Shown: one piece after another, positions 1 through 64,000 of the stretch
Layout: every line of letters starts with the position of its first letter
Numbering within the stretch: position 1 is the first letter of the stretch
From: Lysobacter niastensis
Lineage (GTDB): Bacteria; Pseudomonadota; Gammaproteobacteria; Xanthomonadales; Xanthomonadaceae
Direction: 5' to 3'
Length of the DNA: 64,000 nt
Assembly: GCF_015453285.1 (NCBI RefSeq)
Contig: NZ_JADLZT010000002.1
Location: forward strand, 124,001-188,000
Notes under the pieces: model-generated
What the model saw: the letters and a program-made list of their open reading frames with translations, nothing else
Database searches by the model: none
What the model was told of the DNA's origin: nothing
Translations under genes and position numbers: made by a program

Positions 1-1
1 G

Positions 2-919
2 GTGAAGTTCGCGATCCTGTTGCTGGTCGGGCGCGGGCCAGGCGGGCTCGGCTGGCGCGAATCGCTGCGGCTTGGTGCAGTGCTCGCGCTCGGCGGCGAG
101 TTCGCATTCGTGGTGTTCCAGGAAGCACTGCGTGTCGGCCTGATCGACGGCGACATGCGCAACCGCCTGGTCGCGGTGGTCGGCCTGTCGATGGCACTGA
201 CGCCGCTGCTGGTGATCGCGGTGGACCGCTTCCTCGACGCCAATCCGCCCGAGAAGCATGTACGCGCCTACGACACGATCCCCGACCACCAGCCGCAGGT
301 GCTGATCGCCGGCTTCGGCCGCTTTGGCCAGATCGTCGCGCGACTGCTGCTGGCGCATAAGACGCCCTTCATCGGCATCGAACACAGCGCCGACCAGGTC
401 GACTTCGTGCGCCGCTTCGGCAGCCCGGTCTATTACGGCGATCCCGCGCGACCCGACCTGCTGCGCTCGGCGGGCGCGGCGGAGGTGAAGGTATTCGTGG
501 TCGCGATCGACAAGGTCGACGACAACCTGCGCACCGTGCGCGCGATCCGCAAGCTGTATCCGCAGGCCAAGGTGTTCGCGCGTGCACGCGACCGCCGCCA
601 TGCATGGGAACTGATGGACCTCGGCGCGAGGCCGATGCGCGAGACGTTCCTGTCGAGCCTGAAGCTGGGCGAGGAAGTGCTGGTCGAACTGGGCGTGTCG
701 CCCGAGACCGCACGCGACCACGCCGAGCGTTTCCGCGACCACGACCGCCGGCTGCTGCGCGCGCAGTACCTGATCCGCGACGACGAGGCCGCGCTGCTGC
801 AGTCGACCAAGGATGCGCGCCGCGAGCTGGAAGAACTGTTCAACGCCGACCATGGCGAAGGCATGCTGCGCGAGATCGCCGACGCGACCGAGACGCCGGA
901 AGAAGGCGAGGAAGAATGA
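2..919 (+). CDS. CPA2/Kef-type cation:proton antiporter, C-terminal part (5' truncated)
   Basis: This is the C-terminal part of a monovalent cation:proton antiporter of the KefB/KefC (CPA2) type, which exports K+ across the inner membrane under control of a cytosolic nucleotide-binding domain. The visible part begins inside the transmembrane region, with a typical LALGGEFAF-like segment and then a hydrophobic helix. It continues into an RCK/TrkA-N Rossmann domain whose glycine motif GFGRFGQ lies near residues 104-110. A charged helical tail ends in a run of acidic residues. The first GTG at position 2 is unlikely to be the real start, because most of the roughly 400-residue membrane domain is missing and must lie upstream of the window. 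The gene converges on the ankyrin gene with only 38 nt between stops. The family call is firm; KefB versus KefC cannot be decided. Confidence 0.9.
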   Translation: MKFAILLLVGRGPGGLGWRESLRLGAVLALGGEFAFVVFQEALRVGLIDGDMRNRLVAVVGLSMALTPLLVIAVDRFLDANPPEKHVRAYDTIPDHQPQVLIAGFGRFGQIVARLLLAHKTPFIGIEHSADQVDFVRRFGSPVYYGDPARPDLLRSAGAAEVKVFVVAIDKVDDNLRTVRAIRKLYPQAKVFARARDRRHAWELMDLGARPMRETFLSSLKLGEEVLVELGVSPETARDHAERFRDHDRRLLRAQYLIRDDEAALLQSTKDARRELEELFNADHGEGMLREIADATETPEEGEEE

Positions 920-957
920 TCAATGCGCGGCGAGGCCAGTTGGCCCCGCCGCCATGA

Positions 958-3900
958 TCAGCGCGGATCGCGCAGGAAGCGCGCCATCGACACGTTGCTG
1001 CCCGGCGCCGACGGCGCGAACTCGGCGGCGATGTCGACGAAGCCGCGCATCACCGCGATCTCGCGCGGCGTGCGGTTGAGGCTGTCGCGCTGGTCCGGGT
1101 CGGCGCCCGCGCGCAGCAGGCGCTGCACGACGCGCAACAGTCCGTGCAGTGACGCCAGGTGCAGCGGCGCGAAACCACGTGGATCCTGAGCGTCGAGCGC
1201 GGCGTCGTGGTCGAGCAGCAGGTCCAGGCCCGCGATCAGCACGTCTTCGTCGGCGGCGGTGCCCGGTTCGGCGCGCGCGCCCAGCAACAGCAGCAGCGGC
1301 GTCGCGCCGCCGGCCGGACGGTCGGCATCGACGCCTGCCAGCAGCAGCGTGTCGAGCAACGCGACCAGGCGCGCGCGGTCGCGTGCGGTGAAGCCGTACA
1401 TCGCCGCGCAATGCAGCGCCTGGCGTCCCTGCGAATCGCAAGCCTGGACGTCGGCGCCGGCGGCGAGCAGGCGCGCGGCGAGGTCGGTCAGGCCGAGTGC
1501 GCAGGCCACCATCAGCACGGTCAGGTCGCCCGGCAGGCGCTGTTCCAGCGGCGCGCCGGCGGCGATCAGCCGGTCCATGATCTCGATGTGGCGCATGCTC
1601 ACCGCCGCCGACAGCGGCGTCGCGCCGGAATGGGCGGCGCGCTGCGGATCGGCGCCGCGCGCCAGCAGCAGGTCGACCACCGCGCGATGACCGCCACCGG
1701 CCGCGCGCAGCAAAGCGGTGCAGCCTTGCGAGTCGAGCGCATCGACCGGCATGCCCAGGTCGAGCAGGCGGCGTACCGCGTCCGCATCGCCGACGATCGC
1801 GGCGGCGGGTACGTCCTGCGCCTGCAGCGGCCGCTTCGGCAGCGGCCAGCCGCGCCAGTCGAGCCAGTCGGCCAGGTCGCGCCGGCCCGAGGCCAGCGCC
1901 ACGCCCAGCGGCGTCTGGCCGTCGGCCGCGAGCAGGTCGGGCGCCGCACCATGAGCGATGAGGCGCTTGAGCATGCTTTCGCGGCCGAGCGCGGCGGCCA
2001 GGTGCAGCGCGCTCATGCCATGGCTGTCGCGGACGTTGAGGTCGATGCCGGTCGCGAGCAGGCGATCCACCAGGCGCGTCCAGCCGAGCCGCACCGCGAG
2101 CGACAGCGGCGGATCGCCGGCCTTCGACGATGCGAACGCATCGGCGCCGCGATCGAGCAGGTCCAGCGCGCACTGCTCGAGACCGCGCGCGGCATGGTCG
2201 TTGGCCGCGCAGGCAGCGAGGAAACGCGCCAGGCCGCCGGTGCCAGCCGGCGAGACGCCACGGCGCAGCAACTGTTGCAGCGAAGGAATCGCCGCCGGGC
2301 CGCGATCGAGCAGATGGAACAGCACGGTGTCGCCGTTCGCGTTGCGGACGTCGGCATCGGCGCCCTGTCCCAGCAACCAGGCGACCTTGTCGGCGGCGAG
2401 CAGCGTGTCGTCCTCGTGCAGCAGCGCGCCGCGTTCGGCGGGCGTAAGCAGTTGCGCGAGTCCGCTCAACTCAGCGGCGCGGCCCTCCTGCAGGCCGTCG
2501 CGCAGCAGCGCCGACGGCACGCGATCGGGCAATCCGGCCTCGCCGTGGTCGGCATCGGTGACGACGCTGGCGGGTAGCGGATAGGCACGATCGAGCGCTG
2601 CCACCAGCGACCAGCGTCCGCCTTCGGCGGCACGATCGATCGCGCGCTTGCCGTCCTGGTCGCGCAGCTCCGGATCCAGGTCGAGGTCGAGCATGCGCTG
2701 CACCAGCACCGGCGTGCTGTGCTCGGCCATGCAGGCCAGCATCAGCGCGTTGCGTCCGTCGCGGTCGATGGCGGCCGCCTGAGCGCTGCCGCCGCGCGGG
2801 AGGTGATCGAGCAGGCGTTCGAACATCGCCTCGCGTCCACCGCGAGCCGCCTCCAGCAGCGGGCTGCGGCCGGCCTTGTCGGGAGAACCCGCATCGGCAC
2901 CGGCAGCGAGCAGGGCCGCGGCGATCTCGAGATGGCCCGCATGCGCGGCGATGTGCAGCGCGCTGCGGCCTTCGCCATCGCGCGCATCCACTTTGGCGCG
3001 GTGCTTGAGCAGCAGTTGTACGCCGGCCAGATCGTCGTCTTCGCCGCCGGATGCCGCGAGCAGCGCCGGCTGGCCGCCGGCGGGTTCGGTGCGCGCGCCG
3101 CGTTCGAGCAGGAACTTGGCCAGCCGCCAGTTGCCCGCGGCACAGGCCACGCCCAGCGGCGACAGCCCGTCGCGGCCCAGCGGATCGAGTTCGGCCGCGG
3201 CATCGCGCAGCAGTGCCGCCACGCCCGGATCGGAACTGCGCGCGGCGTGGTGCATCGGCGTGTAGCCGTCGTTGTCGGTGGCGCGCGGGTCGGCACCGTT
3301 GGCGAGCAGCGTCATCACCGCGTCGGGACGGCCATGCCAGCTGTCGCGGGTCGCGGCCAGCAGCGGCGTCACGCCCGCGTGCGAATGGTTGAGGTCGATG
3401 CCCTGCGCGATCAGCGAGCGCAGCAGGCGCAGGTCGGGCAGCACCGCGGCGAGCACGGCGAGGCTGCGCTGGTCGCGCTCCTCGGCCGGCGGCGATGCGC
3501 CGATGTCGGCACCGGCCTCGATCAGCTCCAGCGCGCGTTCGACGCGTCCGGCACGCGCCGCAGCGTAAAGCGCGGGTTCCAGCGCCTCGCCGTAGACCGG
3601 CAGGTCGTCCTGGGCTTCGCCGGCATCTTCCGGCTCGAAGCCGGGCAGCGGGTCGGCGGGATCAGTCTGCTGCAGCAGGCCGTGCAGCAGCGGCGTGGCG
3701 ACCGCGAGCAGTGCGGCCACGAGCCAGCGCGCATTGCCTTCGATCAGCCCCGGCCAGGCCAGCAGCACGATCAGCGCGGCCAGCGCCAGCACCGACGCGG
3801 CCACGGCCAGGCCGCGCCAGGCGCCCAGCTCCAGCTCGCTCAAAGCGCGCCAGTGTTCCTGCAGCGGTGCACCCTCGCGTTCCAGACCCAGCCACAGCGG

Positions 3901-4269
3901 CCAGATCCGCCACAGCCCCAGCAGCACCAGTCCGCCCACCGCGCTCAGCCCCAGCGCCGCCATCAGCGATCCGCTTTGCAGCAGCGAGGTCAGCGGCCAG
4001 GCGATCATCGCGGCGAATGCCGCCACGCCCGCGATCCACAAGCCGGCAAGTGCCAGGCCGTCGCGTTTCCACTCCCGCGGCAGCGAGTCCTCGCCGTCGC
4101 GCCAGGCGCGCACGGCCAATGCCACCACGGGCTGCGCCAGGGTGCCGAGGAGGGCGGCGACCGCATGGCCGGCCGCAGTGGCCAATGTCAGGGCTAGACC
4201 GACGGCGAACGTCGCGGCCAGTCGCCATCGCGACGACGGCCCTGTGGTCTGCGGCTTCGGCTCAGGCAT
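958..4269 (-). CDS. Membrane-anchored ankyrin-repeat protein
   Basis: A large protein of 1103 residues. The first 200 residues are strongly hydrophobic, with about five predicted membrane segments (about 16-54, 72-95, 102-127, 153-173 and 181-199). From about residue 225 to near the C-terminus there are some twenty ankyrin repeats, recognisable by recurring G-TPL-AA and LL--GAD motifs. The likely arrangement is an inner-membrane anchor with a long ankyrin solenoid used for protein-protein contact; no enzymatic domain is visible. The start overlaps the end of the upstream YcgL gene by 8 nt, so the two are probably translated together. The partner of the solenoid cannot be told from sequence. 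Some degenerate repeats near the membrane boundary make the repeat count approximate. Confidence 0.88.
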
Positions 4270-4531
4270 CGGTGCCCCAATCCTCCTTCAGCGGATCTTC
4301 CACGGTCGGCGGGAACTGCAGGTGGAATCCCCGCGCCGACAGGTTCTCGCGCACCACCTCCGCGTCCTCGCGGGCCAGCTTGCGCTCCGCCGTCAGCGCC
4401 ACTTCCAGCACGAACTGCAGCGCACCCAGCTGCGAGCGCAACGGCTCCGGCAGGCGCGTGAAATCGTCGCGCGAGGCGAGATAGACGTAGGTGTCGGCCT
4501 TGCGAAGGCTCTTGTAGACGTAGGCTTGCAT
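4262..4531 (-). CDS. YcgL domain protein
   Basis: A small cytosolic protein of 89 residues matching the YcgL (UPF0745) family: it starts MQAYVYKS, followed by the typical [10 protein letters not shown] segment and an FHLQFPP motif near the end. The biochemical role of the family is not settled. The start is placed at the ATG at 4531, because the family begins at this methionine; the 12 extra in-frame codons upstream do not look like family sequence. Its stop overlaps the start of the ankyrin membrane gene by 8 nt, suggesting one transcript. Confidence 0.85.
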
Positions 4532-4716
4532 CGGTCGGCGGGTAGCGTCGGCAACAGCGCGTCGCACATGACGTTGCGCACAGCATACCCGCGCAAGCGC
4601 GGAAAAGCGGGGATCAGCAAAGGATGGCGCGCACGCCGCTGTTCAGCCGCGTTCTGATCCGTTCTGATCCATGGAGCCGCCGCTATCGGCGATGGCGGCG
4701 CTTGCACCGTCCGCCT

Positions 4717-5733
4717 TCAGTGATACCCGGAGTCGGCCGAGACCTTGCCCCTGAACACGCGGTAGGACCAGTACGTGTAGCCCAGGATCGCCGGCAACAG
4801 CACCACCAGGCCGGCGAGCACGAAGCCCTGCGAGGACGGCGGTGAAGCGGCATCCCAGATGGTCATCGACGGCGGCACGATGTTCGGCCAGATGCCCAGC
4901 ACCAGGCCGGCGAAGCCGAGCGCGAAGAAGCACAGCGTCAGCAGGAACGGCGCGGCATCGCGGCCCTGGTGCATCGCCGCGCGCCACAGCGCGAACGCGT
5001 TGGCCAGCGCCAGCAGCGGCACCGGCGCCAGCCACCAGAAGTTCCCGCCCTCGAACCAGCGCGCCATGATCCGCGAGTCGAGGAACGGCAGCCACGCGCT
5101 GACCAGCCCCATGAAGGCCACCACCACCAGCACCAGCGGCCGCGTCAGGCCGCGCGCGACCTGCTGCATGCGGCCATCGGTCTTGAGCACCAGCCACGTC
5201 GCGCCGAGCAGCGCGTAGCCGAACAACACCGCGACGCCGGTCAGCATCGAGAACGGGCTGAACCACGAGAACGCACCGCCGACGTACTTGCCGCCCTGCA
5301 TGGGCATGCCTTCGACCAGCGCGCCGAGGATCACGCCCTGGGCGAACGCGGCGAACATCGAGCCGAGCGCGAACGCAGCGCCCCACGCCGGCTTGGCGCG
5401 CTGCGCCTTGAAGCGGAACTCGAAGGCGACGCCGCGGAACACCAGCGCGATCAGCATCAGCAGCACCGGCAGGTACAGCGCCGACAGCACCACCGCGTAC
5501 GCCTTCGGGAAGGCCGCGAGCAGCCCGGCACCGCCGAGCACGAGCCAGGTCTCGTTGCCGTCCCAGATCGGCGCGGCGGTGTTCATCATGTGGTCGAGCT
5601 GATGCTCGTCCTCGGCGAACGGCGCAAGGATGCCGAGCCCGAGCACGAAGCCGTCGAGCAGCACGTACATCAGCACGCCGAAGCCGATCACGCCGAACCA
5701 GATCACCGGCAGCACGGTTGCCATGTCCATCAT
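4717..5733 (-). CDS. cydB: Cytochrome bd-type quinol oxidase subunit II
   Basis: Subunit II of a bd-type terminal oxidase, the inner-membrane enzyme that oxidises quinol and reduces oxygen without pumping protons. The 338-residue protein is almost entirely hydrophobic, with the family's N-terminal VLLDGFVLGLG segment, the WDGNETWLV motif and a C-terminal GYTYWSYRVF segment. The ATG at 5733 is chosen because it overlaps the cydA stop in a four-base ATGA, typical of translational coupling; longer in-frame extensions run into cydA. No CydX/CydZ-like small subunit was seen in the about 185 nt between this gene and ycgL. The two genes together form the complete core oxidase. Confidence 0.95.
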   Translation of the reverse strand: MMDMATVLPVIWFGVIGFGVLMYVLLDGFVLGLGILAPFAEDEHQLDHMMNTAAPIWDGNETWLVLGGAGLLAAFPKAYAVVLSALYLPVLLMLIALVFRGVAFEFRFKAQRAKPAWGAAFALGSMFAAFAQGVILGALVEGMPMQGGKYVGGAFSWFSPFSMLTGVAVLFGYALLGATWLVLKTDGRMQQVARGLTRPLVLVVVAFMGLVSAWLPFLDSRIMARWFEGGNFWWLAPVPLLALANAFALWRAAMHQGRDAAPFLLTLCFFALGFAGLVLGIWPNIVPPSMTIWDAASPPSSQGFVLAGLVVLLPAILGYTYWSYRVFRGKVSADSGYH

Positions 5734-7142
5734 GCGCCCTCCCCGGTCGGCGCCACGGTCTCGTCGGCCGCCGACAGCGGACGCGCCGGTGTCTTGTCGC
5801 CGTGTTCCGTGTGCTGCGGTGGTTCGTGCGGGTGCGGACCCTGCACGATCAGGCGGCGCAGGTACCAGATGCCGGCACCGAACACGATCGAGTACACCGC
5901 GGCATAGACGATCAGCGACGTCATCACGCTGGCCGCGGCCACGGTCGGGCTGACCGCGTCGGCGGTGCGCAGCAGGCCGTAGACGACATAGGGCTGGCGG
6001 CCGATCTCGACCACGTACCAGCCCGCGAGCAGAGCGACGAAGCCCGACATCATCATCACGCGCCAGCCGCGCAGCACCCACCGGGATTCGTAGAGTCGCC
6101 CGCGCCGCCATGTCCACAGCGACGCCAGCACCAGCAGCAGCATCGCCGTGCCGATGCCGACCATCACGCGGAACGCGAAGAACACAGGCTTCACCGGCGG
6201 GCGCTCGCTCGCCGGCACCGACTTCAGCGGCTGGATCTCGCCGTCCAGCGAGTGGGTGAGGATCACGCTGCCCAGGCGCGGCAGCGCGATCTCGAAGTCG
6301 TTGCTTTCGGTCTTCTCGTTGGGCACGGCGAACAGGATCAGCGGCACGCCCTCACCCTTGGGTTCGTGCTCCCAATGACCTTCCATCGCGGCGACCTTGA
6401 TCGGCTGGTGCTCGAGCGCGTTGAGACCGTGCTGGTCGCCGACCATGACCTGCGTCGGCACCGTGATCGCGGCGAAGATCACCGCGGCCTTGAGCAGGCG
6501 CCGCCCGGCTTCGATGTGCACGCCGCGCAGCAGGTACGAAGCGCCGACGCCACCGATCACGAAGCAGGTGGTGATGAACGCGGCCAGCACCATGTGCGCG
6601 AGCCGGTACGGGAACGACGGATTGAAGATGATCTGCCACCAGTTCGCCGGTTCGAAGACACCGTTGACGATCTGGTAGCCGGCCGGCGTCTGCATCCAGC
6701 TGTTGGCGGAGATGATCCAGAACGTCGAGATCAGCGTGCCCAGCGCGACCATGCAGGTGGCGAGGAAATGCATCTTCTCGCTGACGCGGCCCCAGCCGAA
6801 CAGCATCACGCCGAGGAACGTCGCCTCGAGGAAGAACGCGGTCAACACTTCATAGCTGAGCAGCGGCCCGAGGATGTTGCCGGCCTGCTCGCTGAGCGTC
6901 GCCCAGTTCGTACCGAACTGGAAGCTCATGACGATGCCGGACACCACGCCCATGCCGAACGACACGGCGAATATCTTGGTCCAGAAGAAGAACAGGTCCC
7001 GCCAGAGCGTGTCGCGGGTGCGCAGCCATCGCCACTCGACGAAAGCCAGCCAGCTCGCCAGGCCGATCGTGAAGGCCGGGAACAGGATGTGGAACGAGAT
7101 CACGAAGCCGAACTGGATCCGCGACAGCAGCAAGGCATCCAT
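5730..7142 (-). CDS. cydA: Cytochrome bd-type quinol oxidase subunit I, short Q-loop (CIO) type
   Basis: Subunit I of the bd-type quinol oxidase, carrying the haems and the quinol site. It starts MDALLLSRIQFG, has the typical membrane segments with haem-ligand histidines, and contains the GRQPYVVYGLLRT stretch near residue 370. At 470 residues it is about 50 shorter than the E. coli CydA, which has a long quinol loop. This length and the GRQP-VVYGLLRT form fit the short-loop, cyanide-insensitive (CIO) subgroup. CIO assignment is from family knowledge; sensitivity itself cannot be read from sequence. cydB follows with a 4-nt overlap. The gene is divergent from the S9 peptidase gene across a 265-nt spacer. 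Confidence 0.95.
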   Translation of the reverse strand: MDALLLSRIQFGFVISFHILFPAFTIGLASWLAFVEWRWLRTRDTLWRDLFFFWTKIFAVSFGMGVVSGIVMSFQFGTNWATLSEQAGNILGPLLSYEVLTAFFLEATFLGVMLFGWGRVSEKMHFLATCMVALGTLISTFWIISANSWMQTPAGYQIVNGVFEPANWWQIIFNPSFPYRLAHMVLAAFITTCFVIGGVGASYLLRGVHIEAGRRLLKAAVIFAAITVPTQVMVGDQHGLNALEHQPIKVAAMEGHWEHEPKGEGVPLILFAVPNEKTESNDFEIALPRLGSVILTHSLDGEIQPLKSVPASERPPVKPVFFAFRVMVGIGTAMLLLVLASLWTWRRGRLYESRWVLRGWRVMMMSGFVALLAGWYVVEIGRQPYVVYGLLRTADAVSPTVAAASVMTSLIVYAAVYSIVFGAGIWYLRRLIVQGPHPHEPPQHTEHGDKTPARPLSAADETVAPTGEGA

Positions 7143-7306
7143 GGATGCTCATCTCCGCGGCACACGCAGCGGCGCCGCGACCGATATTGTCGGCGCCGCC
7201 GTAAGGCCGCGCAAAGGATCAGTTGCGGTCGGATAACAGGGGATCAGGTCCATCGGCGGGCGCAAAAGCCACACCCGGCGCGGGTTCCGGCCGTCCGGAC
7301 GACGCC

Positions 7307-7326
7307 ATGCCCGGGCTCGCGGGCAT
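7307..7326. repeat. Short inverted repeat in the cydA/peptidase spacer
   Basis: Arms ATGCCCG (7307-7313) and CGGGCAT (7320-7326) around a 6-nt loop, directly followed by GACG. The shape resembles the dispersed REP-like hairpins with arms of the GCCCGC/GCGGGC type common between genes of this family of bacteria. A second, looser inverted repeat (GGCGCCG/CGGCGCC, 7171-7197) lies nearer cydA. Either could also be a regulatory site for the divergent genes; no clear promoter was recognised here. Confidence 0.4.
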
Positions 7327-7407
7327 GACGCATGGCCCGATCCGGCAAACCCGCGGACTGATACGCTGCGGCGGTTTGTCCCATCGACCCGAGCTGCCCG
7401 ACCGCAC

Positions 7408-9798
7408 ATGCGCCTGACACCGATCGCTTCCGCCGTTGCCCTGACCGCCCTGCTGCTCGCCCCGCAGGCGCAGGCGCAGACTCCCGCTTCCACCAGCGTG
7501 ATCACCCTCGACCAGGCCATGGCCGATCCGGACTGGATCGGGCCGGCCGTCGAACAGGCCTGGTGGGCCTGGGACGGCCAGCACGTCCAGTACCAGCTCA
7601 AGCGCGAAGGCGCGACGATCCGCGACACCTGGCAGCAGGGCCTGGCGGCTGGCGGCGCGGCCAGGGTCGAAGGCGCCGCGCGCGCGGAACTGGATGCCAC
7701 CAGCCCGGTGTTCGACGCCCAGCGCACCCGCATGGCTTTCGTCCGCAACGGCGACGTGTTCGTGCGCGACCTGCGCAGCGGCGCGCTGACCCAGGTCACG
7801 CGCAGCAACGAGGCCGACTCGCAGCCGCAGTGGAGCCATGACGGCAACCTCGTGTTCCGCAGCGGCGAGACGTGGTCGCAGTGGCGCGCCGGGCAGGGCG
7901 TGAGCCAGGCCGCCGTGGTCAAGGCCGAGAAGGATCCGGCTGCCGCCCCGAAGGCCGACGACCTGCGCGAGCGCCAGCTGGCGATGATCGCGACGCTGAA
8001 GAACGATCGCGCCCAGCGCGACGCCGCGCGCGCGCAGGACAGCGAATGGCGCAGCGCCGATCCGACCCGCGCGCCGGCCCCTGCGTACCTGGGCGACGAC
8101 GTGAAGATCGTCGACAGCGCGCTGTCGCCGGATGCGAAGTGGATGCTGGTGGTGACACAGGCCAAGAGCGGCGACGAAGGCCAGGCCAGCAAGATGCCCA
8201 AGTACGTGACCGAGTCGGGTTACGAAGAGTTCGAGGAGGCACGCACGCGCGTCGGCCGCAATGCGCCGCTGCCGCAGAAGCTGTGGCTGGTCGACGTCGC
8301 CGGTGCCAAGGCTACCGAGCTGAAGTTCGACGCGCTGCCCGGCATCGGCGAAGACCCGCTCGCGGCGATGCGCAAGGCCGCCAAGAAGGACCCGCTGAAG
8401 GGCAATCGCGAGGTGCGCGTCGGCGACGGCAACAGCCCTGCCATCCACTGGAGCGATGACGGCCGCAATGCCGCCGTGCTCATCCGCGCGGTCGACAACA
8501 AGGATCGTTGGCTTGCAACGGTCACGCCCGCGACCGGCGACCTCGCCAACGCGAAGCTCGTCACGCGCGACCGCCTCACCGACAAGGCCTGGATCAACTG
8601 GGGCTTCAACGAGTTCGGCTGGACGCCTGACAACACGCTGTGGTTCCTCTCCGAGCGCAGCGGTTACTCGCACCTGTACCTCAACGACGGCGGCAAGGCG
8701 CGCGCGCTGACCTCGGGCAAGTGGGAGGTGTCCGCACCGCAGCTGTCGGCCGACGGCAAGGGCTTCTATTTCGTCTGCAACCAGAAGTGGCCGGGCGATT
8801 ACGAAGTCTGCTTCGTCGACCGCAACGGCGGTGGCGTGCGCGAAGTCACCGCGCTCGACGGCGTCGAGGACTTCTCGCTGTCGCCGGACGGCGCGAAGCT
8901 GCTGGTGCGCCACTCCGACAGCTACACGCCGCCGCAGCTGGCAGTGGTCAACGCCAACGGCGACGGCGTCGTGCAGCTGACCGACACGCGCAAGCCGGAG
9001 TTCAGGAATCGCGAGTGGATCGAACCCGAGTACGTGCAGGTGCCGAGCAAGCATGGTGCCGGCGTGGTGTGGGGCAAGTTCTACGGCCCGAAGAACTATG
9101 AGGCCGGCCGCAAGTATCCGATCGTGATGTTCGTGCACGGTGCGGGCTACCTGCAGAACGTGTCCGACCGTTACCCGAACTACTTCCGCGAGCAGATGTT
9201 CCACAACCTGCTGGTTCAGCAGGGCTACGTCGTGCTCGACCTCGACTACCGCGCCAGCGAAGGCTATGGCCGCGACTGGCGCACCGCGATCTACCGCAAC
9301 ATGGGCCATCCGGAGCTCGAGGATTACCTGGACGGCCTGGACTGGCTGGTCGCCAACAAGCAGGGCGACCGTGATCGCGCTGGCATTTACGGCGGCAGCT
9401 ACGGCGGCTTCATGACGTTCATGGCGCTGTTCCGCTCGCCGGGCACGTTCAAGGCCGGCGCCGCGCTGCGCCCCGTGGTGGACTGGTCCCAGTACAACCA
9501 CGAGTACACCAGCAACATCCTCAACACGCCGGTGCTCGATCCGGAGGCCTACAAGACCTCCTCGCCGATCGAGTACGCCGACAAGCTGCAGGACAACCTG
9601 CTGATCGCGCACGGCATGATCGACGACAACGTGTTCTTCAAGGACTCGGTGATGCTGACGCAGAAGCTGATCGAGCTGCGCAAGGACAAGTGGGAGATCG
9701 CGCCGTATCCGCTGGAGCGCCATGGCTTCACGCATCCGGACGCTTGGTACGACGAGTACCGCCGGATCTACGAGCTGTTCCAGCGCACGCTGAAGTAA
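7408..9798 (+). CDS. Secreted S9-family prolyl oligopeptidase / dipeptidyl peptidase
   Basis: A secreted serine peptidase of 796 residues. A signal peptide (MRLTPIASAVALTALLL, cleavage after AQAQA near residue 23) is followed by a seven-bladed propeller-like region with DPP-IV/PD40 motifs such as SPDGAKLLV and LSADGKGFYF. The C-terminal alpha/beta-hydrolase has Ser664 in GGSYGG, Asp739 or Asp740 in MIDDN and His772 in RHGFTH as the expected triad. The length and layout fit the S9B/S9C group, enzymes that cut dipeptides or short oligopeptides from peptides, often after Pro or Ala. Its role is probably nutritional peptide degradation in the periplasm or outside the cell. It appears to be a single-gene unit ended by a strong terminator. 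Confidence 0.92.
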   Translation: MRLTPIASAVALTALLLAPQAQAQTPASTSVITLDQAMADPDWIGPAVEQAWWAWDGQHVQYQLKREGATIRDTWQQGLAAGGAARVEGAARAELDATSPVFDAQRTRMAFVRNGDVFVRDLRSGALTQVTRSNEADSQPQWSHDGNLVFRSGETWSQWRAGQGVSQAAVVKAEKDPAAAPKADDLRERQLAMIATLKNDRAQRDAARAQDSEWRSADPTRAPAPAYLGDDVKIVDSALSPDAKWMLVVTQAKSGDEGQASKMPKYVTESGYEEFEEARTRVGRNAPLPQKLWLVDVAGAKATELKFDALPGIGEDPLAAMRKAAKKDPLKGNREVRVGDGNSPAIHWSDDGRNAAVLIRAVDNKDRWLATVTPATGDLANAKLVTRDRLTDKAWINWGFNEFGWTPDNTLWFLSERSGYSHLYLNDGGKARALTSGKWEVSAPQLSADGKGFYFVCNQKWPGDYEVCFVDRNGGGVREVTALDGVEDFSLSPDGAKLLVRHSDSYTPPQLAVVNANGDGVVQLTDTRKPEFRNREWIEPEYVQVPSKHGAGVVWGKFYGPKNYEAGRKYPIVMFVHGAGYLQNVSDRYPNYFREQMFHNLLVQQGYVVLDLDYRASEGYGRDWRTAIYRNMGHPELEDYLDGLDWLVANKQGDRDRAGIYGGSYGGFMTFMALFRSPGTFKAGAALRPVVDWSQYNHEYTSNILNTPVLDPEAYKTSSPIEYADKLQDNLLIAHGMIDDNVFFKDSVMLTQKLIELRKDKWEIAPYPLERHGFTHPDAWYDEYRRIYELFQRTLK

Positions 9799-9815
9799 GC
9801 GAGTCCTGGCTTCGC

Positions 9816-9859
9816 AAACAGGAACGCCGCGACGATGACGTCGCGGCGTTCCTGTTTTT
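9816..9859. terminator. Strong rho-independent terminator
   Basis: A perfect 16-bp stem (9819-9834 pairing with 9839-9854) around the loop ATGA, flanked by AAA on the left and a run of five T on the right. It ends the S9 peptidase transcript. It can also act on the opposite strand, at the end of the DUF2950 gene that stops at 9867. Confidence 0.9.
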
Positions 9860-9866
9860 CATCCTG

Positions 9867-10763
9867 TCACGGCTTTGCGGCGGCAGTTTCATCCTTGCTG
9901 GCTTCCTTCCAGCTGCTGTCCGGATCGAACTTCGTCATCGCCCGCGCCACCTTGTCGGTGTCCGGCCCGATGTCCTTTTCGAAGACGTCGCCTTCGTGGC
10001 TGATCATGAACGTCATGACGCCGCTGTCGCCGTACCGTGCTGGCCACGCCACCAGTGCGAAACCGCGGCTCATCTTTCCGCCCAGCTGGTAGTCGTAGGC
10101 GCCACCGGGAGCCGACGTACCCTGCGCGGTGAGGATGCGGTAGTGGTAGCCCTCCCACTCGCCCTGCGGCGTGTCATCGCCGAACAGCGGTCCCAGCGGG
10201 CTTTCCTCGCCATCGTCGGCCCAGTACAGGCCGTCGTGCTTGCCGTCGCTGCTGAGGAACTTCTGCGCATATTCGAGCACGCCATCGCCGTTGCGATCGG
10301 CCGAGGCATAGTCCATCTGCGCATCGTGGTAGGCGAGCGCGGCCTGCATGGCGGCGAGCTCGTTGCGTCCGATGCGCCGCGCACGGATTTCGGGTTCGCC
10401 GGCCTTGAGATCGAAGGCCCAGCCGCCGCTCCCTTTCACCAGCGGAACCGGCAGCGTCCACGCGTCCTTGCCGACCGCGAGGACGGCGCGGTCCGGCGCA
10501 GGTTTCTCGAACGCGTGATGCTCCCGGTAGCGGGCGAGGAAGGCATCTACGTCGTCTCGTTCGACGCTGCCGGACGGAATGACGCTCTGCCATTGCGGCC
10601 CGAGCACGGCGTCGAGGCGGGCGGCATCGGCGTCCTTCGTTCCTAGTGCGGCGACCAGCGCGTCAGCCGCGGCGTCAGGCGTGGGATACGACTGCTGCGC
10701 CTGCGCCGCGGTCGCCAGCAGCGCGAAGCAGGTCATCGAAAGCAGGCGGATGGTTGCGATCAT
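9867..10763 (-). CDS. DUF2950 family secreted protein, copy A
   Basis: A 298-residue exported protein of the DUF2950 family; function unknown. It has a signal peptide (MIATIRLLSMTCFALLATAAQA) and the family core GYHYRILTAQG...SAPGGAY followed by GFALVAWPARYGDSGVMTFM. The start at 10763 is preceded by a good ribosome-binding site (AAGGAG, 7 nt away). It follows the DUF3300 gene by 30 nt on the same strand. This DUF3300-DUF2950 order is repeated immediately upstream (12368-14955), and the two DUF2950 proteins share their core almost word for word. Pairing of these two domains of unknown function suggests that they work together in the periplasm, but that is inference. Confidence 0.9.
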   Translation of the reverse strand: MIATIRLLSMTCFALLATAAQAQQSYPTPDAAADALVAALGTKDADAARLDAVLGPQWQSVIPSGSVERDDVDAFLARYREHHAFEKPAPDRAVLAVGKDAWTLPVPLVKGSGGWAFDLKAGEPEIRARRIGRNELAAMQAALAYHDAQMDYASADRNGDGVLEYAQKFLSSDGKHDGLYWADDGEESPLGPLFGDDTPQGEWEGYHYRILTAQGTSAPGGAYDYQLGGKMSRGFALVAWPARYGDSGVMTFMISHEGDVFEKDIGPDTDKVARAMTKFDPDSSWKEASKDETAAAKP

Positions 10764-10793
10764 GGACGGTCTCCTTGCTCTGCGACGGCTGGC

Positions 10794-12203
10794 TCAGCGA
10801 CGGCGCGCGCCACCGCCACCACGCGAGGGGCGCGACACGGGACGGCCACCGCCGCGCGAACTCGAGGGACGCTGCGACGACTGATAGCTGCCGTGCCCCC
10901 TGCTCGCGTTCGATCGCGACTGGCTGGGATTGCGCGATCCCGAAAACGCGTTGTTGTCTTGCGCGGCTCGCGATCCGGAATAGGCATCACGTGAACCCTG
11001 GCGTGCCTGCGCGTTGGATTGCGATGGACGCTGCGCGTCGCCGGTGCGTCCTTGCCGCGCGGAAGCCTGGTCGCGCGAACGCGGCTGCTGGGCGATGTCG
11101 CGCGACGCCTGGCCGGCCCGTTGCTGGGCCTCGCGGTTGCTGGCGGCCGGGGGTTGGATTCCGCGCTGCTCCATCGATTGCCGTGCGCGATCGCGATCGG
11201 CCGTGCGCGCGCCGTCGCGGCCGCGGTACTGGTCGCGCTGCCCCGCGCCGTCCAGTTGCCGTCCGTACTGCTCGCGGCTGGCGCGATCGCGGTACGGCAC
11301 GCCATCTCGATTGGCGGCATTGTGGCGCCAGGTGTTGTCGCCGCGGTTGATCTGGCGGTTGCTGTTGAAGTTGTTGTAACGGTCGACGTCGATATCGATG
11401 TCGCCGCCCCCCCAGTTGCAGTTGCCCCACAGCGCGCCGCCCACGGCGACGCCGATGCCGAAGCTGAAGAGCGCCGCGCCCGGGTAGTAGTACGCCGGCG
11501 GCGGGTAGTAGTAGGGCGGGTACGACGGATAGGCCCAACTGCCGTACACCACGCTGGGGTTGTAGCTGGGCACGTAGACGACTTCGGGATTGGTCGGCTC
11601 GATGACGATGGTCTGCGACGCCGGCTGCGTGGTCGTCGTGGTGGCGCCAGCCGCCGGCGGGGGTGCCGGCTGCGTGGTCACTTTCTGCTGCTCGTTCGAT
11701 TTCAGGTTGCCGGCCGCTTCGGCCTGGCGGCGCAACCGCTGCACCGAATCCATCACCGCTTCCGGCTGTGCCAGGAAGGCATCGCCCATCTTCTGCACCC
11801 AGGACGGGTCCTGGCCGAGCACCGCGAGTAGCTGCGGGAACGCCACCAGCGATTGCACGCTCGGGTCCCACGCTTCGTTGGCCACTTGCTTCACGGCGGC
11901 TTCGCCCTTCGCATCGGGATGCGCTTTCGACCACTTCACGGCGTCGGCGACGTCACCGGGATAGGTCGAGGCCATCAGGACCTGGGCGAGCAGCGAATCC
12001 GGATACAGCGCGACCTGCGCCATCATCTGGTCGAGCTCTTCGTTGCTGAACGTCTTCTCCGCCGGCGTCGATGCCGCTGTGGCCGATTGTGCGATCGCGG
12101 CCACGGAGAGCGAGGGCGAGGTGCGCGTGACGGGCGAGCCGTGCGCGCCGGCAGCCGACACAAGCAGCATGACCGCCAGGAAACGAGGTCCGTAAGTACG
12201 CAT
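10794..12203 (-). CDS. DUF3300 family secreted protein, copy A
   Basis: An exported protein of 469 residues with an N-terminal signal peptide. Residues about 50-160 form the DUF3300 domain ([20 protein letters not shown], then [11 protein letters not shown]). A Tyr/Pro-rich segment (SYPPYYYPPP) leads into a short glycine-rich hydrophobic stretch that could insert in a membrane. The last 170 residues are low-complexity, rich in Arg, Gln, Ser and Gly, ending GGGGARRR. The start is set at the ATG at 12203, because the longer frame upstream runs into the neighbouring intergenic region and lacks a signal sequence. The function is unknown. It is the first gene of the downstream DUF3300-DUF2950 pair and a paralogue of 13288-14955. 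Confidence 0.9.
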   Translation of the reverse strand: MRTYGPRFLAVMLLVSAAGAHGSPVTRTSPSLSVAAIAQSATAASTPAEKTFSNEELDQMMAQVALYPDSLLAQVLMASTYPGDVADAVKWSKAHPDAKGEAAVKQVANEAWDPSVQSLVAFPQLLAVLGQDPSWVQKMGDAFLAQPEAVMDSVQRLRRQAEAAGNLKSNEQQKVTTQPAPPPAAGATTTTTQPASQTIVIEPTNPEVVYVPSYNPSVVYGSWAYPSYPPYYYPPPAYYYPGAALFSFGIGVAVGGALWGNCNWGGGDIDIDVDRYNNFNSNRQINRGDNTWRHNAANRDGVPYRDRASREQYGRQLDGAGQRDQYRGRDGARTADRDRARQSMEQRGIQPPAASNREAQQRAGQASRDIAQQPRSRDQASARQGRTGDAQRPSQSNAQARQGSRDAYSGSRAAQDNNAFSGSRNPSQSRSNASRGHGSYQSSQRPSSSRGGGRPVSRPSRGGGGARRR

Positions 12204-12367
12204 CGGAGTCCCTCCATCGCGAGCAAGGCAAGCTTGCGCCGCTCTTGCTGAATACCACGACCTTGTCGCCCCCATGGCGCGGTATTCCGCACCGGATTCG
12301 ACACTGTGGACGGCGCCCGTGGCGATCGCCGTCCACTTCACCGCTGGCGCTGGACGAGCCGCCGCAA

Positions 12368-13276
12368 TCAGGGTTGCGCCGACGCCGTCGTGCCCTCCGG
12401 CACTTCCTTCCAGCTGCTGTCCGGATCGAACTTCGTCATCGCCTTGGCGAGCTTTTCGCTGCCAGGCCCCATGTCCTTCTCGAACACCTCGCCGTCGTGG
12501 CTGATCATGAAGCTCATGACGCCGGTGTCGCCGTACTTGGCCGGCCACGCGACCAGCGCGAACCCGCGGCTCATGTTCTTGCCGAGGATGTAGTTGTAAG
12601 CACCGCCGGGCGCCGACGGACCTTGCGCGGTCAGGATGCGGTAGTGGTAGCCGTGCCAGTCGCTGCCGGGCGATGCATCGGCGAACAACGGCCCGAGCGG
12701 GCTGATCTCACCGCTGTCGTCGTCGGACCAGTACAGGCCGTCGTGCAGGCCGTCGGTACTGAGGATCTTCTGCGCGTACTCGAGCACGCCATCACCGTCG
12801 CGATCGACCTCGGCGTACTCCATCTGCGCATCGTCGTAGGCGCGCGCCGACTCCACCGTGGCCAGTTCATTGCGGCCGATGCGGCGCTCGCGGATCACCT
12901 CGGAACCAGCGCGGGTATCGAACTTCCACCCATTGCCCGACTTGGCCAGCGGGATCGGAAACTTCCAGCCATCCTTGCCCACCGAGAGGAATGCCTGGCC
13001 CTCAGGCGTGGACTCGAAGGAATGGCTCTGTCTGTATCCGCTGAGGAATGCGTCGACATCGCTGCGATCGACGCCCTCGGTCGGAATGTAGCTCTGCCAG
13101 TCCTTGCCGAGCAGCGCGGCGAGCTTCTGCGCGTCGGCCTTCTGCGTGCCGAGCGCCGCGACCAGCGCGTCGGCGGCTTCCTGCTGGCTGGGATACGCCT
13201 GCTGCGCCTGCACCAGCGGTGCCGCCGCGGCGATCGCCAGCGCGATGGTGAGCTTGAGCGTGCGGTTCGTCTTCAT
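12368..13276 (-). CDS. DUF2950 family secreted protein, copy B
   Basis: A 302-residue exported DUF2950 protein, close paralogue of 9867-10763; both contain the same GYHYRILTAQG and GFALVAWPA cores and end in a KFDPDSSWKE segment. The ATG at 13276 is preferred over an upstream in-frame codon because AGGAGGGGAGCC sits immediately upstream. Signal peptide: MKTNRTLKLTIALAIAAAAPLVQA. It lies 11 nt downstream of the second DUF3300 gene, so these two are certainly one transcript. The 164 nt that separate it from the next DUF3300 gene may hold a second promoter; I see no hairpin with a T-run there. Confidence 0.9.
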   Translation of the reverse strand: MKTNRTLKLTIALAIAAAAPLVQAQQAYPSQQEAADALVAALGTQKADAQKLAALLGKDWQSYIPTEGVDRSDVDAFLSGYRQSHSFESTPEGQAFLSVGKDGWKFPIPLAKSGNGWKFDTRAGSEVIRERRIGRNELATVESARAYDDAQMEYAEVDRDGDGVLEYAQKILSTDGLHDGLYWSDDDSGEISPLGPLFADASPGSDWHGYHYRILTAQGPSAPGGAYNYILGKNMSRGFALVAWPAKYGDTGVMSFMISHDGEVFEKDMGPGSEKLAKAMTKFDPDSSWKEVPEGTTASAQP

Positions 13277-13287
13277 GGCTCCCCTCC

Positions 13288-14955
13288 TCAACGACGATGC
13301 CCACCGCCGCTACGCTGCGGCGCCGAGCGGGACTGGCGTGCGACCTGTTGTCCACCACCACCACGCGAGCCCTGCGGCCGGCTCGCGGAGGCGTGGCTGG
13401 ACCGGCCGCGATCGGCTTGCGCGCGCGACTGCGACGGGTTGTGCGCACCGGAGAACGCATTGTTCTGGGGCGCCTGGCGCGAGGCCTGCTGGCGGCGAGC
13501 GGAGTCGCGTGCCTGCGTGTTGCCCTGGCGTTGCTGATGCTTCTGCCCACCCGCACGGCTTTGGGCCTGCGCGCGGTCACGCGCGGCCTGTCCTGATTGC
13601 GCGCGCTGGCGATCCTGCGCCTGCGAGCGATCGCGAGCCGCTTGTCCCGATTGCGCCCGCTGCCGGTCCTGCGCCTGCGCGCGATCGCGCGTCGCACCGG
13701 CCTGCTGGCGCTGCCGATCCTGCGCCTGCGCCCGCTCGGTGCTCTGACGGGCACGATCACGCGCCTGGTCGCGCGACTGGTTGTCGCGCAGATCCCGCTG
13801 CGCCGTCTGCGCGCGATCGCGAGCGGAGCGGTCGGCACTGCCCGGACGCTCGATGCCGCGCTGCTCCATCGACTGTCTCGCTTTCGCACGCTGGTCGGCA
13901 CGTGCCGGGTCGTCGCCGCGAAACGCATCGCGCCGTCCGCTGTCGTTGAGCTGGCGCCCGTACTGTTCGCGGCTGGCGCGGTCGCGGTACGGCACGCCGT
14001 TGCGATTGGCGGCGTTGTGGCTCCAGTTGTTCGAATTGATCTGGCGGTTGGTATTGATGTTGTTGTAGCGGTTGACGTCGATATCGACGTCGCCGCCGCC
14101 CCAGCCGCCACCCCAGTCGCAATCGCCCCACAGCGCATTGGTGATGGCGATGCCGGTGCCGAAGGCAAGGCCGGTCATCAACGCGCTGCCGGCGTAGTAG
14201 CCCGGCGGCGGCGGATAGTAGGCCGGCGGATACGACGGATAGGCCCAGGTCCCGTACACGGTGGTCGGGTTGTAGCTGGGCACGTAGACCGTTTCGGGAT
14301 TGCTCGGCTCGATGATGATGGTCGGCGAGGACTGGGTCTGGACCTCCTCGACGACCGCGCCGGTCGAAGGCGCGGATGCGGGCGGCGGCGCGGCGGTGGG
14401 AGGCTCCACCGTGACCTTCTGGTATTCATTCGACGCCAGGTTGCCGGCGGCTTGCGCCTGCCGGCGCAGCCGCTGCACGGCGTCCATGACGTCGTCCGGC
14501 TGCGCCAGGAACGCATCGCCCAGCCGTTGCACCCAGGCCGGATCCTGGCCGAGCGTGGCCAGCGCCTGCGGGAACGCCACCAGCGACTGCACGCTGGGAT
14601 CCCAGGGCTGCGAGGCGACCTGAGTGACCGCGGCGTCGCCCTTGGCGTCCGGATGCGCCTTCGACCAGGCGACCGCGTCGGCCACGTTGCCGGGATAGGT
14701 CGATGCCATCAGCACCTGCGCCAGCAGCGAGTCCGGGTACAGCGCGATCGGCGCGACCATCTGGTCCAGTTCTTCCTGGCTGAATACCTTCTCGCTTGGC
14801 GCCGGTGCGGGCGCGGCGGCGGGCGGCGGGGCGGCGGGCGCCGGCTGGGCGGCCGGAGGCGGGGTCGCGGCGGTCGTCGCCGGAGGCGTCGGCTCTTTCG
14901 AGCAGGCGGCCAGGGCAAGTACGACCAGAGCGAGCGTTCGACGACGAATGCGCAT
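13288..14955 (-). CDS. DUF3300 family lipoprotein with Arg/Gln-rich repeat tail, copy B
   Basis: A predicted lipoprotein of 555 residues: the N-terminus [18 protein letters not shown] has a lipobox (LAAC) with Cys18 as the likely lipidated residue, unlike copy A, which has an ordinary signal peptide. An Ala/Pro-rich linker leads to the DUF3300 domain ([20 protein letters not shown]), then a Tyr/Pro-rich stretch, then a glycine-rich hydrophobic segment. The long C-terminal tail is built from about 18-residue repeats of the type [18 protein letters not shown]. Function unknown; the strongly basic tail could bind polyanions. First gene of the four-gene DUF3300/DUF2950 block, divergent from hemF. 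Confidence 0.9.
13560..13745 (-). repeat. Imperfect 54-bp tandem repeats coding the DUF3300 tail
   Basis: About three to four imperfect copies of a 54-nt unit, in frame, encoding the 18-residue motif [18 protein letters not shown] and its variants. It is a coding repeat inside the copy-B DUF3300 gene, not an independent element; copy number may differ between strains. The boundaries given are approximate. Confidence 0.7.
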
Positions 14956-15067
14956 GGCCTTCTCCCACGCAGGCAGCGGAGTTCCGAATCAAGGGTTTCA
15001 ACGGCGCACGGCCCCTGAACCGGGCGGCGGCTATCATGCGCGCCGTCCCCGCTATGGCCTCGTGAAC

Positions 15068-15994
15068 ATGACCGCGCCAGATTCCGGCTTCGATGCCGTC
15101 CGCGAATACCTGACCGGTCTGCAGGACCGTATCTGCGCCGCCATCGAAGGTGCCGACGGGCGTGCCCGCTTCGCCGAGGACCGCTGGCAGCGCGCCGAAG
15201 GTGGCGGCGGCCGCACGCGCATCCTGCGCGACGGCGCCGTGTTCGAGCAGGCCGGCATCGGCTTTTCCGACGTGTCCGGCACCAAGCTGCCGCCGTCGGC
15301 GACGGCGGCGCGGCCGGAACTGGCCGGCGCCTCGTGGCGCGCGGTCGGCGTGTCGCTGGTGTTCCATCCGAACAACCCGTACCTGCCGACCACGCACGCC
15401 AACGTCCGCCATTTCCGCGCGATCCGCGACGGCGAGACCGTGGCCTGGTGGTTCGGCGGCGGCTTCGACCTGACACCGTTCTATCCGTTCGACGACGACG
15501 TGCTGCACTGGCACCGCACCGCGCGCGGGCTGTGCGAGCCGTTCGGCGCGAAGGCGCGTTACGAGAAGCACAAGCACTGGTGCGACGAGTACTTCTTCCT
15601 CAAGCACCGCAACGAGACGCGCGGCGTCGGCGGCCTGTTCTTCGACGACCTGCACGAGGACTTCGACCGCGACTTCGCCTACATGCGCGCGGTCGGCGAC
15701 GGTTTCCTCGACGCCTACCTGCCGCTGGTGGCGCGCCGCAAGGACACGCCGTACGGCGAGCGCGAGCGCCAGTTCCAGCTCTACCGCCGAGGCCGCTACG
15801 TCGAGTTCAACCTGGTGTTCGACCGCGGCACGCTGTTCGGCTTGCAGTCCGGCGGCCGCACCGAGTCGATCCTGATGAGCCTGCCGCCGCTGGTGCGCTG
15901 GGAGTACGGCTTCGCGCCGGAAGCGGATTCTGCCGAGGCGAAGCTCGCCGATTACCTGCGTCCCCGCGACTGGCTGGGCGAACTCGGCGCTTGA
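15068..15994 (+). CDS. hemF: Oxygen-dependent coproporphyrinogen-III oxidase
   Basis: Converts coproporphyrinogen III to protoporphyrinogen IX with oxygen, a late step of haem synthesis in the cytosol. The 308-residue protein carries the highly conserved [14 protein letters not shown] motif and the [14 protein letters not shown] motif, and matches the family over its whole length (E. coli HemF has 299 residues). The ATG at 15068 is used; a GTG two codons upstream is possible. The longer upstream frame lacks family similarity and would overlap the DUF3300 promoter region. It is transcribed away from the DUF3300 gene and stops 18 nt before the convergent DUF421 gene. The presence of hemF fits an aerobic organism. 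Confidence 0.96.
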
Positions 15995-16012
15995 TGCCCG
16001 GCGCGCGCGGCC

Positions 16013-16507
16013 TCAACCCGCAGCATTCTTTTCGGAATCGCGCGTCAGGATCGTGATGTGGCCGTTGGTTTCCAGCAGCGCGAGATGGACATGATTGACA
16101 TCGCTGCAGCCGGCCTCGCGCATCGCCTTGGCGAAATCGTCGCGACTGACCAGCTCGCGCTTCAGCACGTCGCGGAACACGTGTCCGTTGCGAGCGAGCA
16201 CCACCGGCTCGCCCTCCAGCAGGCGCTCCACCTTCTGGCTGCGTGAGGCGAAGAACCCGACCAGCCAGTTCAGCGTGATGAGCGTGGCCGCCAGCAGCAA
16301 ACCGCCGGCGATCGAGCTGTCCTCGCCCAGCAACGCGTTCTGGACGGCGTTGCCGAGCAGCACGATCAGCAGCATGTCGAAGGCGGTGAACTGCCCCATC
16401 GTGCGCTTGCCGGACAGGCGGATCATCGCCAGCAGCACGCCGTAGACCACGACCGCACGCAGCACGAACTCCCACCACGGCATGCTGAGCTGCAGCAATT
16501 GGCTCAT
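16013..16507 (-). CDS. DUF421 (YetF-like) membrane protein
   Basis: A 164-residue inner-membrane protein of the DUF421/YetF family. Three N-terminal hydrophobic helices, including the typical RLSGKRTMGQ-T-FDML motif near residues 30-45, are followed by a soluble YetF C-terminal domain with the LLEGEPVVLARNG segment. The family's role is unknown; it has been linked to spore or envelope stress in firmicutes, which cannot be carried over here. The start at 16507 follows an acceptable ribosome site (GGAGG). It lies 47 nt downstream of the PII gene on the same strand and may be read through from it. Confidence 0.88.
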   Translation of the reverse strand: MSQLLQLSMPWWEFVLRAVVVYGVLLAMIRLSGKRTMGQFTAFDMLLIVLLGNAVQNALLGEDSSIAGGLLLAATLITLNWLVGFFASRSQKVERLLEGEPVVLARNGHVFRDVLKRELVSRDDFAKAMREAGCSDVNHVHLALLETNGHITILTRDSEKNAAG

Positions 16508-16554
16508 CACGTCCTCCGTTGCGCGTGGGGCACCGGCCAGCGCCGGCTCCGGTG

Positions 16555-17076
<522 letters not shown>

Positions 17077-17188
17077 CTAGAGTGGCGCCCCCCACCGCAC
17101 CACCCTTTTCCGACAAGGGCCCGCGGCTGGCGCCTACGGCGGCATCACATCCGCCCCGCCATGCTCGGTCCCAATGCCGGAGGACATC

Positions 17189-17464
17189 ATGATCGACCTC
17201 ACCCAAATCGACGAACTGGCCCGCCGCCTCAGTGGACTGGTTCCCCCTGGCGTGCGTGAGAGCCGCGAGGAACTGCAGCAGAACTTCAAGGCGGTCCTGC
17301 AGTCGGGGCTGGCCAAGCTCGATCTGGTGACGCGTGAGGAATTCGACGTGCAGCGGGCCGTGCTGATGCGCACCCGCGAGAAGCTGGAAGAACTGCAGCG
17401 CGCGGTGGCCGACCTGGAAACGCAGATCGGCACCGGTACCGGCGGACAGACGCCCCGCCACTGA
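17189..17464 (+). CDS. ubiK: Ubiquinone biosynthesis accessory factor UbiK (BMFP family)
   Basis: A 91-residue coiled-coil protein of the BMFP/YqiC family. UbiK partners UbiJ in the cytosolic ubiquinone-synthesis complex. Visible features are the N-terminal IDELARRLSGLVPPG segment and a long C-terminal heptad region (LEELQRAVADLETQI). The ATG at 17189 is selected over the in-frame ATG at 17174 because a GGAGG lies 5 nt upstream. Its partners UbiJ and UbiB are encoded 20 kb away in this same window. comM follows 11 nt downstream, so the two probably share a transcript. Confidence 0.9.
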   Translation: MIDLTQIDELARRLSGLVPPGVRESREELQQNFKAVLQSGLAKLDLVTREEFDVQRAVLMRTREKLEELQRAVADLETQIGTGTGGQTPRH

Positions 17465-17475
17465 GGCCCCCACCG

Positions 17476-18987
17476 ATGAACCTGGCACTCGTGCACAGCC
17501 GTGCGCGATCGGGGGTCCGTGCGCCTGCGGTTCGCGTGGAGGTGCATCTGGGCGGCGGGTTGCCGGCGATGTCGATCGTCGGCCTGCCCGAAGCGGCGGT
17601 CCGCGAAGCGCGCGACCGGGTGCGTGCCGCGATCCAGTGCGCCCAGTTCGAGTTCCCGGCGCGGCGCATCACCATCAACCTGGCACCCGCTGACCTGCCC
17701 AAGGATGGCGGCCGCTTCGACCTGGCCATCGCGCTGGGCATCCTCGCCGCCAGCGGCCAGGTGCCGCTGGAGCCACTGGAGCAGTACGAGTTCCTCGGTG
17801 AGCTTGGCCTGACCGGCGAGCTGCGCGCGGTCGATGGCGTGCTGCCCGCCGCACTGGCTGCCGCCGAGGCCGGACGCGGACTGGTGATTCCGGCCGGCAA
17901 CGGTCCGGAAGCCGCCCTGGCCAGTCGCGTCGAAGCCTGCACGGCGCGGACGCTGCTGGAAGTCTGTGCCCTGCTGCACGGGCGCAAGGCGCTGCCGCGC
18001 GCGCAGGCCGACATGCTTCCCCGCAATCCCGGCCCCGACCTCGCCGACGTGCGCGGCCAGACCCAGGCGCGACGCGCATTGGAGGTTGCCGCGGCCGGGG
18101 CGCATCACCTGCTTCTCGTCGGACCACCGGGCTGCGGCAAGACCCTGCTCGCCTCGCGCCTGCCCGGCCTGTTGCCGGAGGCCTCGGAGGCCGAAGCCCT
18201 GGAAACGGCGGCGATCGCCTCGATCAGCGGCCGCGGCATCGATCCAGCCCGCTGGCGCGAGCGCCCGTTCCGGGCGCCGCACCACACGGCCAGCGCGGTG
18301 GCGCTGGTGGGCGGAGGGGCCGATCCGCGTCCAGGCGAGATCTCGCTGGCGCACCAGGGCGTGCTGTTCCTCGACGAACTGCCGGAGTGGGACCGTCGCG
18401 CACTGGAGGTGCTGCGGGAGCCGCTCGAATCCGGCGTCGTCACCGTCTCGCGCGCGGCGCGCAGCTCGGAGTTCCCGGCACGGTTCCAACTGGTCGCGGC
18501 AATGAACCCGTGTCCCTGCGGCTGGGCCGGCGATGCCAGTGGGCGCTGTCGCTGCAGCCCGGATGCGATCCGTCGCTACCGCGCACGCATCTCGGGCCCG
18601 CTGCTCGATCGCATCGACCTGCACATCGACGTTCCGCGGCTGCCGGCTGCGGACCTCCGGCCCGATGCGAGTCCGAGCGAGCCGAGCTCGCAGGTGCGCG
18701 AGCGCGTGGCCGACGCACGCCAGCGCCAGCAGCACCGCGCCGGCAAGCCGAATGCCCAGCTCGACCAGGCCGCGACCGCCGCCCACTGCCGGCTGTCCGA
18801 ACGCGATCACGCGCTGCTCGAACGCGCCGTCGATACGCTGCAACTGTCGGCGCGTTCGATGCACCGGATACTGCGCGTCGCACGCACCATCGCCGATCTC
18901 GCTGGCCAGGCCGACATCCAGCGGGAGCACCTTGGCGAGGCGATCGGTTACCGGCGCGCCTGGGCGGGCGCGACGGCGTCCTCGTGA
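17476..18987 (+). CDS. comM: ComM/YifB-type Mg-chelatase-like AAA+ ATPase
   Basis: A 503-residue AAA+ ATPase of the ComM/YifB family. ComM is a hexameric helicase that helps branch migration when single-stranded DNA is integrated during natural transformation. An N-terminal domain (GLPEAAVREARDRVRAA) is followed by the chelatase-type AAA core with Walker A GPPGCGKT (near residue 216) and Walker B VLFLDELPEW, then a Cys-rich zinc-like motif (NPCPCGWAGD...CRCSPD). A C-terminal Mg-chelatase domain ends the protein. Full family length. It converges on the small secreted-protein gene at 19036 across a hairpin. Confidence 0.94.
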   Translation: MNLALVHSRARSGVRAPAVRVEVHLGGGLPAMSIVGLPEAAVREARDRVRAAIQCAQFEFPARRITINLAPADLPKDGGRFDLAIALGILAASGQVPLEPLEQYEFLGELGLTGELRAVDGVLPAALAAAEAGRGLVIPAGNGPEAALASRVEACTARTLLEVCALLHGRKALPRAQADMLPRNPGPDLADVRGQTQARRALEVAAAGAHHLLLVGPPGCGKTLLASRLPGLLPEASEAEALETAAIASISGRGIDPARWRERPFRAPHHTASAVALVGGGADPRPGEISLAHQGVLFLDELPEWDRRALEVLREPLESGVVTVSRAARSSEFPARFQLVAAMNPCPCGWAGDASGRCRCSPDAIRRYRARISGPLLDRIDLHIDVPRLPAADLRPDASPSEPSSQVRERVADARQRQQHRAGKPNAQLDQAATAAHCRLSERDHALLERAVDTLQLSARSMHRILRVARTIADLAGQADIQREHLGEAIGYRRAWAGATASS

Positions 18988-19005
18988 TTTGCTCCTGACA
19001 AAGCA

Positions 19006-19026
19006 GGGCCGGCATGGCGCCGGCCC
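19006..19026. terminator. GC-rich hairpin between convergent genes
   Basis: Perfect 8-bp arms GGGCCGGC (19006-19013) and GCCGGCCC (19019-19026) with a 5-nt loop, placed between the stops of comM and the secreted-protein gene at 19036. It has no T-run, so termination may need Rho. Confidence 0.6.
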
Positions 19027-19035
19027 CGCAAACCC

Positions 19036-19497
19036 TCAGCCGCAGTTGACGCCGCAGACCTTGGGACGCTCGAGGAAATCGCGGGCGCCTTCGCGCGCTT
19101 CGCGCATCTCGGCTTCGGTACCGCAACGGGTCACGTTGACCTTGGTGCCGGAGACGCGTTCGCGCCAGCACACGTTCTGGTTGTCGCGAGCGGCCCGTGT
19201 GTTCTGCACCTCGGCGTTGATGCGCTCCAGCGCGTTCTCCAGGCGAACCTGCTCCTCGACCGTCAGCTGGCCCAGGCCAGTCTTGCCTTCGGTCACGGCG
19301 AACACTTCCACCTGCGCCTTGCGGATCTGGTTGACCTGGCGCGTGGTCAGGCCGTCGGTGCGACCCGCGTCGATGTCGGCTTTCAGCTCGTTCTGCTGCT
19401 TCAGGATCAACTGCAGGCCGCTCTCGGCCGTTACCGGCTCACCGGCCAGGGCAGCCAACGGCAACAACAACCAAAGGCATAGCGTGAGTCGTTTCAT
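19036..19497 (-). CDS. Small secreted protein, tandem paralogue 1
   Basis: An exported protein of 153 residues; not recognised. It has a signal peptide (MKRLTLCLWLLLPLAALA), a mostly helical middle (LILKQQNELKADIDAG, then LTVEEQVRLENALERI), and a Cys-rich C-terminus with NVCWRE, TRCGTEAE and a final VCGVNCG. This layout is shared with the three following genes: helix beginning with a QQ-E/QREIR-like motif, a FN/LEN-ALE-like motif, then C-W/x-R-E, then RC-T. The start has a strong ribosome site (AGGAGGAG). Last gene of the four-gene block. The conserved cysteines suggest a disulphide-bonded periplasmic protein. Confidence 0.82.
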   Translation of the reverse strand: MKRLTLCLWLLLPLAALAGEPVTAESGLQLILKQQNELKADIDAGRTDGLTTRQVNQIRKAQVEVFAVTEGKTGLGQLTVEEQVRLENALERINAEVQNTRAARDNQNVCWRERVSGTKVNVTRCGTEAEMREAREGARDFLERPKVCGVNCG

Positions 19498-19541
19498 GGT
19501 CTCCTCCTGTTGAGACGTAAGTCCTTACTTCCGTATCGCCG

Positions 19542-20036
19542 TCAACGCTGACCGATGGGACTGCGGGCATTGCCTCCGCAGTCGACTCCCGCCCCCAGGT
19601 TGCCGCAGACGCTCGGCTCGCCCTTCCAGTCGTCCGCGCCCTGGCGGATCTGCTGGATCTCGGCGACCGTCGCGCAGCGCGTCTTCGGAATCGTCGAACC
19701 CAGTTTGTGCTCGCGCCAGCATTTCTGCTTGTCGGCTTCGTTGCTGGTGAGGACGGCCTTGACCTCCTCGATGGCGTTGAACAACTCGACCTGCTGGCCG
19801 GGCTTGAGCTGGTCCAGCGATGTCACGCCATCGAGCAGCGTGAAGATGCGGTCCTGCGCCGCATGCATCCGGGCCAACGCTTCACGATCGAAGCGCGAAT
19901 AAGCACCGGTCGAACTTTCCGACTCGGTGCGGATCTCGCGTTGCTGGTCGAGGATCTGCACCAGCTTGTCGGCGTTGGCGAATGCCGGAAGCGATGCGCA
20001 CAGCGAAAGAACAAGGACGACGACGGACACTTTCAT
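19542..20036 (-). CDS. Small secreted protein, tandem paralogue 2
   Basis: An exported 164-residue paralogue of its neighbours, function unknown. Signal peptide MKVSVVVLVLSLCASLPAFA; then ILDQQREIRTESESSTGAYS, the segment VELFNAIEEVKA, and the Cys motifs KCWREHKLGS and TRCATVAEI. It ends in a glycine-rich tail with two more cysteines. The ATG at 20036 is preferred to the one 5 codons upstream, since the GGAGG that would drive it lies inside that extension. It lies 44 nt upstream of paralogue 1 and 65 nt downstream of paralogue 3. Confidence 0.82.
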   Translation of the reverse strand: MKVSVVVLVLSLCASLPAFANADKLVQILDQQREIRTESESSTGAYSRFDREALARMHAAQDRIFTLLDGVTSLDQLKPGQQVELFNAIEEVKAVLTSNEADKQKCWREHKLGSTIPKTRCATVAEIQQIRQGADDWKGEPSVCGNLGAGVDCGGNARSPIGQR

Positions 20037-20101
20037 GGGAGGTGCCTCCATCGCCAGGCGGGCTCACGGGCCCGCCGGCATCCAACGGTTGGGGGGACGT
20101 A

Positions 20102-20563
20102 TCAGTTGTTCTTGCAGTCCGAGCAGATGCCGCCGGCGTCCATCATGTTGCGCGCGGCTTCGCGCTCTTCGCGCCACTGGCCGGCGGTCTTGCAGATGCG
20201 CTCTTTGCGGGTGCTGCCGAGGATCGCACGACGCTCGCAGACGATGCGCTCGTCCGCGGAGTTGTTGGCGACAGACTCGATCCATTCGAGGGTGTTGAAC
20301 ACCTCGGTTTTCTGCTGCTCGTTCAGCTCGTCGGTCGATTGCTTGCCATCGAGCATGTTGAGCATGCGCGACTGCTTCGCCAGCAGTTCGCTGCGCTCGG
20401 ATGCGGACAGGTCGTCATACGGAGCCTTGCGCGACTCCACATCGACACGGATCTTGGCCTGCTCGGTCTTGATGTCATCGATCAGCAGGACACTGCGGTC
20501 GACCGAGGCCATGGCGGCCGTCGACATCAGCAGCAACGAAAGCACGAACACACCTATCTTCAT
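20102..20563 (-). CDS. Small secreted protein, tandem paralogue 3
   Basis: An exported 153-residue member of the same family, function unknown. Signal peptide MKIGVFVLSLLLMSTAAMA; then IKTEQAKIRVDVESRKAPYD, EVFNTLEWIESVANN, and the Cys motifs IVCERRAILGST and RICKTAGQW, ending GGICSDCKNN. The start is the ATG at 20563; the long upstream frame lacks a signal peptide and crosses the terminator at 20702-20731. Compared with paralogue 1 the Trp of the CWRE motif is changed to Glu, but the Cys spacing is the same. Confidence 0.82.
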   Translation of the reverse strand: MKIGVFVLSLLLMSTAAMASVDRSVLLIDDIKTEQAKIRVDVESRKAPYDDLSASERSELLAKQSRMLNMLDGKQSTDELNEQQKTEVFNTLEWIESVANNSADERIVCERRAILGSTRKERICKTAGQWREEREAARNMMDAGGICSDCKNN

Positions 20564-20701
20564 GGCAACCTCGGGCGGGGGAAAACGTGACTTGCGACAA
20601 GTTAGCTCGCCGCCCCCCTCGCCACAACACCCCGCGAAGGCGCCCGCGACGCCCCAAAACCCGCCGCCAGCGCGTTCACGCTCGCTCTCACAAAGCTGAA
20701 C

Positions 20702-20731
20702 AAAAAAGGCGGCCAGGAGGCCGCCTTTTTT
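20702..20731. terminator. Bidirectional rho-independent terminator
   Basis: Stem GGCGGCC/GGCCGCC (20708-20714, 20719-20725) with loop AGGA, flanked by six A and six T that extend the stem. It lies just after the stop of paralogue 4 in the direction of transcription, so that gene is probably a separate unit from paralogues 1-3. Confidence 0.9.
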
Positions 20732-20747
20732 CTTGGGATTGGCCCAA

Positions 20748-21203
20748 TCAACGCTGGCCGAACGGGTCCCCGTGCTCCATGCGCTCGCGCGCCTCCTCAC
20801 GGAAGCGGCGATCATCCGCGACGGTGCGGCAAACGCGCGTGATGCGCGTGGTGCCGATCACCTTCTCGCGATGGCAGATCATCCGCTCGTCATCGGTACC
20901 GTTGATGGCCGCCTCGATGTACTCGAGCGTATTGAACGCTTCGATGCGCTGCGGCTCGCTGAGATCATCGGTGGACGTCTTGCCCTTGAGCATTTCCATC
21001 AGGCCGGCCTGCTTGGAGAGCAGATCGACGCGCTTGGAGGCGGGGATGTTCTTGTAACGCCCCGTGCCGGCAATCACGCCATCCCGGATCTCTGCCTGCT
21101 GCTCGAGAATGGGGGCAATAGCCATCGGCTTGCGCTCGACGGCCTGCGCCGATGCACCGGCCGCAACGATGACGAAAAGCACACTGAACAAAAACGAACG
21201 CAT
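20748..21203 (-). CDS. Small secreted protein, tandem paralogue 4
   Basis: An exported 151-residue member of the four-gene family, function unknown. Signal peptide MRSFLFSVLFVIVAAGASA; the helix ILEQQAEIRDGVIAG, the segment EAFNTLEYIEAAING, and the Cys motifs MICHREKVIGTT and RVCRTVADD. Unlike the other three it ends without the terminal Cys pair (ERMEHGDPFGQR). ATG at 21203 follows AGGGAG. It is closest to paralogue 3 in sequence, as expected for recent tandem duplication. A terminator separates it from paralogue 3. Confidence 0.82.
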   Translation of the reverse strand: MRSFLFSVLFVIVAAGASAQAVERKPMAIAPILEQQAEIRDGVIAGTGRYKNIPASKRVDLLSKQAGLMEMLKGKTSTDDLSEPQRIEAFNTLEYIEAAINGTDDERMICHREKVIGTTRITRVCRTVADDRRFREEARERMEHGDPFGQR

Positions 21204-21323
21204 CCTGGGAACTCCCTGTCGTTGGATATGGGTCGAGAAAATATCGGCGAACCTTAGCGGCCCCTTCACGCCGTGTCATGTGCCGTGTTGGAGGCGCTCC
21301 GGACAGTCCCGACGGACCCAGGC

Positions 21324-22490
21324 TCAGGCCGCCGTCCACACCGTTCCGGCCGGGTCCAGCTCCGCCGTTTCCATGACCTCGCCGCGCCAGCCGAAGCCGC
21401 AGATCGCGAGGGCGCCCTGGTGGATCGGGTCCAGCCCGAAGGCCTGTTCCAGCTCCTTCTCGTTGATCGCGCCGGTGATGAATGCGCCCAGGCCGGCCTC
21501 GGTCGCGGCCAGGTAGAGCGTCTGCGAGAGGTGGCCGGCTTCCAGCGCCACCACCCGGTAGCCCTTGGCATGGTGGCGGTACTTCCAGAAAGTCCGGTCG
21601 AAGCGCGGCGACAAGAGCACCATCACATGCGCGTCGGCGAACCAGTGCTGCTGCGCGACCATGTCCATCATGAACTCGCGCAGCGGCTTGTCCGCGCCGG
21701 ACATCGGCTCCAGCGCGTGGTGTTGCGCGTGGTAGTGGTACAGGCCGGGCACGACGCCTTCGACGTGCTGCACCATCAGGTAGCACTCCATCGGATGCAG
21801 GCCGCCGCCGGAGGGCACGTTCTTCTTCAGGAACACGGTGTCGTCGCTGACCCGCACCTCGGCCTGCGCGGCGAACACGCGCTGCAGCAGCTGCGCGAAC
21901 AGCTCGAGCGGCAGCTTGCGGTTCGCGTCGAAATTGCGGCAGGTGACGCGGCGGGCGAGCAGGTCGTCGAATGCGTTCGCGGCGATGCGAGGCAACATCA
22001 ATCGCCCATCCTCGTCGCTGCGCACTTCCGCCTCGATGGGCGGCGCGCCCAGCACCTCGCGCATCTGCGCAGCGGTCTCGGTGCCGCTGTCTTTCATGTT
22101 CTGCACGGTGTCCACACCGCTCCAGCGGGTGAATGCGTGCAGCGTTGCGGCGAGCGGGTGCCAGTAGGTATTGCGCAGGACTTCGTCACGCTCGCGCATG
22201 ACGGCGTGTTCCGCGGCATCGCAAATCAGCAGCCCCTCCTCGACCAGGCGATCGATGACGGATCGCGGTGCCGGCACCTCGTCGATGCGAACCCACTCGG
22301 AAGGGCCCAGCACTCCGAGACACTCGCGCGCATCGGCATCGACTTCCATCTCGCGGTCCAGGTGCGGTGCCAACGCCATCCAACGCCGCCGCCGGATCAG
22401 GCCGTCGCCTCCGGACAGCAGTTGTTCCCACTCGAAGCGGACCTCTTCCCGCGGCTCCAGGAACAGCACCGCGCATCGCCGAACTCGCAT
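21324..22490 (-). CDS. SagB-like peptide-maturation dehydrogenase (FMN nitroreductase fold)
   Basis: A 388-residue protein. About 165 N-terminal residues of no clear family precede a nitroreductase-type domain of the SagB group. SagB enzymes use FMN to oxidise azolines to azoles in peptide maturation. Diagnostic motifs are PSGGGLHP at residues 226-233, PGLYHYHAQHHAL, and the C-terminal AGHLSQTLYLAATEAGLG segment. I recall an NCBI family described as a putative peptide-maturation dehydrogenase, paired with NHLP-type precursors and a cyclase; this gene's neighbours match that set exactly. ATG at 22490 is chosen with GGGAAG just upstream; longer starts would run into the divergent promoter. No TOMM cyclodehydratase (SagC/D, YcaO) is present in the window. 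Confidence 0.85.
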   Translation of the reverse strand: MRVRRCAVLFLEPREEVRFEWEQLLSGGDGLIRRRRWMALAPHLDREMEVDADARECLGVLGPSEWVRIDEVPAPRSVIDRLVEEGLLICDAAEHAVMRERDEVLRNTYWHPLAATLHAFTRWSGVDTVQNMKDSGTETAAQMREVLGAPPIEAEVRSDEDGRLMLPRIAANAFDDLLARRVTCRNFDANRKLPLELFAQLLQRVFAAQAEVRVSDDTVFLKKNVPSGGGLHPMECYLMVQHVEGVVPGLYHYHAQHHALEPMSGADKPLREFMMDMVAQQHWFADAHVMVLLSPRFDRTFWKYRHHAKGYRVVALEAGHLSQTLYLAATEAGLGAFITGAINEKELEQAFGLDPIHQGALAICGFGWRGEVMETAELDPAGTVWTAA

Positions 22491-22550
22491 CTCTTCCCCA
22501 GAGCCGAACAGTTCCCCCAAGGTTATCGCGCCACTGCCAGCGCGTGATGG

Positions 22551-22578
22551 TTGTCGCAGAAAGATTCGGCGGTTAGAT
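22551..22578 (+). promoter_or_regulatory. Candidate promoter of the precursor-peptide gene
   Basis: TTGTCG (22551-22556) and TTAGAT (22573-22578) are spaced 16 nt and lie 40 nt upstream of the chosen precursor start, in the 127-nt divergent spacer between the SagB-like gene and the precursor gene. The match to sigma-70 elements is only fair. Confidence 0.4.
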
Positions 22579-22617
22579 TCGCGAAGCCGGCGAAATGGCC
22601 GGGACAGGGGAATGGGG

Positions 22618-22953
22618 ATGACCAACGAGAACAGGACCGCACCGCTGGATGCGGCGGTAGCCGACAAACTGTTGAATCTGCTAAGCAGCGACGATTCGTT
22701 CCGGGATCACTTCAGCCGCGACCCGGTGGCGGCGCTGGAGACCATCGGGTACAAACGCCCGGCACCCCAGTCGAAGCCGGAAGGCAGCGCGCAGCCGGAG
22801 TTGTTCGTAACCTGCTGCGTCAAGCAGCTCGCTTCAAAGGAAGCGATCTCCACGGCGCGTGCCGAGATCCGCGGCATGCTTCTGACCGGGCTCAACCACA
22901 CCACGCCTCAGTTGGACGCGAATCCCAGCGACGACCGCCGCACTTTGAAGTGA
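22618..22953 (+). CDS. NHLP-type RiPP precursor peptide (putative modified peptide)
   Basis: A 111-residue precursor of the NHLP/Nif11-related class. The N-terminal leader (residues about 10-45) has the family pattern ADKLLNLLSSDDSFRDHF-RDPVAALETIGY, like the nitrile-hydratase-alpha-derived leader. The following part is the presumed modified region: a Cys pair at residues 66-67 followed by VKQLASKEAI, then a helical AR-EIR-L segment and a Thr/Asn/Pro-rich end (GLNHTTPQLDANP). The ATG at 22618 is preferred to the one at 22612 because AGGGG lies 7 nt upstream of it. No double-Gly cleavage site is obvious. The last 46 nt overlap the 3' end of the cyclase gene on the other strand. Function of the mature product unknown. 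Confidence 0.8.
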   Translation: MTNENRTAPLDAAVADKLLNLLSSDDSFRDHFSRDPVAALETIGYKRPAPQSKPEGSAQPELFVTCCVKQLASKEAISTARAEIRGMLLTGLNHTTPQLDANPSDDRRTLK

Positions 22954-25517
22954 CCGTTCAGAGCCTCGGCCGGCCACAACCGGTCGAAGCTCGCGGCCGC
23001 CCGGGCAGCACCTGCGTTGTCCCCGGCAGCGTGGAGCAGTTCTGCCTGGCGCAGCACCGCAAGATTCGAGTCAGCGACATTCAACGCCTGCAGGCACTGC
23101 CCGCAACCCTGCTCGATGTAGGCCAGGCCACGTCGTTGTTGCAGCCATTTCGACTGCTCCAACGCACGTGCCCGCTCAGGTCCGGCCGCATAGGCCTCCA
23201 TCAGCGCTACGCGCGTCTGATATCGCTCATTTCCGGTGATTAGCGGCAGCAGGATCGCAACCGCTTCGCCGGGCTTTCCACCCAGACGCAGCTCCTCGGC
23301 ACGCAGCACCGCCATCTGCTCGCTCAGCTTCGGATGTCGCATCAGCTGCTCGTGCCGGGCGAGTGCCCGCTGGACTTCGCCGCTGATGGCGCGGTCGTCC
23401 AACCTCAGTCCCAGCATCGCGGCGGACATCGCCAGTCCCGCATCACCGACGGCATCGCCACTACCGGAATCCAGCGAAGCCAGCGAAGCCCGCATGGCGC
23501 TCGATGCCTTGCCCAGGGCCGCTGCGCGGTCGCCGGCGAGCCAATCCGCCACTGCGGCAGGCATAAGGAATGATCGAGCGTCGAACCCGTCCTGCCCTTG
23601 GAGCAACCTGAGTGCCGCGCCCGCCTGGCGTTGCGCCTCGCTCCAACGCCCCTGGTCGATGGCCAGGCTGGTACGGTCGAGATAGGCGTAGACATCATTC
23701 GCCGGGGCGGTGCCGAGCAGGCGCGCGGCGCTGGCGTACCGGCGCTGCGCGGCCTCGACGTCCGCCTGGCGTCGCAGACTGTTCTTGAACCCACGGATGG
23801 TGGCCTGGTCGAACGCCGTGGCGGCAAGCTCATACTGCTCGAGCCCCAGACGCACACGGCCCACCACGTCGTAGCCGATCGCCGCCAACTCGTTCTGCGG
23901 CGACGTATTGCGGATGGCAAACGGCAGCGCCTCCGCCAGGCGGTTCTGCCAATTGAGGCCCGCCGCGGCGTTGCCGTTGCCGGGCCAGAAGTCCGGATAG
24001 AGACTCGCCAGTTCGATCCAACGGTCGAGTGCCGCGCTGGGATCGTCGAACTCCGCCGCCCACGCGTCCAGGTACATGCGCTCACGTGTCGGGAGCCGCT
24101 GCTGCAGCGTCTGCGCGCGACGCAGCGGATCGACGGCCTGTGGGGCCTGCATGCTAGATACGCGGGCGCGCACCTGGCCCAACCAGGCCAGTGCAAACTG
24201 GGGGTCCAGATTGGTGGCGCTCGTATAGAGCTTCAGAGCATCGGCAAACGCCCCTCGGACGTAGGCTTTCTGCGCCAGCGCATAGGCACGCAGTGCGTCG
24301 AGGTTCACGGTCGTCACCTGCGGCAACGGTGCCGAGTCCTTCTCGATGGACTCCAAAGCCTCGCCCAGCTTGCCGCGCAGGGCTCCGGTTACGTCGTCGA
24401 TCGAGGCGAGCGCGGACTGCGCGCCGTTGCCATCGGCCGACTCCGCATACACCGTCGCCTGCGTGTGCGGATCAATCACTTCCGCACTGACTCGCACGCG
24501 ACCGCCCACCTCCGCCACGGTCGGCAGGATCACCGCGCGCGCGCCGTCGCGCAGCGCGATCTCGGATGCGATGGCACGGTCGAGCGTGGTATCGGGCGAG
24601 CGCTGCATGCGCGCCAGCGTGTCGCGCGCCTTCAGGTCGCTGAGCACGTTGACGTAGCGCGACTGCTCCAGGCTGATGCGGAATGCCTGCTCCAGCGAGT
24701 CGTCCAGCACGCTCTGGCCGGTCAGGTTGCGCAGGTCGGCGACGACGACCCAGTCGCGCTGGTTGAAGGCGATCGCCGGCTGCGGGCGTGTGACGAACCA
24801 CGCGCCGACGCCGACCGCGGCAATCAGTGCGACTTCGGCGACCAGCGCGGCCGGTCGGCGCCACAGCGGGATGTCGCGCCAGGCCTTGGGTGTGTTCGGC
24901 GGCGCTCGCAGCGGCGCGATGCCGGGTTCGCCGACCTCGAAGATGTACTGCGACTCGGGCAAGCCCTTGAACCGCCAGCGGCCGAGCGATTTCCAGATCA
25001 GGTGCTGGCCACGCTCGCCGAGTTCACGCGCGGCGCGGTGCGCCAGCGGCTCGGCGACGGCCGACAGCAGGATCTGGCCGGGCCGCGCCATCGACATCAG
25101 GCGCGCCGCCATCGGCTTGGCCAGGCCTTCGACTTCCAGCGGCTTGGCGCCCAGCCGCACCGCGGTGTCGCTGTTGCGCCAGGTCAGCACTTCGCCGACG
25201 TGCAGGCCGGCGCGTGCGCGCAGCTCGAGGTTGCGCGAGCGACCGAGCATCTGCAGGCCGCGCTCGTAGTCGAGCGCGAAGCCAAGGCCGTCGATCGGAC
25301 GTTCGAACAACAACAGCATGCCGTCGGAGCGATCAATCAGCCGTCCGCGCCATTGCTGCTGCAACTGCAGAACGAGGCCGTCGTGCTCGCGGAACAGGCC
25401 CGCGGCGGCGACATCGCCGATGCGCTCGACCAGAGAGGTCGAGTCGCACAGGTCGGTCAGCAGCAGGGTGCGCAGCTGCGGACCATCGGCCATGGTGCGT
25501 TGCGCCGCTTCCTTCAT
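22908..25517 (-). CDS. Putative peptide-modification-system cyclase (class III cyclase domain, TM helix, TPR-like region)
   Basis: An 869-residue protein. Residues about 10-190 form a class III nucleotide cyclase-like domain (LLTDLCDSTSLVERIG, SDGMLLLF, RAGLHVGEV, AARLMSMARPGQILLS). One membrane helix follows (near ALVAEVALIAAVGVGAWFV), then a FlgO/TolB-like sensor region and about 400 residues of helical TPR-like repeats. It matches what I recall as the putative peptide modification system cyclase of Xanthomonadaceae, found with NHLP-type precursors. The transition-state Asn of true cyclases (V-N-x-AARL) is Pro here, so nucleotide-cyclase activity is doubtful. ATG at 25517 is taken, 2 nt after the GGDEF gene's stop; 25493 is an alternative. 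It likely recruits or regulates rather than modifies. Confidence 0.8.
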   Translation of the reverse strand: MKEAAQRTMADGPQLRTLLLTDLCDSTSLVERIGDVAAAGLFREHDGLVLQLQQQWRGRLIDRSDGMLLLFERPIDGLGFALDYERGLQMLGRSRNLELRARAGLHVGEVLTWRNSDTAVRLGAKPLEVEGLAKPMAARLMSMARPGQILLSAVAEPLAHRAARELGERGQHLIWKSLGRWRFKGLPESQYIFEVGEPGIAPLRAPPNTPKAWRDIPLWRRPAALVAEVALIAAVGVGAWFVTRPQPAIAFNQRDWVVVADLRNLTGQSVLDDSLEQAFRISLEQSRYVNVLSDLKARDTLARMQRSPDTTLDRAIASEIALRDGARAVILPTVAEVGGRVRVSAEVIDPHTQATVYAESADGNGAQSALASIDDVTGALRGKLGEALESIEKDSAPLPQVTTVNLDALRAYALAQKAYVRGAFADALKLYTSATNLDPQFALAWLGQVRARVSSMQAPQAVDPLRRAQTLQQRLPTRERMYLDAWAAEFDDPSAALDRWIELASLYPDFWPGNGNAAAGLNWQNRLAEALPFAIRNTSPQNELAAIGYDVVGRVRLGLEQYELAATAFDQATIRGFKNSLRRQADVEAAQRRYASAARLLGTAPANDVYAYLDRTSLAIDQGRWSEAQRQAGAALRLLQGQDGFDARSFLMPAAVADWLAGDRAAALGKASSAMRASLASLDSGSGDAVGDAGLAMSAAMLGLRLDDRAISGEVQRALARHEQLMRHPKLSEQMAVLRAEELRLGGKPGEAVAILLPLITGNERYQTRVALMEAYAAGPERARALEQSKWLQQRRGLAYIEQGCGQCLQALNVADSNLAVLRQAELLHAAGDNAGAARAAASFDRLWPAEALNGHFKVRRSSLGFASN

Positions 25518-25519
25518 CG

Positions 25520-26566
25520 TCAGGTCTGGGCCGTCGCCGGCTCGTGCCAGTGGACGCGGTCGCCGCCGTCGCGCTTGGCGCTGTAGAGCGCGCTGTCGGC
25601 CAGCGCGTACCAATGGTCCCAGTCGCCGTCGGGGTCGATCAGGCATGCGCCGATGCTCACCGGGCAGATCAACGGCGGTTCCTGCCGCATCGCAGTCAGG
25701 CTCTGCACCGATCCGGTGATGTACTCGACGTAGCGGGCGACGTCCTCGTGCCGGTCAGAGGCGACCAGCAGGCAGAACTCGTCGCCACCGAGGCGGCAGG
25801 CCAGGTCGTACGGGCCGGCTACCGAACGCAGGATGCTCGCCACGCTCTGCAGCACGCGGTCGCCGGCGGCATGCCCGTACTCATCGTTGATCTGCTTGAA
25901 ACTGTCGCAATCGATCAGCAGCAGCCCACCCCCTGGCGTCGCGCCGACCGAGCGGCTTTCCTGAAGGAACAGAGCCAGGCCACGGCGGTTGTACAGCCCG
26001 GTGAGCTCGTCGGTGCGGATCAGCTCTTCGGTGCGGTTGAGGCGGTGCGTCGTCGTGCGCAGGTTGTCCAGCGCGGCCTGCAGGTCGTAGTTGCGGCGGC
26101 GCAGGCGGCGGATCAGGCTCTGCTCGTTGCCCACCACGCGCATGATCGCGCGGCGCAGGAAGTGCGAAACACGCGCGGGGTCGCGATCGACCAGGCGCTG
26201 GAACTCCTCATGGCGCAGCTCCACCAGCAGACCTTCAGTGGCGGCGATCGCATCGGCGCTGCGGGCGTGGTCGCCCATCAGCAGGCCGAGCTCGCCGAAG
26301 AACTCGCACGGCCCCAGGCGCTTGCTGACGAGGTCGTCGCCGAAATCGAGATCGACCGAGCCCTGCGCGATCACGAACATCGTCGTGCCGAGTTCGCCAC
26401 GGCGGAACAGCACCTGCCCGGCATCGACCCGGCGCATGCGGCCGAGCTCGGCGAACAGGTCGAACTCTTCGCTCGTGAGCGTGGTGCTCGCGATGTCGAG
26501 AGACGGCGCGAGCGTGGACGTGATCGATTGGCCGCTGTCCTGTTCGGCAGCGCTGTATTGCTTCAT
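25520..26566 (-). CDS. Cyclic-nucleotide-binding/GGDEF diguanylate cyclase
   Basis: A 348-residue cytosolic protein. Residues about 33-145 form a Crp-type cyclic-nucleotide-binding domain (the segment from GQVLFRRGE through FFGELGLL), followed by a GGDEF domain with an intact active-site motif RLGGDEF at residues 258-264, so it should make c-di-GMP. The inhibitory I-site is missing: the RxxD normally five residues before GGDEF reads GPYD. The gene precedes the cyclase gene with a 2-nt gap, so the two are one transcript. Coupling a cNMP sensor to c-di-GMP synthesis, beside a cyclase-like protein, suggests a signalling role in the RiPP locus. The start at 26566 is well placed; longer frames run into the isocitrate lyase spacer. 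Confidence 0.88.
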   Translation of the reverse strand: MKQYSAAEQDSGQSITSTLAPSLDIASTTLTSEEFDLFAELGRMRRVDAGQVLFRRGELGTTMFVIAQGSVDLDFGDDLVSKRLGPCEFFGELGLLMGDHARSADAIAATEGLLVELRHEEFQRLVDRDPARVSHFLRRAIMRVVGNEQSLIRRLRRRNYDLQAALDNLRTTTHRLNRTEELIRTDELTGLYNRRGLALFLQESRSVGATPGGGLLLIDCDSFKQINDEYGHAAGDRVLQSVASILRSVAGPYDLACRLGGDEFCLLVASDRHEDVARYVEYITGSVQSLTAMRQEPPLICPVSIGACLIDPDGDWDHWYALADSALYSAKRDGGDRVHWHEPATAQT

Positions 26567-26704
26567 CCCACGACCCCGATTACGCGGCGTACGGCAGGAT
26601 ACACCGGCCCCCATGGCAACGGCAGGGGCGCGCGGCAGCGGACAGCGCGCGCGAATCGATCCACACGCAGATGCGGCGCGGTCACGACGCGACCGCGCCT
26701 CACC

Positions 26705-26724
26705 CTCCCCCTCGGACGGGGGAG
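26705..26724. terminator. GC-rich inverted repeat after aceA
   Basis: Arms CTCCCCC (26705-26711) and GGGGGAG (26718-26724) around a 6-nt loop, 12 nt beyond the aceA stop on the minus strand. There is no T-run. It resembles the C-rich/G-rich hairpin repeats near truC (37296-37768). Confidence 0.45.
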
Positions 26725-26736
26725 CGCCCGGCAGAA

Positions 26737-28038
26737 TCAGGCCGCGGCGGCCCGGCGCTCGTGGAACTGCTCTTCCTCGGTCGAGCCCTTCAGCGCGACG
26801 GTCGAGGACTGGCCGCCCTGGATGGTCTGGGTCACGGCGTCGAAGTAGCCGGTGCCGACCTCGCGCTGGTGCTTGACCGCGGTGAAACCCCTTTCGGCGG
26901 CGGCGAACTCGGCTTCCTGCAACTCGACGAACGCGCTCATCTGGCGGCGCGCATAGCCGTGCGCCAGGTTGAACATGCCGTAGTTGAGGCTGTGGAAGCC
27001 GGCCAGAGTGATGAACTGGAACTTGTAGCCGTAGCTCGCGATCTCCTTCTGGAAGCGCGCGATCGTGGCGTCGTCGAGGTTCTTCTTCCAGTTGAAGCTG
27101 GGCGAGCAGTTGTAGGCGAGCAGCTTGCCGGGGAACTTCGCGTGGATCGCCTCGGCGAACTTGCGTGCGAACTCCAGGTCCGGCTTGCCGGTCTCGCACC
27201 ACACCAGGTCGGCGTACGGCGCGTAGGCCAGGCCGCGGCTGATCGCCTGGTCGATGCCGTTGCGCGTCTTGAAGAAGCCTTCGACGGTGCGCTCGCCGGT
27301 GCAGAACGGCTTGTCGTTGTCGTCGATGTCCGAAGTGATGAGATCGGCAGCCTCGGCATCGGTGCGCGCGACGATCAGCGTCGGCACGCCCATGACGTCG
27401 GCGGCCAGGCGCGCGGCGACCAGCTTCTCGACAGCTTCGCGGGTCGGCACCAGCACCTTGCCGCCCATGTGGCCGCACTTCTTCACCGAGGCGAGCTGGT
27501 CCTCGAAATGCACGCCGGAGGCACCGGCCTCGATCATGCCCTTCATCAGCTCGAACGCGTTGAGCACGCCGCCGAATCCGGCCTCGGCATCGGCCACGAT
27601 CGGCTGCAGGAAGTCGATGTTGCCCGAGCCTTCCGCGCACTGGATCTGGTCGGCGCGCAGCAACGTGTTGTTGATGCGGCGCACGACCTGCGGCACCGAG
27701 TTGGCGGGGTACAGCGACTGGTCGGGGTACATCTCGCCGGCGATGTTGGCGTCGGCGGCGACCTGCCAGCCCGACAGGTAGATCGCCTTGAGGCCGGCCT
27801 TGACCTGCTGCATCGCCTGGTTGCCGGTCAGCGCGCCGAGCGCGTTGACGAAGGGCTCGCTGTGCAGTGAGTTCCACAGCTTCTGCGCGCCGAGCTTGGC
27901 GATGGTGTGCTCCACCGGCACCGTGCCGCGCAGCCGGACGACGTCCTGTGCGCAGTACGGGCGGGTGATGCCGGCCCAGCGCGGGTCATTGGCCCAGTCG
28001 TGGCGGAGTTGTTCAGCGGTCGGCAGTGCGGTGTTCAT
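26737..28038 (-). CDS. aceA: Isocitrate lyase
   Basis: First enzyme of the glyoxylate shunt, cleaving isocitrate to glyoxylate and succinate in the cytosol. The 433-residue protein has the signature KKCGHMGGK with catalytic Cys188, together with the conserved [14 protein letters not shown] and [19 protein letters not shown] segments. Length and sequence are those of bacterial isocitrate lyases. It lies 75 nt downstream of aceB on the same strand, so the two shunt enzymes are probably co-transcribed. No isocitrate dehydrogenase kinase gene is nearby. Confidence 0.97.
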
Positions 28039-28113
28039 GGCGGCGTTCCTTTCTCGATATCGGTTTTGGAAAACGGCGGATGGCGCAACGGCGAAGCGAA
28101 AAGTCGGCGCGGC

Positions 28114-29745
28114 TCAGTCGAGGCGCGCGTAAGCCGGCAAAGTGAGGAACTCCTCGAGCGTGTCGGCATGGGTGAGGCGGTCGAGTACGCCGATCGCCTC
28201 GTTGATGCGGCTGGCGCCGGGCAGGCGCGAGCGGTCGCCAAGGTGGCCGGGCAGATTGATGAAGGCGCGTTCGAGCAGGGCGAAATCGACCGGCGTGCCG
28301 TCGTCGAGATGCAGGCTGTCACTGTGGAGCCATTGCCACAGCTGCGTGCGCGCGATCTCGGCGGTCGCGGCGTCCTCCATCAGCCAGTGGATCGGCACGC
28401 AGCCGTTGCCGTCGAGCCACGCGGCGAGGTAACGCACGCAGACCTCGACGTTGCCCTCGAATCCGGCGCGGGTGATCGTGCCGAGCGAAGGCTTGATCAG
28501 GTCGTCGCGCGTAACCCACACGTCCTCGCGCAGTACGTGGCGCTGGTTCGGTGCGGGCATGCGGTCGTCGAAGATCTGCTGCGCCAGCGGGATCAGCGCC
28601 GGATGCGCGACCCAGGTGCCGTCGTGGCCGGCAGTGACTTCGCGGAGCTTGTCGGCGCGCACCTTGGCCAGCGCGGCCTCGTTGGCTTCCTCGTCGCCGC
28701 TGATCGGGATCTGCGCGGCCATGCCACCCATCGCATGCGCGCCACGCTTGTGGCAGGTCTGGATCAGCAGTTCGGAATACGCGCGCAGGAACGGCTGCGT
28801 CATCGTCACCTGGCTGCGCTCCGGCAGCACTTTGTCGCGGTGGCGGCGGAAGGTCTTGATGTACGAGAACACGTAATCCCAACGGCCGCAGTTGAGGCCG
28901 GCGATGCGGTGGCGCAGCGCGTGCAGGATCTCGTCCATCTCGAACACCGCCGGCAGCGTCTCGATCAGCACGGTGACCTTGAGCTGCCCCGCCGCCAGGC
29001 CCAGCTCGCGCTCGATGTGGTCGAGCACGTCGTTCCACAGTTGCGCCTCTTCCATCGACTGCAGCTTGGGCAGGTAGAAATAAGGTCCGCGATCCTTCGC
29101 GGCGAGCACGTCCGAATTGTGGAAAGCGAACAGGCCGAGATCGAACAGGCTGGCCGACATCGGCACGCCGTCGACCTGCAGGTGTTTTTCGTCCAGGTGC
29201 CAGCCGCGCGGGCGCACCATCAGCACCGCCTGCTGCGCAAACGGCTTCAGCTGGTAATGCTTGCCGGGCGCGCCGGCCACGACGGGGGCCATCCACTGCA
29301 GCGTGCCGCGCACCGCTTCGATCAGGGAGCGCTGGCCGGCGATCAGGTTGTCCCAGGTCGGCGCGGTGCTGTCCTCGAAGTCCGCCATGTAGACCTTCGC
29401 GCCGGAGTTCAGCGCGTTGATGACCATCTTCGGATCGGTCGGGCCGGTGATCTCGACGCGGCGGTCCAGCAGGGCCTGCGGGAGCGGCGCCACCTTCCAG
29501 GCACCGGCGCGGATGGCGGCGGTGTCCTCGCGGAAGTCGGGCAGGCCGCCGGCGTCGAAGAACACCTGGCGCTCGCGGCGGGCGGCCAACCGGGCCTGGC
29601 GGAGCGGTTCGAACCGGCGGTGGAGCCCCGCCAGGAATCCGATCGCCTGGGGGGTGAGGACCTGATCCTGGCCCTCGGCTTGGGCGACGACCTCGACTCC
29701 GGTCGTTCCGGCCGCCTCGGGCCGCTGCGTCATCACTGCCGACAT
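28114..29745 (-). CDS. aceB: Malate synthase A
   Basis: Condenses glyoxylate with acetyl-CoA to malate, the second step of the glyoxylate shunt. The 543-residue protein matches the AceB (isoform A) length (E. coli 533). It has the conserved DFEDSTAPTW motif, PKLQSMEEA, IETLPAVFEMDEI and the GRWDYVFSYIKTF segment. The start at 29745 is preceded by GCAGGA; an in-frame ATG four codons later is also possible. It is transcribed first, followed by aceA, and is divergent from a LysR gene that shares its 123-nt spacer. Confidence 0.97.
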   Translation of the reverse strand: MSAVMTQRPEAAGTTGVEVVAQAEGQDQVLTPQAIGFLAGLHRRFEPLRQARLAARRERQVFFDAGGLPDFREDTAAIRAGAWKVAPLPQALLDRRVEITGPTDPKMVINALNSGAKVYMADFEDSTAPTWDNLIAGQRSLIEAVRGTLQWMAPVVAGAPGKHYQLKPFAQQAVLMVRPRGWHLDEKHLQVDGVPMSASLFDLGLFAFHNSDVLAAKDRGPYFYLPKLQSMEEAQLWNDVLDHIERELGLAAGQLKVTVLIETLPAVFEMDEILHALRHRIAGLNCGRWDYVFSYIKTFRRHRDKVLPERSQVTMTQPFLRAYSELLIQTCHKRGAHAMGGMAAQIPISGDEEANEAALAKVRADKLREVTAGHDGTWVAHPALIPLAQQIFDDRMPAPNQRHVLREDVWVTRDDLIKPSLGTITRAGFEGNVEVCVRYLAAWLDGNGCVPIHWLMEDAATAEIARTQLWQWLHSDSLHLDDGTPVDFALLERAFINLPGHLGDRSRLPGASRINEAIGVLDRLTHADTLEEFLTLPAYARLD

Positions 29746-29810
29746 TCCTGCTTGCTCCTGGTTGTGGCCACCACCGGGCCGTGCTGGAACCATGCGGTGG
29801 CGTGTCGTAT

Positions 29811-29839
29811 TTGACAAACAAGATTTCTCAATGCATATC
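29811..29839 (+). promoter_or_regulatory. Candidate promoter of the LysR gene in the aceB spacer
   Basis: TTGACA (29811-29816) and the AT-rich CATATC (29834-29839) are spaced 17 nt apart and lie 30 nt upstream of the LysR start. The spacer also holds small dyads (TTGA at 29811 and TCAA at 29828; ATGCAT at 29831) that could be LysR-type sites for the divergent aceB promoter, but none is a textbook T-N11-A box. Confidence 0.5.
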
Positions 29840-29868
29840 ATTTGCCTGCCTAATACTTGGTCCAACGA

Positions 29869-30837
29869 ATGAGCACCAAGACACCGGCCAGCCCCCGCTT
29901 CGCCTACAAGGGCGACCGTCTGAAGCCGCTCCGGGCCTTCTGCCAGACGGCCCGGCTGGGCTCGATCTCGCGCGCGGCCGAGGCGCTGTACCTCAGCCAG
30001 CCGGCGGTGACCCTGCAATTGCAGGCACTTGAACGTGAATTGGGCGCCCGCCTGCTGGAGCGCAGCGGCCGGCGGATCACGCTGACCCGCGAGGGCCAGG
30101 AGCTGTACGAGCTGGCGCGTCCGCTGGTCGAGGGCCTGGACGGGCTGGATGGCGCGTTCCGCGAGCGGGTGCGCGGGCTGGATGCGGGCGAGCTGAATGT
30201 CGCCGCCGGCAGCTCGACGATCCTGTACCTGCTGCCGAAGATCGTCGAAGCCTTCCGCGCCGCCCATCCGGAAGTGCGCCTGACCCTGCACAACGTCACC
30301 GGCGCCGGCGGCCTGGACCTGCTGCGCTCGGATGCGGTCGACCTGGCCGTGGGCTCGATGCTCGATGTCCCCGCCGACCTGAGCTACGAGCCGGTCTACC
30401 GCTTCGAGCCGATGCTGATCGCCCCGCGCGACCATCCGCTGGCACGCAAGCCGGAACTGGAGCTGCAGGACCTGTCGCCCTACGGCCTGATCCTGCCGCC
30501 GCAGCGCCTGACCACCTACCGGCTGGTCGACCTGGTGTTCCAGCAGAACCGCGTGCCCTACACCGTCGCGCTGGAGGTGGGCGGCTGGGAGGTCATCAAG
30601 CAGTACGTGGCGATGGGCCTGGGAATCAGCATCGTGACCTCGATCTGCCTGACCGAGGCCGACCGCGAGCGGCTGGCGACGCGGTCGCTGGCGCGCTATT
30701 TCCCGTCCCGCAGTTACGGCGTGGTGGTGCGCAAGGGCAAATATTTATCGCCGCACGCCCGGGCATTTACGGAACTGATACGACCGGCGCTGTTCGAGCG
30801 CGAGGACTACTACGCCAACGGCCAGTCGGAGCGCTGA
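29869..30837 (+). CDS. LysR-family transcriptional regulator (likely of aceBA)
   Basis: A 322-residue LysR-type regulator. The N-terminal winged helix-turn-helix shows the family pattern (FCQTARLGSISRAAEALYLSQPAVTLQLQALE), followed by the periplasmic-binding-like effector domain (LNVAAGSSTILYLLPKIVEAF and later FAPMLIAPRDHPL-like segment). It is divergent from aceB across 123 nt, the classical arrangement of a LysR regulator with its target, so control of the glyoxylate shunt is a reasonable inference. ATG at 29869 is used; an upstream TTG at 29857 is less likely. The effector ligand is unknown. Enteric bacteria use IclR here instead. Confidence 0.9.
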   Translation: MSTKTPASPRFAYKGDRLKPLRAFCQTARLGSISRAAEALYLSQPAVTLQLQALERELGARLLERSGRRITLTREGQELYELARPLVEGLDGLDGAFRERVRGLDAGELNVAAGSSTILYLLPKIVEAFRAAHPEVRLTLHNVTGAGGLDLLRSDAVDLAVGSMLDVPADLSYEPVYRFEPMLIAPRDHPLARKPELELQDLSPYGLILPPQRLTTYRLVDLVFQQNRVPYTVALEVGGWEVIKQYVAMGLGISIVTSICLTEADRERLATRSLARYFPSRSYGVVVRKGKYLSPHARAFTELIRPALFEREDYYANGQSER

Positions 30838-30855
30838 GACCCGCGCGCGGCAAAT

Positions 30856-30904
30856 CCCGTTTCCGCTCGCCCCCCTTCAGGGTGGGGAAACGAGCGGAAA
30901 CGGG
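30856..30904. terminator. Long inverted repeat between LysR and the glycan operon
   Basis: Arms of 14 nt (CCCGTTTCCGCTCG at 30856-30869 and CGAGCGGAAACGGG at 30891-30904) enclose a 21-nt loop that can itself fold (CCCC...GGGG). It lies between the convergent stops of the LysR gene and the YaiO-like gene. There is no T-run. Confidence 0.6.
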
Positions 30905-30939
30905 CCCCAAGACTCTGCCGTCTTGCTGATCAATGCGGG

Positions 30940-32385
30940 TCAGTCGGCCGCGGCCGGGCATTCCTCGCGGCGGTGGTCGCAGAAGCGGTAGCGCAGTTCG
31001 AGGCCGACGCTGGTGCCGTCGTACTGGCCGAACTCGTTGATCCGCTCGCTGTAGCCGGCGCGCAGGGCCAGCTGCCAGCGCGAATAGATGCCGGTGGTGA
31101 GCTCGGCGCCGACATCCAGCGCGCGCTTCCAGTTGTCGAAGGTCTCGTCGCGCTGCACGCCCAGCGCCGCCTGCAGGTACAGGCCGGTGTCCTGGCCGAA
31201 CGGGAAGTACGACGTGGCGAGCGGCGCGACGCGCCAGTAGCGCTCCGGGCTGTAGTAGCCATTGCCGGGCTGATCGCTGTAGCCGGACCACTCGACCTGG
31301 CCGCCCAGGTCCAGTGCGATGCGCTCGTTGCGCACCGTCGCATGGCGGTAATCGAGCAGCGCACCGCCCCGCTCGTTGCCGTCGCTGTAGTCGTCGTACG
31401 CCAGCGTGGCACTGATGCGGTCGCGCAGCGTCGGCGACCAGAGCAGGTCGGTCGCGAAGGTATTCCGCATCACGCCCAACGACAGCGACAGCGGCGAGAA
31501 ACCAACGCGGTCGCGCTCGGCGCGCAGTCCGTAATGGAAGCTGTCGGTCGCGCGTTGCTGCAGATCGACGCGGCCTATCGTCTCGTTGTCGCCGGGGTCC
31601 ATGTTGGACGCGCCGACCCAGCCGCCAAGGGAGGTATCCGGCGAGATGGCAAGGCGCACGCCGATGCCGCCGCGGTCCTCATCGACGTGGTCGCCACCGG
31701 TCACCGGTGCGAACGGGCCGCTGGCAGGTGCACTGGTCTCACGGCGCTGCGCGAATGCCGTCAACCGCCAGCGCTGCGACAGGCGCAGGCTGCCGTCGAG
31801 ACCGTAGGTGTCGATCTCGATGTCGTCGGAGTCTTCCGAATGCGTCCACGGCAGGCCGACCCAGGAGAACATCGGCAACCGCACCGCCTTGGCGAGATCG
31901 CGTGTGTCGCGTGCATCGGGCTTGATCGCGGTGACGGTCGCCAGCGGCGCAAGCGCCTCGTGCGGCCACTCGCCCACGCGCGCGGCCAGTGCCTGCGTCC
32001 ACGCGGTGTCGTAGTCGTCGGGATGCGCGGCGAACAACGGCGCATTCAATGCCAGTGCGGTATCGCGGCGGCCCAGCCAGGCATGGATGCGGGCACGCAG
32101 CGCGCGCATCTCGTCGTCGTCGCCACCGAGTGCGTCCAGCGCTTCGATGGCACCGGCGTAGTCGCTGCGCCAGGCCAGGAAGCGGGCGCGGTCGATCCGC
32201 GCGGCGCGGTCGTCTGGATGCTCGGCGATGTGCTTCTCGATCAGACGGAGACCGTCGCCGATGCGGCCCTGCCATGCGGCGCGGCGCCCCTGGTCGGCCA
32301 GCGACAGGATCTCGTCCTGCGCCTGCACCGGCAGCGTGGCCGCCAGCGCCAGCGCCAGCAGCGCGATGCGGAACGAGGGCCGCAT
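30940..32385 (-). CDS. TPR plus YaiO-like outer-membrane beta-barrel protein
   Basis: A 481-residue exported protein. A signal peptide (MRPSFRIALLALALAATLPVQA) is followed by a short TPR-like region (residues about 30-160: AAWQGRIGDGLRLIEKHIAEHPDDRAA) and then a YaiO-type outer-membrane barrel of alternating aromatic strands ending in GLELRYRF. Such TPR-barrel proteins accompany polysaccharide export or modification systems. The ATG at 32385 overlaps the stop of the glycosyltransferase by one nucleotide, so both are translated from one message. The longer start at 32418 would lose the signal peptide. Role is inferred as an outer-membrane component for the glycan made by the neighbouring enzymes. 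Confidence 0.82.
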   Translation of the reverse strand: MRPSFRIALLALALAATLPVQAQDEILSLADQGRRAAWQGRIGDGLRLIEKHIAEHPDDRAARIDRARFLAWRSDYAGAIEALDALGGDDDEMRALRARIHAWLGRRDTALALNAPLFAAHPDDYDTAWTQALAARVGEWPHEALAPLATVTAIKPDARDTRDLAKAVRLPMFSWVGLPWTHSEDSDDIEIDTYGLDGSLRLSQRWRLTAFAQRRETSAPASGPFAPVTGGDHVDEDRGGIGVRLAISPDTSLGGWVGASNMDPGDNETIGRVDLQQRATDSFHYGLRAERDRVGFSPLSLSLGVMRNTFATDLLWSPTLRDRISATLAYDDYSDGNERGGALLDYRHATVRNERIALDLGGQVEWSGYSDQPGNGYYSPERYWRVAPLATSYFPFGQDTGLYLQAALGVQRDETFDNWKRALDVGAELTTGIYSRWQLALRAGYSERINEFGQYDGTSVGLELRYRFCDHRREECPAAAD

Positions 32386-33729
32386 CACTTGCGCCACCTG
32401 CGGTTGCCGGTGACCCACAGGTCGACGGCGAAGCGGCCGATCGTGGTGATTTCAGTCAGCATCAGGAAGTAGCGCAATGGCGTCACCACGATGGCCTTGC
32501 CGAGCATCTGCAGGCGCTTGCCCTTCGCCACCGCCACGAGCACTGACAGCGTCACCAGCATCTCGGCCACCAGCGTGACTGCCAGCGGCTCCCACATGCG
32601 CAGCGCGACCATGACGATCAACGCAGTCGGGAACGCGATCTTCTCGAAGGCAGACAGGAACATCGCCCAGCCGATCGGACGACCGTACTGCTGGGTGAAG
32701 CGCTCGCCGAACGGTTGCCGGTACTGTTCCTTGACCTGGCGCAGGTCCTCGACGCGGCGCGCTTCGCCGCTGGCGCGGTCGCGACGCCGCTTGTTCCAGC
32801 GCTTGATCGTGCGGAACGGCGTCCGCAGCAGTCCGTCGAAGTAGTAGCAGCTCTGCAAGAACGACGACGACCACAGGTACACCTGGCGCGGCAGGCGGTG
32901 CACTTCCGGCTCTTCGGAGCGGGCCTGCACGTTCTGCAGCTGGATGTTGCGGTAGCCCTCGTTGTTGAGGGCGAAGCCGATGAAGATGTCCTCGGAATTG
33001 GTCAGGTCGTCGCCGAAGACAGGCTCGTAACGGTCGAACAGGTTCTTGATGTAGATGCGGCGGTAGGCCACCGCGCAACCGACCGGATTGGTGATGCTGC
33101 CGAAGAACACCATCTGGCCGCGGTACACGAATCGCTGCAGGAACGTGTACAGGCATTCGCGGTAGACGTTGGTAAACCACCACCAGACCCGGCTCATCGC
33201 ACCGCGTTGCGCGTGCGCATCGACGTATCCGGATGCTCCCGGCCAACGCTGGAACTCCGGCGACTTCTCCAGCGCGATACGGTCCTTGATCCGCATCGGC
33301 TCGATCACGCCGCAGGCACTGGCGATGCCCGCGCCCTTGTAGAGCTCCTGGACGCAACGCTCGATGTAATCCGGCGATTCGAGGAACGTATCGCCGTCGA
33401 GGATGAACTCGACGTCGGAGTCGAACTCGCGCGCCTGGCGCTTGATCGTCGGCGTCTTGCCGATCGAGGTAGCGCGCTCGATCACGCGCAGGTTCATCCC
33501 CACCGACTCGGCGAAGTCGCGCGCCAACTCGACGGTGCGGTCCTTGCCGCCGTCGTCGACCAGGATCACCTGCCGTGGCTGCTTCGTCTGCTGCTGGATC
33601 GAAGCCAGGCAGTGGACGATGTTGTCTTCTTCCTTGTAGGCGGGAATCACCACGTCGACCACCGCGGCCTGCCAGTCGTCGGCAGGCGTGGGTACGGTCT
33701 TGTCGGGCCCGCGCAGCAGCCCTACGGCA

Positions 33730-34758
<1,029 letters not shown>

Positions 34759-34895
34759 GTGGCCCTACCCCTGATTTAGGGCTGATGGAAGAAACCGGGT
34801 TCCCCAAACACACAAAATGTGACCCGGTGCCCAGATTACACGCAAAGGACGTGCCAGCGGGGTGGGTGCGGGAGACGGGCGGCGCCTTCGGGGGC

Positions 34896-35504
34896 TCAGA
34901 CGGTTCCGTGGTGCTTGCCCTGCCAGGGGCGGTACCAGGCGCGGATACGGGCGATGTCCGCGGCCATGTCGTCACTCAGATGGAAGGGCTCACCGATACC
35001 GATGACCTTCTCCGGATAGTGGAAATAGGCGGGCAGCACCGGCACGTCGGCGGTTCGGGCGATCCGCCAGAAGCCCGGTTTCCAGCGTTCCACGGGTTTG
35101 CGCGTGCCCTCGGGGGCCAGGCCGAACCACAGCCTGTCCGCCTGCGTGATCATCATCGCGGCCTGCTCCACTACGCCCTGCGCGGCACTGCGATCGACGG
35201 GAATGACACCAAGGTGACGCAGAGCGGCACCCAGCAGCGGCACCCGGAACAGCGAATCCTTGCCGAGGATCTTGATGTCCAGCCCCAGCGCCATCTTGGC
35301 GGCGAAGCCCCACACCCCGTCCCAGTTGGACGAGTGCGGGGCCCCGATCAGGACCAGCTTGGGGATGTCGGGAAACCGCCCGACCATGCGCCATCCGCCC
35401 AGCCGCAGGATCGTGCGGCCGACCCAGGTCAGCACTGCGTTCGGCTTCACGCGCGGCGCATTGGGCGGCAGCGGCGGCACGATGTCGTCGGCGGTTTCGC
35501 TCAT
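34896..35504 (-). CDS. 1-acyl-glycerol-3-phosphate acyltransferase-like protein
   Basis: A 202-residue phospholipid/glycerolipid acyltransferase of the PlsC group. It has the catalytic motif HSSNWD (HX4D) near residue 57 and the acceptor motif PEGTRK (residues about 135). The protein is shorter than typical PlsC and lacks a clear second membrane segment, so it may act on a special acceptor. Start at 35504; longer frames upstream overlap arfB. Downstream lies the 137-nt spacer before the epimerase operon. Confidence 0.88.
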   Translation of the reverse strand: MSETADDIVPPLPPNAPRVKPNAVLTWVGRTILRLGGWRMVGRFPDIPKLVLIGAPHSSNWDGVWGFAAKMALGLDIKILGKDSLFRVPLLGAALRHLGVIPVDRSAAQGVVEQAAMMITQADRLWFGLAPEGTRKPVERWKPGFWRIARTADVPVLPAYFHYPEKVIGIGEPFHLSDDMAADIARIRAWYRPWQGKHHGTV

Positions 35505-35544
35505 GGATGTCCTGTTGCGTCCTGCAGCACGCGGCCCATGCCGA

Positions 35545-35964
35545 TCAATCCCAGTCCCGGCCCGTGCGTCCGCGCTTGATCGTACCTCGTTCGCGCTTGG
35601 CGCCCAGACGGCGCTCCTTCGACGCACGGCTGGGCCGGGTCGCGACGCGGGGCTTGGGCACCTCAAGTCCGGCCGCGATGAAGGCGGCCAGCCGTTCGCG
35701 CGCGTCCTCGCGGTTGCGTTCCTGCGTGCGGAAGCGTTGCGCGCTGATGACCAGCACCCCTTCGCCGGTGAGGCGGCGATCGCGACGCAGGAGCAGGCGG
35801 GCGCGCAGCGGCTCGGGCAGCGATGGCGAGCCCGCGATGTCGAAGCGCAACTCGACCGCCGTGGCGACCTTGTTGACGTTCTGCCCGCCCGGGCCGGCCG
35901 AACGCACGAAGCGCTCGACCAGTTCGGAATCGGGAATCGCGAGGCGTGGAGAGATCTGCAGCAT
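35545..35964 (-). CDS. arfB: Alternative ribosome-rescue factor ArfB (aminoacyl-tRNA hydrolase)
   Basis: A 139-residue peptidyl-tRNA hydrolase that releases stalled ribosomes. It contains the catalytic GGQ motif (SAGPGGQNVNKV, GGQ at residues 26-28) of release-factor type, and a basic C-terminal tail (KRERGTIKRGRTGRDWD) that enters the empty mRNA channel. The ATG at 35964 is the family start; longer frames upstream lack similarity and overlap the next gene's promoter. It lies 40 nt upstream of the acyltransferase gene on the same strand and is divergent from the DUF2059 gene. Confidence 0.95.
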   Translation of the reverse strand: MLQISPRLAIPDSELVERFVRSAGPGGQNVNKVATAVELRFDIAGSPSLPEPLRARLLLRRDRRLTGEGVLVISAQRFRTQERNREDARERLAAFIAAGLEVPKPRVATRPSRASKERRLGAKRERGTIKRGRTGRDWD

Positions 35965-36055
35965 GCGAAACACTTTAACCAAGGCCATGTCCAAAGGCAT
36001 TGACCGTGCCTGCCACGCCGACGACGATGCAGGCACTTTCCTGGAGGCACACCGG

Positions 36056-36565
36056 ATGAAGCGTTTCGTACTCGCCGCCCTGCTCGCCATGTCGGCGCCG
36101 TTCGCCCATGCCGCGCCGCCCAGCGATGCGCAGGTCGACCAGCTGCTGGAGGTGATGCGGGCGCGCCAGACCATCGAGGTGATGCTGCCGCAGATCGGCG
36201 ACATGCAGCAGCGGATGGTCGAACAGATGACCGCGGGCCACCCGCTCACCGAGCAGCAACGCCGGGACCTGCAGCGCATCATCGACAGGACGTCGATCGG
36301 CATCCGCGACTCGCTGTCGTGGGACAAGCTGCAGCCGGTCTACCGCGACATCTACCGGCAGACCTTCAGCGCGCAGGACATGGACGCGATGATCGACTTC
36401 TACGGCAGCAGCGCCGGCCAGTCCCTGCTCGACAAGATGCCGCAACTGATGCAGAACACGATGGGCGCGATGCAGAAGGTGATCGTACCGATGGTCGACC
36501 AGATGCAGCGCGACATCGCAGCCGAGATGCAGGCGCCACCGGACGCGGGCGCCGCGGCGGAGTAA
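36056..36565 (+). CDS. DUF2059 exported protein
   Basis: A 169-residue exported protein of the DUF2059 family, function unknown. Signal peptide MKRFVLAALLAMSAPFAHA; the rest is helical, with the family segment YRDIYRQTFSAQDMDAMIDFYGSSAGQSLLDKMP. The start at 36056 has GGAGG 8 nt upstream. It converges on truC with 8 nt between stops. The family has been noted in the periplasm in many Gram-negative bacteria without a proven role. Confidence 0.9.
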   Translation: MKRFVLAALLAMSAPFAHAAPPSDAQVDQLLEVMRARQTIEVMLPQIGDMQQRMVEQMTAGHPLTEQQRRDLQRIIDRTSIGIRDSLSWDKLQPVYRDIYRQTFSAQDMDAMIDFYGSSAGQSLLDKMPQLMQNTMGAMQKVIVPMVDQMQRDIAAEMQAPPDAGAAAE

Positions 36566-36573
36566 ACATCGCT

Positions 36574-37347
36574 TCAGTGCGCAGGCGTGCCCGGGAACAG
36601 CGCCAGCGCCCGCGCGAACTCCGCATCGGGCGGCGCGATCGCTTCGACGCGCTCGCCACTCACCGGATGGACAAACGCCAGCCGTCGCGCATGCAGCAAC
36701 ATGCGATGGATGCCGAGCATGCGGAAATGCCGGTTGTGCCGGCCGTCGCCATGGCTGGTGTCGCCGATCAGATGATGGAAGACATGCTTGAGATGACGGC
36801 GGATCTGGCGGAAGCGCCCGGTTTCCGGCTGCGCGCACAGCAGCGCGTAGCGTGACGTCGGGAACGCGGCCGAAGGCAGGTCCAGCTCGACCGTGTCCAG
36901 GCGCGTGAAGCGGGTGATCGCCGGCTTCTTCACCGGCTTGCCCGGGCCGCCGTCGAGCGGATGATCAACGACGAAGCTTTCCTCCGGCCAGCCGCGACAC
37001 ACCGCCCAGTAATCCTTCTCAAAAGCCGCTTTCCCGACCTCGCGCGACATCAGCACCTTGCCCAGCGCGGAGGCGGTATCGCGATCGAACGCCAGCAGCA
37101 GGCAGCCGCTGGTGGCACGGTCGAGCCGGTGCACGAGGAAGATCGGCCTGCCGAACTGCTCGCGCAGGCGGTCGGCCGCAAAGTCGGTTTCGCCGCGCGC
37201 CAGCGCACTGTCATGCACCATCAGGCCGGCCGGCTTGTTGACCACGGCCAGGACGTCGTCGAGGTAAAGGACCTCAAGTGCGGCCGGCGCTTCTGGCTCC
37301 CTCCCCTGCGAATGGAGGGGAGGGTTGGGGAGGGGTGAAGCGTTCAC
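36574..37347 (-). CDS. truC: tRNA pseudouridine(65) synthase TruC
   Basis: Modifies U65 of tRNA to pseudouridine in the cytosol. The 257-residue protein has the catalytic RluA-family motif HRLDRATSG with Asp, then TGRFRQIRRHLKH. No ATG starts the family region (LEVLYLDDVLAVVNKPAGL); the chosen start is the GTG at 37347, which forms a four-base GTGA overlap with the DUF559 gene's stop. The first 24 or so residues (PLPNPPLHSQG...) are encoded by one of the two inverted repeats described at 37296-37342, so this N-terminus is an acquired one and the annotation of the start is uncertain. Confidence 0.85.
   Translation of the reverse strand: MNASPLPNPPLHSQGREPEAPAALEVLYLDDVLAVVNKPAGLMVHDSALARGETDFAADRLREQFGRPIFLVHRLDRATSGCLLLAFDRDTASALGKVLMSREVGKAAFEKDYWAVCRGWPEESFVVDHPLDGGPGKPVKKPAITRFTRLDTVELDLPSAAFPTSRYALLCAQPETGRFRQIRRHLKHVFHHLIGDTSHGDGRHNRHFRMLGIHRMLLHARRLAFVHPVSGERVEAIAPPDAEFARALALFPGTPAH
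37296..37342. repeat. Inverted repeat, right end of the DUF559 unit (inside truC 5' end)
   Basis: A C- and G-rich element whose reverse complement reads nearly the same as the copy at 37724-37768: both contain CTTCACCCC, a CCAACC, and CATTCGCAGGGG. It contains an internal palindrome (CCCTCCCCT...AGGGGAGGG). It provides the N-terminal codons of truC. Confidence 0.75.
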
Positions 37348-37691
37348 CGACAATCTTCCACGGTCAGGTTGCGCATGATCTCCTCCAACACAGCTTCTGT
37401 TCGCAACAGCACATCATCGTTCCAGAATCGCAGGACGCGATATCCATTTGTCGCCAGCTTGCGCGTTCGCTGGGCATCGTATTGCACAGCGTCCAGGTGC
37501 TGGCCGCCATCCAGCTCTATCGCCAGGCGCGCTTCGACGCAGGCGAAGTCCGCGATGTAGCCGGCGATCGGAAACTGGCGGCGGAATTTGTGCCCGCCAA
37601 GTTGCCTGCCTTTCAGGTGACGCCAGAGCGTCCGCTCGGCGTCCGTTGCCTGGCGGCGCAGTTGACGCGACTTCTTCCAGATCGCTTCCAT
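37344..37691 (-). CDS. DUF559 (Vsr-like) nuclease-domain protein
   Basis: A 115-residue protein of the DUF559 family, related to very-short-patch-repair-type PD-(D/E)XK endonucleases. The catalytic core is IADFACVEARLAIELDGGQH, with the Asp, Glu and Gln/His of the fold, and the usual TDAERTLWRHLKGRQL start. It is bounded by two inverted repeats (37296-37342 and 37724-37768) and lies between truC and ubiB. Genes of this family occur scattered between unrelated genes in these bacteria, suggesting a small mobile unit, but the mobilising partner is not seen. Stop overlaps the truC GTG by 4 nt. Confidence 0.88.
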   Translation of the reverse strand: MEAIWKKSRQLRRQATDAERTLWRHLKGRQLGGHKFRRQFPIAGYIADFACVEARLAIELDGGQHLDAVQYDAQRTRKLATNGYRVLRFWNDDVLLRTEAVLEEIMRNLTVEDCR

Positions 37692-37723
37692 GCCAGTTCC
37701 CTGTCGGGGCTATCCAGTGCCCA

Positions 37724-37768
37724 CTTCACCCCCTCCCAACCTCCCCCTGCATTCGCAGGGGGAGGAGC
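37724..37768. repeat. Inverted repeat, left end of the DUF559 unit
   Basis: CCCCTGC and GCAGGGG form a perfect internal hairpin around ATTC, flanked by CTTCACCCC and by GGAGGAGC. It is the partner, in opposite orientation, of 37296-37342. It ends 5 nt before the ubiB stop codon. Confidence 0.75.
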
Positions 37769-37773
37769 TTGGG

Positions 37774-39450
37774 TCAGCGTCGGCGCGGCCACGCCGCCAG
37801 CAGCGCCCAGATGCCGCCCAGGCCTGCGATCCACGCGGATGCCGGCACCGAGAGCAGACGCGGGCCTCCGGCCTGCAAGCCGTACAGCACGGACGCGACC
37901 ACCAGCAGGCCGACGCCGAAGATCGCCGCCACCGTACGGCGCTGCGCCGAGCGGATCGTGCGGTTGAGTTCGATCAGGTCGTGCGAATGCAGTCGCAATT
38001 CGTGCCGGCCTTCGACCTGCTGCGTCAGCCAGGCATGCATAAGGCGCGGCATTTCAGGCGCGTGCGTCACCAGTTCCGGCAGGCGCTTGCGGAACTCCGC
38101 AGCCAGGCGTTGCGGGCTGTAGCGCTCGACCAGGATTTTCGACAACACCGGCCGCGCCACCGCCCAGATGTCGAGCTTCGGGTCCAGCAGACGGCCGACG
38201 CCTTCGATGTTGAGCAACGTCTTCTGCAGCAGGATCAGCTGCGGCTGCAACGTCAACTCGTAGCGCTGCGCGGTGCGGAACAGCTTCAGCAGCACCTCGG
38301 CCAGCGAGATCTCGCTGAGCGGCCGGGTGAAGTACGGCTCGCACACCGCGCGCGTCGCGGCTTCGAGTTCGTCGATGCGGATGTGCGACGGCATCCAGCC
38401 GGCGCGCACGTGCAGCTCGGCGATGCGGCGGTAGTCGCGGTTGAAGATCGCCATGAAGTTCTCGGCGAGGTAGTACTGATCCTCGTCCGAGAGCTGCCCC
38501 ATGATGCCGAAGTCCAGCGCGATGAAGCGCGGATTGCCGCGACGCGCCGGGTCGCTGTCGACCCAGATGTTGCCCGCGTGTGCATCGGCGTGGAAGAAGT
38601 TGTCGCGGAACACCTGCGTGTAGAACACGCGCACGCCCTTCGCCGCCAGCGCGTGGCGGTCGATGCCCGCGGCGTCGAGCGCGGCGATGTCGTCGGAGGG
38701 AATGCCGCGCACGCGCTCGAGCGTCAGCGCGCGCTCGGCGGTGTGCGACCAGATCACCTCAGGCACGTAGAGGTCGTCGCTGTCCTGCCAGAACCTGCGC
38801 AGCACGCTGGCATTAGCGCCTTCACGCTGCAGGTCCAGCTCGGCGGCCAGCGTGTTCTCGATCTCGTCGACGATTTCGCGCGGTCGGATCTTGTCCGCGC
38901 TGGGGTGGGTGCGCTCGACGATCCCGGCCACGGCCTTCAGCAGCGCGATGTCGCCGGCAATCTGCTTCTCGATGTCCGGGCGCAGGACCTTGACCACGAC
39001 CTCGCGGGACGTGCCGCTCTGGTCCGGCGGCAACGTGGCCGCATGCACCTGGGCGATCGAGGCCGACGCCAGCGGCGTGGTGTCGAAATGAGCGAAGGCT
39101 TCGGTGATCGGGCGCACCAGCGCGCGCTCGACGATGGCGCGCGCGGTCTCGCCGTCGAACGGGGCGACGCGGTCCTGCAGCAGCGCGAGTTCCGTGGCGA
39201 CGTCCGGCGGCACCAGGTCGCGGCGCGTGGAGAGGATCTGCCCGAACTTGACGAAGATCGGACCCAGCTCCTGCAGCGCAAGCCGCAGGCGCGCGCCGCG
39301 CGACATCGCGGCAATCTCGGCCGAGGCACGCGGCACGAACGGCCGCGCGAGCGCGAGCCAGGCCTCAACCGGGGTGTCGTCGAGCAGGTCGTCGAGTCGG
39401 TACCGGAGCAGCACGCGGCCGATGCGCCACGCGCGGAACACCGGCTTCAT
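37774..39450 (-). CDS. ubiB: Ubiquinone biosynthesis protein UbiB (atypical kinase)
   Basis: A 558-residue member of the ABC1/UbiB atypical-kinase family, needed for ubiquinone synthesis and placed at the inner membrane. It has the KxGQ motif (KFGQ at residues 68-71), the altered glycine loop [10 protein letters not shown], catalytic-like [13 protein letters not shown] and metal-binding LDFGIMG. Two hydrophobic helices close the C-terminus ([16 protein letters not shown] and [16 protein letters not shown]). Its ATG overlaps the ubiJ stop by 4 nt. In many bacteria the order is ubiE-ubiJ-ubiB; ubiE is not in this window. UbiK, the UbiJ partner, is encoded at 17189. Confidence 0.96.
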
Positions 39451-40097
39451 GCCGCGCCCCCGGCGCGGACGCGCAGGCGTCCGACGCGCACGGTCAGCCG
39501 TTCGGCGTCGTCGCGCAGCGTGTCGACGTCGTCGTGGAAGGCGTTGAGCTCCTCGCGGCCGACCACGTCGCGCGATTCCTCGGTGACGTATTCGGCGGCA
39601 TTGCTCGCGAACGTCCCGGCCGCATCGCGCGCATGGCGCAGCGCGCCTGCGAAGGCCCCCGCCACCTGCACACCGACGACCTCGCCGAACACCTGCACGA
39701 ACGGGCGCTGCCAGTCCGGGTCGAAGCGCTCGGCCAGCCGCTGCAGGCGGCGGGCGAGGTCTGCGTCGCCCTCGATGCGCAGCTTGCCCACCGGCGGCGC
39801 ATCGTCGTTGCGCAGGAAAGGAAGCTGCGACAGGAGCCCGCCCAGGGTGCTCCGGACCGACAGGTCGGGGTCGCTGGCCGGCTCGACGGGACCGACTTCG
39901 AGCCGCTCGCCGGTCACCCGGATCTGCAGCGCCAGCGGCGGCGCGGCCAGGTGCAGGGCCAGGCGTCGGCCATCGAGCGTGCGCAGGCCGTCGCGGGTTT
40001 CCGGGTCGAGGGCCAGCGCCCGGTTGAGCGCGGCTTCGAGCGCGCGCCCGGCGAGTGGCTTCAACGCGGACAGTGGCGATGGGGCGGTCGAGGTCAT
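39447..40097 (-). CDS. ubiJ: Ubiquinone biosynthesis accessory factor UbiJ
   Basis: A 216-residue protein with an N-terminal SCP2-type lipid-binding domain ([26 protein letters not shown]) and a helical, Ala-rich C-terminus. UbiJ binds polyprenylated intermediates and works with UbiK in the ubiquinone-synthesis complex. It is translationally coupled to ubiB by an ATGA overlap. No ubiE gene precedes it. The start at 40097 is followed by the family's TSTAP-like N-terminus; an alternative start is not needed. Confidence 0.92.
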
Positions 40098-40141
40098 GCG
40101 TTCATTGTAGCCTCGCGCCCCCGCCCGCCACCGGAAGGACG

Positions 40142-40163
40142 CCGGCCCGCGTCAGCGGGCCGG
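40142..40163. terminator. GC hairpin after the DUF1328 gene
   Basis: Perfect 9-bp stem (CCGGCCCGC at 40142-40150, GCGGGCCGG at 40155-40163) with loop GTCA, just beyond the DUF1328 stop on the minus strand. No T-run, so it may only slow polymerase. Confidence 0.55.
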
Positions 40164-40175
40164 GGATGGTCCAGG

Positions 40176-40334
40176 TCAGACGCGGCGGCCGCGCAGCATG
40201 GAGACGACGGCCAGGATCAGGAAGACGACGAACAGGATCCAGGCGATGTTGCTCGCCGCACCTGCGATGCCACTGAAGCCGAGCACGGCGGCGATGATCG
40301 CGACGACAAAAAAGATAACGGCATAGTGAAGCAT
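40176..40334 (-). CDS. DUF1328 small membrane protein
   Basis: A 52-residue inner-membrane protein, too short for usual gene-length cut-offs but a clear member of the DUF1328 (YtjA) family. It starts [20 protein letters not shown], with a second helix [17 protein letters not shown] and a basic end GRRV. Function unknown. A strong AGGAGG lies 8 nt upstream of the ATG at 40334. It precedes ubiJ on the same strand but a hairpin separates them. Confidence 0.88.
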
Positions 40335-40393
40335 CGGAAACCTCCTGACGGCGCCTCGTTGGACGCGTTCCGATCTTCACTCTTCCGCGGTGC

Positions 40394-41404
40394 TCAGGAA
40401 GTGATTTCGGCCGCGTGCATGCAGGCAGCCTTCAGCCGAGTGAGTCCTTCGTGAATGTTCACGCGCGGCACGTAACCGAAATCGCGACGCGCCGGCGCCA
40501 TGTCGTACCAGTGCGTGGTGCTGAGCTGCTCGGCGAGGAAGCGCGTCATCGGCGGCTCCCCTTTCAATGGCAGCAGATGCCACATCCCTTCGCACACGAC
40601 GCCGGCCGCGTACGCCACGCCGAACGGGATCGTCTTGGTCACGGTGGGTGCGCCTGCGGCCTGCAATAGCGAATTGACGATCTCGCGAACCGTCATGGGC
40701 TCGCCATTGCTGATGAAGTACGCGCGCCCTGCGCACGCCGAACCGGGAGCGAGATGCGCGAGCGCATCGAAATGCGCCTGCGCTGCGTTGTCCACATACG
40801 TGGTATCGATGCGGTTCTCGCCGCCGCCGACGAAGCGCAGGCGCCCCGCCCTGGAACGCTCGACCAGGCGCGGCAGCAACTGGTTGTCGCCGACGCCCCA
40901 GATCAGGCGCGGGCGCAGCGCCACGGTTGCCAGCGTGCCATCGTTGGCCGCCAGCACCGCCAGCTCGGCGAGTTTCTTGGTGGCCGCGTACGGCGCCTTG
41001 AGGTGCTCGCCATAGGGCACGGTCTCGGCGGTGCCGCCTTCCACCGGATGCGTGGCGCGGTGGGTGACGCTCGGCGTGGAGGTGTAAACCATCCGGCGGA
41101 TGCCGTTCTCGCGGCAGGCGGCGATGACGTTGTCGGTGCCGACCACGTTGGCGAGGCGGTAGCTCTCGTAGCTGCCCCACGCACCGGCCTTGGCGGCGTT
41201 GTGGATGACCGCATCGCAACCCCGTGCAGCGGCGACGACGGCGTCTCGCTGCGCCAGGTCGCCCTGCACCTGCGCGACGCCGATCGCGTCGAGGGCGTCA
41301 TAACGGCCACGGTTGAAGCTGACCACTTCGAACCCGCGCTCGCGCAATCCGCGACACAGCGCTTGTCCAAGGAAGCCGCCACCGCCGGTTACCAGAATCT
41401 TCAT
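40394..41404 (-). CDS. oleD: 2-alkyl-3-oxoalkanoate reductase OleD
   Basis: NAD(P)H-dependent reductase of long-chain olefin synthesis; it reduces the 2-alkyl-3-ketoacid made by OleA to the beta-hydroxy acid. The 336-residue extended SDR begins TGGGGFLG (Rossmann), has the catalytic YAATK motif and YTSTPSV, and matches OleD proteins over its length. The ATG at 41404 is used. OleC follows upstream in transcription by 103 nt. Together with oleC, oleB and oleA in this window it completes the pathway, although the four genes are not contiguous. Confidence 0.92.
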
Positions 41405-41507
41405 GTGTCGTTTTCGCTCGGATCGTTGTGTTGCTGACGCTGACGCTGCTTCTGCTTGCTGTGTTGCTGCTGGCTGTTTGCCGAGCCCGGAAGAGTTACC
41501 AGGCCGT

Positions 41508-43160
41508 CTAGCCAACCCGCCCAGCTGCCCACACCGCCAGCTTCTCCCGTCCGATCTTGGCGTTGTGGCGGATGTCGACCGGGAACTTCGGGTGCCGCAG
41601 GAAGCGGGCGATGCGCGCCGTGTGTGCATGCCCGTGGCCGATTGAACGCAATTCGCGCTCGATGCGCGGCCATTCCCGGGCGCTCACGCCGGGTGCCAGC
41701 TCCACGCACAGCGCCGGTTGCCGGGCGCCGGTTGCGCCGACGCCAACCAGGGCCGTTCGCCGCACCTCGGGGTGGGTGTTGAACACTGGCTCGACCTGCT
41801 CGGTGTACAGCGGACCGTCTGCCGCTTCGACGCGGTGTGACTTGCGCCCGCAGAACCACAGCCGGCCCTGCGCGTCAAAGTAGCCGACATCACCCATCCG
41901 GTGGACGATGCGCTCGCTGCCGTCTTGCAGGTGTTCGCGGATCTTCGCAAGACGCGTCTGCGCTTCGCGGTTGAAGTACAGATCGGTGACGGTCGGGCCA
42001 GCCACGGTGATCTCACCGACCACGCCATCTGCCACCTGCAATTCCTGGGACCAGTCGGCGACCGCTTCATCGCTGATGCGGATGATGCGGACCTCGTTCG
42101 GCGCTACCGGCCGGCCGACGCAGGTGCCGGCACCGGTTTCGGTCGCCGTGCGCGTGGCCTGCAGCTCGCGGCCCTCGATCACCGCCACCGGCAGGCATTC
42201 GGTGGCACCATAGGGCGTCCAGAACTGCGCGTCGTCGGGCAGCAGCTCGCGCATCTTCGCGACGACCTCGGCCGGCACCGGCGCGCCGGCGGAGGTGACC
42301 CGCTTCACCGTCGGCAGTGGTGCTCCGTGATTCGCCAGCACCGCCATCAGCGCCGGTGAGCCGAACAACTGATCGACGCCGAAACGCGCGATCGCATCGT
42401 GCAGTCGGCGTGGGTCGGCCAGCGCCGGCTTGGTCGGGTCCATGTCCGGGATCACCGAGGTCAGTCCCAGCGCCGGATCGAACAGCGCGAACGGCGGGAA
42501 TGTCGGCAGGTCGACGCCGCCGGCCTGGATGCCGAACGCCTCGCGCAGCATCGCCACCTGCGCGACGAAGTGGCGATGCCGGTACACCACGCCTTTGGGC
42601 ACACCCGTCGAACCGCTGGTGAAGAGGATCGCCGCGACGTCGTCCGGCCGGGTATCGGCCAGCTGCGAGCCGGCGCCGGCGCCGTCGCGCTCGACCTGCT
42701 CCAGCGTCGTCTCGGCCAGCCAGGCGCGCGCACCGGTGGTGATGCGGATCCGCGCCGACTTCGCCCAGCCCAGCAGCACGCGCGCGACCTGCGCCAACGG
42801 GATGCCGATGAAGGCCTCGGGCTGCGCTTCGTCCAGGCACTGCCGCAAGGCGCGCTTGTCGATGCCGGGATCGACCAGCACCGGCACCGCGCCCGCCTTG
42901 AACAGCGCGAACATCAACAGGAAGAACGAAGGCCCCGGCCGCACCATGACCACGGTGCGCGTGCCGCGCACGATGCCGCGGCGCGCCAGGCCGGCGGCGA
43001 TCGCATCGCTGCGCTCGTCGAGCTCACGGTAGGTCAGGGTGACGTCGAAACGGGCCAGGCCATCCGGGCCGCGCCGGCCCGGGCAGCGCATGGCGACCCG
43101 GTCGGGTGCCTGCGCGGCCAGCGGCGGCAATGAGGAGGCGATGTTGCAGGGGGCGGTCAT
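41508..43160 (-). CDS. oleC: Olefin beta-lactone synthetase OleC (AMP-dependent)
   Basis: An adenylate-forming enzyme that activates the 2-alkyl-3-hydroxy acid with ATP and closes it to a beta-lactone, the third step of long-chain olefin synthesis. The 550-residue protein has the AMP-binding signature [11 protein letters not shown], then [10 protein letters not shown] and the C-terminal GRKSHR hinge. These features and its position beside oleD fit OleC rather than a general acyl-CoA ligase. It is divergent from the YkgJ gene. The start at 43160 is the first ATG with the family's N-terminus; the ribosome site is weak. Confidence 0.92.
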
Positions 43161-43264
43161 CCATTCATTTTCGCCTGTCCGCGGCGCACTTGCGCGTCCG
43201 GCGGAATCCCGCAAAATCTCGCCCCCACCCCGCAGCTTCCGGCCGGCTTTCGGCCCGCCCGTTC

Positions 43265-43627
43265 ATGCAACACCCCTGCCTGACCTGCGGCGCCTGCTGC
43301 GCCTTCTTCCGAGTGAGCTTCCACTGGTCCGAGACCGACCCCTCGCTGGGCGGCACGGTGCCGGCCGAGCTGACCGAAAAGTTCGACGCGCACCGGGTGG
43401 TGATGCGCGGCACGTCGTCCAAGACGCCGCGCTGCGTGGCCCTGGATGCCGAGATCGGTGTGCGTGCCGGCTGCTCGATCCATCCGATCAAGCCCAGCGT
43501 ATGCCGCGAAGTGCCGGCGTCATGGGAGTTCGGCGCGGCCAGCCCGCAATGCGACAAGGCGCGCATCGCGCATGGCATGCCGGCGCTCACGCCGGAAGAT
43601 TGGCACGACGTCGAGCCGGCGGCATAG
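43265..43627 (+). CDS. YkgJ-family cysteine cluster protein
   Basis: A 120-residue protein of the YkgJ/zinc- or iron-chelating cysteine-cluster family. Cysteines lie at the N-terminus (CLTCGACCAFF), in PRCVALD and in the C-terminal GCSIHP/PSVCREVP/PQCDKAR segment, as the family's metal-binding pattern. Its function is not known. The ATG at 43265 is the family start; longer frames upstream overlap the divergent oleC promoter. It stands alone on the plus strand inside the ole region. Confidence 0.87.
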   Translation: MQHPCLTCGACCAFFRVSFHWSETDPSLGGTVPAELTEKFDAHRVVMRGTSSKTPRCVALDAEIGVRAGCSIHPIKPSVCREVPASWEFGAASPQCDKARIAHGMPALTPEDWHDVEPAA

Positions 43628-43677
43628 GCGCCCGCGGCGAGCCGCCCATTTCCAACTTCGGTAGTTGAGCGGAAGCG

Positions 43678-43848
43678 TCAGTCGATGATGTCGACCATGG
43701 CGCCGACGCTGCCACCGATGATGGCGCCCGTCGACGTATCTCCCGCTATCGCGCCGATGCCGGCGCCGACCACCGTGCCGGTCACCGTGGCGCAAGCCGC
43801 CACGAGCAGCAACGTGGCCGTTGCGATGAACCTGATCGTGCGTTTCAT
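43678..43848 (-). CDS. Small glycine-zipper lipoprotein
   Basis: A 56-residue predicted lipoprotein. The N-terminus MKRTIRFIATATLLLVAAC ends in a lipobox (VAAC). The rest is a glycine-zipper (VGAGIGAIAGDTSTGAIIGG) of the kind seen in 17-kDa surface-antigen-like and OmpA-linked proteins that cross or lie on the outer membrane. It is 24 nt downstream of the next gene (43873-44244) on the same strand and probably co-transcribed with it. Too short for routine gene calls, but signal, zipper and spacing make it credible. Confidence 0.7.
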   Translation of the reverse strand: MKRTIRFIATATLLLVAACATVTGTVVGAGIGAIAGDTSTGAIIGGSVGAMVDIID

Positions 43849-43872
43849 GAGATGTCTCCGTGCGGGATCGGC

Positions 43873-44244
43873 TTACTGACCTGCGGGTGCGGCCGGCTTG
43901 ACCAGGTCGATCCAGATGACGCCCATCACCGGCACGTCGCGACGTTGCGGATTGGCTTCGTACCAGCGGGTGATGCGCTGCGAGACCTGGTCGAGGGTCA
44001 TGCCTTCGACGGCCTTCGCCGCCATCGTGCCCACCGCCGGTTGCGCGGTTCCTTTCTTGCTGGCGTAGGCCTTTTCCATCGCGATCATGTTGCCGGCACC
44101 GACCAGGAAGGCCTTGCGGATCTCCGGCGACGACTTGAGCCACATGTCGCCGTTGACGACCACCTTCTGTGCAGGCGCGGTTGCAGCGAACAGCAATCCG
44201 GTGACCAGGAGCAATGCCGCGATGACGCGGGACGTCGTGTGCAT
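43873..44244 (-). CDS. Exported protein of unknown function, paired with the glycine-zipper lipoprotein
   Basis: A 123-residue exported protein, not recognised. Signal peptide MHTTSRVIAALLLVTGLLFAA (cleavage near APAQ); the mature part has the segments MWLKSSPEIRKAFLVGAGNM and VPVMGVIWIDLV. The start has a strong AAGGAG. It lies just upstream of the glycine-zipper lipoprotein gene, and such pairs suggest a joint envelope role; this is inference only. Confidence 0.72.
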   Translation of the reverse strand: MHTTSRVIAALLLVTGLLFAATAPAQKVVVNGDMWLKSSPEIRKAFLVGAGNMIAMEKAYASKKGTAQPAVGTMAAKAVEGMTLDQVSQRITRWYEANPQRRDVPVMGVIWIDLVKPAAPAGQ

Positions 44245-44417
44245 GGAAATCTCCTTCGAAGGAAGATTGTCGACGCCGCTTCCGCGTCGACACGCGGGGC
44301 CTCACTCGCGTGGGTGGCATCGGCCGGTACACTGGCTTCGCGATCGTGGCCGGCCGGAGGACCTTGATCCCGGCCGCGTTAATGAGCCGTAGAGGCGGCT
44401 GCGCCCGGCATGCAAAT

Positions 44418-44448
44418 GCAGGAAACCCCGGCAAGCCGGGGTTCCTGC
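44418..44448. terminator. Hairpin terminator of the EF-hand gene
   Basis: A long stem with one bulged A: GCAGGA-ACCCCGGC pairs with GCCGGGGTTCCTGC around a 2-nt loop. It lies 26 nt past the EF-hand stop on the minus strand. No T-run is present. Confidence 0.6.
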
Positions 44449-44474
44449 GCGAAACCAAACGCTGCGATGGCGCG

Positions 44475-44894
44475 TTACTTCTCCTGCACCGCCATGGCCT
44501 CGTGGGCGGCCTTCATCTCGGCCTGGCTGAGGCTGCCGTCATGGTTGGTATCCATTTCGGTGAACTTGCGCTGCGCACCGGCCGAATGTTCGGCGGCCGA
44601 CAGCATGCCGTCGCCGTTGGTGTCCATTCCCTTGATCTTGTCGGCCGACGACATCGAGTGCGCCATGGGCTTGCCTTCCTTCATCCTGGCCTGATGGCGC
44701 GCGTCCATCTCCGCTGCGGTGACGTTGCCGTCGCCGTTGCTGTCCATCGCGGTGAACATCTTCTGCGCACCGGCGCTGTGTTCACTGGCGGAGACCATGC
44801 CGTCGCCATTGCTGTCCATCGTCTTGTCGCCTGCGAACGCCAGAGGCGACAGCAGCAGGGTCATGGCCATTGCGAGCTTTGCACTGTTCTTCAT
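44475..44894 (-). CDS. Exported EF-hand calcium-binding protein
   Basis: A 139-residue exported protein with four EF-hand loops in two pairs: DSNGDGMVSASE, DSNGDGNVTAAE, DTNGDGMLSAAE and DTNHDGSLSQAE. Each carries the calcium-coordinating Asp/Asn and the final Glu, so calcium binding is likely. Signal peptide MKNSAKLAMAMTLLLSPLAFA. The loops are almost identical and separated by HSAGAQ-like linkers, indicating internal duplication. It is a monocistron with its own terminator. Function unknown; possibly calcium buffering in the periplasm. Confidence 0.88.
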   Translation of the reverse strand: MKNSAKLAMAMTLLLSPLAFAGDKTMDSNGDGMVSASEHSAGAQKMFTAMDSNGDGNVTAAEMDARHQARMKEGKPMAHSMSSADKIKGMDTNGDGMLSAAEHSAGAQRKFTEMDTNHDGSLSQAEMKAAHEAMAVQEK

Positions 44895-45098
44895 CGGAAA
44901 CCTCCATGGGGGGCCTATCGGGGCAGCGTGAGCCTGCGCGCGACGGCGTAGTTCCGGCGTGGTACCGGCGTCAACGTCGTGTTGACGTTCGGCCATGAAC
45001 AGGGGCCGGCAACGCACTGATGGAACCGGAGTCCAGGTTTCACCGGGATCGTTGCGCCGGTGCAGATTCGACGGCTGTCTGCCGGCGAAACGAAGGCG

Positions 45099-45587
45099 TC
45101 AGCGGCCGACGCGCCACACCCATGGCACGACTTCCTCGCCGTCGGCATCGACCAGTGCGGTCTCCTGCTCGAACCCGAGCCTGCTGACCACCCGGCTGGA
45201 GGCGAGGTTGCGCGGCAGCACATGCGCGACCACCTGCCGCACGATGCCGCTAGCCGATGCGATCCGCAGCAGTTCGGCGACCGCGGCTGTGGCGACCCCG
45301 CGACCTCGATGGCTCGGCGCGACGCCGTAACCGATCTCGACCCGGCCCTGCATGGGCGCGGTCTTGAAGGTGCAGCCGCCGAGGATCGCGTCGCGCGAAC
45401 GCGTCACGATCAGGAACGGCGTGCACCACAAGGGCGGCATGCCCGCCTGCAGATGGCTCAGCGAACGCTTCGCGACGTGATGCGGCGGCAGTGCTCCCGC
45501 TGCGACCTGTATGTCACCGAAGTCGACCGGCTCGCGATCCGCGAGGCGGCGCAGGTTGTCGACGTCGATGGGAATCAGATCGATCAC
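45099..45587 (-). CDS. GNAT-family N-acetyltransferase
   Basis: A 162-residue GNAT acetyltransferase. The acetyl-CoA site shows the family pattern RGRGVATAAVAELL, preceded by GYGVAPSHRG, with the C-terminal LGFEQETALVDADG strand. The N-terminal region resembles RimJ/RimL-type or ribosomal-protein acetyltransferases, but the acceptor cannot be told. It is 63 nt downstream of oleB on the same strand and may be co-transcribed with it. Confidence 0.85.
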   Translation of the reverse strand: MIDLIPIDVDNLRRLADREPVDFGDIQVAAGALPPHHVAKRSLSHLQAGMPPLWCTPFLIVTRSRDAILGGCTFKTAPMQGRVEIGYGVAPSHRGRGVATAAVAELLRIASASGIVRQVVAHVLPRNLASSRVVSRLGFEQETALVDADGEEVVPWVWRVGR

Positions 45588-45650
45588 GTTGAACAGCTAC
45601 GCAAAGCGACGGTGGCGTGCGGCCATGGTCCACCATCCGGTGTCCTGCGG

Positions 45651-46565
45651 TCAGATCGTGTGCCGGTCGAGGAACTCGCGGATCGCAGGCACCAGCACCT
45701 CGGCCTTGTCTTCCAGCACGTAGTGGTTGGCATCCTCGAACGCATGCACCTGCGCCTGCGGCAGGGCGTCGGTGAAGCCCTTGAGGAAGTGGTGGTCGAA
45801 GACGAAATCGCGCAGGCCCCAGCCGATGAAGGCCGGACGGTCGGCGTACTCGGGCAGCTTGCGGCCCATCGCCTGCACCAGCGACCAGGCGGCATCGCCT
45901 TCGCCCAGCGGAATGTCCTGCACGAAGCGCGAGGTGGCGATGCGGTTGTTCCAGTTGTCGTACGGCGCGAGATAGGCGCGGCGCACATCGGCCGGCATCG
46001 GCCGCTCCACGCCGACGCGGGCCGCGACACCGGCAAAGCCGTTGAGGCCGCGGATGACGGCGGTACCCAGGCCCGAGTCGCGTCCGAAGCGCAGCGTCTT
46101 CGGCAGCGGCTTGGCGGCCGGCAGCGGGAACGCGCCGGTATTGAGCACGACCAGCCGGCGAATCCGCGACGAGTGCTTGATGCCCCAGCCGAAACCGATG
46201 CCGCCGCCCCAGTCGTGCACGGCCAGCGTGACCGGGCCATCGATGCCCAGGTGCTGCAGCAGCGTTTCGACGTCGTCGATACGCGACTGCAGCGTGTAGG
46301 TGTAGCGCGGGTTCGCGTCCGGCGCGTCATCGGGCTTGTCCGACAGGCCCATGCCGATGTGGTCGGGGACGATGCACCGATAGCGATCGCTCAGCCCCAG
46401 CACCAGCTTGCGCCAGTAGTAACTCCACGATGGATTGCCGTGCAGCATCAGCACGATCTCGCCGTCGCGCGGACCTTCGTCGAGGTAGCTCATCGCGATG
46501 CCAGGACGGACATCGAAACGACGCGGCTGGAAGGGATAGTCGGGGAAAGCGTGGGGCTGGGTCAT
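45651..46565 (-). CDS. oleB: Beta-lactone decarboxylase OleB (haloalkane-dehalogenase-like fold)
   Basis: Last enzyme of long-chain olefin synthesis: opens the beta-lactone from OleC and releases CO2 to give the cis-olefin. The 304-residue alpha/beta-hydrolase has the oxyanion motif HGNPSW (residues 42-47) and the nucleophile Asp118 in VHDWGG, the haloalkane-dehalogenase-type arrangement used by OleB, with a C-terminal ANHYVLED histidine. In other bacteria OleB is often fused or adjacent to OleC; here it is 2.5 kb away with six genes between. The ATG at 46565 is the family start. A regulatory-looking spacer of 283 nt separates it from the divergent XRE gene. Confidence 0.9.
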   Translation of the reverse strand: MTQPHAFPDYPFQPRRFDVRPGIAMSYLDEGPRDGEIVLMLHGNPSWSYYWRKLVLGLSDRYRCIVPDHIGMGLSDKPDDAPDANPRYTYTLQSRIDDVETLLQHLGIDGPVTLAVHDWGGGIGFGWGIKHSSRIRRLVVLNTGAFPLPAAKPLPKTLRFGRDSGLGTAVIRGLNGFAGVAARVGVERPMPADVRRAYLAPYDNWNNRIATSRFVQDIPLGEGDAAWSLVQAMGRKLPEYADRPAFIGWGLRDFVFDHHFLKGFTDALPQAQVHAFEDANHYVLEDKAEVLVPAIREFLDRHTI

Positions 46566-46769
46566 GCGACGACTCGGTGGGGCCCGCGGTCGGGCCGGCC
46601 GGGCAAAGGACGCCATTATCCGCTGTGGCGACGCCATGGCGTACGTCAACACGCCGACACGATCGGTCTGCCCGTGACGGGAGGCCCCCGTCGCCGCGCA
46701 GGCAGGCGCGGCGGGACCGCGCATCGAGAAAGTCACACGCACTGCGAGACGCTCCGGAACTCGCCCACG

Positions 46770-46788
46770 CTCTACGCATAACGTAGAG
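46770..46788. promoter_or_regulatory. Inverted repeat upstream of the XRE regulator
   Basis: A perfect 7-bp dyad CTCTACG-CATAA-CGTAGAG, 60 nt upstream of the XRE regulator start in the divergent spacer with oleB. Its size and centred spacing suit a dimeric helix-turn-helix protein and suggest an operator. No second copy was noticed in the window. Confidence 0.5.
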
Positions 46789-46848
46789 TCTGCCGGAACA
46801 ACCACGCAGTCGCCATCATCCCGGGGAGCCCGCGACCAGTGACTCGCA

Positions 46849-47184
46849 TTGACCACGCTTCCTGCCATTTCGGTATTCGCCAAGCGCCTGAAGCAGGCCC
46901 GCGAAGCGCGCGGGCTGTCGCAGCGCGAACTCGGCGACCACATCGGGCTGGGCAAGCAGGTGGGTAGCACCCGCATCAATCGCTACGAGCAGCAGAAGTC
47001 GCGCTGCGACATGGACACGGCGGCGCAGATCGCGAAGGAGCTGGGCGTGCCGCTGGCATTCCTGTTCGCCGAGTCCGACACGCTCGCCGAGATGATCCTG
47101 GCGTTCTCCAAGCTCACCAAGGGTGACCAGGGCAAACTGCTGGCCGAGCTCAAGAAGAAGATCGCCGCGAAAGCGGAGAAGTGA
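46849..47184 (+). CDS. XRE-family helix-turn-helix regulator
   Basis: A 111-residue regulator with an N-terminal Cro/C1 helix-turn-helix (FAKRLKQAREARGLSQRELGDHIGLGKQ), followed by a short linker and a basic C-terminal segment (LLAELKKKIAAKAEK). Only a TTG start is available (46849), with no ATG in the family region, so the N-terminus is slightly uncertain. Divergent from oleB with a dyad-symmetric site between them, and followed by an ABM-like gene whose start is 66 nt downstream. It may control itself and its neighbours; ole regulation is only a possibility. Confidence 0.8.
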   Translation: MTTLPAISVFAKRLKQAREARGLSQRELGDHIGLGKQVGSTRINRYEQQKSRCDMDTAAQIAKELGVPLAFLFAESDTLAEMILAFSKLTKGDQGKLLAELKKKIAAKAEK

Positions 47185-47249
47185 GCCACGCCCGTGACGG
47201 CCGCGCGCCGGCAAGCGTCACCAGGCAATCGATCGAAGGAGCCGCAGCG

Positions 47250-47567
47250 ATGATCTGTCGCATCTGGCATGGCCGCACCTCACGCCGACAGGCCGACGCA
47301 TACGCGCGCTTCCTCGAACAGCGCGCGATCCCCGACTACCGCTCGGTCGCCGGCAACCTCGACGTCGCGATCCTGCGCCGCGACGAGGGCGACGTGACGC
47401 ACTTCCTGACCGTCACGCGATGGATTTCGGAAGACGCGATCCGAGCGTTCGCCGGCGACGACCTGCTCAAGGCGAAGTACTACCCGGAAGACGCGGAGTT
47501 CCTGCTGGAGTTCGAGCCGCAGGTCCTGCATTTCGAAATCCTTGCCGAGGCGCACGCGAGCGGCTGA
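47250..47567 (+). CDS. ABM-like (antibiotic biosynthesis monooxygenase-type) small protein
   Basis: A 105-residue protein of the dimeric alpha/beta-barrel (ABM-like) fold, suggested by RIWHGRTSRRQADAYARFLEQRAIPDYRSVAGN and the VTRWISEDAIRAFAGDD segment. Such proteins act as small monooxygenases or ligand-binding proteins; a specific reaction cannot be assigned. The ATG at 47250 has AAGGAG 6 nt upstream. Second gene after the XRE regulator, converging on oleA across a terminator. Confidence 0.75.
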   Translation: MICRIWHGRTSRRQADAYARFLEQRAIPDYRSVAGNLDVAILRRDEGDVTHFLTVTRWISEDAIRAFAGDDLLKAKYYPEDAEFLLEFEPQVLHFEILAEAHASG

Positions 47568-47601
47568 GGGACTGTCACTGTTTTTTGCAGCGCAAAAGAA
47601 A

Positions 47602-47622
47602 AAGCCCGGCAATGCCGGGCTT
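47602..47622. terminator. Terminator between the ABM-like gene and oleA
   Basis: Perfect stem AAGCCCGGC/GCCGGGCTT with loop AAT. Followed on the minus strand by GCCGGGCTTTTTC, so it works best as the oleA terminator; weaker in the plus direction. Confidence 0.8.
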
Positions 47623-47645
47623 CTCATTCGATCGATTGCGCGGCC

Positions 47646-48668
47646 TTACCAGACCACTTCCGCCATCGAGCAGTTCAGGCCGGAGCCGATGCCGAGCAGG
47701 GCGATGCGGGTGCCCTTCTTCAGGCGGCCGCCTTCGCGCAGCTTGGACAGCACGATCGGCACCGAGGCCGGACCGATGTTGCCGTGCTCGCCGAAGATGG
47801 TCAGCACCTTCTTCGGGTCGATGCGGAACGCCTTGAGGAAGGCCTGCGTGTGCGCCTTGCTGACCTGGTGGATAACGAACTCGTCGAGTTCCTCGACCGC
47901 CCAGCCGAGTGCGGCACGTGCGGCGGCGAAGGTCTTCTGGCCGAGCTTGAGGCCTTCGATCAGCAGCATGCGGCCGTCGGCGATCATGCGGTCGTGGTGC
48001 AGGTCGCCTCGGCACAGCTGGTTCCACTCGGTGGCCGAGCGGGTGACGCTGCCACGGTAGCGCGGGGCACCTGGGGCGAGTTCGCTGCGCGCCAGCACCA
48101 TCGCGGCGGCACCGCTGCCCAGCGTCAGCGTCGCCATCTCGTCGCGGAACTGTTCTTCGGTGACGTCGTCACGGCTGAGGCGCTCGAGGGTCTTCTCGTA
48201 CGCGAGGTCGGCGGTCTCGCCGTTGACGACCAGCGCATAGTCGATCTCGCCGCGCTCGATCATGCGGCTGGCGATGTCCATGCCGTTGAGGAACGCAAGA
48301 CAGGCGTTGGCCACGTCGAAGTTCTGGCAGGTATCGGGCAGTCGCAGGTTGCCCGACACGATGGAGGCGGTGGACGGCTCCAGGTAGTCGCGGCTGACCG
48401 AGGTGCTGACCAGCAGTCCGACGCGGTCGGCATCGATGCCGGCATCGGCCAGCGCCTTCACGCCGGCCAGTGTGGCGGCGTCGGACGCGCGAACTTCGCC
48501 GTCCCACAGGCGGCGCTCGCGAACGCCGGCCACTTCTTCCAGCACGTTGTACTTGATGCCCAGGCGGTCGAGCGTGGGCTTCAAGCGCGAATGAATCTCT
48601 TCGGACGTGAGTCGCCGCGGCGCGTCGATATGAGCCAGGCCTGCGATGGCGACGTGTTGGAACAGCAT
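47646..48668 (-). CDS. oleA: Thiolase-fold acyl-CoA condensing enzyme OleA
   Basis: Starts long-chain olefin synthesis by Claisen condensation of two long-chain acyl-CoAs to a 2-alkyl-3-ketoacid. The 340-residue thiolase-superfamily enzyme has the acyl-accepting Cys123 in NACLAFLNG, Glu97 in YLEPSTAS that helps the condensation, His in EFVIHQVSKAH and Asn in GEHGNIGP, as in Xanthomonas campestris OleA. ATG at 48668 is the family start. It is separated from oleBCD by several unrelated genes, although all four ole genes lie on the minus strand. The upstream spacer contains two CACGTG palindromes. Confidence 0.93.
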   Translation of the reverse strand: MLFQHVAIAGLAHIDAPRRLTSEEIHSRLKPTLDRLGIKYNVLEEVAGVRERRLWDGEVRASDAATLAGVKALADAGIDADRVGLLVSTSVSRDYLEPSTASIVSGNLRLPDTCQNFDVANACLAFLNGMDIASRMIERGEIDYALVVNGETADLAYEKTLERLSRDDVTEEQFRDEMATLTLGSGAAAMVLARSELAPGAPRYRGSVTRSATEWNQLCRGDLHHDRMIADGRMLLIEGLKLGQKTFAAARAALGWAVEELDEFVIHQVSKAHTQAFLKAFRIDPKKVLTIFGEHGNIGPASVPIVLSKLREGGRLKKGTRIALLGIGSGLNCSMAEVVW

Positions 48669-48852
48669 GAGGGCAGTCCGGAGACGAAAGAACACGTGAT
48701 TTTAACGCGTTATGGCCCCCGGCCGCCATTCGGTGGCGTGTGGTTCGCGGGGCGCGGCCGACCAAAAAAGCACGTGACTGCCTCGTCCACGCGCCTCATT
48801 CGCGCGGACGGGCTTTTCAATCAAAGGCTTAGAGGCGGCAGGGACGGCCTGA

Positions 48853-49245
48853 TCAGCGACTGACCGGATAGGTCTGGGCCGCGCCCGACGCGGCGCGCGC
48901 GGGACCGGCCGGGCCAATTCGCGCGGAGCAGCGCCAGGCGGAGAAGCGCTGCTCGCCGTCCGCGGGTTCGGCCAGCGGCTGGATCGTGTCTGCCTGCAGG
49001 CCCGGGGCTTCGTTACGGGCGAGCGTTTCCAGCTCCTCGCGAACGCGCAGCGGATTGCGATCGTAGAACGCGACGCTGTCCTTCACCGACACCACCACTT
49101 CGCCACGCTTCTCGCAGCCGGCCGGCGCGCTGCTGCCGTCGATCACGCGCACCGACGATGCGCCGGGCGCCATGTGCACCCACGTGCAGCCTGTCGACAC
49201 CGACAGCACGGAAACCACGATCACGGCCCACATCGAATGACGCAT
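48853..49245 (-). CDS. DUF4156 lipoprotein
   Basis: A 130-residue predicted lipoprotein of the DUF4156 family. The N-terminus MRHSMWAVIVVSVLSVSTGC ends in a lipobox (STGC), followed by SSVRVIDG, GCEKRGEVVVSVKD and a Cys near the C-terminus. Function unknown; the family is found in the envelope of gammaproteobacteria. The ATG at 49245 is taken over the upstream GTG. Its terminal hairpin candidates lie in the oleA spacer. Confidence 0.83.
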   Translation of the reverse strand: MRHSMWAVIVVSVLSVSTGCTWVHMAPGASSVRVIDGSSAPAGCEKRGEVVVSVKDSVAFYDRNPLRVREELETLARNEAPGLQADTIQPLAEPADGEQRFSAWRCSARIGPAGPARAASGAAQTYPVSR

Positions 49246-49381
49246 CACCCTACCCCGCTGTGCTTCGCGGACACGACGCCCGCACGAAGAAATGTCGGGC
49301 GCGATTGTAAAGCCACAGGACGTGGGCCCGACCGCCGCAGTTGTGAACGGCGTCGCGTGAACGCCGTCTGAGTTTCTGCAA

Positions 49382-52231
49382 TCAGTGGCTGCCCGCGACC
49401 GCCTTGCCGTCGGCGTCGAGCACCTGTACCTCGCCCAGTTTCAGCGCGCGCACCGGCGCTTCGATCTGCTTGAGGTCGCCGACCACCACCCACGTCAGCG
49501 CCTGCGGATCGATCGTCGCGGCCGCGGCCTTCACCTGCTCGGTCGTCATCGCTTCGACCTCGGCCTTGCGCTTGAACACGTAGTCATCGGGCCGGTCGTA
49601 CCTGACGATGCCGCTGATGGTGCCCAGCACCGCTGCGGCGGTCTCGTACGAACCGGGCAGGCCGCGGATCTCGGTGGCCTGGATCTTCGCGACCTCCGCC
49701 GCGGTCGGCGGTGCCTTGCCGCTGGCGTAGGCGGTGATTTCGCTCTGCAGTTCCTTCAGCGAATCGGCGGTCTTGTCGATCTGCACCGGCGCGAACGCCA
49801 TCCACGGCCGCTGGCCCAACGCGTTGGACGTGAAGCTGTAAGCGCCGTAGGCCCAGTGCTTGCTCTCACGCAGGTTCATGTTGAGGCGCGAGGAGAACTC
49901 GCCGCCGAGCACGGAGTTGGCGAAGTCGAACTTGACCGCGCCGGCGTCCTTCGTCGACGGCACGACTTCGCCGGCAAAGATGTTCGCCTGCACCGCTCCG
50001 GGCTGGTCGATCAGGAACACGCGCGGCTTGGCCGGGCGCGACACCGCGCCGATCTGCGGCTGTGCCGGCGCATCGCCGGTGCCACTCCAGTCGCCGAGGT
50101 GCTTGTCGAGCAGCGGCACGATCTCCTTCAGCGTGGTATCGCCGACCACGACCAGCGTCGCGCCCTGCGGTCGCACCCAGTCGCGGTGGAAGGCGACCAG
50201 ATCTTCGCGCGTCAGCGATCCGATCGAAGCCTCGGTGCCGCTGCCGCTGAACGGCATCGAATAGGCATGGCTGTCGCCGTACAGCAGCGGCGGCAGCACG
50301 CGCAGCGCCGCACCGTTGGGACGCGCCTTCTCCTGCTTGATGCCGGCGATCCAGGTCGCCTTGACGCGGTCGATCTCCTTCTGGTCGAAGCGCGGCGAGC
50401 GCAGCATCGTCGCGAACAGCTCGATCGAAGGCACCAGGTTTTCCTTCAGCGCCGACAGGTAGGCCTTGCCGCCGTCGAGCGACGCACCGGCACCGAGGCT
50501 GGCGCCCAGCGATTCGGCGCGGTCGCCGAACGCGAGCGCATCGAGGCTGCCCGAGCCCTCGTCCATCATGCCCATCGCAAAACTCGACGTGCCGAGCTTG
50601 CGTCCCTGGTCGGCACTGAAGCCGCCCTTGAACTCGTAGCTCATCTGCACGACCGGGATGTCGTGGCGCTCGGCCAGGATCAGCTGCGTGCCGTTCTTCA
50701 GCATCGCGCGTTGCATCGACGGGAACTTGAGCTCCGGGAAGGTCGTGGTCTGCGGTACGCCCTTGCTGCGGTCGATGGTGGTCGGCGTCGTCGTGTACTT
50801 GGCATCGACCGGCGGCAGCGTCAGCGGCGCCGGCGTCACGGAGGGATCTTCCGGAATGACCGTGCGCGGGCCCGGCACCACCACCAGCGTGTGGCTGCCC
50901 TTGCCCAGCCACTGGTTGCCGACCGCGCGGATGTCGCCTGCGGTGGCGGTTTCGATGGTCTTCAGGCTGTCGCGGAAGCAACCTGGATTGCCGGTGTAGA
51001 CCGTGCACTCGGCCAGCACGTCGGCCTTGCCGCCGAAGCCACCGATGCGTTCGATGCCGCGCACGAAGCCGGCCTTGAACACGGTGCGTGCCTGCTCCAG
51101 TTCGGTCTTGCCCGGGCCTTCCTTCAGCAGCCGCTGCAATTCCTCGTCGATGACCGCCTCGACCTTCGCCGGGTCGACGCCCTGCTTCACGTCGGCGGTG
51201 ATGACGAAGTTGGAGCCGAGCTGCATGCCATAGGCGCCGGCGGAGACGCTGTCGACCAGCTTGTCTTCATGCAGCAGGCGGCGGTCCAGGCGCGAGGACC
51301 GGCTGCCGCCGAGCACCTGCGCGAACAGCTGCAGCTTGTCGAGCTCGGCGGTACCGGTCTCGGCTACGTTCCACACGCGGTGCACGCGCGACTGCGGCAC
51401 CTGGTCGGTCATCGTGCTGCGGCTGGACTTGGCCATCGGTGCGACGTCGATCTTCGGCTGCGCCATCGTCGGCGTCGCCGGAATGTCGCCGAAGTAGCGC
51501 GCGACCTTGTCCTTCGCCGTGGCGACGTCGATGTCGCCGGCCAGCACCAGCACCGCGTTGTTGGGGCCGTACCAGGTGCGGAACCAGCCCTTCACGTCGT
51601 CCAGCGAGGCCGCGTTGAGGTCGGCCATCGAGCCGATGGTGCTGTGGTGGTACGGATGGACCTTCGGGTAGATCGCCTTGTTGAGCTCGTCCCACGCCTG
51701 GCCGTACGGCTGGTTCTCGCCTTCGCGCTTTTCGTTCTGGACCACGCCGCGCTGCTCGTCCAGCGTCTTCTGGTCGATCGCGCCGAGCAGGTGGCCCATG
51801 CGGTCGGACTCCATCCACAGCGCCATGTCGAGCGCGGTGGTGGGCACGTTCTGGAAGTAGTTGGTGCGGTCGTTGTTGGTCGTGCCGTTCTGGTCGGTGG
51901 TGCCGACCAGCTCGAACGGCTCGAAGAACTCGCCGCGGTGGTTCTCGGAGCCGTTGAACATCAGGTGTTCGAACAGGTGCGCGAAACCGGTGCGGCCGGC
52001 CGGCTCGTCCTTGCTGCCGACGTGGTACCAGAGGTTCACCGCCACGATCGGCGCCTTGCGGTCGGTGTGCACCACCACGCGCAGGCCGTTGGGCAGCGTG
52101 AACTCCTCGTAGGGAATGTCGACCGCGGTCGCCGCGGCGGCCCAGGCGGGCGTGGGCAGGAATGCGGTGCCCTGCGAGCTGGCGAGGGCAAGGGCGAGCA
52201 GGGCGGCGCGCGGGCGGTGCAGGGCGGACAT
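49382..52231 (-). CDS. Secreted M16-family zinc metallopeptidase (pitrilysin/insulinase-like)
   Basis: A 949-residue exported zinc peptidase of the M16 family, which degrades small peptides in a closed chamber. A signal peptide leads into an N-terminal active half with the inverted zinc motif HLFEH and the third ligand Glu about 75 residues later (NEKREGENQP). A second, inactive half follows, with the family's GS-AAL-like segments in duplicated arrangement, typical of a two-domain one-chain enzyme. Length matches the pitrilysin-like group. The periplasm or outer surface is its likely location. It is preceded by a 189-nt spacer and divergent from the SDR gene. Confidence 0.93.
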   Translation of the reverse strand: MSALHRPRAALLALALASSQGTAFLPTPAWAAAATAVDIPYEEFTLPNGLRVVVHTDRKAPIVAVNLWYHVGSKDEPAGRTGFAHLFEHLMFNGSENHRGEFFEPFELVGTTDQNGTTNNDRTNYFQNVPTTALDMALWMESDRMGHLLGAIDQKTLDEQRGVVQNEKREGENQPYGQAWDELNKAIYPKVHPYHHSTIGSMADLNAASLDDVKGWFRTWYGPNNAVLVLAGDIDVATAKDKVARYFGDIPATPTMAQPKIDVAPMAKSSRSTMTDQVPQSRVHRVWNVAETGTAELDKLQLFAQVLGGSRSSRLDRRLLHEDKLVDSVSAGAYGMQLGSNFVITADVKQGVDPAKVEAVIDEELQRLLKEGPGKTELEQARTVFKAGFVRGIERIGGFGGKADVLAECTVYTGNPGCFRDSLKTIETATAGDIRAVGNQWLGKGSHTLVVVPGPRTVIPEDPSVTPAPLTLPPVDAKYTTTPTTIDRSKGVPQTTTFPELKFPSMQRAMLKNGTQLILAERHDIPVVQMSYEFKGGFSADQGRKLGTSSFAMGMMDEGSGSLDALAFGDRAESLGASLGAGASLDGGKAYLSALKENLVPSIELFATMLRSPRFDQKEIDRVKATWIAGIKQEKARPNGAALRVLPPLLYGDSHAYSMPFSGSGTEASIGSLTREDLVAFHRDWVRPQGATLVVVGDTTLKEIVPLLDKHLGDWSGTGDAPAQPQIGAVSRPAKPRVFLIDQPGAVQANIFAGEVVPSTKDAGAVKFDFANSVLGGEFSSRLNMNLRESKHWAYGAYSFTSNALGQRPWMAFAPVQIDKTADSLKELQSEITAYASGKAPPTAAEVAKIQATEIRGLPGSYETAAAVLGTISGIVRYDRPDDYVFKRKAEVEAMTTEQVKAAAATIDPQALTWVVVGDLKQIEAPVRALKLGEVQVLDADGKAVAGSH

Positions 52232-52420
52232 GGTCGGGCTCCGGGGTGCTATAGCGGGCGGAACTGCCGAGTCCCAGCCGATCCAGCATCCTAGTCGCGT
52301 GCGGCGGCAGCGGCACTAGGCCACAAGTCCCAGCGGGCCGAAGCTGCCGGTTCGCTGCGCCTGATCCGTCCTTACACTGTGCGCCGTCCGGCAACCCAAT
52401 CCACTATCAGGAGATCCGCG

Positions 52421-53143
52421 ATGAGCCCAGCCCACCGACCGCGCCGCGTTCTGGTGACCGGCGCCAGCCGCGGCATCGGTCTGGAGTTCGTCCGCCAGCT
52501 GCTCGCGCGGGGCGACCACGTCATCGCCACCGCCCGCCATCCGGGCCGCGCGCAGGCGCTGAACCACCTGGCCGGCGAGCATCCCGGCCGGCTGCACGTG
52601 CTGCCGCTGGACGTGGCCGATCCGAAGTCACACGCCGAACTCGTGCGCGAGCTGCCGCTGGTGCTCGATGGCGACGGGGCGCGCCTGAACCTGCTGATCA
52701 ACAACGCCGGCGTGCTGCATTCGGGCGAACGCTTCGGGCACGTGCCGTTGGCGCAGATGGACGACAGCCTGCGCACCAACGTCACCGGGCCGTTCCTGCT
52801 GACACAGACGCTGGCCGAGCACCTGGCCGATGGCGCGGTGGTGGCGAACCTGTCCTCGATCCTCGGCTCGATCGCGCGCGTCGATGGCTTCCACACGCCC
52901 AGCTATGCCATCTCCAAGGCGGCGCAGAACATGGCCACCGTGCTGCTGGCGCAGGGGCTGTCCGAGCGCGGCATCGTCGTGCTCGCGCTGCATCCGGGCT
53001 GGGTGCAGACCGACATGGGCGGCGACGGCGCGCAGATCGCAGCGGAACAGTCGGTCGCGGGCCTGCTCAAGGTGATCGGCAACGCCACCCAGGCCGACAG
53101 CGGCCATTACATCGACTGGCAGGGCGCGCCGCTGCCATGGTGA
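52421..53143 (+). CDS. Short-chain dehydrogenase/reductase (SDR)
   Basis: A 240-residue classical SDR with the cofactor motif TGASRGIG (residues 13-20), the NNAG motif, the catalytic Ser and YAISK (YxxxK). Substrate unknown; the relation to SDRs that act on small carbonyl compounds is general. The ATG at 52421 has AGGAG 6 nt upstream. It is followed by trmL with 9 nt between and may be transcribed with it. Confidence 0.92.
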   Translation: MSPAHRPRRVLVTGASRGIGLEFVRQLLARGDHVIATARHPGRAQALNHLAGEHPGRLHVLPLDVADPKSHAELVRELPLVLDGDGARLNLLINNAGVLHSGERFGHVPLAQMDDSLRTNVTGPFLLTQTLAEHLADGAVVANLSSILGSIARVDGFHTPSYAISKAAQNMATVLLAQGLSERGIVVLALHPGWVQTDMGGDGAQIAAEQSVAGLLKVIGNATQADSGHYIDWQGAPLPW

Positions 53144-53152
53144 TCTGACCGC

Positions 53153-53632
53153 ATGTTCGACGTCGTCCTGTTCCAGCCCGAGATTCCGCCCAATACCGGC
53201 AACGTGATCCGGCTGTGCGCCAATACCGGCGCGCGCCTGCACCTCGTCCGTCCACTCGGCTTCACGCTGGAGGACCGCCAGCTCAAGCGCGCGGGCCTCG
53301 ACTATCACGAATACGCCGCGCTGCAGGTGCACGACGACCTCGACACGGCGCTCGCCGCCATCGAACTCGCCAACGGCGTGCCTGCGCGCCTGTTCGCGCT
53401 GAGCACGCGCGGCAGCACGCGCTTCGACACGCCCCACTACGCCGCCGGCGATGTGTTCCTGTTCGGCCCGGAAACCCGCGGCCTGCCCGCCGAGGTGCTC
53501 GAGCGCGTGCCGCAGGCGCAGCGCCTGCGGCTGCCGATGCGACCCGACAATCGCAGCCTCAACCTGTCCAATGCGGTCGCGGTGGTGGTGTTCGAGGCGT
53601 GGCGCCAACACGGCTTCGCGGGTGGTGCCTGA
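53153..53632 (+). CDS. trmL: tRNA (cytidine(34)-2'-O)-methyltransferase TrmL
   Basis: A 159-residue SPOUT methyltransferase that methylates the ribose of the wobble base 34 in tRNA-Leu. The family N-terminus FDVVLFQPEIPPNTGNVIRLCANTGARLHLV is followed by the knot motifs LFGPETRGLP and the C-terminal RSLNLSNAVAVVVFEAWRQ. Length matches E. coli TrmL (157). The gene follows the SDR gene by 9 nt. Confidence 0.95.
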   Translation: MFDVVLFQPEIPPNTGNVIRLCANTGARLHLVRPLGFTLEDRQLKRAGLDYHEYAALQVHDDLDTALAAIELANGVPARLFALSTRGSTRFDTPHYAAGDVFLFGPETRGLPAEVLERVPQAQRLRLPMRPDNRSLNLSNAVAVVVFEAWRQHGFAGGA

Positions 53633-53718
53633 GGCCCTGAGCGTGCATTTGCCGCGGGTCGAAATACGGGAGTACGTTGGCGGCCACAGCCGGGTGGCTC
53701 CCGGCGCCGGAGCACCGC

Positions 53719-56505
53719 ATGGTGCATCGCGATACCCGAGCGGACGAGGTGCAGCCGCAATGGCTGTGGCAGGCCAGTCCGGACAGCCTGCTGTTCATCG
53801 TCGACGGCAGGATCGCCGACGCCAATGACGCCGCGGCCCGGCTCTTTGGTGCCGCGTCGGGCGCCGCACTGGCCGGGTTTCATATTGCGGATCCGCGGCT
53901 GTCTCCTCCGGCGCAGCCGGATGGCGACGACAGCCACACATTGGCCGACCGTGTCCTGGCACTAGTGCTGGGAACGCCGGATCCGCGGGCGCCAGTTGCC
54001 TTGCCGGCGGCGATGTCCGCACGCGTCGAGGACGGCGCGCTGCGCTTTCATTGGCTGCACCTGCGCGGCGGATCGCAGCCGTTCCTCGCCGAGATCGTGA
54101 TGAAGGCGGTGCAGACGCCGGATCGCGAAGGCGTCCTCGCGGTCGTGCGCGACATCACCGAAAGCCGCCTCGCCGAAGAAGCGCTCAAGGAGAGCGAGGC
54201 CTACAACAAGCTGCTGTTCCAGGATTCGCGCCGCGCAATGGTGGTCCACGATCCGTCGCGCGAAGGCTTCATCGACTGCAACGATGCTGCGATCCGGATC
54301 TACGGCTACACCTGCCGCGAGGAGGTGCTCGGCAAGATGCCGATCGACGTGTCTGCACCGATCCAATACAACGGCGTCGACTCGCGCACGCTGATCGAAC
54401 AGCACGATACGACCGCCCTGTCGGAAGGCGGCGATACCTTCGAGTGGCGGCACCAGCGCCCCGATGGCGAGATCTGGGACGCGCTGGTGCACCTGATGCG
54501 GTTCAATTGGCGCGGCCGCGAGCTGCTGCAGTTCACGCTGGAGGACATCACCGACCGGCGCCGCGCGCAGAAGCGCGTGCTGTTCCACCACAAGGTGGTC
54601 GAGAACGCCGGTCCGATGTTCTGGATCGACCCGCGCGATCGCGCCATCGTCTATGCCAATCCCGCCGCGCTCCACCACCTGAACCTGCCGGAGGAGGCTG
54701 TCGTCGGACACGACATCCTCGAGTTCGATCCGGACTTCCCACCCGAGCGCCTGACGCCGACGGTCGAGCAACTGCGCGACACGCAGCAGCCCCTTACGTT
54801 CGAGACGCGTCACCGGCGCTGCGATGGCAGCCTGCTCGACGTCGAGGTGACCGCATCCCTTGCGGAGGATGAAGAGCGCACGCTCATCGTCACCTCGGTC
54901 AAGGACATCACCGGACGCAAGCGCAGCGAGGCGGCGTTGCGATTGAGCGAAGAGCGCAAGAACCTGGCGATCGAAGGCGGCGACCTGGGAACCTGGCAGT
55001 TCCAGACGGACACGCGCACGCTGATCTGCTCCGACCGGCAGATCGCGATGCTCGGCCTGCCACCGGGCACGCAGCCGACCCTCGGCCTGTTCTACAGCCT
55101 GATCCATCCCGACGATCTCGGCGGCATCCGCGAGGTTATTCGGCAGGCCGCTCCTTCCTATGCCATCGAGTATCGCGTGCAGTGGCCGGACGGCACGCAG
55201 CACTGGCTGGTGACGCGCGGGCGCCCCTCGCATGACGCCGGCGGGAGGACCGTGGCGGTAAACGGCACCACGCAGGACATCACCGAGCTGATCCAGGCAC
55301 GCGAGGCCCTGCAGCAGGCCAAGGCCGACGCCGACGCCGCCAACGCGGCGAAGAGCCAGTTCCTGGCGAACATGAGCCACGAGATCCGCACGCCGATGAA
55401 CGCCATCATGGGCATGCTGCACCTGGCGATGAAGGGCCGCTCCGAGCAGGAGCAGCGCGATTATCTGGGCAAGATCCAGCGCGCGGGCGAGCACCTGCTC
55501 AGCGTGATCAACGACATCCTCGACTTCTCCAGGATCGAGGCGGGCAAGCTGACCGTGGAACGCGCGCCATTCGCGCTGTCGCAACTGCTGGACGACGTCG
55601 CCAACGTGGTCGCCGGCAAGGCGGCAGACAAGGGCCTTGGGCTTTCCTTCGACGTCGCCGCCGATGTCCCGGCCGAGCTGGTCGGCGACCGCCTGCGCCT
55701 GGGCCAGGTGCTGATCAATTTCGCGACCAATGCGGTGAAGTTCACCGAGCGGGGCGAGATCAGCATCGCCGTCGGGACGCGTGCGCAACAAGGCGACGAG
55801 TGGCTGCTGCATTTTTCCGTCCACGACACCGGCATCGGCCTGGACGACGTCCAGATCGGGCAGATCTTCGACTCGTTCGTGCAGGGCGACAGTTCGATGA
55901 CACGGCGTCATGGCGGCACCGGCCTGGGCCTGGCCATCTCCAAGCATCTTGCGCAGCTGATGGGCGGCGAAGTCGGCGTCGACAGTGCACCCGGACAGGG
56001 CAGCACGTTCTGGTTCACCGCACGCGTCAGACGACCGCGAGTTTGGGCGCACCTGGCCGCGATGCCACAGCCGCAACCGCCATCCGCGGAAGCGATCGCG
56101 CGCATCGAAGGCGCGCGCGTGCTGCTGGCGGAGGACAACGTATTCAACCAGGAAGTCGTGCTGGCGTTGCTGGGCGATGCCGGCCTGGTGGTCGAGGTCG
56201 CCGACGACGGCGAAGCCGCATTGCAGATGGCGCGTTCGCGGCACTACGACGCAGTGCTGATGGACATGCGCATGCCGGTCATGGACGGCCTGGCCGTCAC
56301 TCGTGAACTGCGCCGCACAACCGGACTCTCCGCGTTGCCGATCATCGCGCTGACCGCCAACGCCATGGACGAGGATCGCCAGCGTTGCATGGAAGCCGGC
56401 ATGAACGACTTCGTCGCCAAGCCTTTCGATCCCGACGAGTTGTGGCGCGTGCTGCTGAAATGCATCCGCGCAGGCACCGAGCACGCTGGTGGCCGAGACA
56501 CGTGA
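53719..56505 (+). CDS. Multi-PAS hybrid sensor histidine kinase
   Basis: A 928-residue cytosolic signalling kinase without evident transmembrane segments. Several PAS-type sensor domains span about residues 20-530, with repeated [10 protein letters not shown] and [12 protein letters not shown] linkers. The kinase core follows: His554 in [12 protein letters not shown] as phosphorylation site, then [18 protein letters not shown] in the ATPase domain, then a C-terminal receiver with phospho-acceptor Asp849 in [11 protein letters not shown] and conserved Lys near FVAKPFDP. No HPt domain is fused, so the phosphate must pass to a separate protein. Start: ATG at 53719; an upstream TTG at 53677 with a good ribosome site is possible. 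An orphan with no response regulator alongside. Confidence 0.9.
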
Positions 56506-56575
56506 CAGGGCGCTCAGATGCCTAACGGAAGCGGCCGGAACAGCGCCTCGCAGCCCAGACACATCGGAGGCCCTG

Positions 56576-57499
56576 TCAGCCGCCCAGCTCCACCTGCTCG
56601 CACGCCGCGTTTCGGGCGCGCGCCAGCGCCTGTTCGCGCTTCTTCTTCACCAGGAGGGCGTGCATCATTTCCGTGGACAGACCATGCAGCACCAGCCGGA
56701 AACCCGCCCGCAGCGTCGACATGGGAACCAGCGGGTGCCGATTGTTCACAAGCAGCATCGGCGTCGGATCGTTGAGAATCCTGCTTGCGTATATGGCGAT
56801 GGTCTCGTCCACCTGCAACGAGTTGGTGGCTCGCCAGAAATCGTTGTCGGTGAGGAACAACTGATAGACCGGGGTATACAGCTCGATCGCGGTTTGCAGA
56901 TCAATGACGTTGGTCCAGCGGTCGGGCATGGACTGCAGCGGCAATGGTCCGTCGGTGATGGCGGAGAAGTCGGGTGCGACCACAGGTTCGACCTGCCTGC
57001 CTTGGGCGCGCAACTCGCGATTGAGATAGATCACGAAGTTGAAGAGGTTGAGGTCGTGCTTGAGGAACGCATCGTCCTTGATCTGGTCCAGCCCGGTCAG
57101 CCGCATGTCGTTCAGGGGCGGGATCTTCGCGTCGGGGACGTTGGCCGCAACGAAGGCCAGTATCTCGGCCCCAAGGTTGAAGTGGCGCAGGATCAGCCAG
57201 TTCGCATTTGGACTGACGAAATGCTTCAGGCTCCAGGCCAGGAAGCGGTGCAGGACGCGGGATGACGTCACCGACGAAGGCATGATGATCTTCAGCAGTT
57301 GCACCAGCACGATGCAAGTCCGCGCCAGGGGCCGCACCACGGGCAACAGGAACTGCCGCGATCGCGAGGATGAATCCTCGAGCCATGCGCGCTTTACGTC
57401 CTCGTCTATGGGGATGCTGCTGTCCAGATAGATGGCCAGCCACGGATTGGGGTCGCGCGGGTCGTGGGCATCGGCGAGGAAATCGGGAACCTTCTTCAA
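56576..57499 (-). CDS. Unrecognised protein, last gene of the desaturase/KAS-diiron operon
   Basis: A 307-residue protein, not recognised. It is largely helical and soluble apart from a short hydrophobic stretch (TCIVLVQLLKIIM), with many His, Asn and Trp residues (KHFVSPNANWLILRHFN, AFLKHDLNLFNFVIYLN). The start is placed at the TTG at 57499, which forms a 4-nt TTGA overlap with the upstream ketosynthase stop and has GGAG 8 nt upstream; a GTG at 57508 is an alternative. Coupled translation with the ketosynthase fusion makes it part of the same pathway. It ends the operon, 70 nt from the kinase stop, and could be a partner enzyme or a helical oxidase-like subunit, but nothing proves this. Confidence 0.75.
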   Translation of the reverse strand: MKKVPDFLADAHDPRDPNPWLAIYLDSSIPIDEDVKRAWLEDSSSRSRQFLLPVVRPLARTCIVLVQLLKIIMPSSVTSSRVLHRFLAWSLKHFVSPNANWLILRHFNLGAEILAFVAANVPDAKIPPLNDMRLTGLDQIKDDAFLKHDLNLFNFVIYLNRELRAQGRQVEPVVAPDFSAITDGPLPLQSMPDRWTNVIDLQTAIELYTPVYQLFLTDNDFWRATNSLQVDETIAIYASRILNDPTPMLLVNNRHPLVPMSTLRAGFRLVLHGLSTEMMHALLVKKKREQALARARNAACEQVELGG

Positions 57500-59388
57500 A
57501 GCACGCACTCCATCTGCAACGCATAGAGGTCTGCGACGGCTCGGGCCGTGGCCAGTATGTCGGCGCACGCGTCCTCTCCGCCGATCGCCACCACCATTTC
57601 GACCGCCGCCAGCCAGCGCTGCAGATGATGCTCGTCGTTCTCCCCGTGGTAGCGAAGGAAGTTCAGCTGGTGTTCTTCCAGGCCGGCCTGTTGCCGCAGC
57701 ACCGGGAGCAGTGCGGGGATGATTCGTTGTCCGGTGCCCTCGATGATGTAGATGCCACCCAGCAGTCCGACCGGGTTGAGCATGCCGGCGCGAGCATGCA
57801 TGTAGGCGTTCAATGCCTCGCCCCCGGAATTGCGGCGCAGCGCTCCGACGTGGCTGGCGGTGCCGCCTGCATTCCGATAGTCGTCGAACAGTACCCGGTA
57901 ATCGAACTGCTCCTCACCGGCGTGATGGAGGATAAGTTCGCGCAGGCCTGCGTACTGCCCTTCGAGGTTATCCACTGCCCGGCGCATCCACAGCGTCCCC
58001 TCCCTGACCTGGGGCGTCCAGCATTCCATCCAGCGGCGATAGTCGTCGATGGTCAGTGTTCCTGCGGATACCTTCTGCACGAACTTCGTCCGCCACATGC
58101 GCGAGCGGTAGTGGTGCCAGACCTCCGCCAGATCCCGCAGCAGGCGAGCCGTCGGGCCGGTCTCCGTCTGGGCGGCTTCATGGGGCGGCGGCGCTACCCG
58201 CGTTTCGGGCAAACGCAGCGGTTCCGGGTCCGCGTGCGGTGCCGCAGGATCGGTCTCGACCTCGAGCATCAGGAACGACACGGTGAACCGCCCCGACTCC
58301 GGAACGAAGCACAGGATCTTCTGCCCGGGTTCGAGCGTGGTCTCCCTGAGAAAGTCGGCCAGCATGATGAAAATGGACGCGGCGCCAGTATTGCCGCGCT
58401 TCGTCAGGTTGCTGTACCAGCGATCCTGCGGAATCCTCAGTCCCGCCGCTTCCATCAAGTCGTCGACGACGCCGCGGAACTTCTCCGAGGAGTAGTGGCA
58501 CAGGAAATGGTCGACCGAGGCGGGATCGATGCTGCCCGCGTTCACCAGTTGCACGTACTCGTGTATGCCGACATCGAACAGGTTTGGCAGCAGCCTGAGG
58601 TTCTGCCTCAGCAGGAACGCGCCTTCGCGCTCCGCGTCGGCCAGAGAATCGTAGTCCAGGTAGGAGCGCGTGACGTCATCGTCCGAATGACCGATCTGCA
58701 TGCAAACCGGGTAGTCGCCGCTGAAGGACTTCATGTGGACCCACTTCAGGCGCAATGCGAGCCCGTTGGCCCCGGGTTTGTCGCCCAGCAGCATCGCGCC
58801 GGCGCCGTCGGACAGCATCCAGCGCAGGAAATGCGAGTCGAAATCGGCGTCGTAGCCGTTGGGCGCGAAGCGCGACCGTTTGAACATCCGCGAAGGAAAC
58901 TCACTGGTCGCCACAAGCGCCTTGCGGTGGTGCCCCAATGCGACGGCCGCGGCAGCATGCTTGAGCGCGGTCACGCCAGCGGCGCACACGCCCTGATGGC
59001 TGCTGGTTTCCATGGGCTGCGCCGCCAGCTCCCCCTGCAGCATGTTGGCGAAACCGGGCATGCCGACGTCGCCGCCGGATGTGCCGGTGCACAGCATGGA
59101 GACTTCTCCCAGGCCTATGCCTGCCCTGTCCAGGCAATCGCGAACCGCGTGGGCCGCCATCGCCGAGGAGGAATGCCGGGTCTGGCCCTGCTCGTCGATG
59201 GCGTAATGCCGTGTCTGGATTCCGTTATCGCCCAACACACGGGCCTTGATCCTCGCCGACTGCCTGTTGAGTGGTGCGATGTAATCGTCGATGCGCTCGT
59301 TTCCGACCGGCGCGCCGGGCAGGAAAGCGCCAAGGCCAAGCAGGTAGACATTGTCGTACTCGACGGGCTTGCAGAAGTCGTTGTTCAC
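57496..59388 (-). CDS. KAS III-type ketosynthase fused to a haem-oxygenase-like diiron (HDO) domain
   Basis: A 630-residue fusion. Residues about 12-380 form a KAS III-type (DarB/StlD-like) ketosynthase with intact Cys135 in QGVCAAG, His298 in FLCHYSS and Asn333 in KRGNTGAAS. A Pro-rich linker leads to a second domain (about 415-625) of the iron-containing redox/haem-oxygenase-like diiron type: candidate ligands are Glu484, a His-Glu group in LHHAGEEQF, Glu550 in IIEGTG, and His581, Asp585 and His588 in YHGENDEHH. This fits oxidases such as the fatty-acid-decarboxylating UndA group, but the substrate is unknown. The GTG start at 59388 overlaps the desaturase stop in GTGA. Confidence 0.85.
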   Translation of the reverse strand: MNNDFCKPVEYDNVYLLGLGAFLPGAPVGNERIDDYIAPLNRQSARIKARVLGDNGIQTRHYAIDEQGQTRHSSSAMAAHAVRDCLDRAGIGLGEVSMLCTGTSGGDVGMPGFANMLQGELAAQPMETSSHQGVCAAGVTALKHAAAAVALGHHRKALVATSEFPSRMFKRSRFAPNGYDADFDSHFLRWMLSDGAGAMLLGDKPGANGLALRLKWVHMKSFSGDYPVCMQIGHSDDDVTRSYLDYDSLADAEREGAFLLRQNLRLLPNLFDVGIHEYVQLVNAGSIDPASVDHFLCHYSSEKFRGVVDDLMEAAGLRIPQDRWYSNLTKRGNTGAASIFIMLADFLRETTLEPGQKILCFVPESGRFTVSFLMLEVETDPAAPHADPEPLRLPETRVAPPPHEAAQTETGPTARLLRDLAEVWHHYRSRMWRTKFVQKVSAGTLTIDDYRRWMECWTPQVREGTLWMRRAVDNLEGQYAGLRELILHHAGEEQFDYRVLFDDYRNAGGTASHVGALRRNSGGEALNAYMHARAGMLNPVGLLGGIYIIEGTGQRIIPALLPVLRQQAGLEEHQLNFLRYHGENDEHHLQRWLAAVEMVVAIGGEDACADILATARAVADLYALQMECVL

Positions 59389-60254
59389 GAATCGGAATCC
59401 AGGTTGGCCGGTTCTGTTGGTTGGCTGCGGAATCGGCGGGCGACCAGCGAAAGAAGAAAGACGCGAATCAGGTACCAGGCAAAGCTTGGCTCGTTCAGGG
59501 CGGGCGACATTCTCGACACAAGCGACGCATGGACCGCCGGAAGCTCGCTCCAGTGCACGTCTGGCGAGTGGTGATGCGCGGTGTGGTAGCCGATGTTGAA
59601 GAAGAGAGGATTGATCAGGCCGAGGAAGTTTCGCGAGTGGTCGAACTCGGAATCGCCGCGCGCGTGTGCGTGCTGCAGGTAGTTGGAGGCCAGGAGCCAG
59701 AACATGGCGGCGAGCTGCGGGAAGAGCACGACGTACAGCGCCGCCTTCCAATCGATAACCAGGGCCAGCACGTCGATGCCGACCAGGAGAGCGTAATGGG
59801 CGACGATGCAGGCGAAATCACGCGGATCGTTCCGGAACGATGCCATTACGCGAGCCGCGATGTGGGGACGCGCGGCAATGGCGAACTCGATGGGATGGAT
59901 CAACAGCCCCCACAGGTTGTTTCCGGCGCGAAAACGATCGGTCCTGGTCACGTCGTCAGGGCCGTTGTGGTAACGATGGTGGTTGTCGACATGCATCGTC
60001 TGGAACACGTAACCGGGGTGCCCCTGGAAGAGCGTGAACCACACGTCGGTCGCCGCGTTCAGGGCGCGCATTCGCCAGAGCGGGCGATGGGCATGGTTGT
60101 GATGCATCACGCTCACCGTCAAGGACAGCAGCAGGCTCAGGACGAAGAGCCATGGATGGAATGCGCCCAGCGTCCAGTGCGCAACGGCAACCATCGTCAC
60201 CAACCCCATGCCGGCCAGGGTTCGCATGTCCGCGGGATGCGCGAGCCAGGTCAC
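59385..60254 (-). CDS. Membrane fatty-acid desaturase
   Basis: A 289-residue integral membrane desaturase of the FA_desaturase family. The three His boxes are present: HHNHAHR, HVDNHHRYH and GYHTAHHH, and four to five hydrophobic segments surround them. The enzyme should use iron and oxygen to introduce a double bond or hydroxyl group in an acyl chain. It is coupled by a 4-nt overlap both to the upstream desaturase and to the downstream ketosynthase fusion. Substrate position cannot be inferred. Confidence 0.9.
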   Translation of the reverse strand: MTWLAHPADMRTLAGMGLVTMVAVAHWTLGAFHPWLFVLSLLLSLTVSVMHHNHAHRPLWRMRALNAATDVWFTLFQGHPGYVFQTMHVDNHHRYHNGPDDVTRTDRFRAGNNLWGLLIHPIEFAIAARPHIAARVMASFRNDPRDFACIVAHYALLVGIDVLALVIDWKAALYVVLFPQLAAMFWLLASNYLQHAHARGDSEFDHSRNFLGLINPLFFNIGYHTAHHHSPDVHWSELPAVHASLVSRMSPALNEPSFAWYLIRVFLLSLVARRFRSQPTEPANLDSDS

Positions 60255-61231
60255 CGTCTTGCCGCCTCCCTGGCCACTCTATGCAGCGACGCCTGCACCT
60301 CGATCAATGCGTTGATCAGTCCGGTGCTGCGGTACGGGATGCCGGCCGCCCGGCATTCGCGCTCGATGGCGGGCTGCATGGCACGCACGGCAGACCGGTC
60401 CAGCGCCGGGTAGAGGTGGTGCTCGATCTGCAGGTTGAGCCCACCCAGCAGGTAAGCACCCACTCGATTGGTACGGATGTTACGGGTGTGCGCGATCTGC
60501 CACGCCCTGCCGGCTCGGGACTCGGACGCCAGCGGCATTCCCAGATGGTTGGTGCTGAAAGCCAAGCCCATGTAGAGCCCGGACAATGCCTGGCCCGCCG
60601 CGATGAACCAGACGGCCTGGGCGCCCAGCACCTCCCACGCCGCTGCCCAGGTAAGCACGTGATGCAGACACAACGTCAGCACTTCGGGGACGCGCTGCCG
60701 CCACGGCAGGCGCACGGCAGCCAGCATGCCGAGCCATTGGAAGTAGATACGGGCGAACGCGGTGACCGGCCAGAACAGCCATGCCTGGCACGCGACGAAC
60801 CATCGCTGCGGGCCTACCAGCGCACGCGCGGTGTCGCGATCGTAGGCGAACAGGGAGTACAGGTCCGGATCGCTGCCCGCGATGTGCGTATGCCGGTGGT
60901 GGCGATGGTGCTTTTGTCGCCACCACCTCAGCGAAACGCCCAGCAGGAGGTTCCAGCACAACGATCCGACAGTGCCGCGCCAATGGCGCGGCAGTGGCAC
61001 CTGCCCATGTTCGAAGTCATGACCGAGGAAGCCGATCTGTACCGAGGCAAAGGCGTATACCGCGGCAGCGGTTAGCCACCAGACGGCATTCTCGAACAGA
61101 CCGGCCAGACCGATCGACAGGAACAGCAGGCCGGCATGGGCCAGCAGCAGGATCGACCACTGCACGGCTTGGCGATCGGGTCGCCCGGACTTGTGCGACC
61201 CAGCCTGCGTCGTCGCCTCGTCGCACTCCAT
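60251..61231 (-). CDS. Membrane fatty-acid desaturase (front-end-like)
   Basis: A 326-residue membrane desaturase and first gene of the operon. Histidine boxes: HDFEH, KHHRHHRHTH and QIEHHLYP; the QxxHH form of the third box resembles front-end or acyl-lipid desaturases, though no cytochrome b5 domain is fused. Two pairs of hydrophobic helices flank the boxes. It is only distantly like the next desaturase, so the two likely act at different positions. Its stop overlaps the next start by 4 nt (ATGA). The N-terminus contains a short charged extension before the first helix. Confidence 0.9.
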   Translation of the reverse strand: MECDEATTQAGSHKSGRPDRQAVQWSILLLAHAGLLFLSIGLAGLFENAVWWLTAAAVYAFASVQIGFLGHDFEHGQVPLPRHWRGTVGSLCWNLLLGVSLRWWRQKHHRHHRHTHIAGSDPDLYSLFAYDRDTARALVGPQRWFVACQAWLFWPVTAFARIYFQWLGMLAAVRLPWRQRVPEVLTLCLHHVLTWAAAWEVLGAQAVWFIAAGQALSGLYMGLAFSTNHLGMPLASESRAGRAWQIAHTRNIRTNRVGAYLLGGLNLQIEHHLYPALDRSAVRAMQPAIERECRAAGIPYRSTGLINALIEVQASLHRVAREAARR

Positions 61232-61589
61232 GCGGTTGTCGCCCCATCCATGATCGCCGCGAGCTTACGCAATGGCTTCGCCGTAGAGGAAGAGGAAGCC
61301 TGCCACGTCTCGAATCATGGCGCGTGGGAGGCGTGGTTGACAGCAGAGCGCGACGTGCCCGTGGATACACGGGGGGACCCGCACGACGCATCCGAGCACT
61401 GCGGCCCTCAGCTACCTGCAAAGCGCCTGGGCGGTGATGAACCGCGACCGGACCATGCCGATTCACAATAGTTCCTGTACTGAGCGGTTCAGACTTCAGG
61501 TTAAATTTGGGTTAGCTCCGGATACTGGCCTCCACCGAGCGGCACTCCCCCGAGCCGCCGGAACAAAAAACCAAGAGGCCAAGAACCTT
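61232..61589. other. Intergenic region between the desaturase operon and the Ax21 genes
   Basis: This 358-nt spacer is the divergent promoter region for the desaturase operon (left) and the first Ax21-family gene (right). Its right third (about 61480-61590) is AT-richer than the rest and includes TTAAATTTGGGTTAG and an AAGAGG before the Ax21 start. A TTGACA sits near 61338. I see no gene, hairpin or repeat in it, and no assured promoter. Confidence 0.5.
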
Positions 61590-62216
61590 ATGAAGCGCTT
61601 CCCCGTTCGTTCCACGCTTGCTGCCCTGACCCTGCTTGCCGCCCTGCCGTTCGCCGCCTCCGCGGCCGAGGGCGTGTCCTACACCTACGTCGAAGGCGGC
61701 TACGCGGCCACCAACCTCGACGGCGGCGCCGACGCCGACGGCTGGACGATTGGCGGCTCCGGTGCGATCGCGCCGAACTTCCACGTCTTCGGCAGCTACA
61801 CCGGCCAGGAAGTCGATGGTTTCGCGACCCCGTTCGGCCGTGCCAACGGCTATGACGTCGACCAGTGGCGCCTGGGCCTGGGCTACAACCACGAACTGAA
61901 CTCGCAGGTCGACCTGCTGACGCGCGTCGCCTACGAGAAGTTCGAATCCGATGCTTTCTCTGTCGGCAACGAGTTCTTCGCTGGCGAAGACGTCGATGGC
62001 TGGAGCGTCGAGGCCGGCGTGCGCGCTGCGCTCACCCCGAACTTCGAGGGCTACGCCCTGGCCGGTTACGAGGACTACGACCACGGCATCGACGGCGAGT
62101 TTTACGGCCGCCTCGGCGCGCAGGTGAAGTTCAACCAGACCTGGGGCATCTCCGGCGACGTCAAGTTCGTCGACAGCGATACCCAGTACTTCATCGGTCC
62201 GCGCGTCAGCTTCTGA
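61590..62216 (+). CDS. Ax21-family outer-membrane protein, copy 1
   Basis: A 208-residue outer-membrane barrel protein of the Ax21 family known from Xanthomonas. Signal peptide MKRFPVRSTLAALTLLAALPFAASA; then the characteristic YTYVEGGYAATNLDGG segment, GSGAIAPNFHVFGSY, and the C-terminal QVKFNQTWGISGDVKF. It ends in the aromatic-F motif (VSF) needed for outer-membrane insertion. Earlier claims that Ax21 is a secreted quorum signal or immune elicitor were retracted, so I make no signalling claim. The gene has its own terminator and is followed 199 nt later by a paralogue. Confidence 0.88.
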   Translation: MKRFPVRSTLAALTLLAALPFAASAAEGVSYTYVEGGYAATNLDGGADADGWTIGGSGAIAPNFHVFGSYTGQEVDGFATPFGRANGYDVDQWRLGLGYNHELNSQVDLLTRVAYEKFESDAFSVGNEFFAGEDVDGWSVEAGVRAALTPNFEGYALAGYEDYDHGIDGEFYGRLGAQVKFNQTWGISGDVKFVDSDTQYFIGPRVSF

Positions 62217-62264
62217 TACGCACCGACGCTTCGCGATTTCTCTCTCTCCCCCGAATCGCGATGC

Positions 62265-62295
62265 AGAGCCCGGCTTCGGCCGGGCTCTTTTTTTT
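62265..62295. terminator. Strong terminator after Ax21 copy 1
   Basis: Perfect 10-bp stem AGAGCCCGGC/GCCGGGCTCT with a TTCG tetraloop, followed by eight T. Textbook rho-independent terminator on the plus strand. Confidence 0.95.
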
Positions 62296-62414
62296 GTACC
62301 GATACCGCAGACGGCATGCCGCCGATTGATCCAGAATGGGCGCGCCGGCCTTGCCGCCGGCCGCCGCTGCAGCGGATCGCGCACGGCGCGCCACCACAGA
62401 ATCCAGGGGACACG

Positions 62415-63053
62415 ATGAAGAAGCACCTTGCGCTGGCCGTCGCGCTGGCAGTCGCACCGTTTGCCGTGTACGCCGACGAGATCAGCTACACCTACGTCGA
62501 AGGCGGCTACGCGCAGCTGAACCAGGACGCTCCGCTGATCGAGAATGGCGTCGAACTCGACGACATCGAGGCGGCGGGCTTCTTCATCGGCGGATCGGCC
62601 GCGGTGAGCGACGACTTCCACGTGTTCGGCGGCTACCGCAGCGGCAACGACGACGTGCGCGTCACCGTGTTCGGCGTGGACGCCGGCGACATCGATACCG
62701 ACCTGAGCCAGTTCAACATCGGCTTCGGTTACCACCACAGCATCAGCGACCGCACCGACCTGGTGACCGAGCTGAGCTACATCAGCACCGAGGTCGATGC
62801 CGAAGGCGGCGGTGAAAGCAGCAGCAGCGACGGCGACGACGTCCGCGTCTCGGTTGGCGTTCGCCACATGATGGCCGACAGCTTCGAAGGCTGGATCAAG
62901 GGCCATTACAGCGACGGCGATTTCTACGACGGCACCTTCAGCGCCAGCCTCGGTGGCCAGTTCAAGTTCAACCCGACCTGGGGCGTCGTCGGTGAGCTGG
63001 AGTTCGGCGACGACACGTCGATTTTCACGATCGGCGCGCGCGCGAGCTTCTGA
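62415..63053 (+). CDS. Ax21-family outer-membrane protein, copy 2
   Basis: A 212-residue paralogue of the previous gene with the same YTYVEGGYAQLN and GGSAAVSDDFHVFGGYR segments, a signal peptide (MKKHLALAVALAVAPFAVYA) and a terminal barrel Phe (ARASF). A Glu/Gly/Ser-rich insert (AEGGGESSSSDGDD) in one loop is absent from copy 1, so the extracellular loops have diverged. Start has AGGGGA. Ends with its own terminator. Confidence 0.86.
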   Translation: MKKHLALAVALAVAPFAVYADEISYTYVEGGYAQLNQDAPLIENGVELDDIEAAGFFIGGSAAVSDDFHVFGGYRSGNDDVRVTVFGVDAGDIDTDLSQFNIGFGYHHSISDRTDLVTELSYISTEVDAEGGGESSSSDGDDVRVSVGVRHMMADSFEGWIKGHYSDGDFYDGTFSASLGGQFKFNPTWGVVGELEFGDDTSIFTIGARASF

Positions 63054-63068
63054 GCGACGCGGGCAAGT

Positions 63069-63102
63069 AAAAAAAAGCCCGGCAAATGCCGGGCTTTTTT
63101 TT
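63069..63102. terminator. Bidirectional terminator between Ax21 copy 2 and gpsA
   Basis: Eight A, stem GCCCGGC/GCCGGGC with an AAAT loop, then eight T: it terminates the Ax21 gene on the plus strand and gpsA on the minus strand. Confidence 0.93.
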
Positions 63103-63121
63103 GTGGCCAGATGCGGCCGGA

Positions 63122-64000
63122 TCAACCGAACAGGCCGCTCGGATATTCCGGCTTCTGCTCGCGCGCCATCAGCAGGCGCAGGCCTTCGGCGGGGGTGATC
63201 TCGCCATGCAGCACCTGCTGCACGGCGCTGGAGATCGGCAGTTCGACGCCGTTGCGCTGCGCCTGGCGCATCACCTCGTCGACGGTCTGCACCGATTCGA
63301 CCACCTGGCCGATCTCGCGCACCGCGTCCTCGATCGACTGGCCACGGCCGAGCGCCAAGCCGAGACGACGGTTGCGCGACAGGTCGCCGGTGCAGGTCAG
63401 CACCAGATCGCCGAGCCCGGCCAAGCCCATCAGCGTCTCGGCCTTGCCGCCGATGGCGTGGTTGAGCCGCAGCATCTCGTTGAGTCCGCGCGTGATCAGG
63501 CCGGCGCGTGCGTTGAGGCCGAGCTGCATGCCGTCGGCGACGCCGGTGGCGACCGCCAATACGTTCTTCATCGCGCCGCCGAGTTCGGCGCCGAGCATGT
63601 CGTTGCCGGTGTAGGCGCGGAACGCGGGGCCGTGCAGCACATCGGCGACGAGCTTGGCGAAGTCGCCTTCGCAACCGTGCACGGTGAGCGCGGTGGGCAG
63701 CCCCTGCGCCACTTCCTTGGCGAACGAAGGCCCGGTGACGACGGCCAGCGGCACGTCCTCGCCCAGTACTTCCTCGGCGACTTCGTGCAGGAAGCGGCCG
63801 CTTCCGGGCTCGAAGCCCTTGGTCGCCCAGGCCACGCCGGCCCCCGCGGGACGGTGCGGTGCAAGGTCGCGCAGGGTTTCGGCGAACGCATGCGACGGCA
63901 CCACCACCAGCACCAGGCCGGCGTCCTTCAGGGCGCCGGCGAAGTCGGTGGTGGCGCGCAGCGATGCGGGCAGCGCGATATCCGGCAGGTAGCGCGGATT
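63122..64000 (-). CDS. gpsA: Glycerol-3-phosphate dehydrogenase [NAD(P)+], 5' end outside the window
   Basis: Reduces dihydroxyacetone phosphate to sn-glycerol 3-phosphate for phospholipid synthesis. The visible 293 codons cover the protein from the end of the N-terminal Rossmann domain to the C-terminus: [13 protein letters not shown], the catalytic segment [12 protein letters not shown] with Lys, the substrate [12 protein letters not shown], the [19 protein letters not shown] motif and the end [11 protein letters not shown]. The reading frame is open to the window edge, where [11 protein letters not shown] aligns with GpsA; the first roughly 40 residues lie beyond. Confidence 0.95.

Follow-up and report, generated by a model that had tools for sequence, protein, structure and literature searches.

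Ketosynthases of the DarB type join two fatty-acid-derived thioesters, and OleA, another condensing enzyme, makes a long beta-keto acid. In the DarAB pathway, the role of cyclase is ascribed to DarB and that of aromatase to DarA (PMC3949708, excerpt), and cyclohexanediones are the intermediates (PMC4414361, excerpt). Haem-oxygenase-like oxidases (HDOs) such as UndA, SznF, BesC, PolF and MboA have also been described, and section 4 of a 2026 review names 3H/3C and 3H/4C ligand sets for them, with one mononuclear deviation (PMC13108848). The operon analysed here lies in a window of 64,000 nucleotides of Lysobacter niastensis DNA (contig NZ_JADLZT010000002.1, positions 124,001 to 188,000). It shares with the DarAB pathway the ketosynthase (KS) family, the catalytic triad and the presence of a KS and an oxidising partner as neighbours. 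However, the partner is an HDO, fused or adjacent to the KS, a DarA- or DarH-like gene was not found nearby, and a DUF6999 protein is added as a rule, along with membrane desaturase or hydroxylase partners. An earlier note on this DNA saw a lipid or acyl gene set outside any described pathway. The families fit that reading and, among the matches listed, the searchable open-access literature held no description of the KS-HDO-DUF6999 set. The enzyme families are known, and it is their combination that appears to be new.

Organisation of the operon

The four genes lie on the minus strand between 56576 and 61231, in the order F, D, K, U:

60251..61231, minus strand: F, FA_desaturase (PF00487), boxes HDFEH, HHRHH and QIEHH
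59385..60254, minus strand: D, second FA_desaturase (PF00487), boxes HHNHAH, HVDNHH and HTAHH
57496..59388, minus strand: K, ketosynthase III-HDO fusion, 630 aa, from Pfam and NCBIfam profiles
58255..59355, minus strand: K, residues 12-378, ketosynthase domain with the triad C135-H298-N333; among solved structures StlD is the closest
57499..58176, minus strand: K, haem-oxygenase-like domain (HDO), residues 405-630 (PF14518)
56576..57499, minus strand: U, DUF6999 (PF22523), TTG start, predicted helical model
53633..63121, no strand: variable interval from trmL to gpsA that holds the operon, from comparison with four congeners

Each of the three junctions is a 4-base overlap (GTGA at F/D and at D/K, TTGA at K/U), the start codons being GTG for D and K and TTG for U. 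The coordinates, strand and overlaps given in the earlier note are exact, and the two His-box membrane desaturases that it described are borne out, since F (E 2.6e-27) and D (E 3.6e-23) both match PF00487 and carry His boxes. The four-gene operon itself contains no gene for an ACP, a ligase or a transporter.

Conservation of the gene set

The fusion occurs in 8 of 99 genomes (E<=1e-60), the window's own included; three of the eight (G000, G007, G009) belong to the 12 genomes of the host genus. A scan of genome contigs gave 397 candidate stretches, 307 of them confirmed as the fusion. The best 80 of these 307, which lean to Variovorax and Achromobacter, were kept and form, with the window and seven relatives, a set of 88 loci; fusion-bearing genera include these two, Collimonas and Lysobacter. 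With SD denoting a fatty-acid hydroxylase (PF04116), the gene orders at the 88 loci are SD-D-K-U (68), SD-K-U (6), K-U (5), K-U with SD downstream (3), D-K-U (2), F-D-K-U (2, the window and Ramlibacter), SD-D-K at a contig end (1) and D-K-U with SD downstream (1). Gene by gene, K-U is found at 87 loci, SD at 79, D at 74 and F at only 2. At 87 of 88 loci, the K-U neighbourhood is more than chance, and the four-gene set F-D-K-U put forward earlier recurs only in the window and Ramlibacter. F holds the place that the hydroxylase has in most relatives, and the window's genome contains five PF00487 matches and no PF04116 match. At 14 of the 88 loci (6 SD-K-U, 5 K-U and 3 K-U with SD downstream), neither desaturase was matched by tblastn beside the fusion, some contigs ending nearby. 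The desaturases therefore look accessory and not, as the earlier note had it, defining partners, a point for which it had itself named the fusion's neighbours in other genomes as the check.

KS, HDO and DUF6999 are encoded by three consecutive separate genes in L106, L109, L110 and Pseudoalteromonas sp. THAF3 (L147). The split HDO of L147 has no PF14518 match at E<=1 and is assigned through its 63% identity to the L110 HDO, for which there is such a match. Since separate KS and HDO genes precede DUF6999 in four loci, KS-HDO-DUF6999 is the core, and the fused and split forms are equivalent. The defining set is thus KS, HDO and DUF6999, fused or split, usually accompanied by a hydroxylase (79/88) and one desaturase (74/88).

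Wider samples were also searched. DUF6999 is present in 9 of the 398 genomes of a phylum sample, with KS and HDO beside it in all nine, and in 6 of the 229 genomes of a class sample, three with the fusion and one split (G174). The other two class-sample genomes have no intact neighbouring KS-HDO: G149 shows broken-looking KS and DUF6999 pieces, and G171 has DUF6999 without a KS, with transposase-like genes alongside. A KS match at 1e-40 was obtained in 15 genomes of the class sample, in 11 of them over the KS part only and without DUF6999 (loci viewed for 5 of the 11). Caulobacter vibrioides, taken as a control, gave matches to both PF22523 and PF14518. By eye, a Cas1-like gene next to L106 was judged unrelated, as were ABC-transporter-like matches near other loci.

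The ketosynthase domain and its relation to DarB

The best NCBIfam match of K is StlD/DarB (PRK06816, 344.7 bits, E 6.7e-103, full length), which missed its cut-off of 450 bits, and K also falls under the cut-off for DarB. StlD/DarB models far outscore other KS III models on K. C135, H298 and N333 sit in the same motifs as the StlD triad and are invariant in an 8-row alignment, in agreement with the intact KS III triad and the DarB/StlD type proposed in the earlier note. The domain is a relative of the StlD/DarB family, not a filed member, and since it lies below both cut-offs it may make something other than a cyclohexanedione. It is 35-40% identical to the KS of five DarB-like loci (L116-L120) and about 20% identical, in structure alignments, to OleA, which has a similar fold and may have the joining of two acyl chains in common with it but is not its closest kin among KS III enzymes.

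A tree was built from 39 fused, five DarB and four split proteins, L012 and L147 included. The fused proteins fall on one side of a branch (100/100) and the DarB proteins on another (100/99). The four split ketosynthases lie between these groups, one of them closer to DarB, although the method itself warns that long branches (L106, L109) could be in the wrong place.

In each of the five DarB-like loci, a protein of 304-342 residues encoded directly upstream of the KS fits DarA, and no DUF6999 match was found in any of them. L116, L119 and L120 carry a gene downstream that looks DarH-like by eye; the one in L119, the only one scanned, is named DarH by NCBIfam. Near 95 loci of varied length (the 88 plus L106-L111 and L115), tblastn with four DarA proteins and DarH found neither gene. 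A DarA profile had no match in the window's genome and matched in one of 18 genomes with the module (G688, elsewhere in the genome); it matched the DarB genomes G252 and G259, a weak control, their own proteins being in the profile. With DarB as cyclase, DarA as aromatase and cyclohexanediones as intermediates in the described pathway, the HDO thus takes the position that DarA has beside the KS.

The HDO domain

PF14518 matches K with 38.1 bits, above the gathering threshold of 28.9, but the match is confined to positions 79-176 of the 177 in the profile; that of the L056 domain runs over 3-177. A profile of 70 HDO members retrieved 3dde, of haem-oxygenase-like fold, from the PDB (E 9.3e-8), the other four rows being unrelated (E 0.7-0.81). 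Across 86 fusions (2 of the 88 K proteins were left out), H489, E493, D496, E550, H581, D585 and H588 do not vary. K shares the PF14518 match, E550 and the H581-x3-D585-x2-H588 motif with UndA, SznF, BesC, PolF and MboA but has E-x2-D instead of E-x2-H in the first helix: the usual HDO histidine is an aspartate (D496) in 86/86 fusions and in 4/4 split HDOs. At the position of E493-x2-D496, E-x2-H is found in 3dde and, among 18 stand-alone PF14518 rows, in four that align well (L123, L124, L125, L127). In seven further rows (L129, L130, L132, L133, L135, L136, L140) an insertion at this point lengthens the distance from E to H, and the remaining seven, being wrong-frame translations, were left out. 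The earlier description of a KS joined to an HDO diiron domain is right as to the joined HDO-like domain, but the putative metal site departs in sequence from the canonical E-x2-H.

From the conserved residues, the likely ligand set of the fused HDO comprises two histidines and four carboxylates, unless H489 joins, which might stand in for the first-helix histidine. Such a set is known from ferritin-like diiron proteins. The predicted site departs from the sets described for HDOs and may be altered or inactive. The fusion to a ketosynthase is a further difference from described HDOs, as the words 'ketosynthase', 'fused' and 'fusion' are absent from the main text of the 2026 review (PMC13108848).

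The DUF6999 protein

U, which the earlier note left unrecognised, is a full-length member of DUF6999 (PF22523, 418 bits against a gathering threshold of 27, profile positions 1-275 of 275, E 1.5e-125). Pfam assigns the family no function, a search of the open-access literature on DUF6999 found no paper, and its linkage to KS-HDO is seen here. D26, R48, R105, H106, N120, H148, D149, D200, D231 and H272 are invariant among 66 sequences. The structure model is confident and helical, with the invariant His and Asp residues on four helices, and gave no clear structural match in the PDB.

Possible products

We consider the chances even that the operon encodes an O2-dependent lipid pathway for which no description was found, built around a three-part core of a DarB/StlD-like KS, an HDO oxidase and DUF6999. 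The reactions and product that we infer run as follows. The KS would join two fatty-acid-derived thioesters in the manner of DarB, giving a 1,3-cyclohexanedione-like or other beta-dicarbonyl lipid, and the HDO, on the same polypeptide, would take over DarA's role by oxidising this product (desaturation/aromatisation or hydroxylation). The membrane diiron enzymes, here two desaturases and elsewhere mostly a hydroxylase and a desaturase, would alter the alkyl chains, and DUF6999, which may be a metalloenzyme with a new fold, would contribute another step. In a more far-reaching form, which we regard as doubtful, KS-HDO-DUF6999 would be a new oxidative ring-forming pathway in which the KS passes a 1,3-dione to the fused HDO, whose diiron site of two histidines and four carboxylates is not named for HDOs in section 4 of the review (PMC13108848). 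DUF6999 would then act as the second soluble metalloenzyme, with a novel fold (H106, H148/D149, D231, H272), and the product a new lipid class in many Beta- and Gammaproteobacteria.

The HDO may instead be a plain DarA analogue in a dialkylresorcinol route, leading to a 2,5-dialkylresorcinol that is ordinary except for its modified chains. The kinship of the KS to DarB, the finding of DarA in no more than one of the 18 genomes with the module and the precedent for HDO desaturation (PMC13108848, excerpt) all favour this route. However, DUF6999, nearly as constant as the HDO, has no match in the five DarB-like loci, so that an extra step is expected, and aromatisation is not among the HDO reactions named in section 4 of the same review; on the whole this route seems possible but somewhat unlikely. 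An HDO without catalytic activity, attached to the KS for structural reasons or to hold substrate, would agree with the replacement of the first-helix histidine in every fusion and split form counted. Yet a dead domain would drift, whereas the remaining putative ligands E493, E550, H581, D585 and H588, together with H489 and D496, are invariant in 86 proteins, which makes this very unlikely.

It is improbable that the KS works like OleA, producing a long beta-keto acid for the HDO to cleave or decarboxylate to an alkene, ketone or aldehyde, given that StlD/DarB models far outscore those of other KS III enzymes. The UndA-like decarboxylation to a terminal alkene suggested in the earlier note found no specific support. 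Membrane-lipid remodelling, in which the enzymes would modify acyl chains taken from or returned to phospholipid, has a similarly low probability. Linkage to MFS-PlsC genes (acyl-ACP:phospholipid acyltransferase type) hints at such an exchange of acyl chains with phospholipid: these genes directly follow U in L023 (with a 4-base overlap) and L109, flank K-U on both sides in L051, with an AMP-ligase too in L109 and L051, and lie about 3 kb downstream in L030, L041, L045, L054 and L077. However, the linkage is limited to 8 of 95 loci, the window not among them, and at the five 3-kb loci, three of which are Iodobacter, unrelated genes intervene.

The preferred reading, that of an O2-dependent pathway around the three-part core, would tie a domain of unknown function to named chemistry and suggests the evolution of a dialkylresorcinol-like route in which an iron oxidase replaces the usual aromatase. 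It concerns a common fusion, confirmed at 307 stretches of one genome set, for which the open-access literature yielded no product, and an HDO whose predicted ligand set is unusual and whose fused partner enzyme points to the likely substrate.

Genomic setting and origin

The operon occupies part of the interval from trmL to gpsA, in which four congeners (G003, G006, G008, G010) carry other genes and have no match to K, U, D or F. In the KS tree, the window's protein groups with those of Ramlibacter and an Oxalobacteraceae genome (96/95), and the KS of two congeners are placed with each other within a clade (100/99) whose remaining members are Lysobacteraceae too; the window's fusion is 57% identical to the congeners' fusions. 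The operon was likely acquired horizontally by the window's genome. In 1-kb steps, its GC content is 62-66%, against 65-71% in the surroundings.

Gene neighbourhoods and related loci

The operon lies between trmL and gpsA (53633-63121 of the window), an interval whose gene content is variable within the genus, as judged from the four congeners examined. By eye, these congeners have small outer-membrane-protein-like genes in common there; the interval also holds sensor kinase genes and genes that resemble those of fimbriae or autotransporters.

Neighbouring genes in other loci are as follows:
L147:8388-8945, membrane-like protein gene (Pseudoalteromonas sp. THAF3)
L110:10441-11004, membrane-like protein gene
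L010:10600-12072 (genome G043), strand opposite the KS-HDO fusion and DUF6999 genes and 1 kb downstream of them, wax ester synthase/DGAT gene

The membrane-like protein (185-187 aa) contains HxxxxH and HxH motifs and has no Pfam match; its gene immediately precedes the split KS, HDO and DUF6999 genes, in the position that a hydroxylase gene has in other loci.

DUF6999 sequences also occur away from an intact KS-HDO. Locus L108 (G149) appears to hold DUF6999 and the KS end as short separate pieces, as a decaying locus would. The DUF6999 gene of L107 (G171), with no adjoining KS or HDO, is adjacent to transposase-like genes (by eye). Stand-alone PF14518 proteins from relatives of the window's order (L123-L125) carry E-x2-H.
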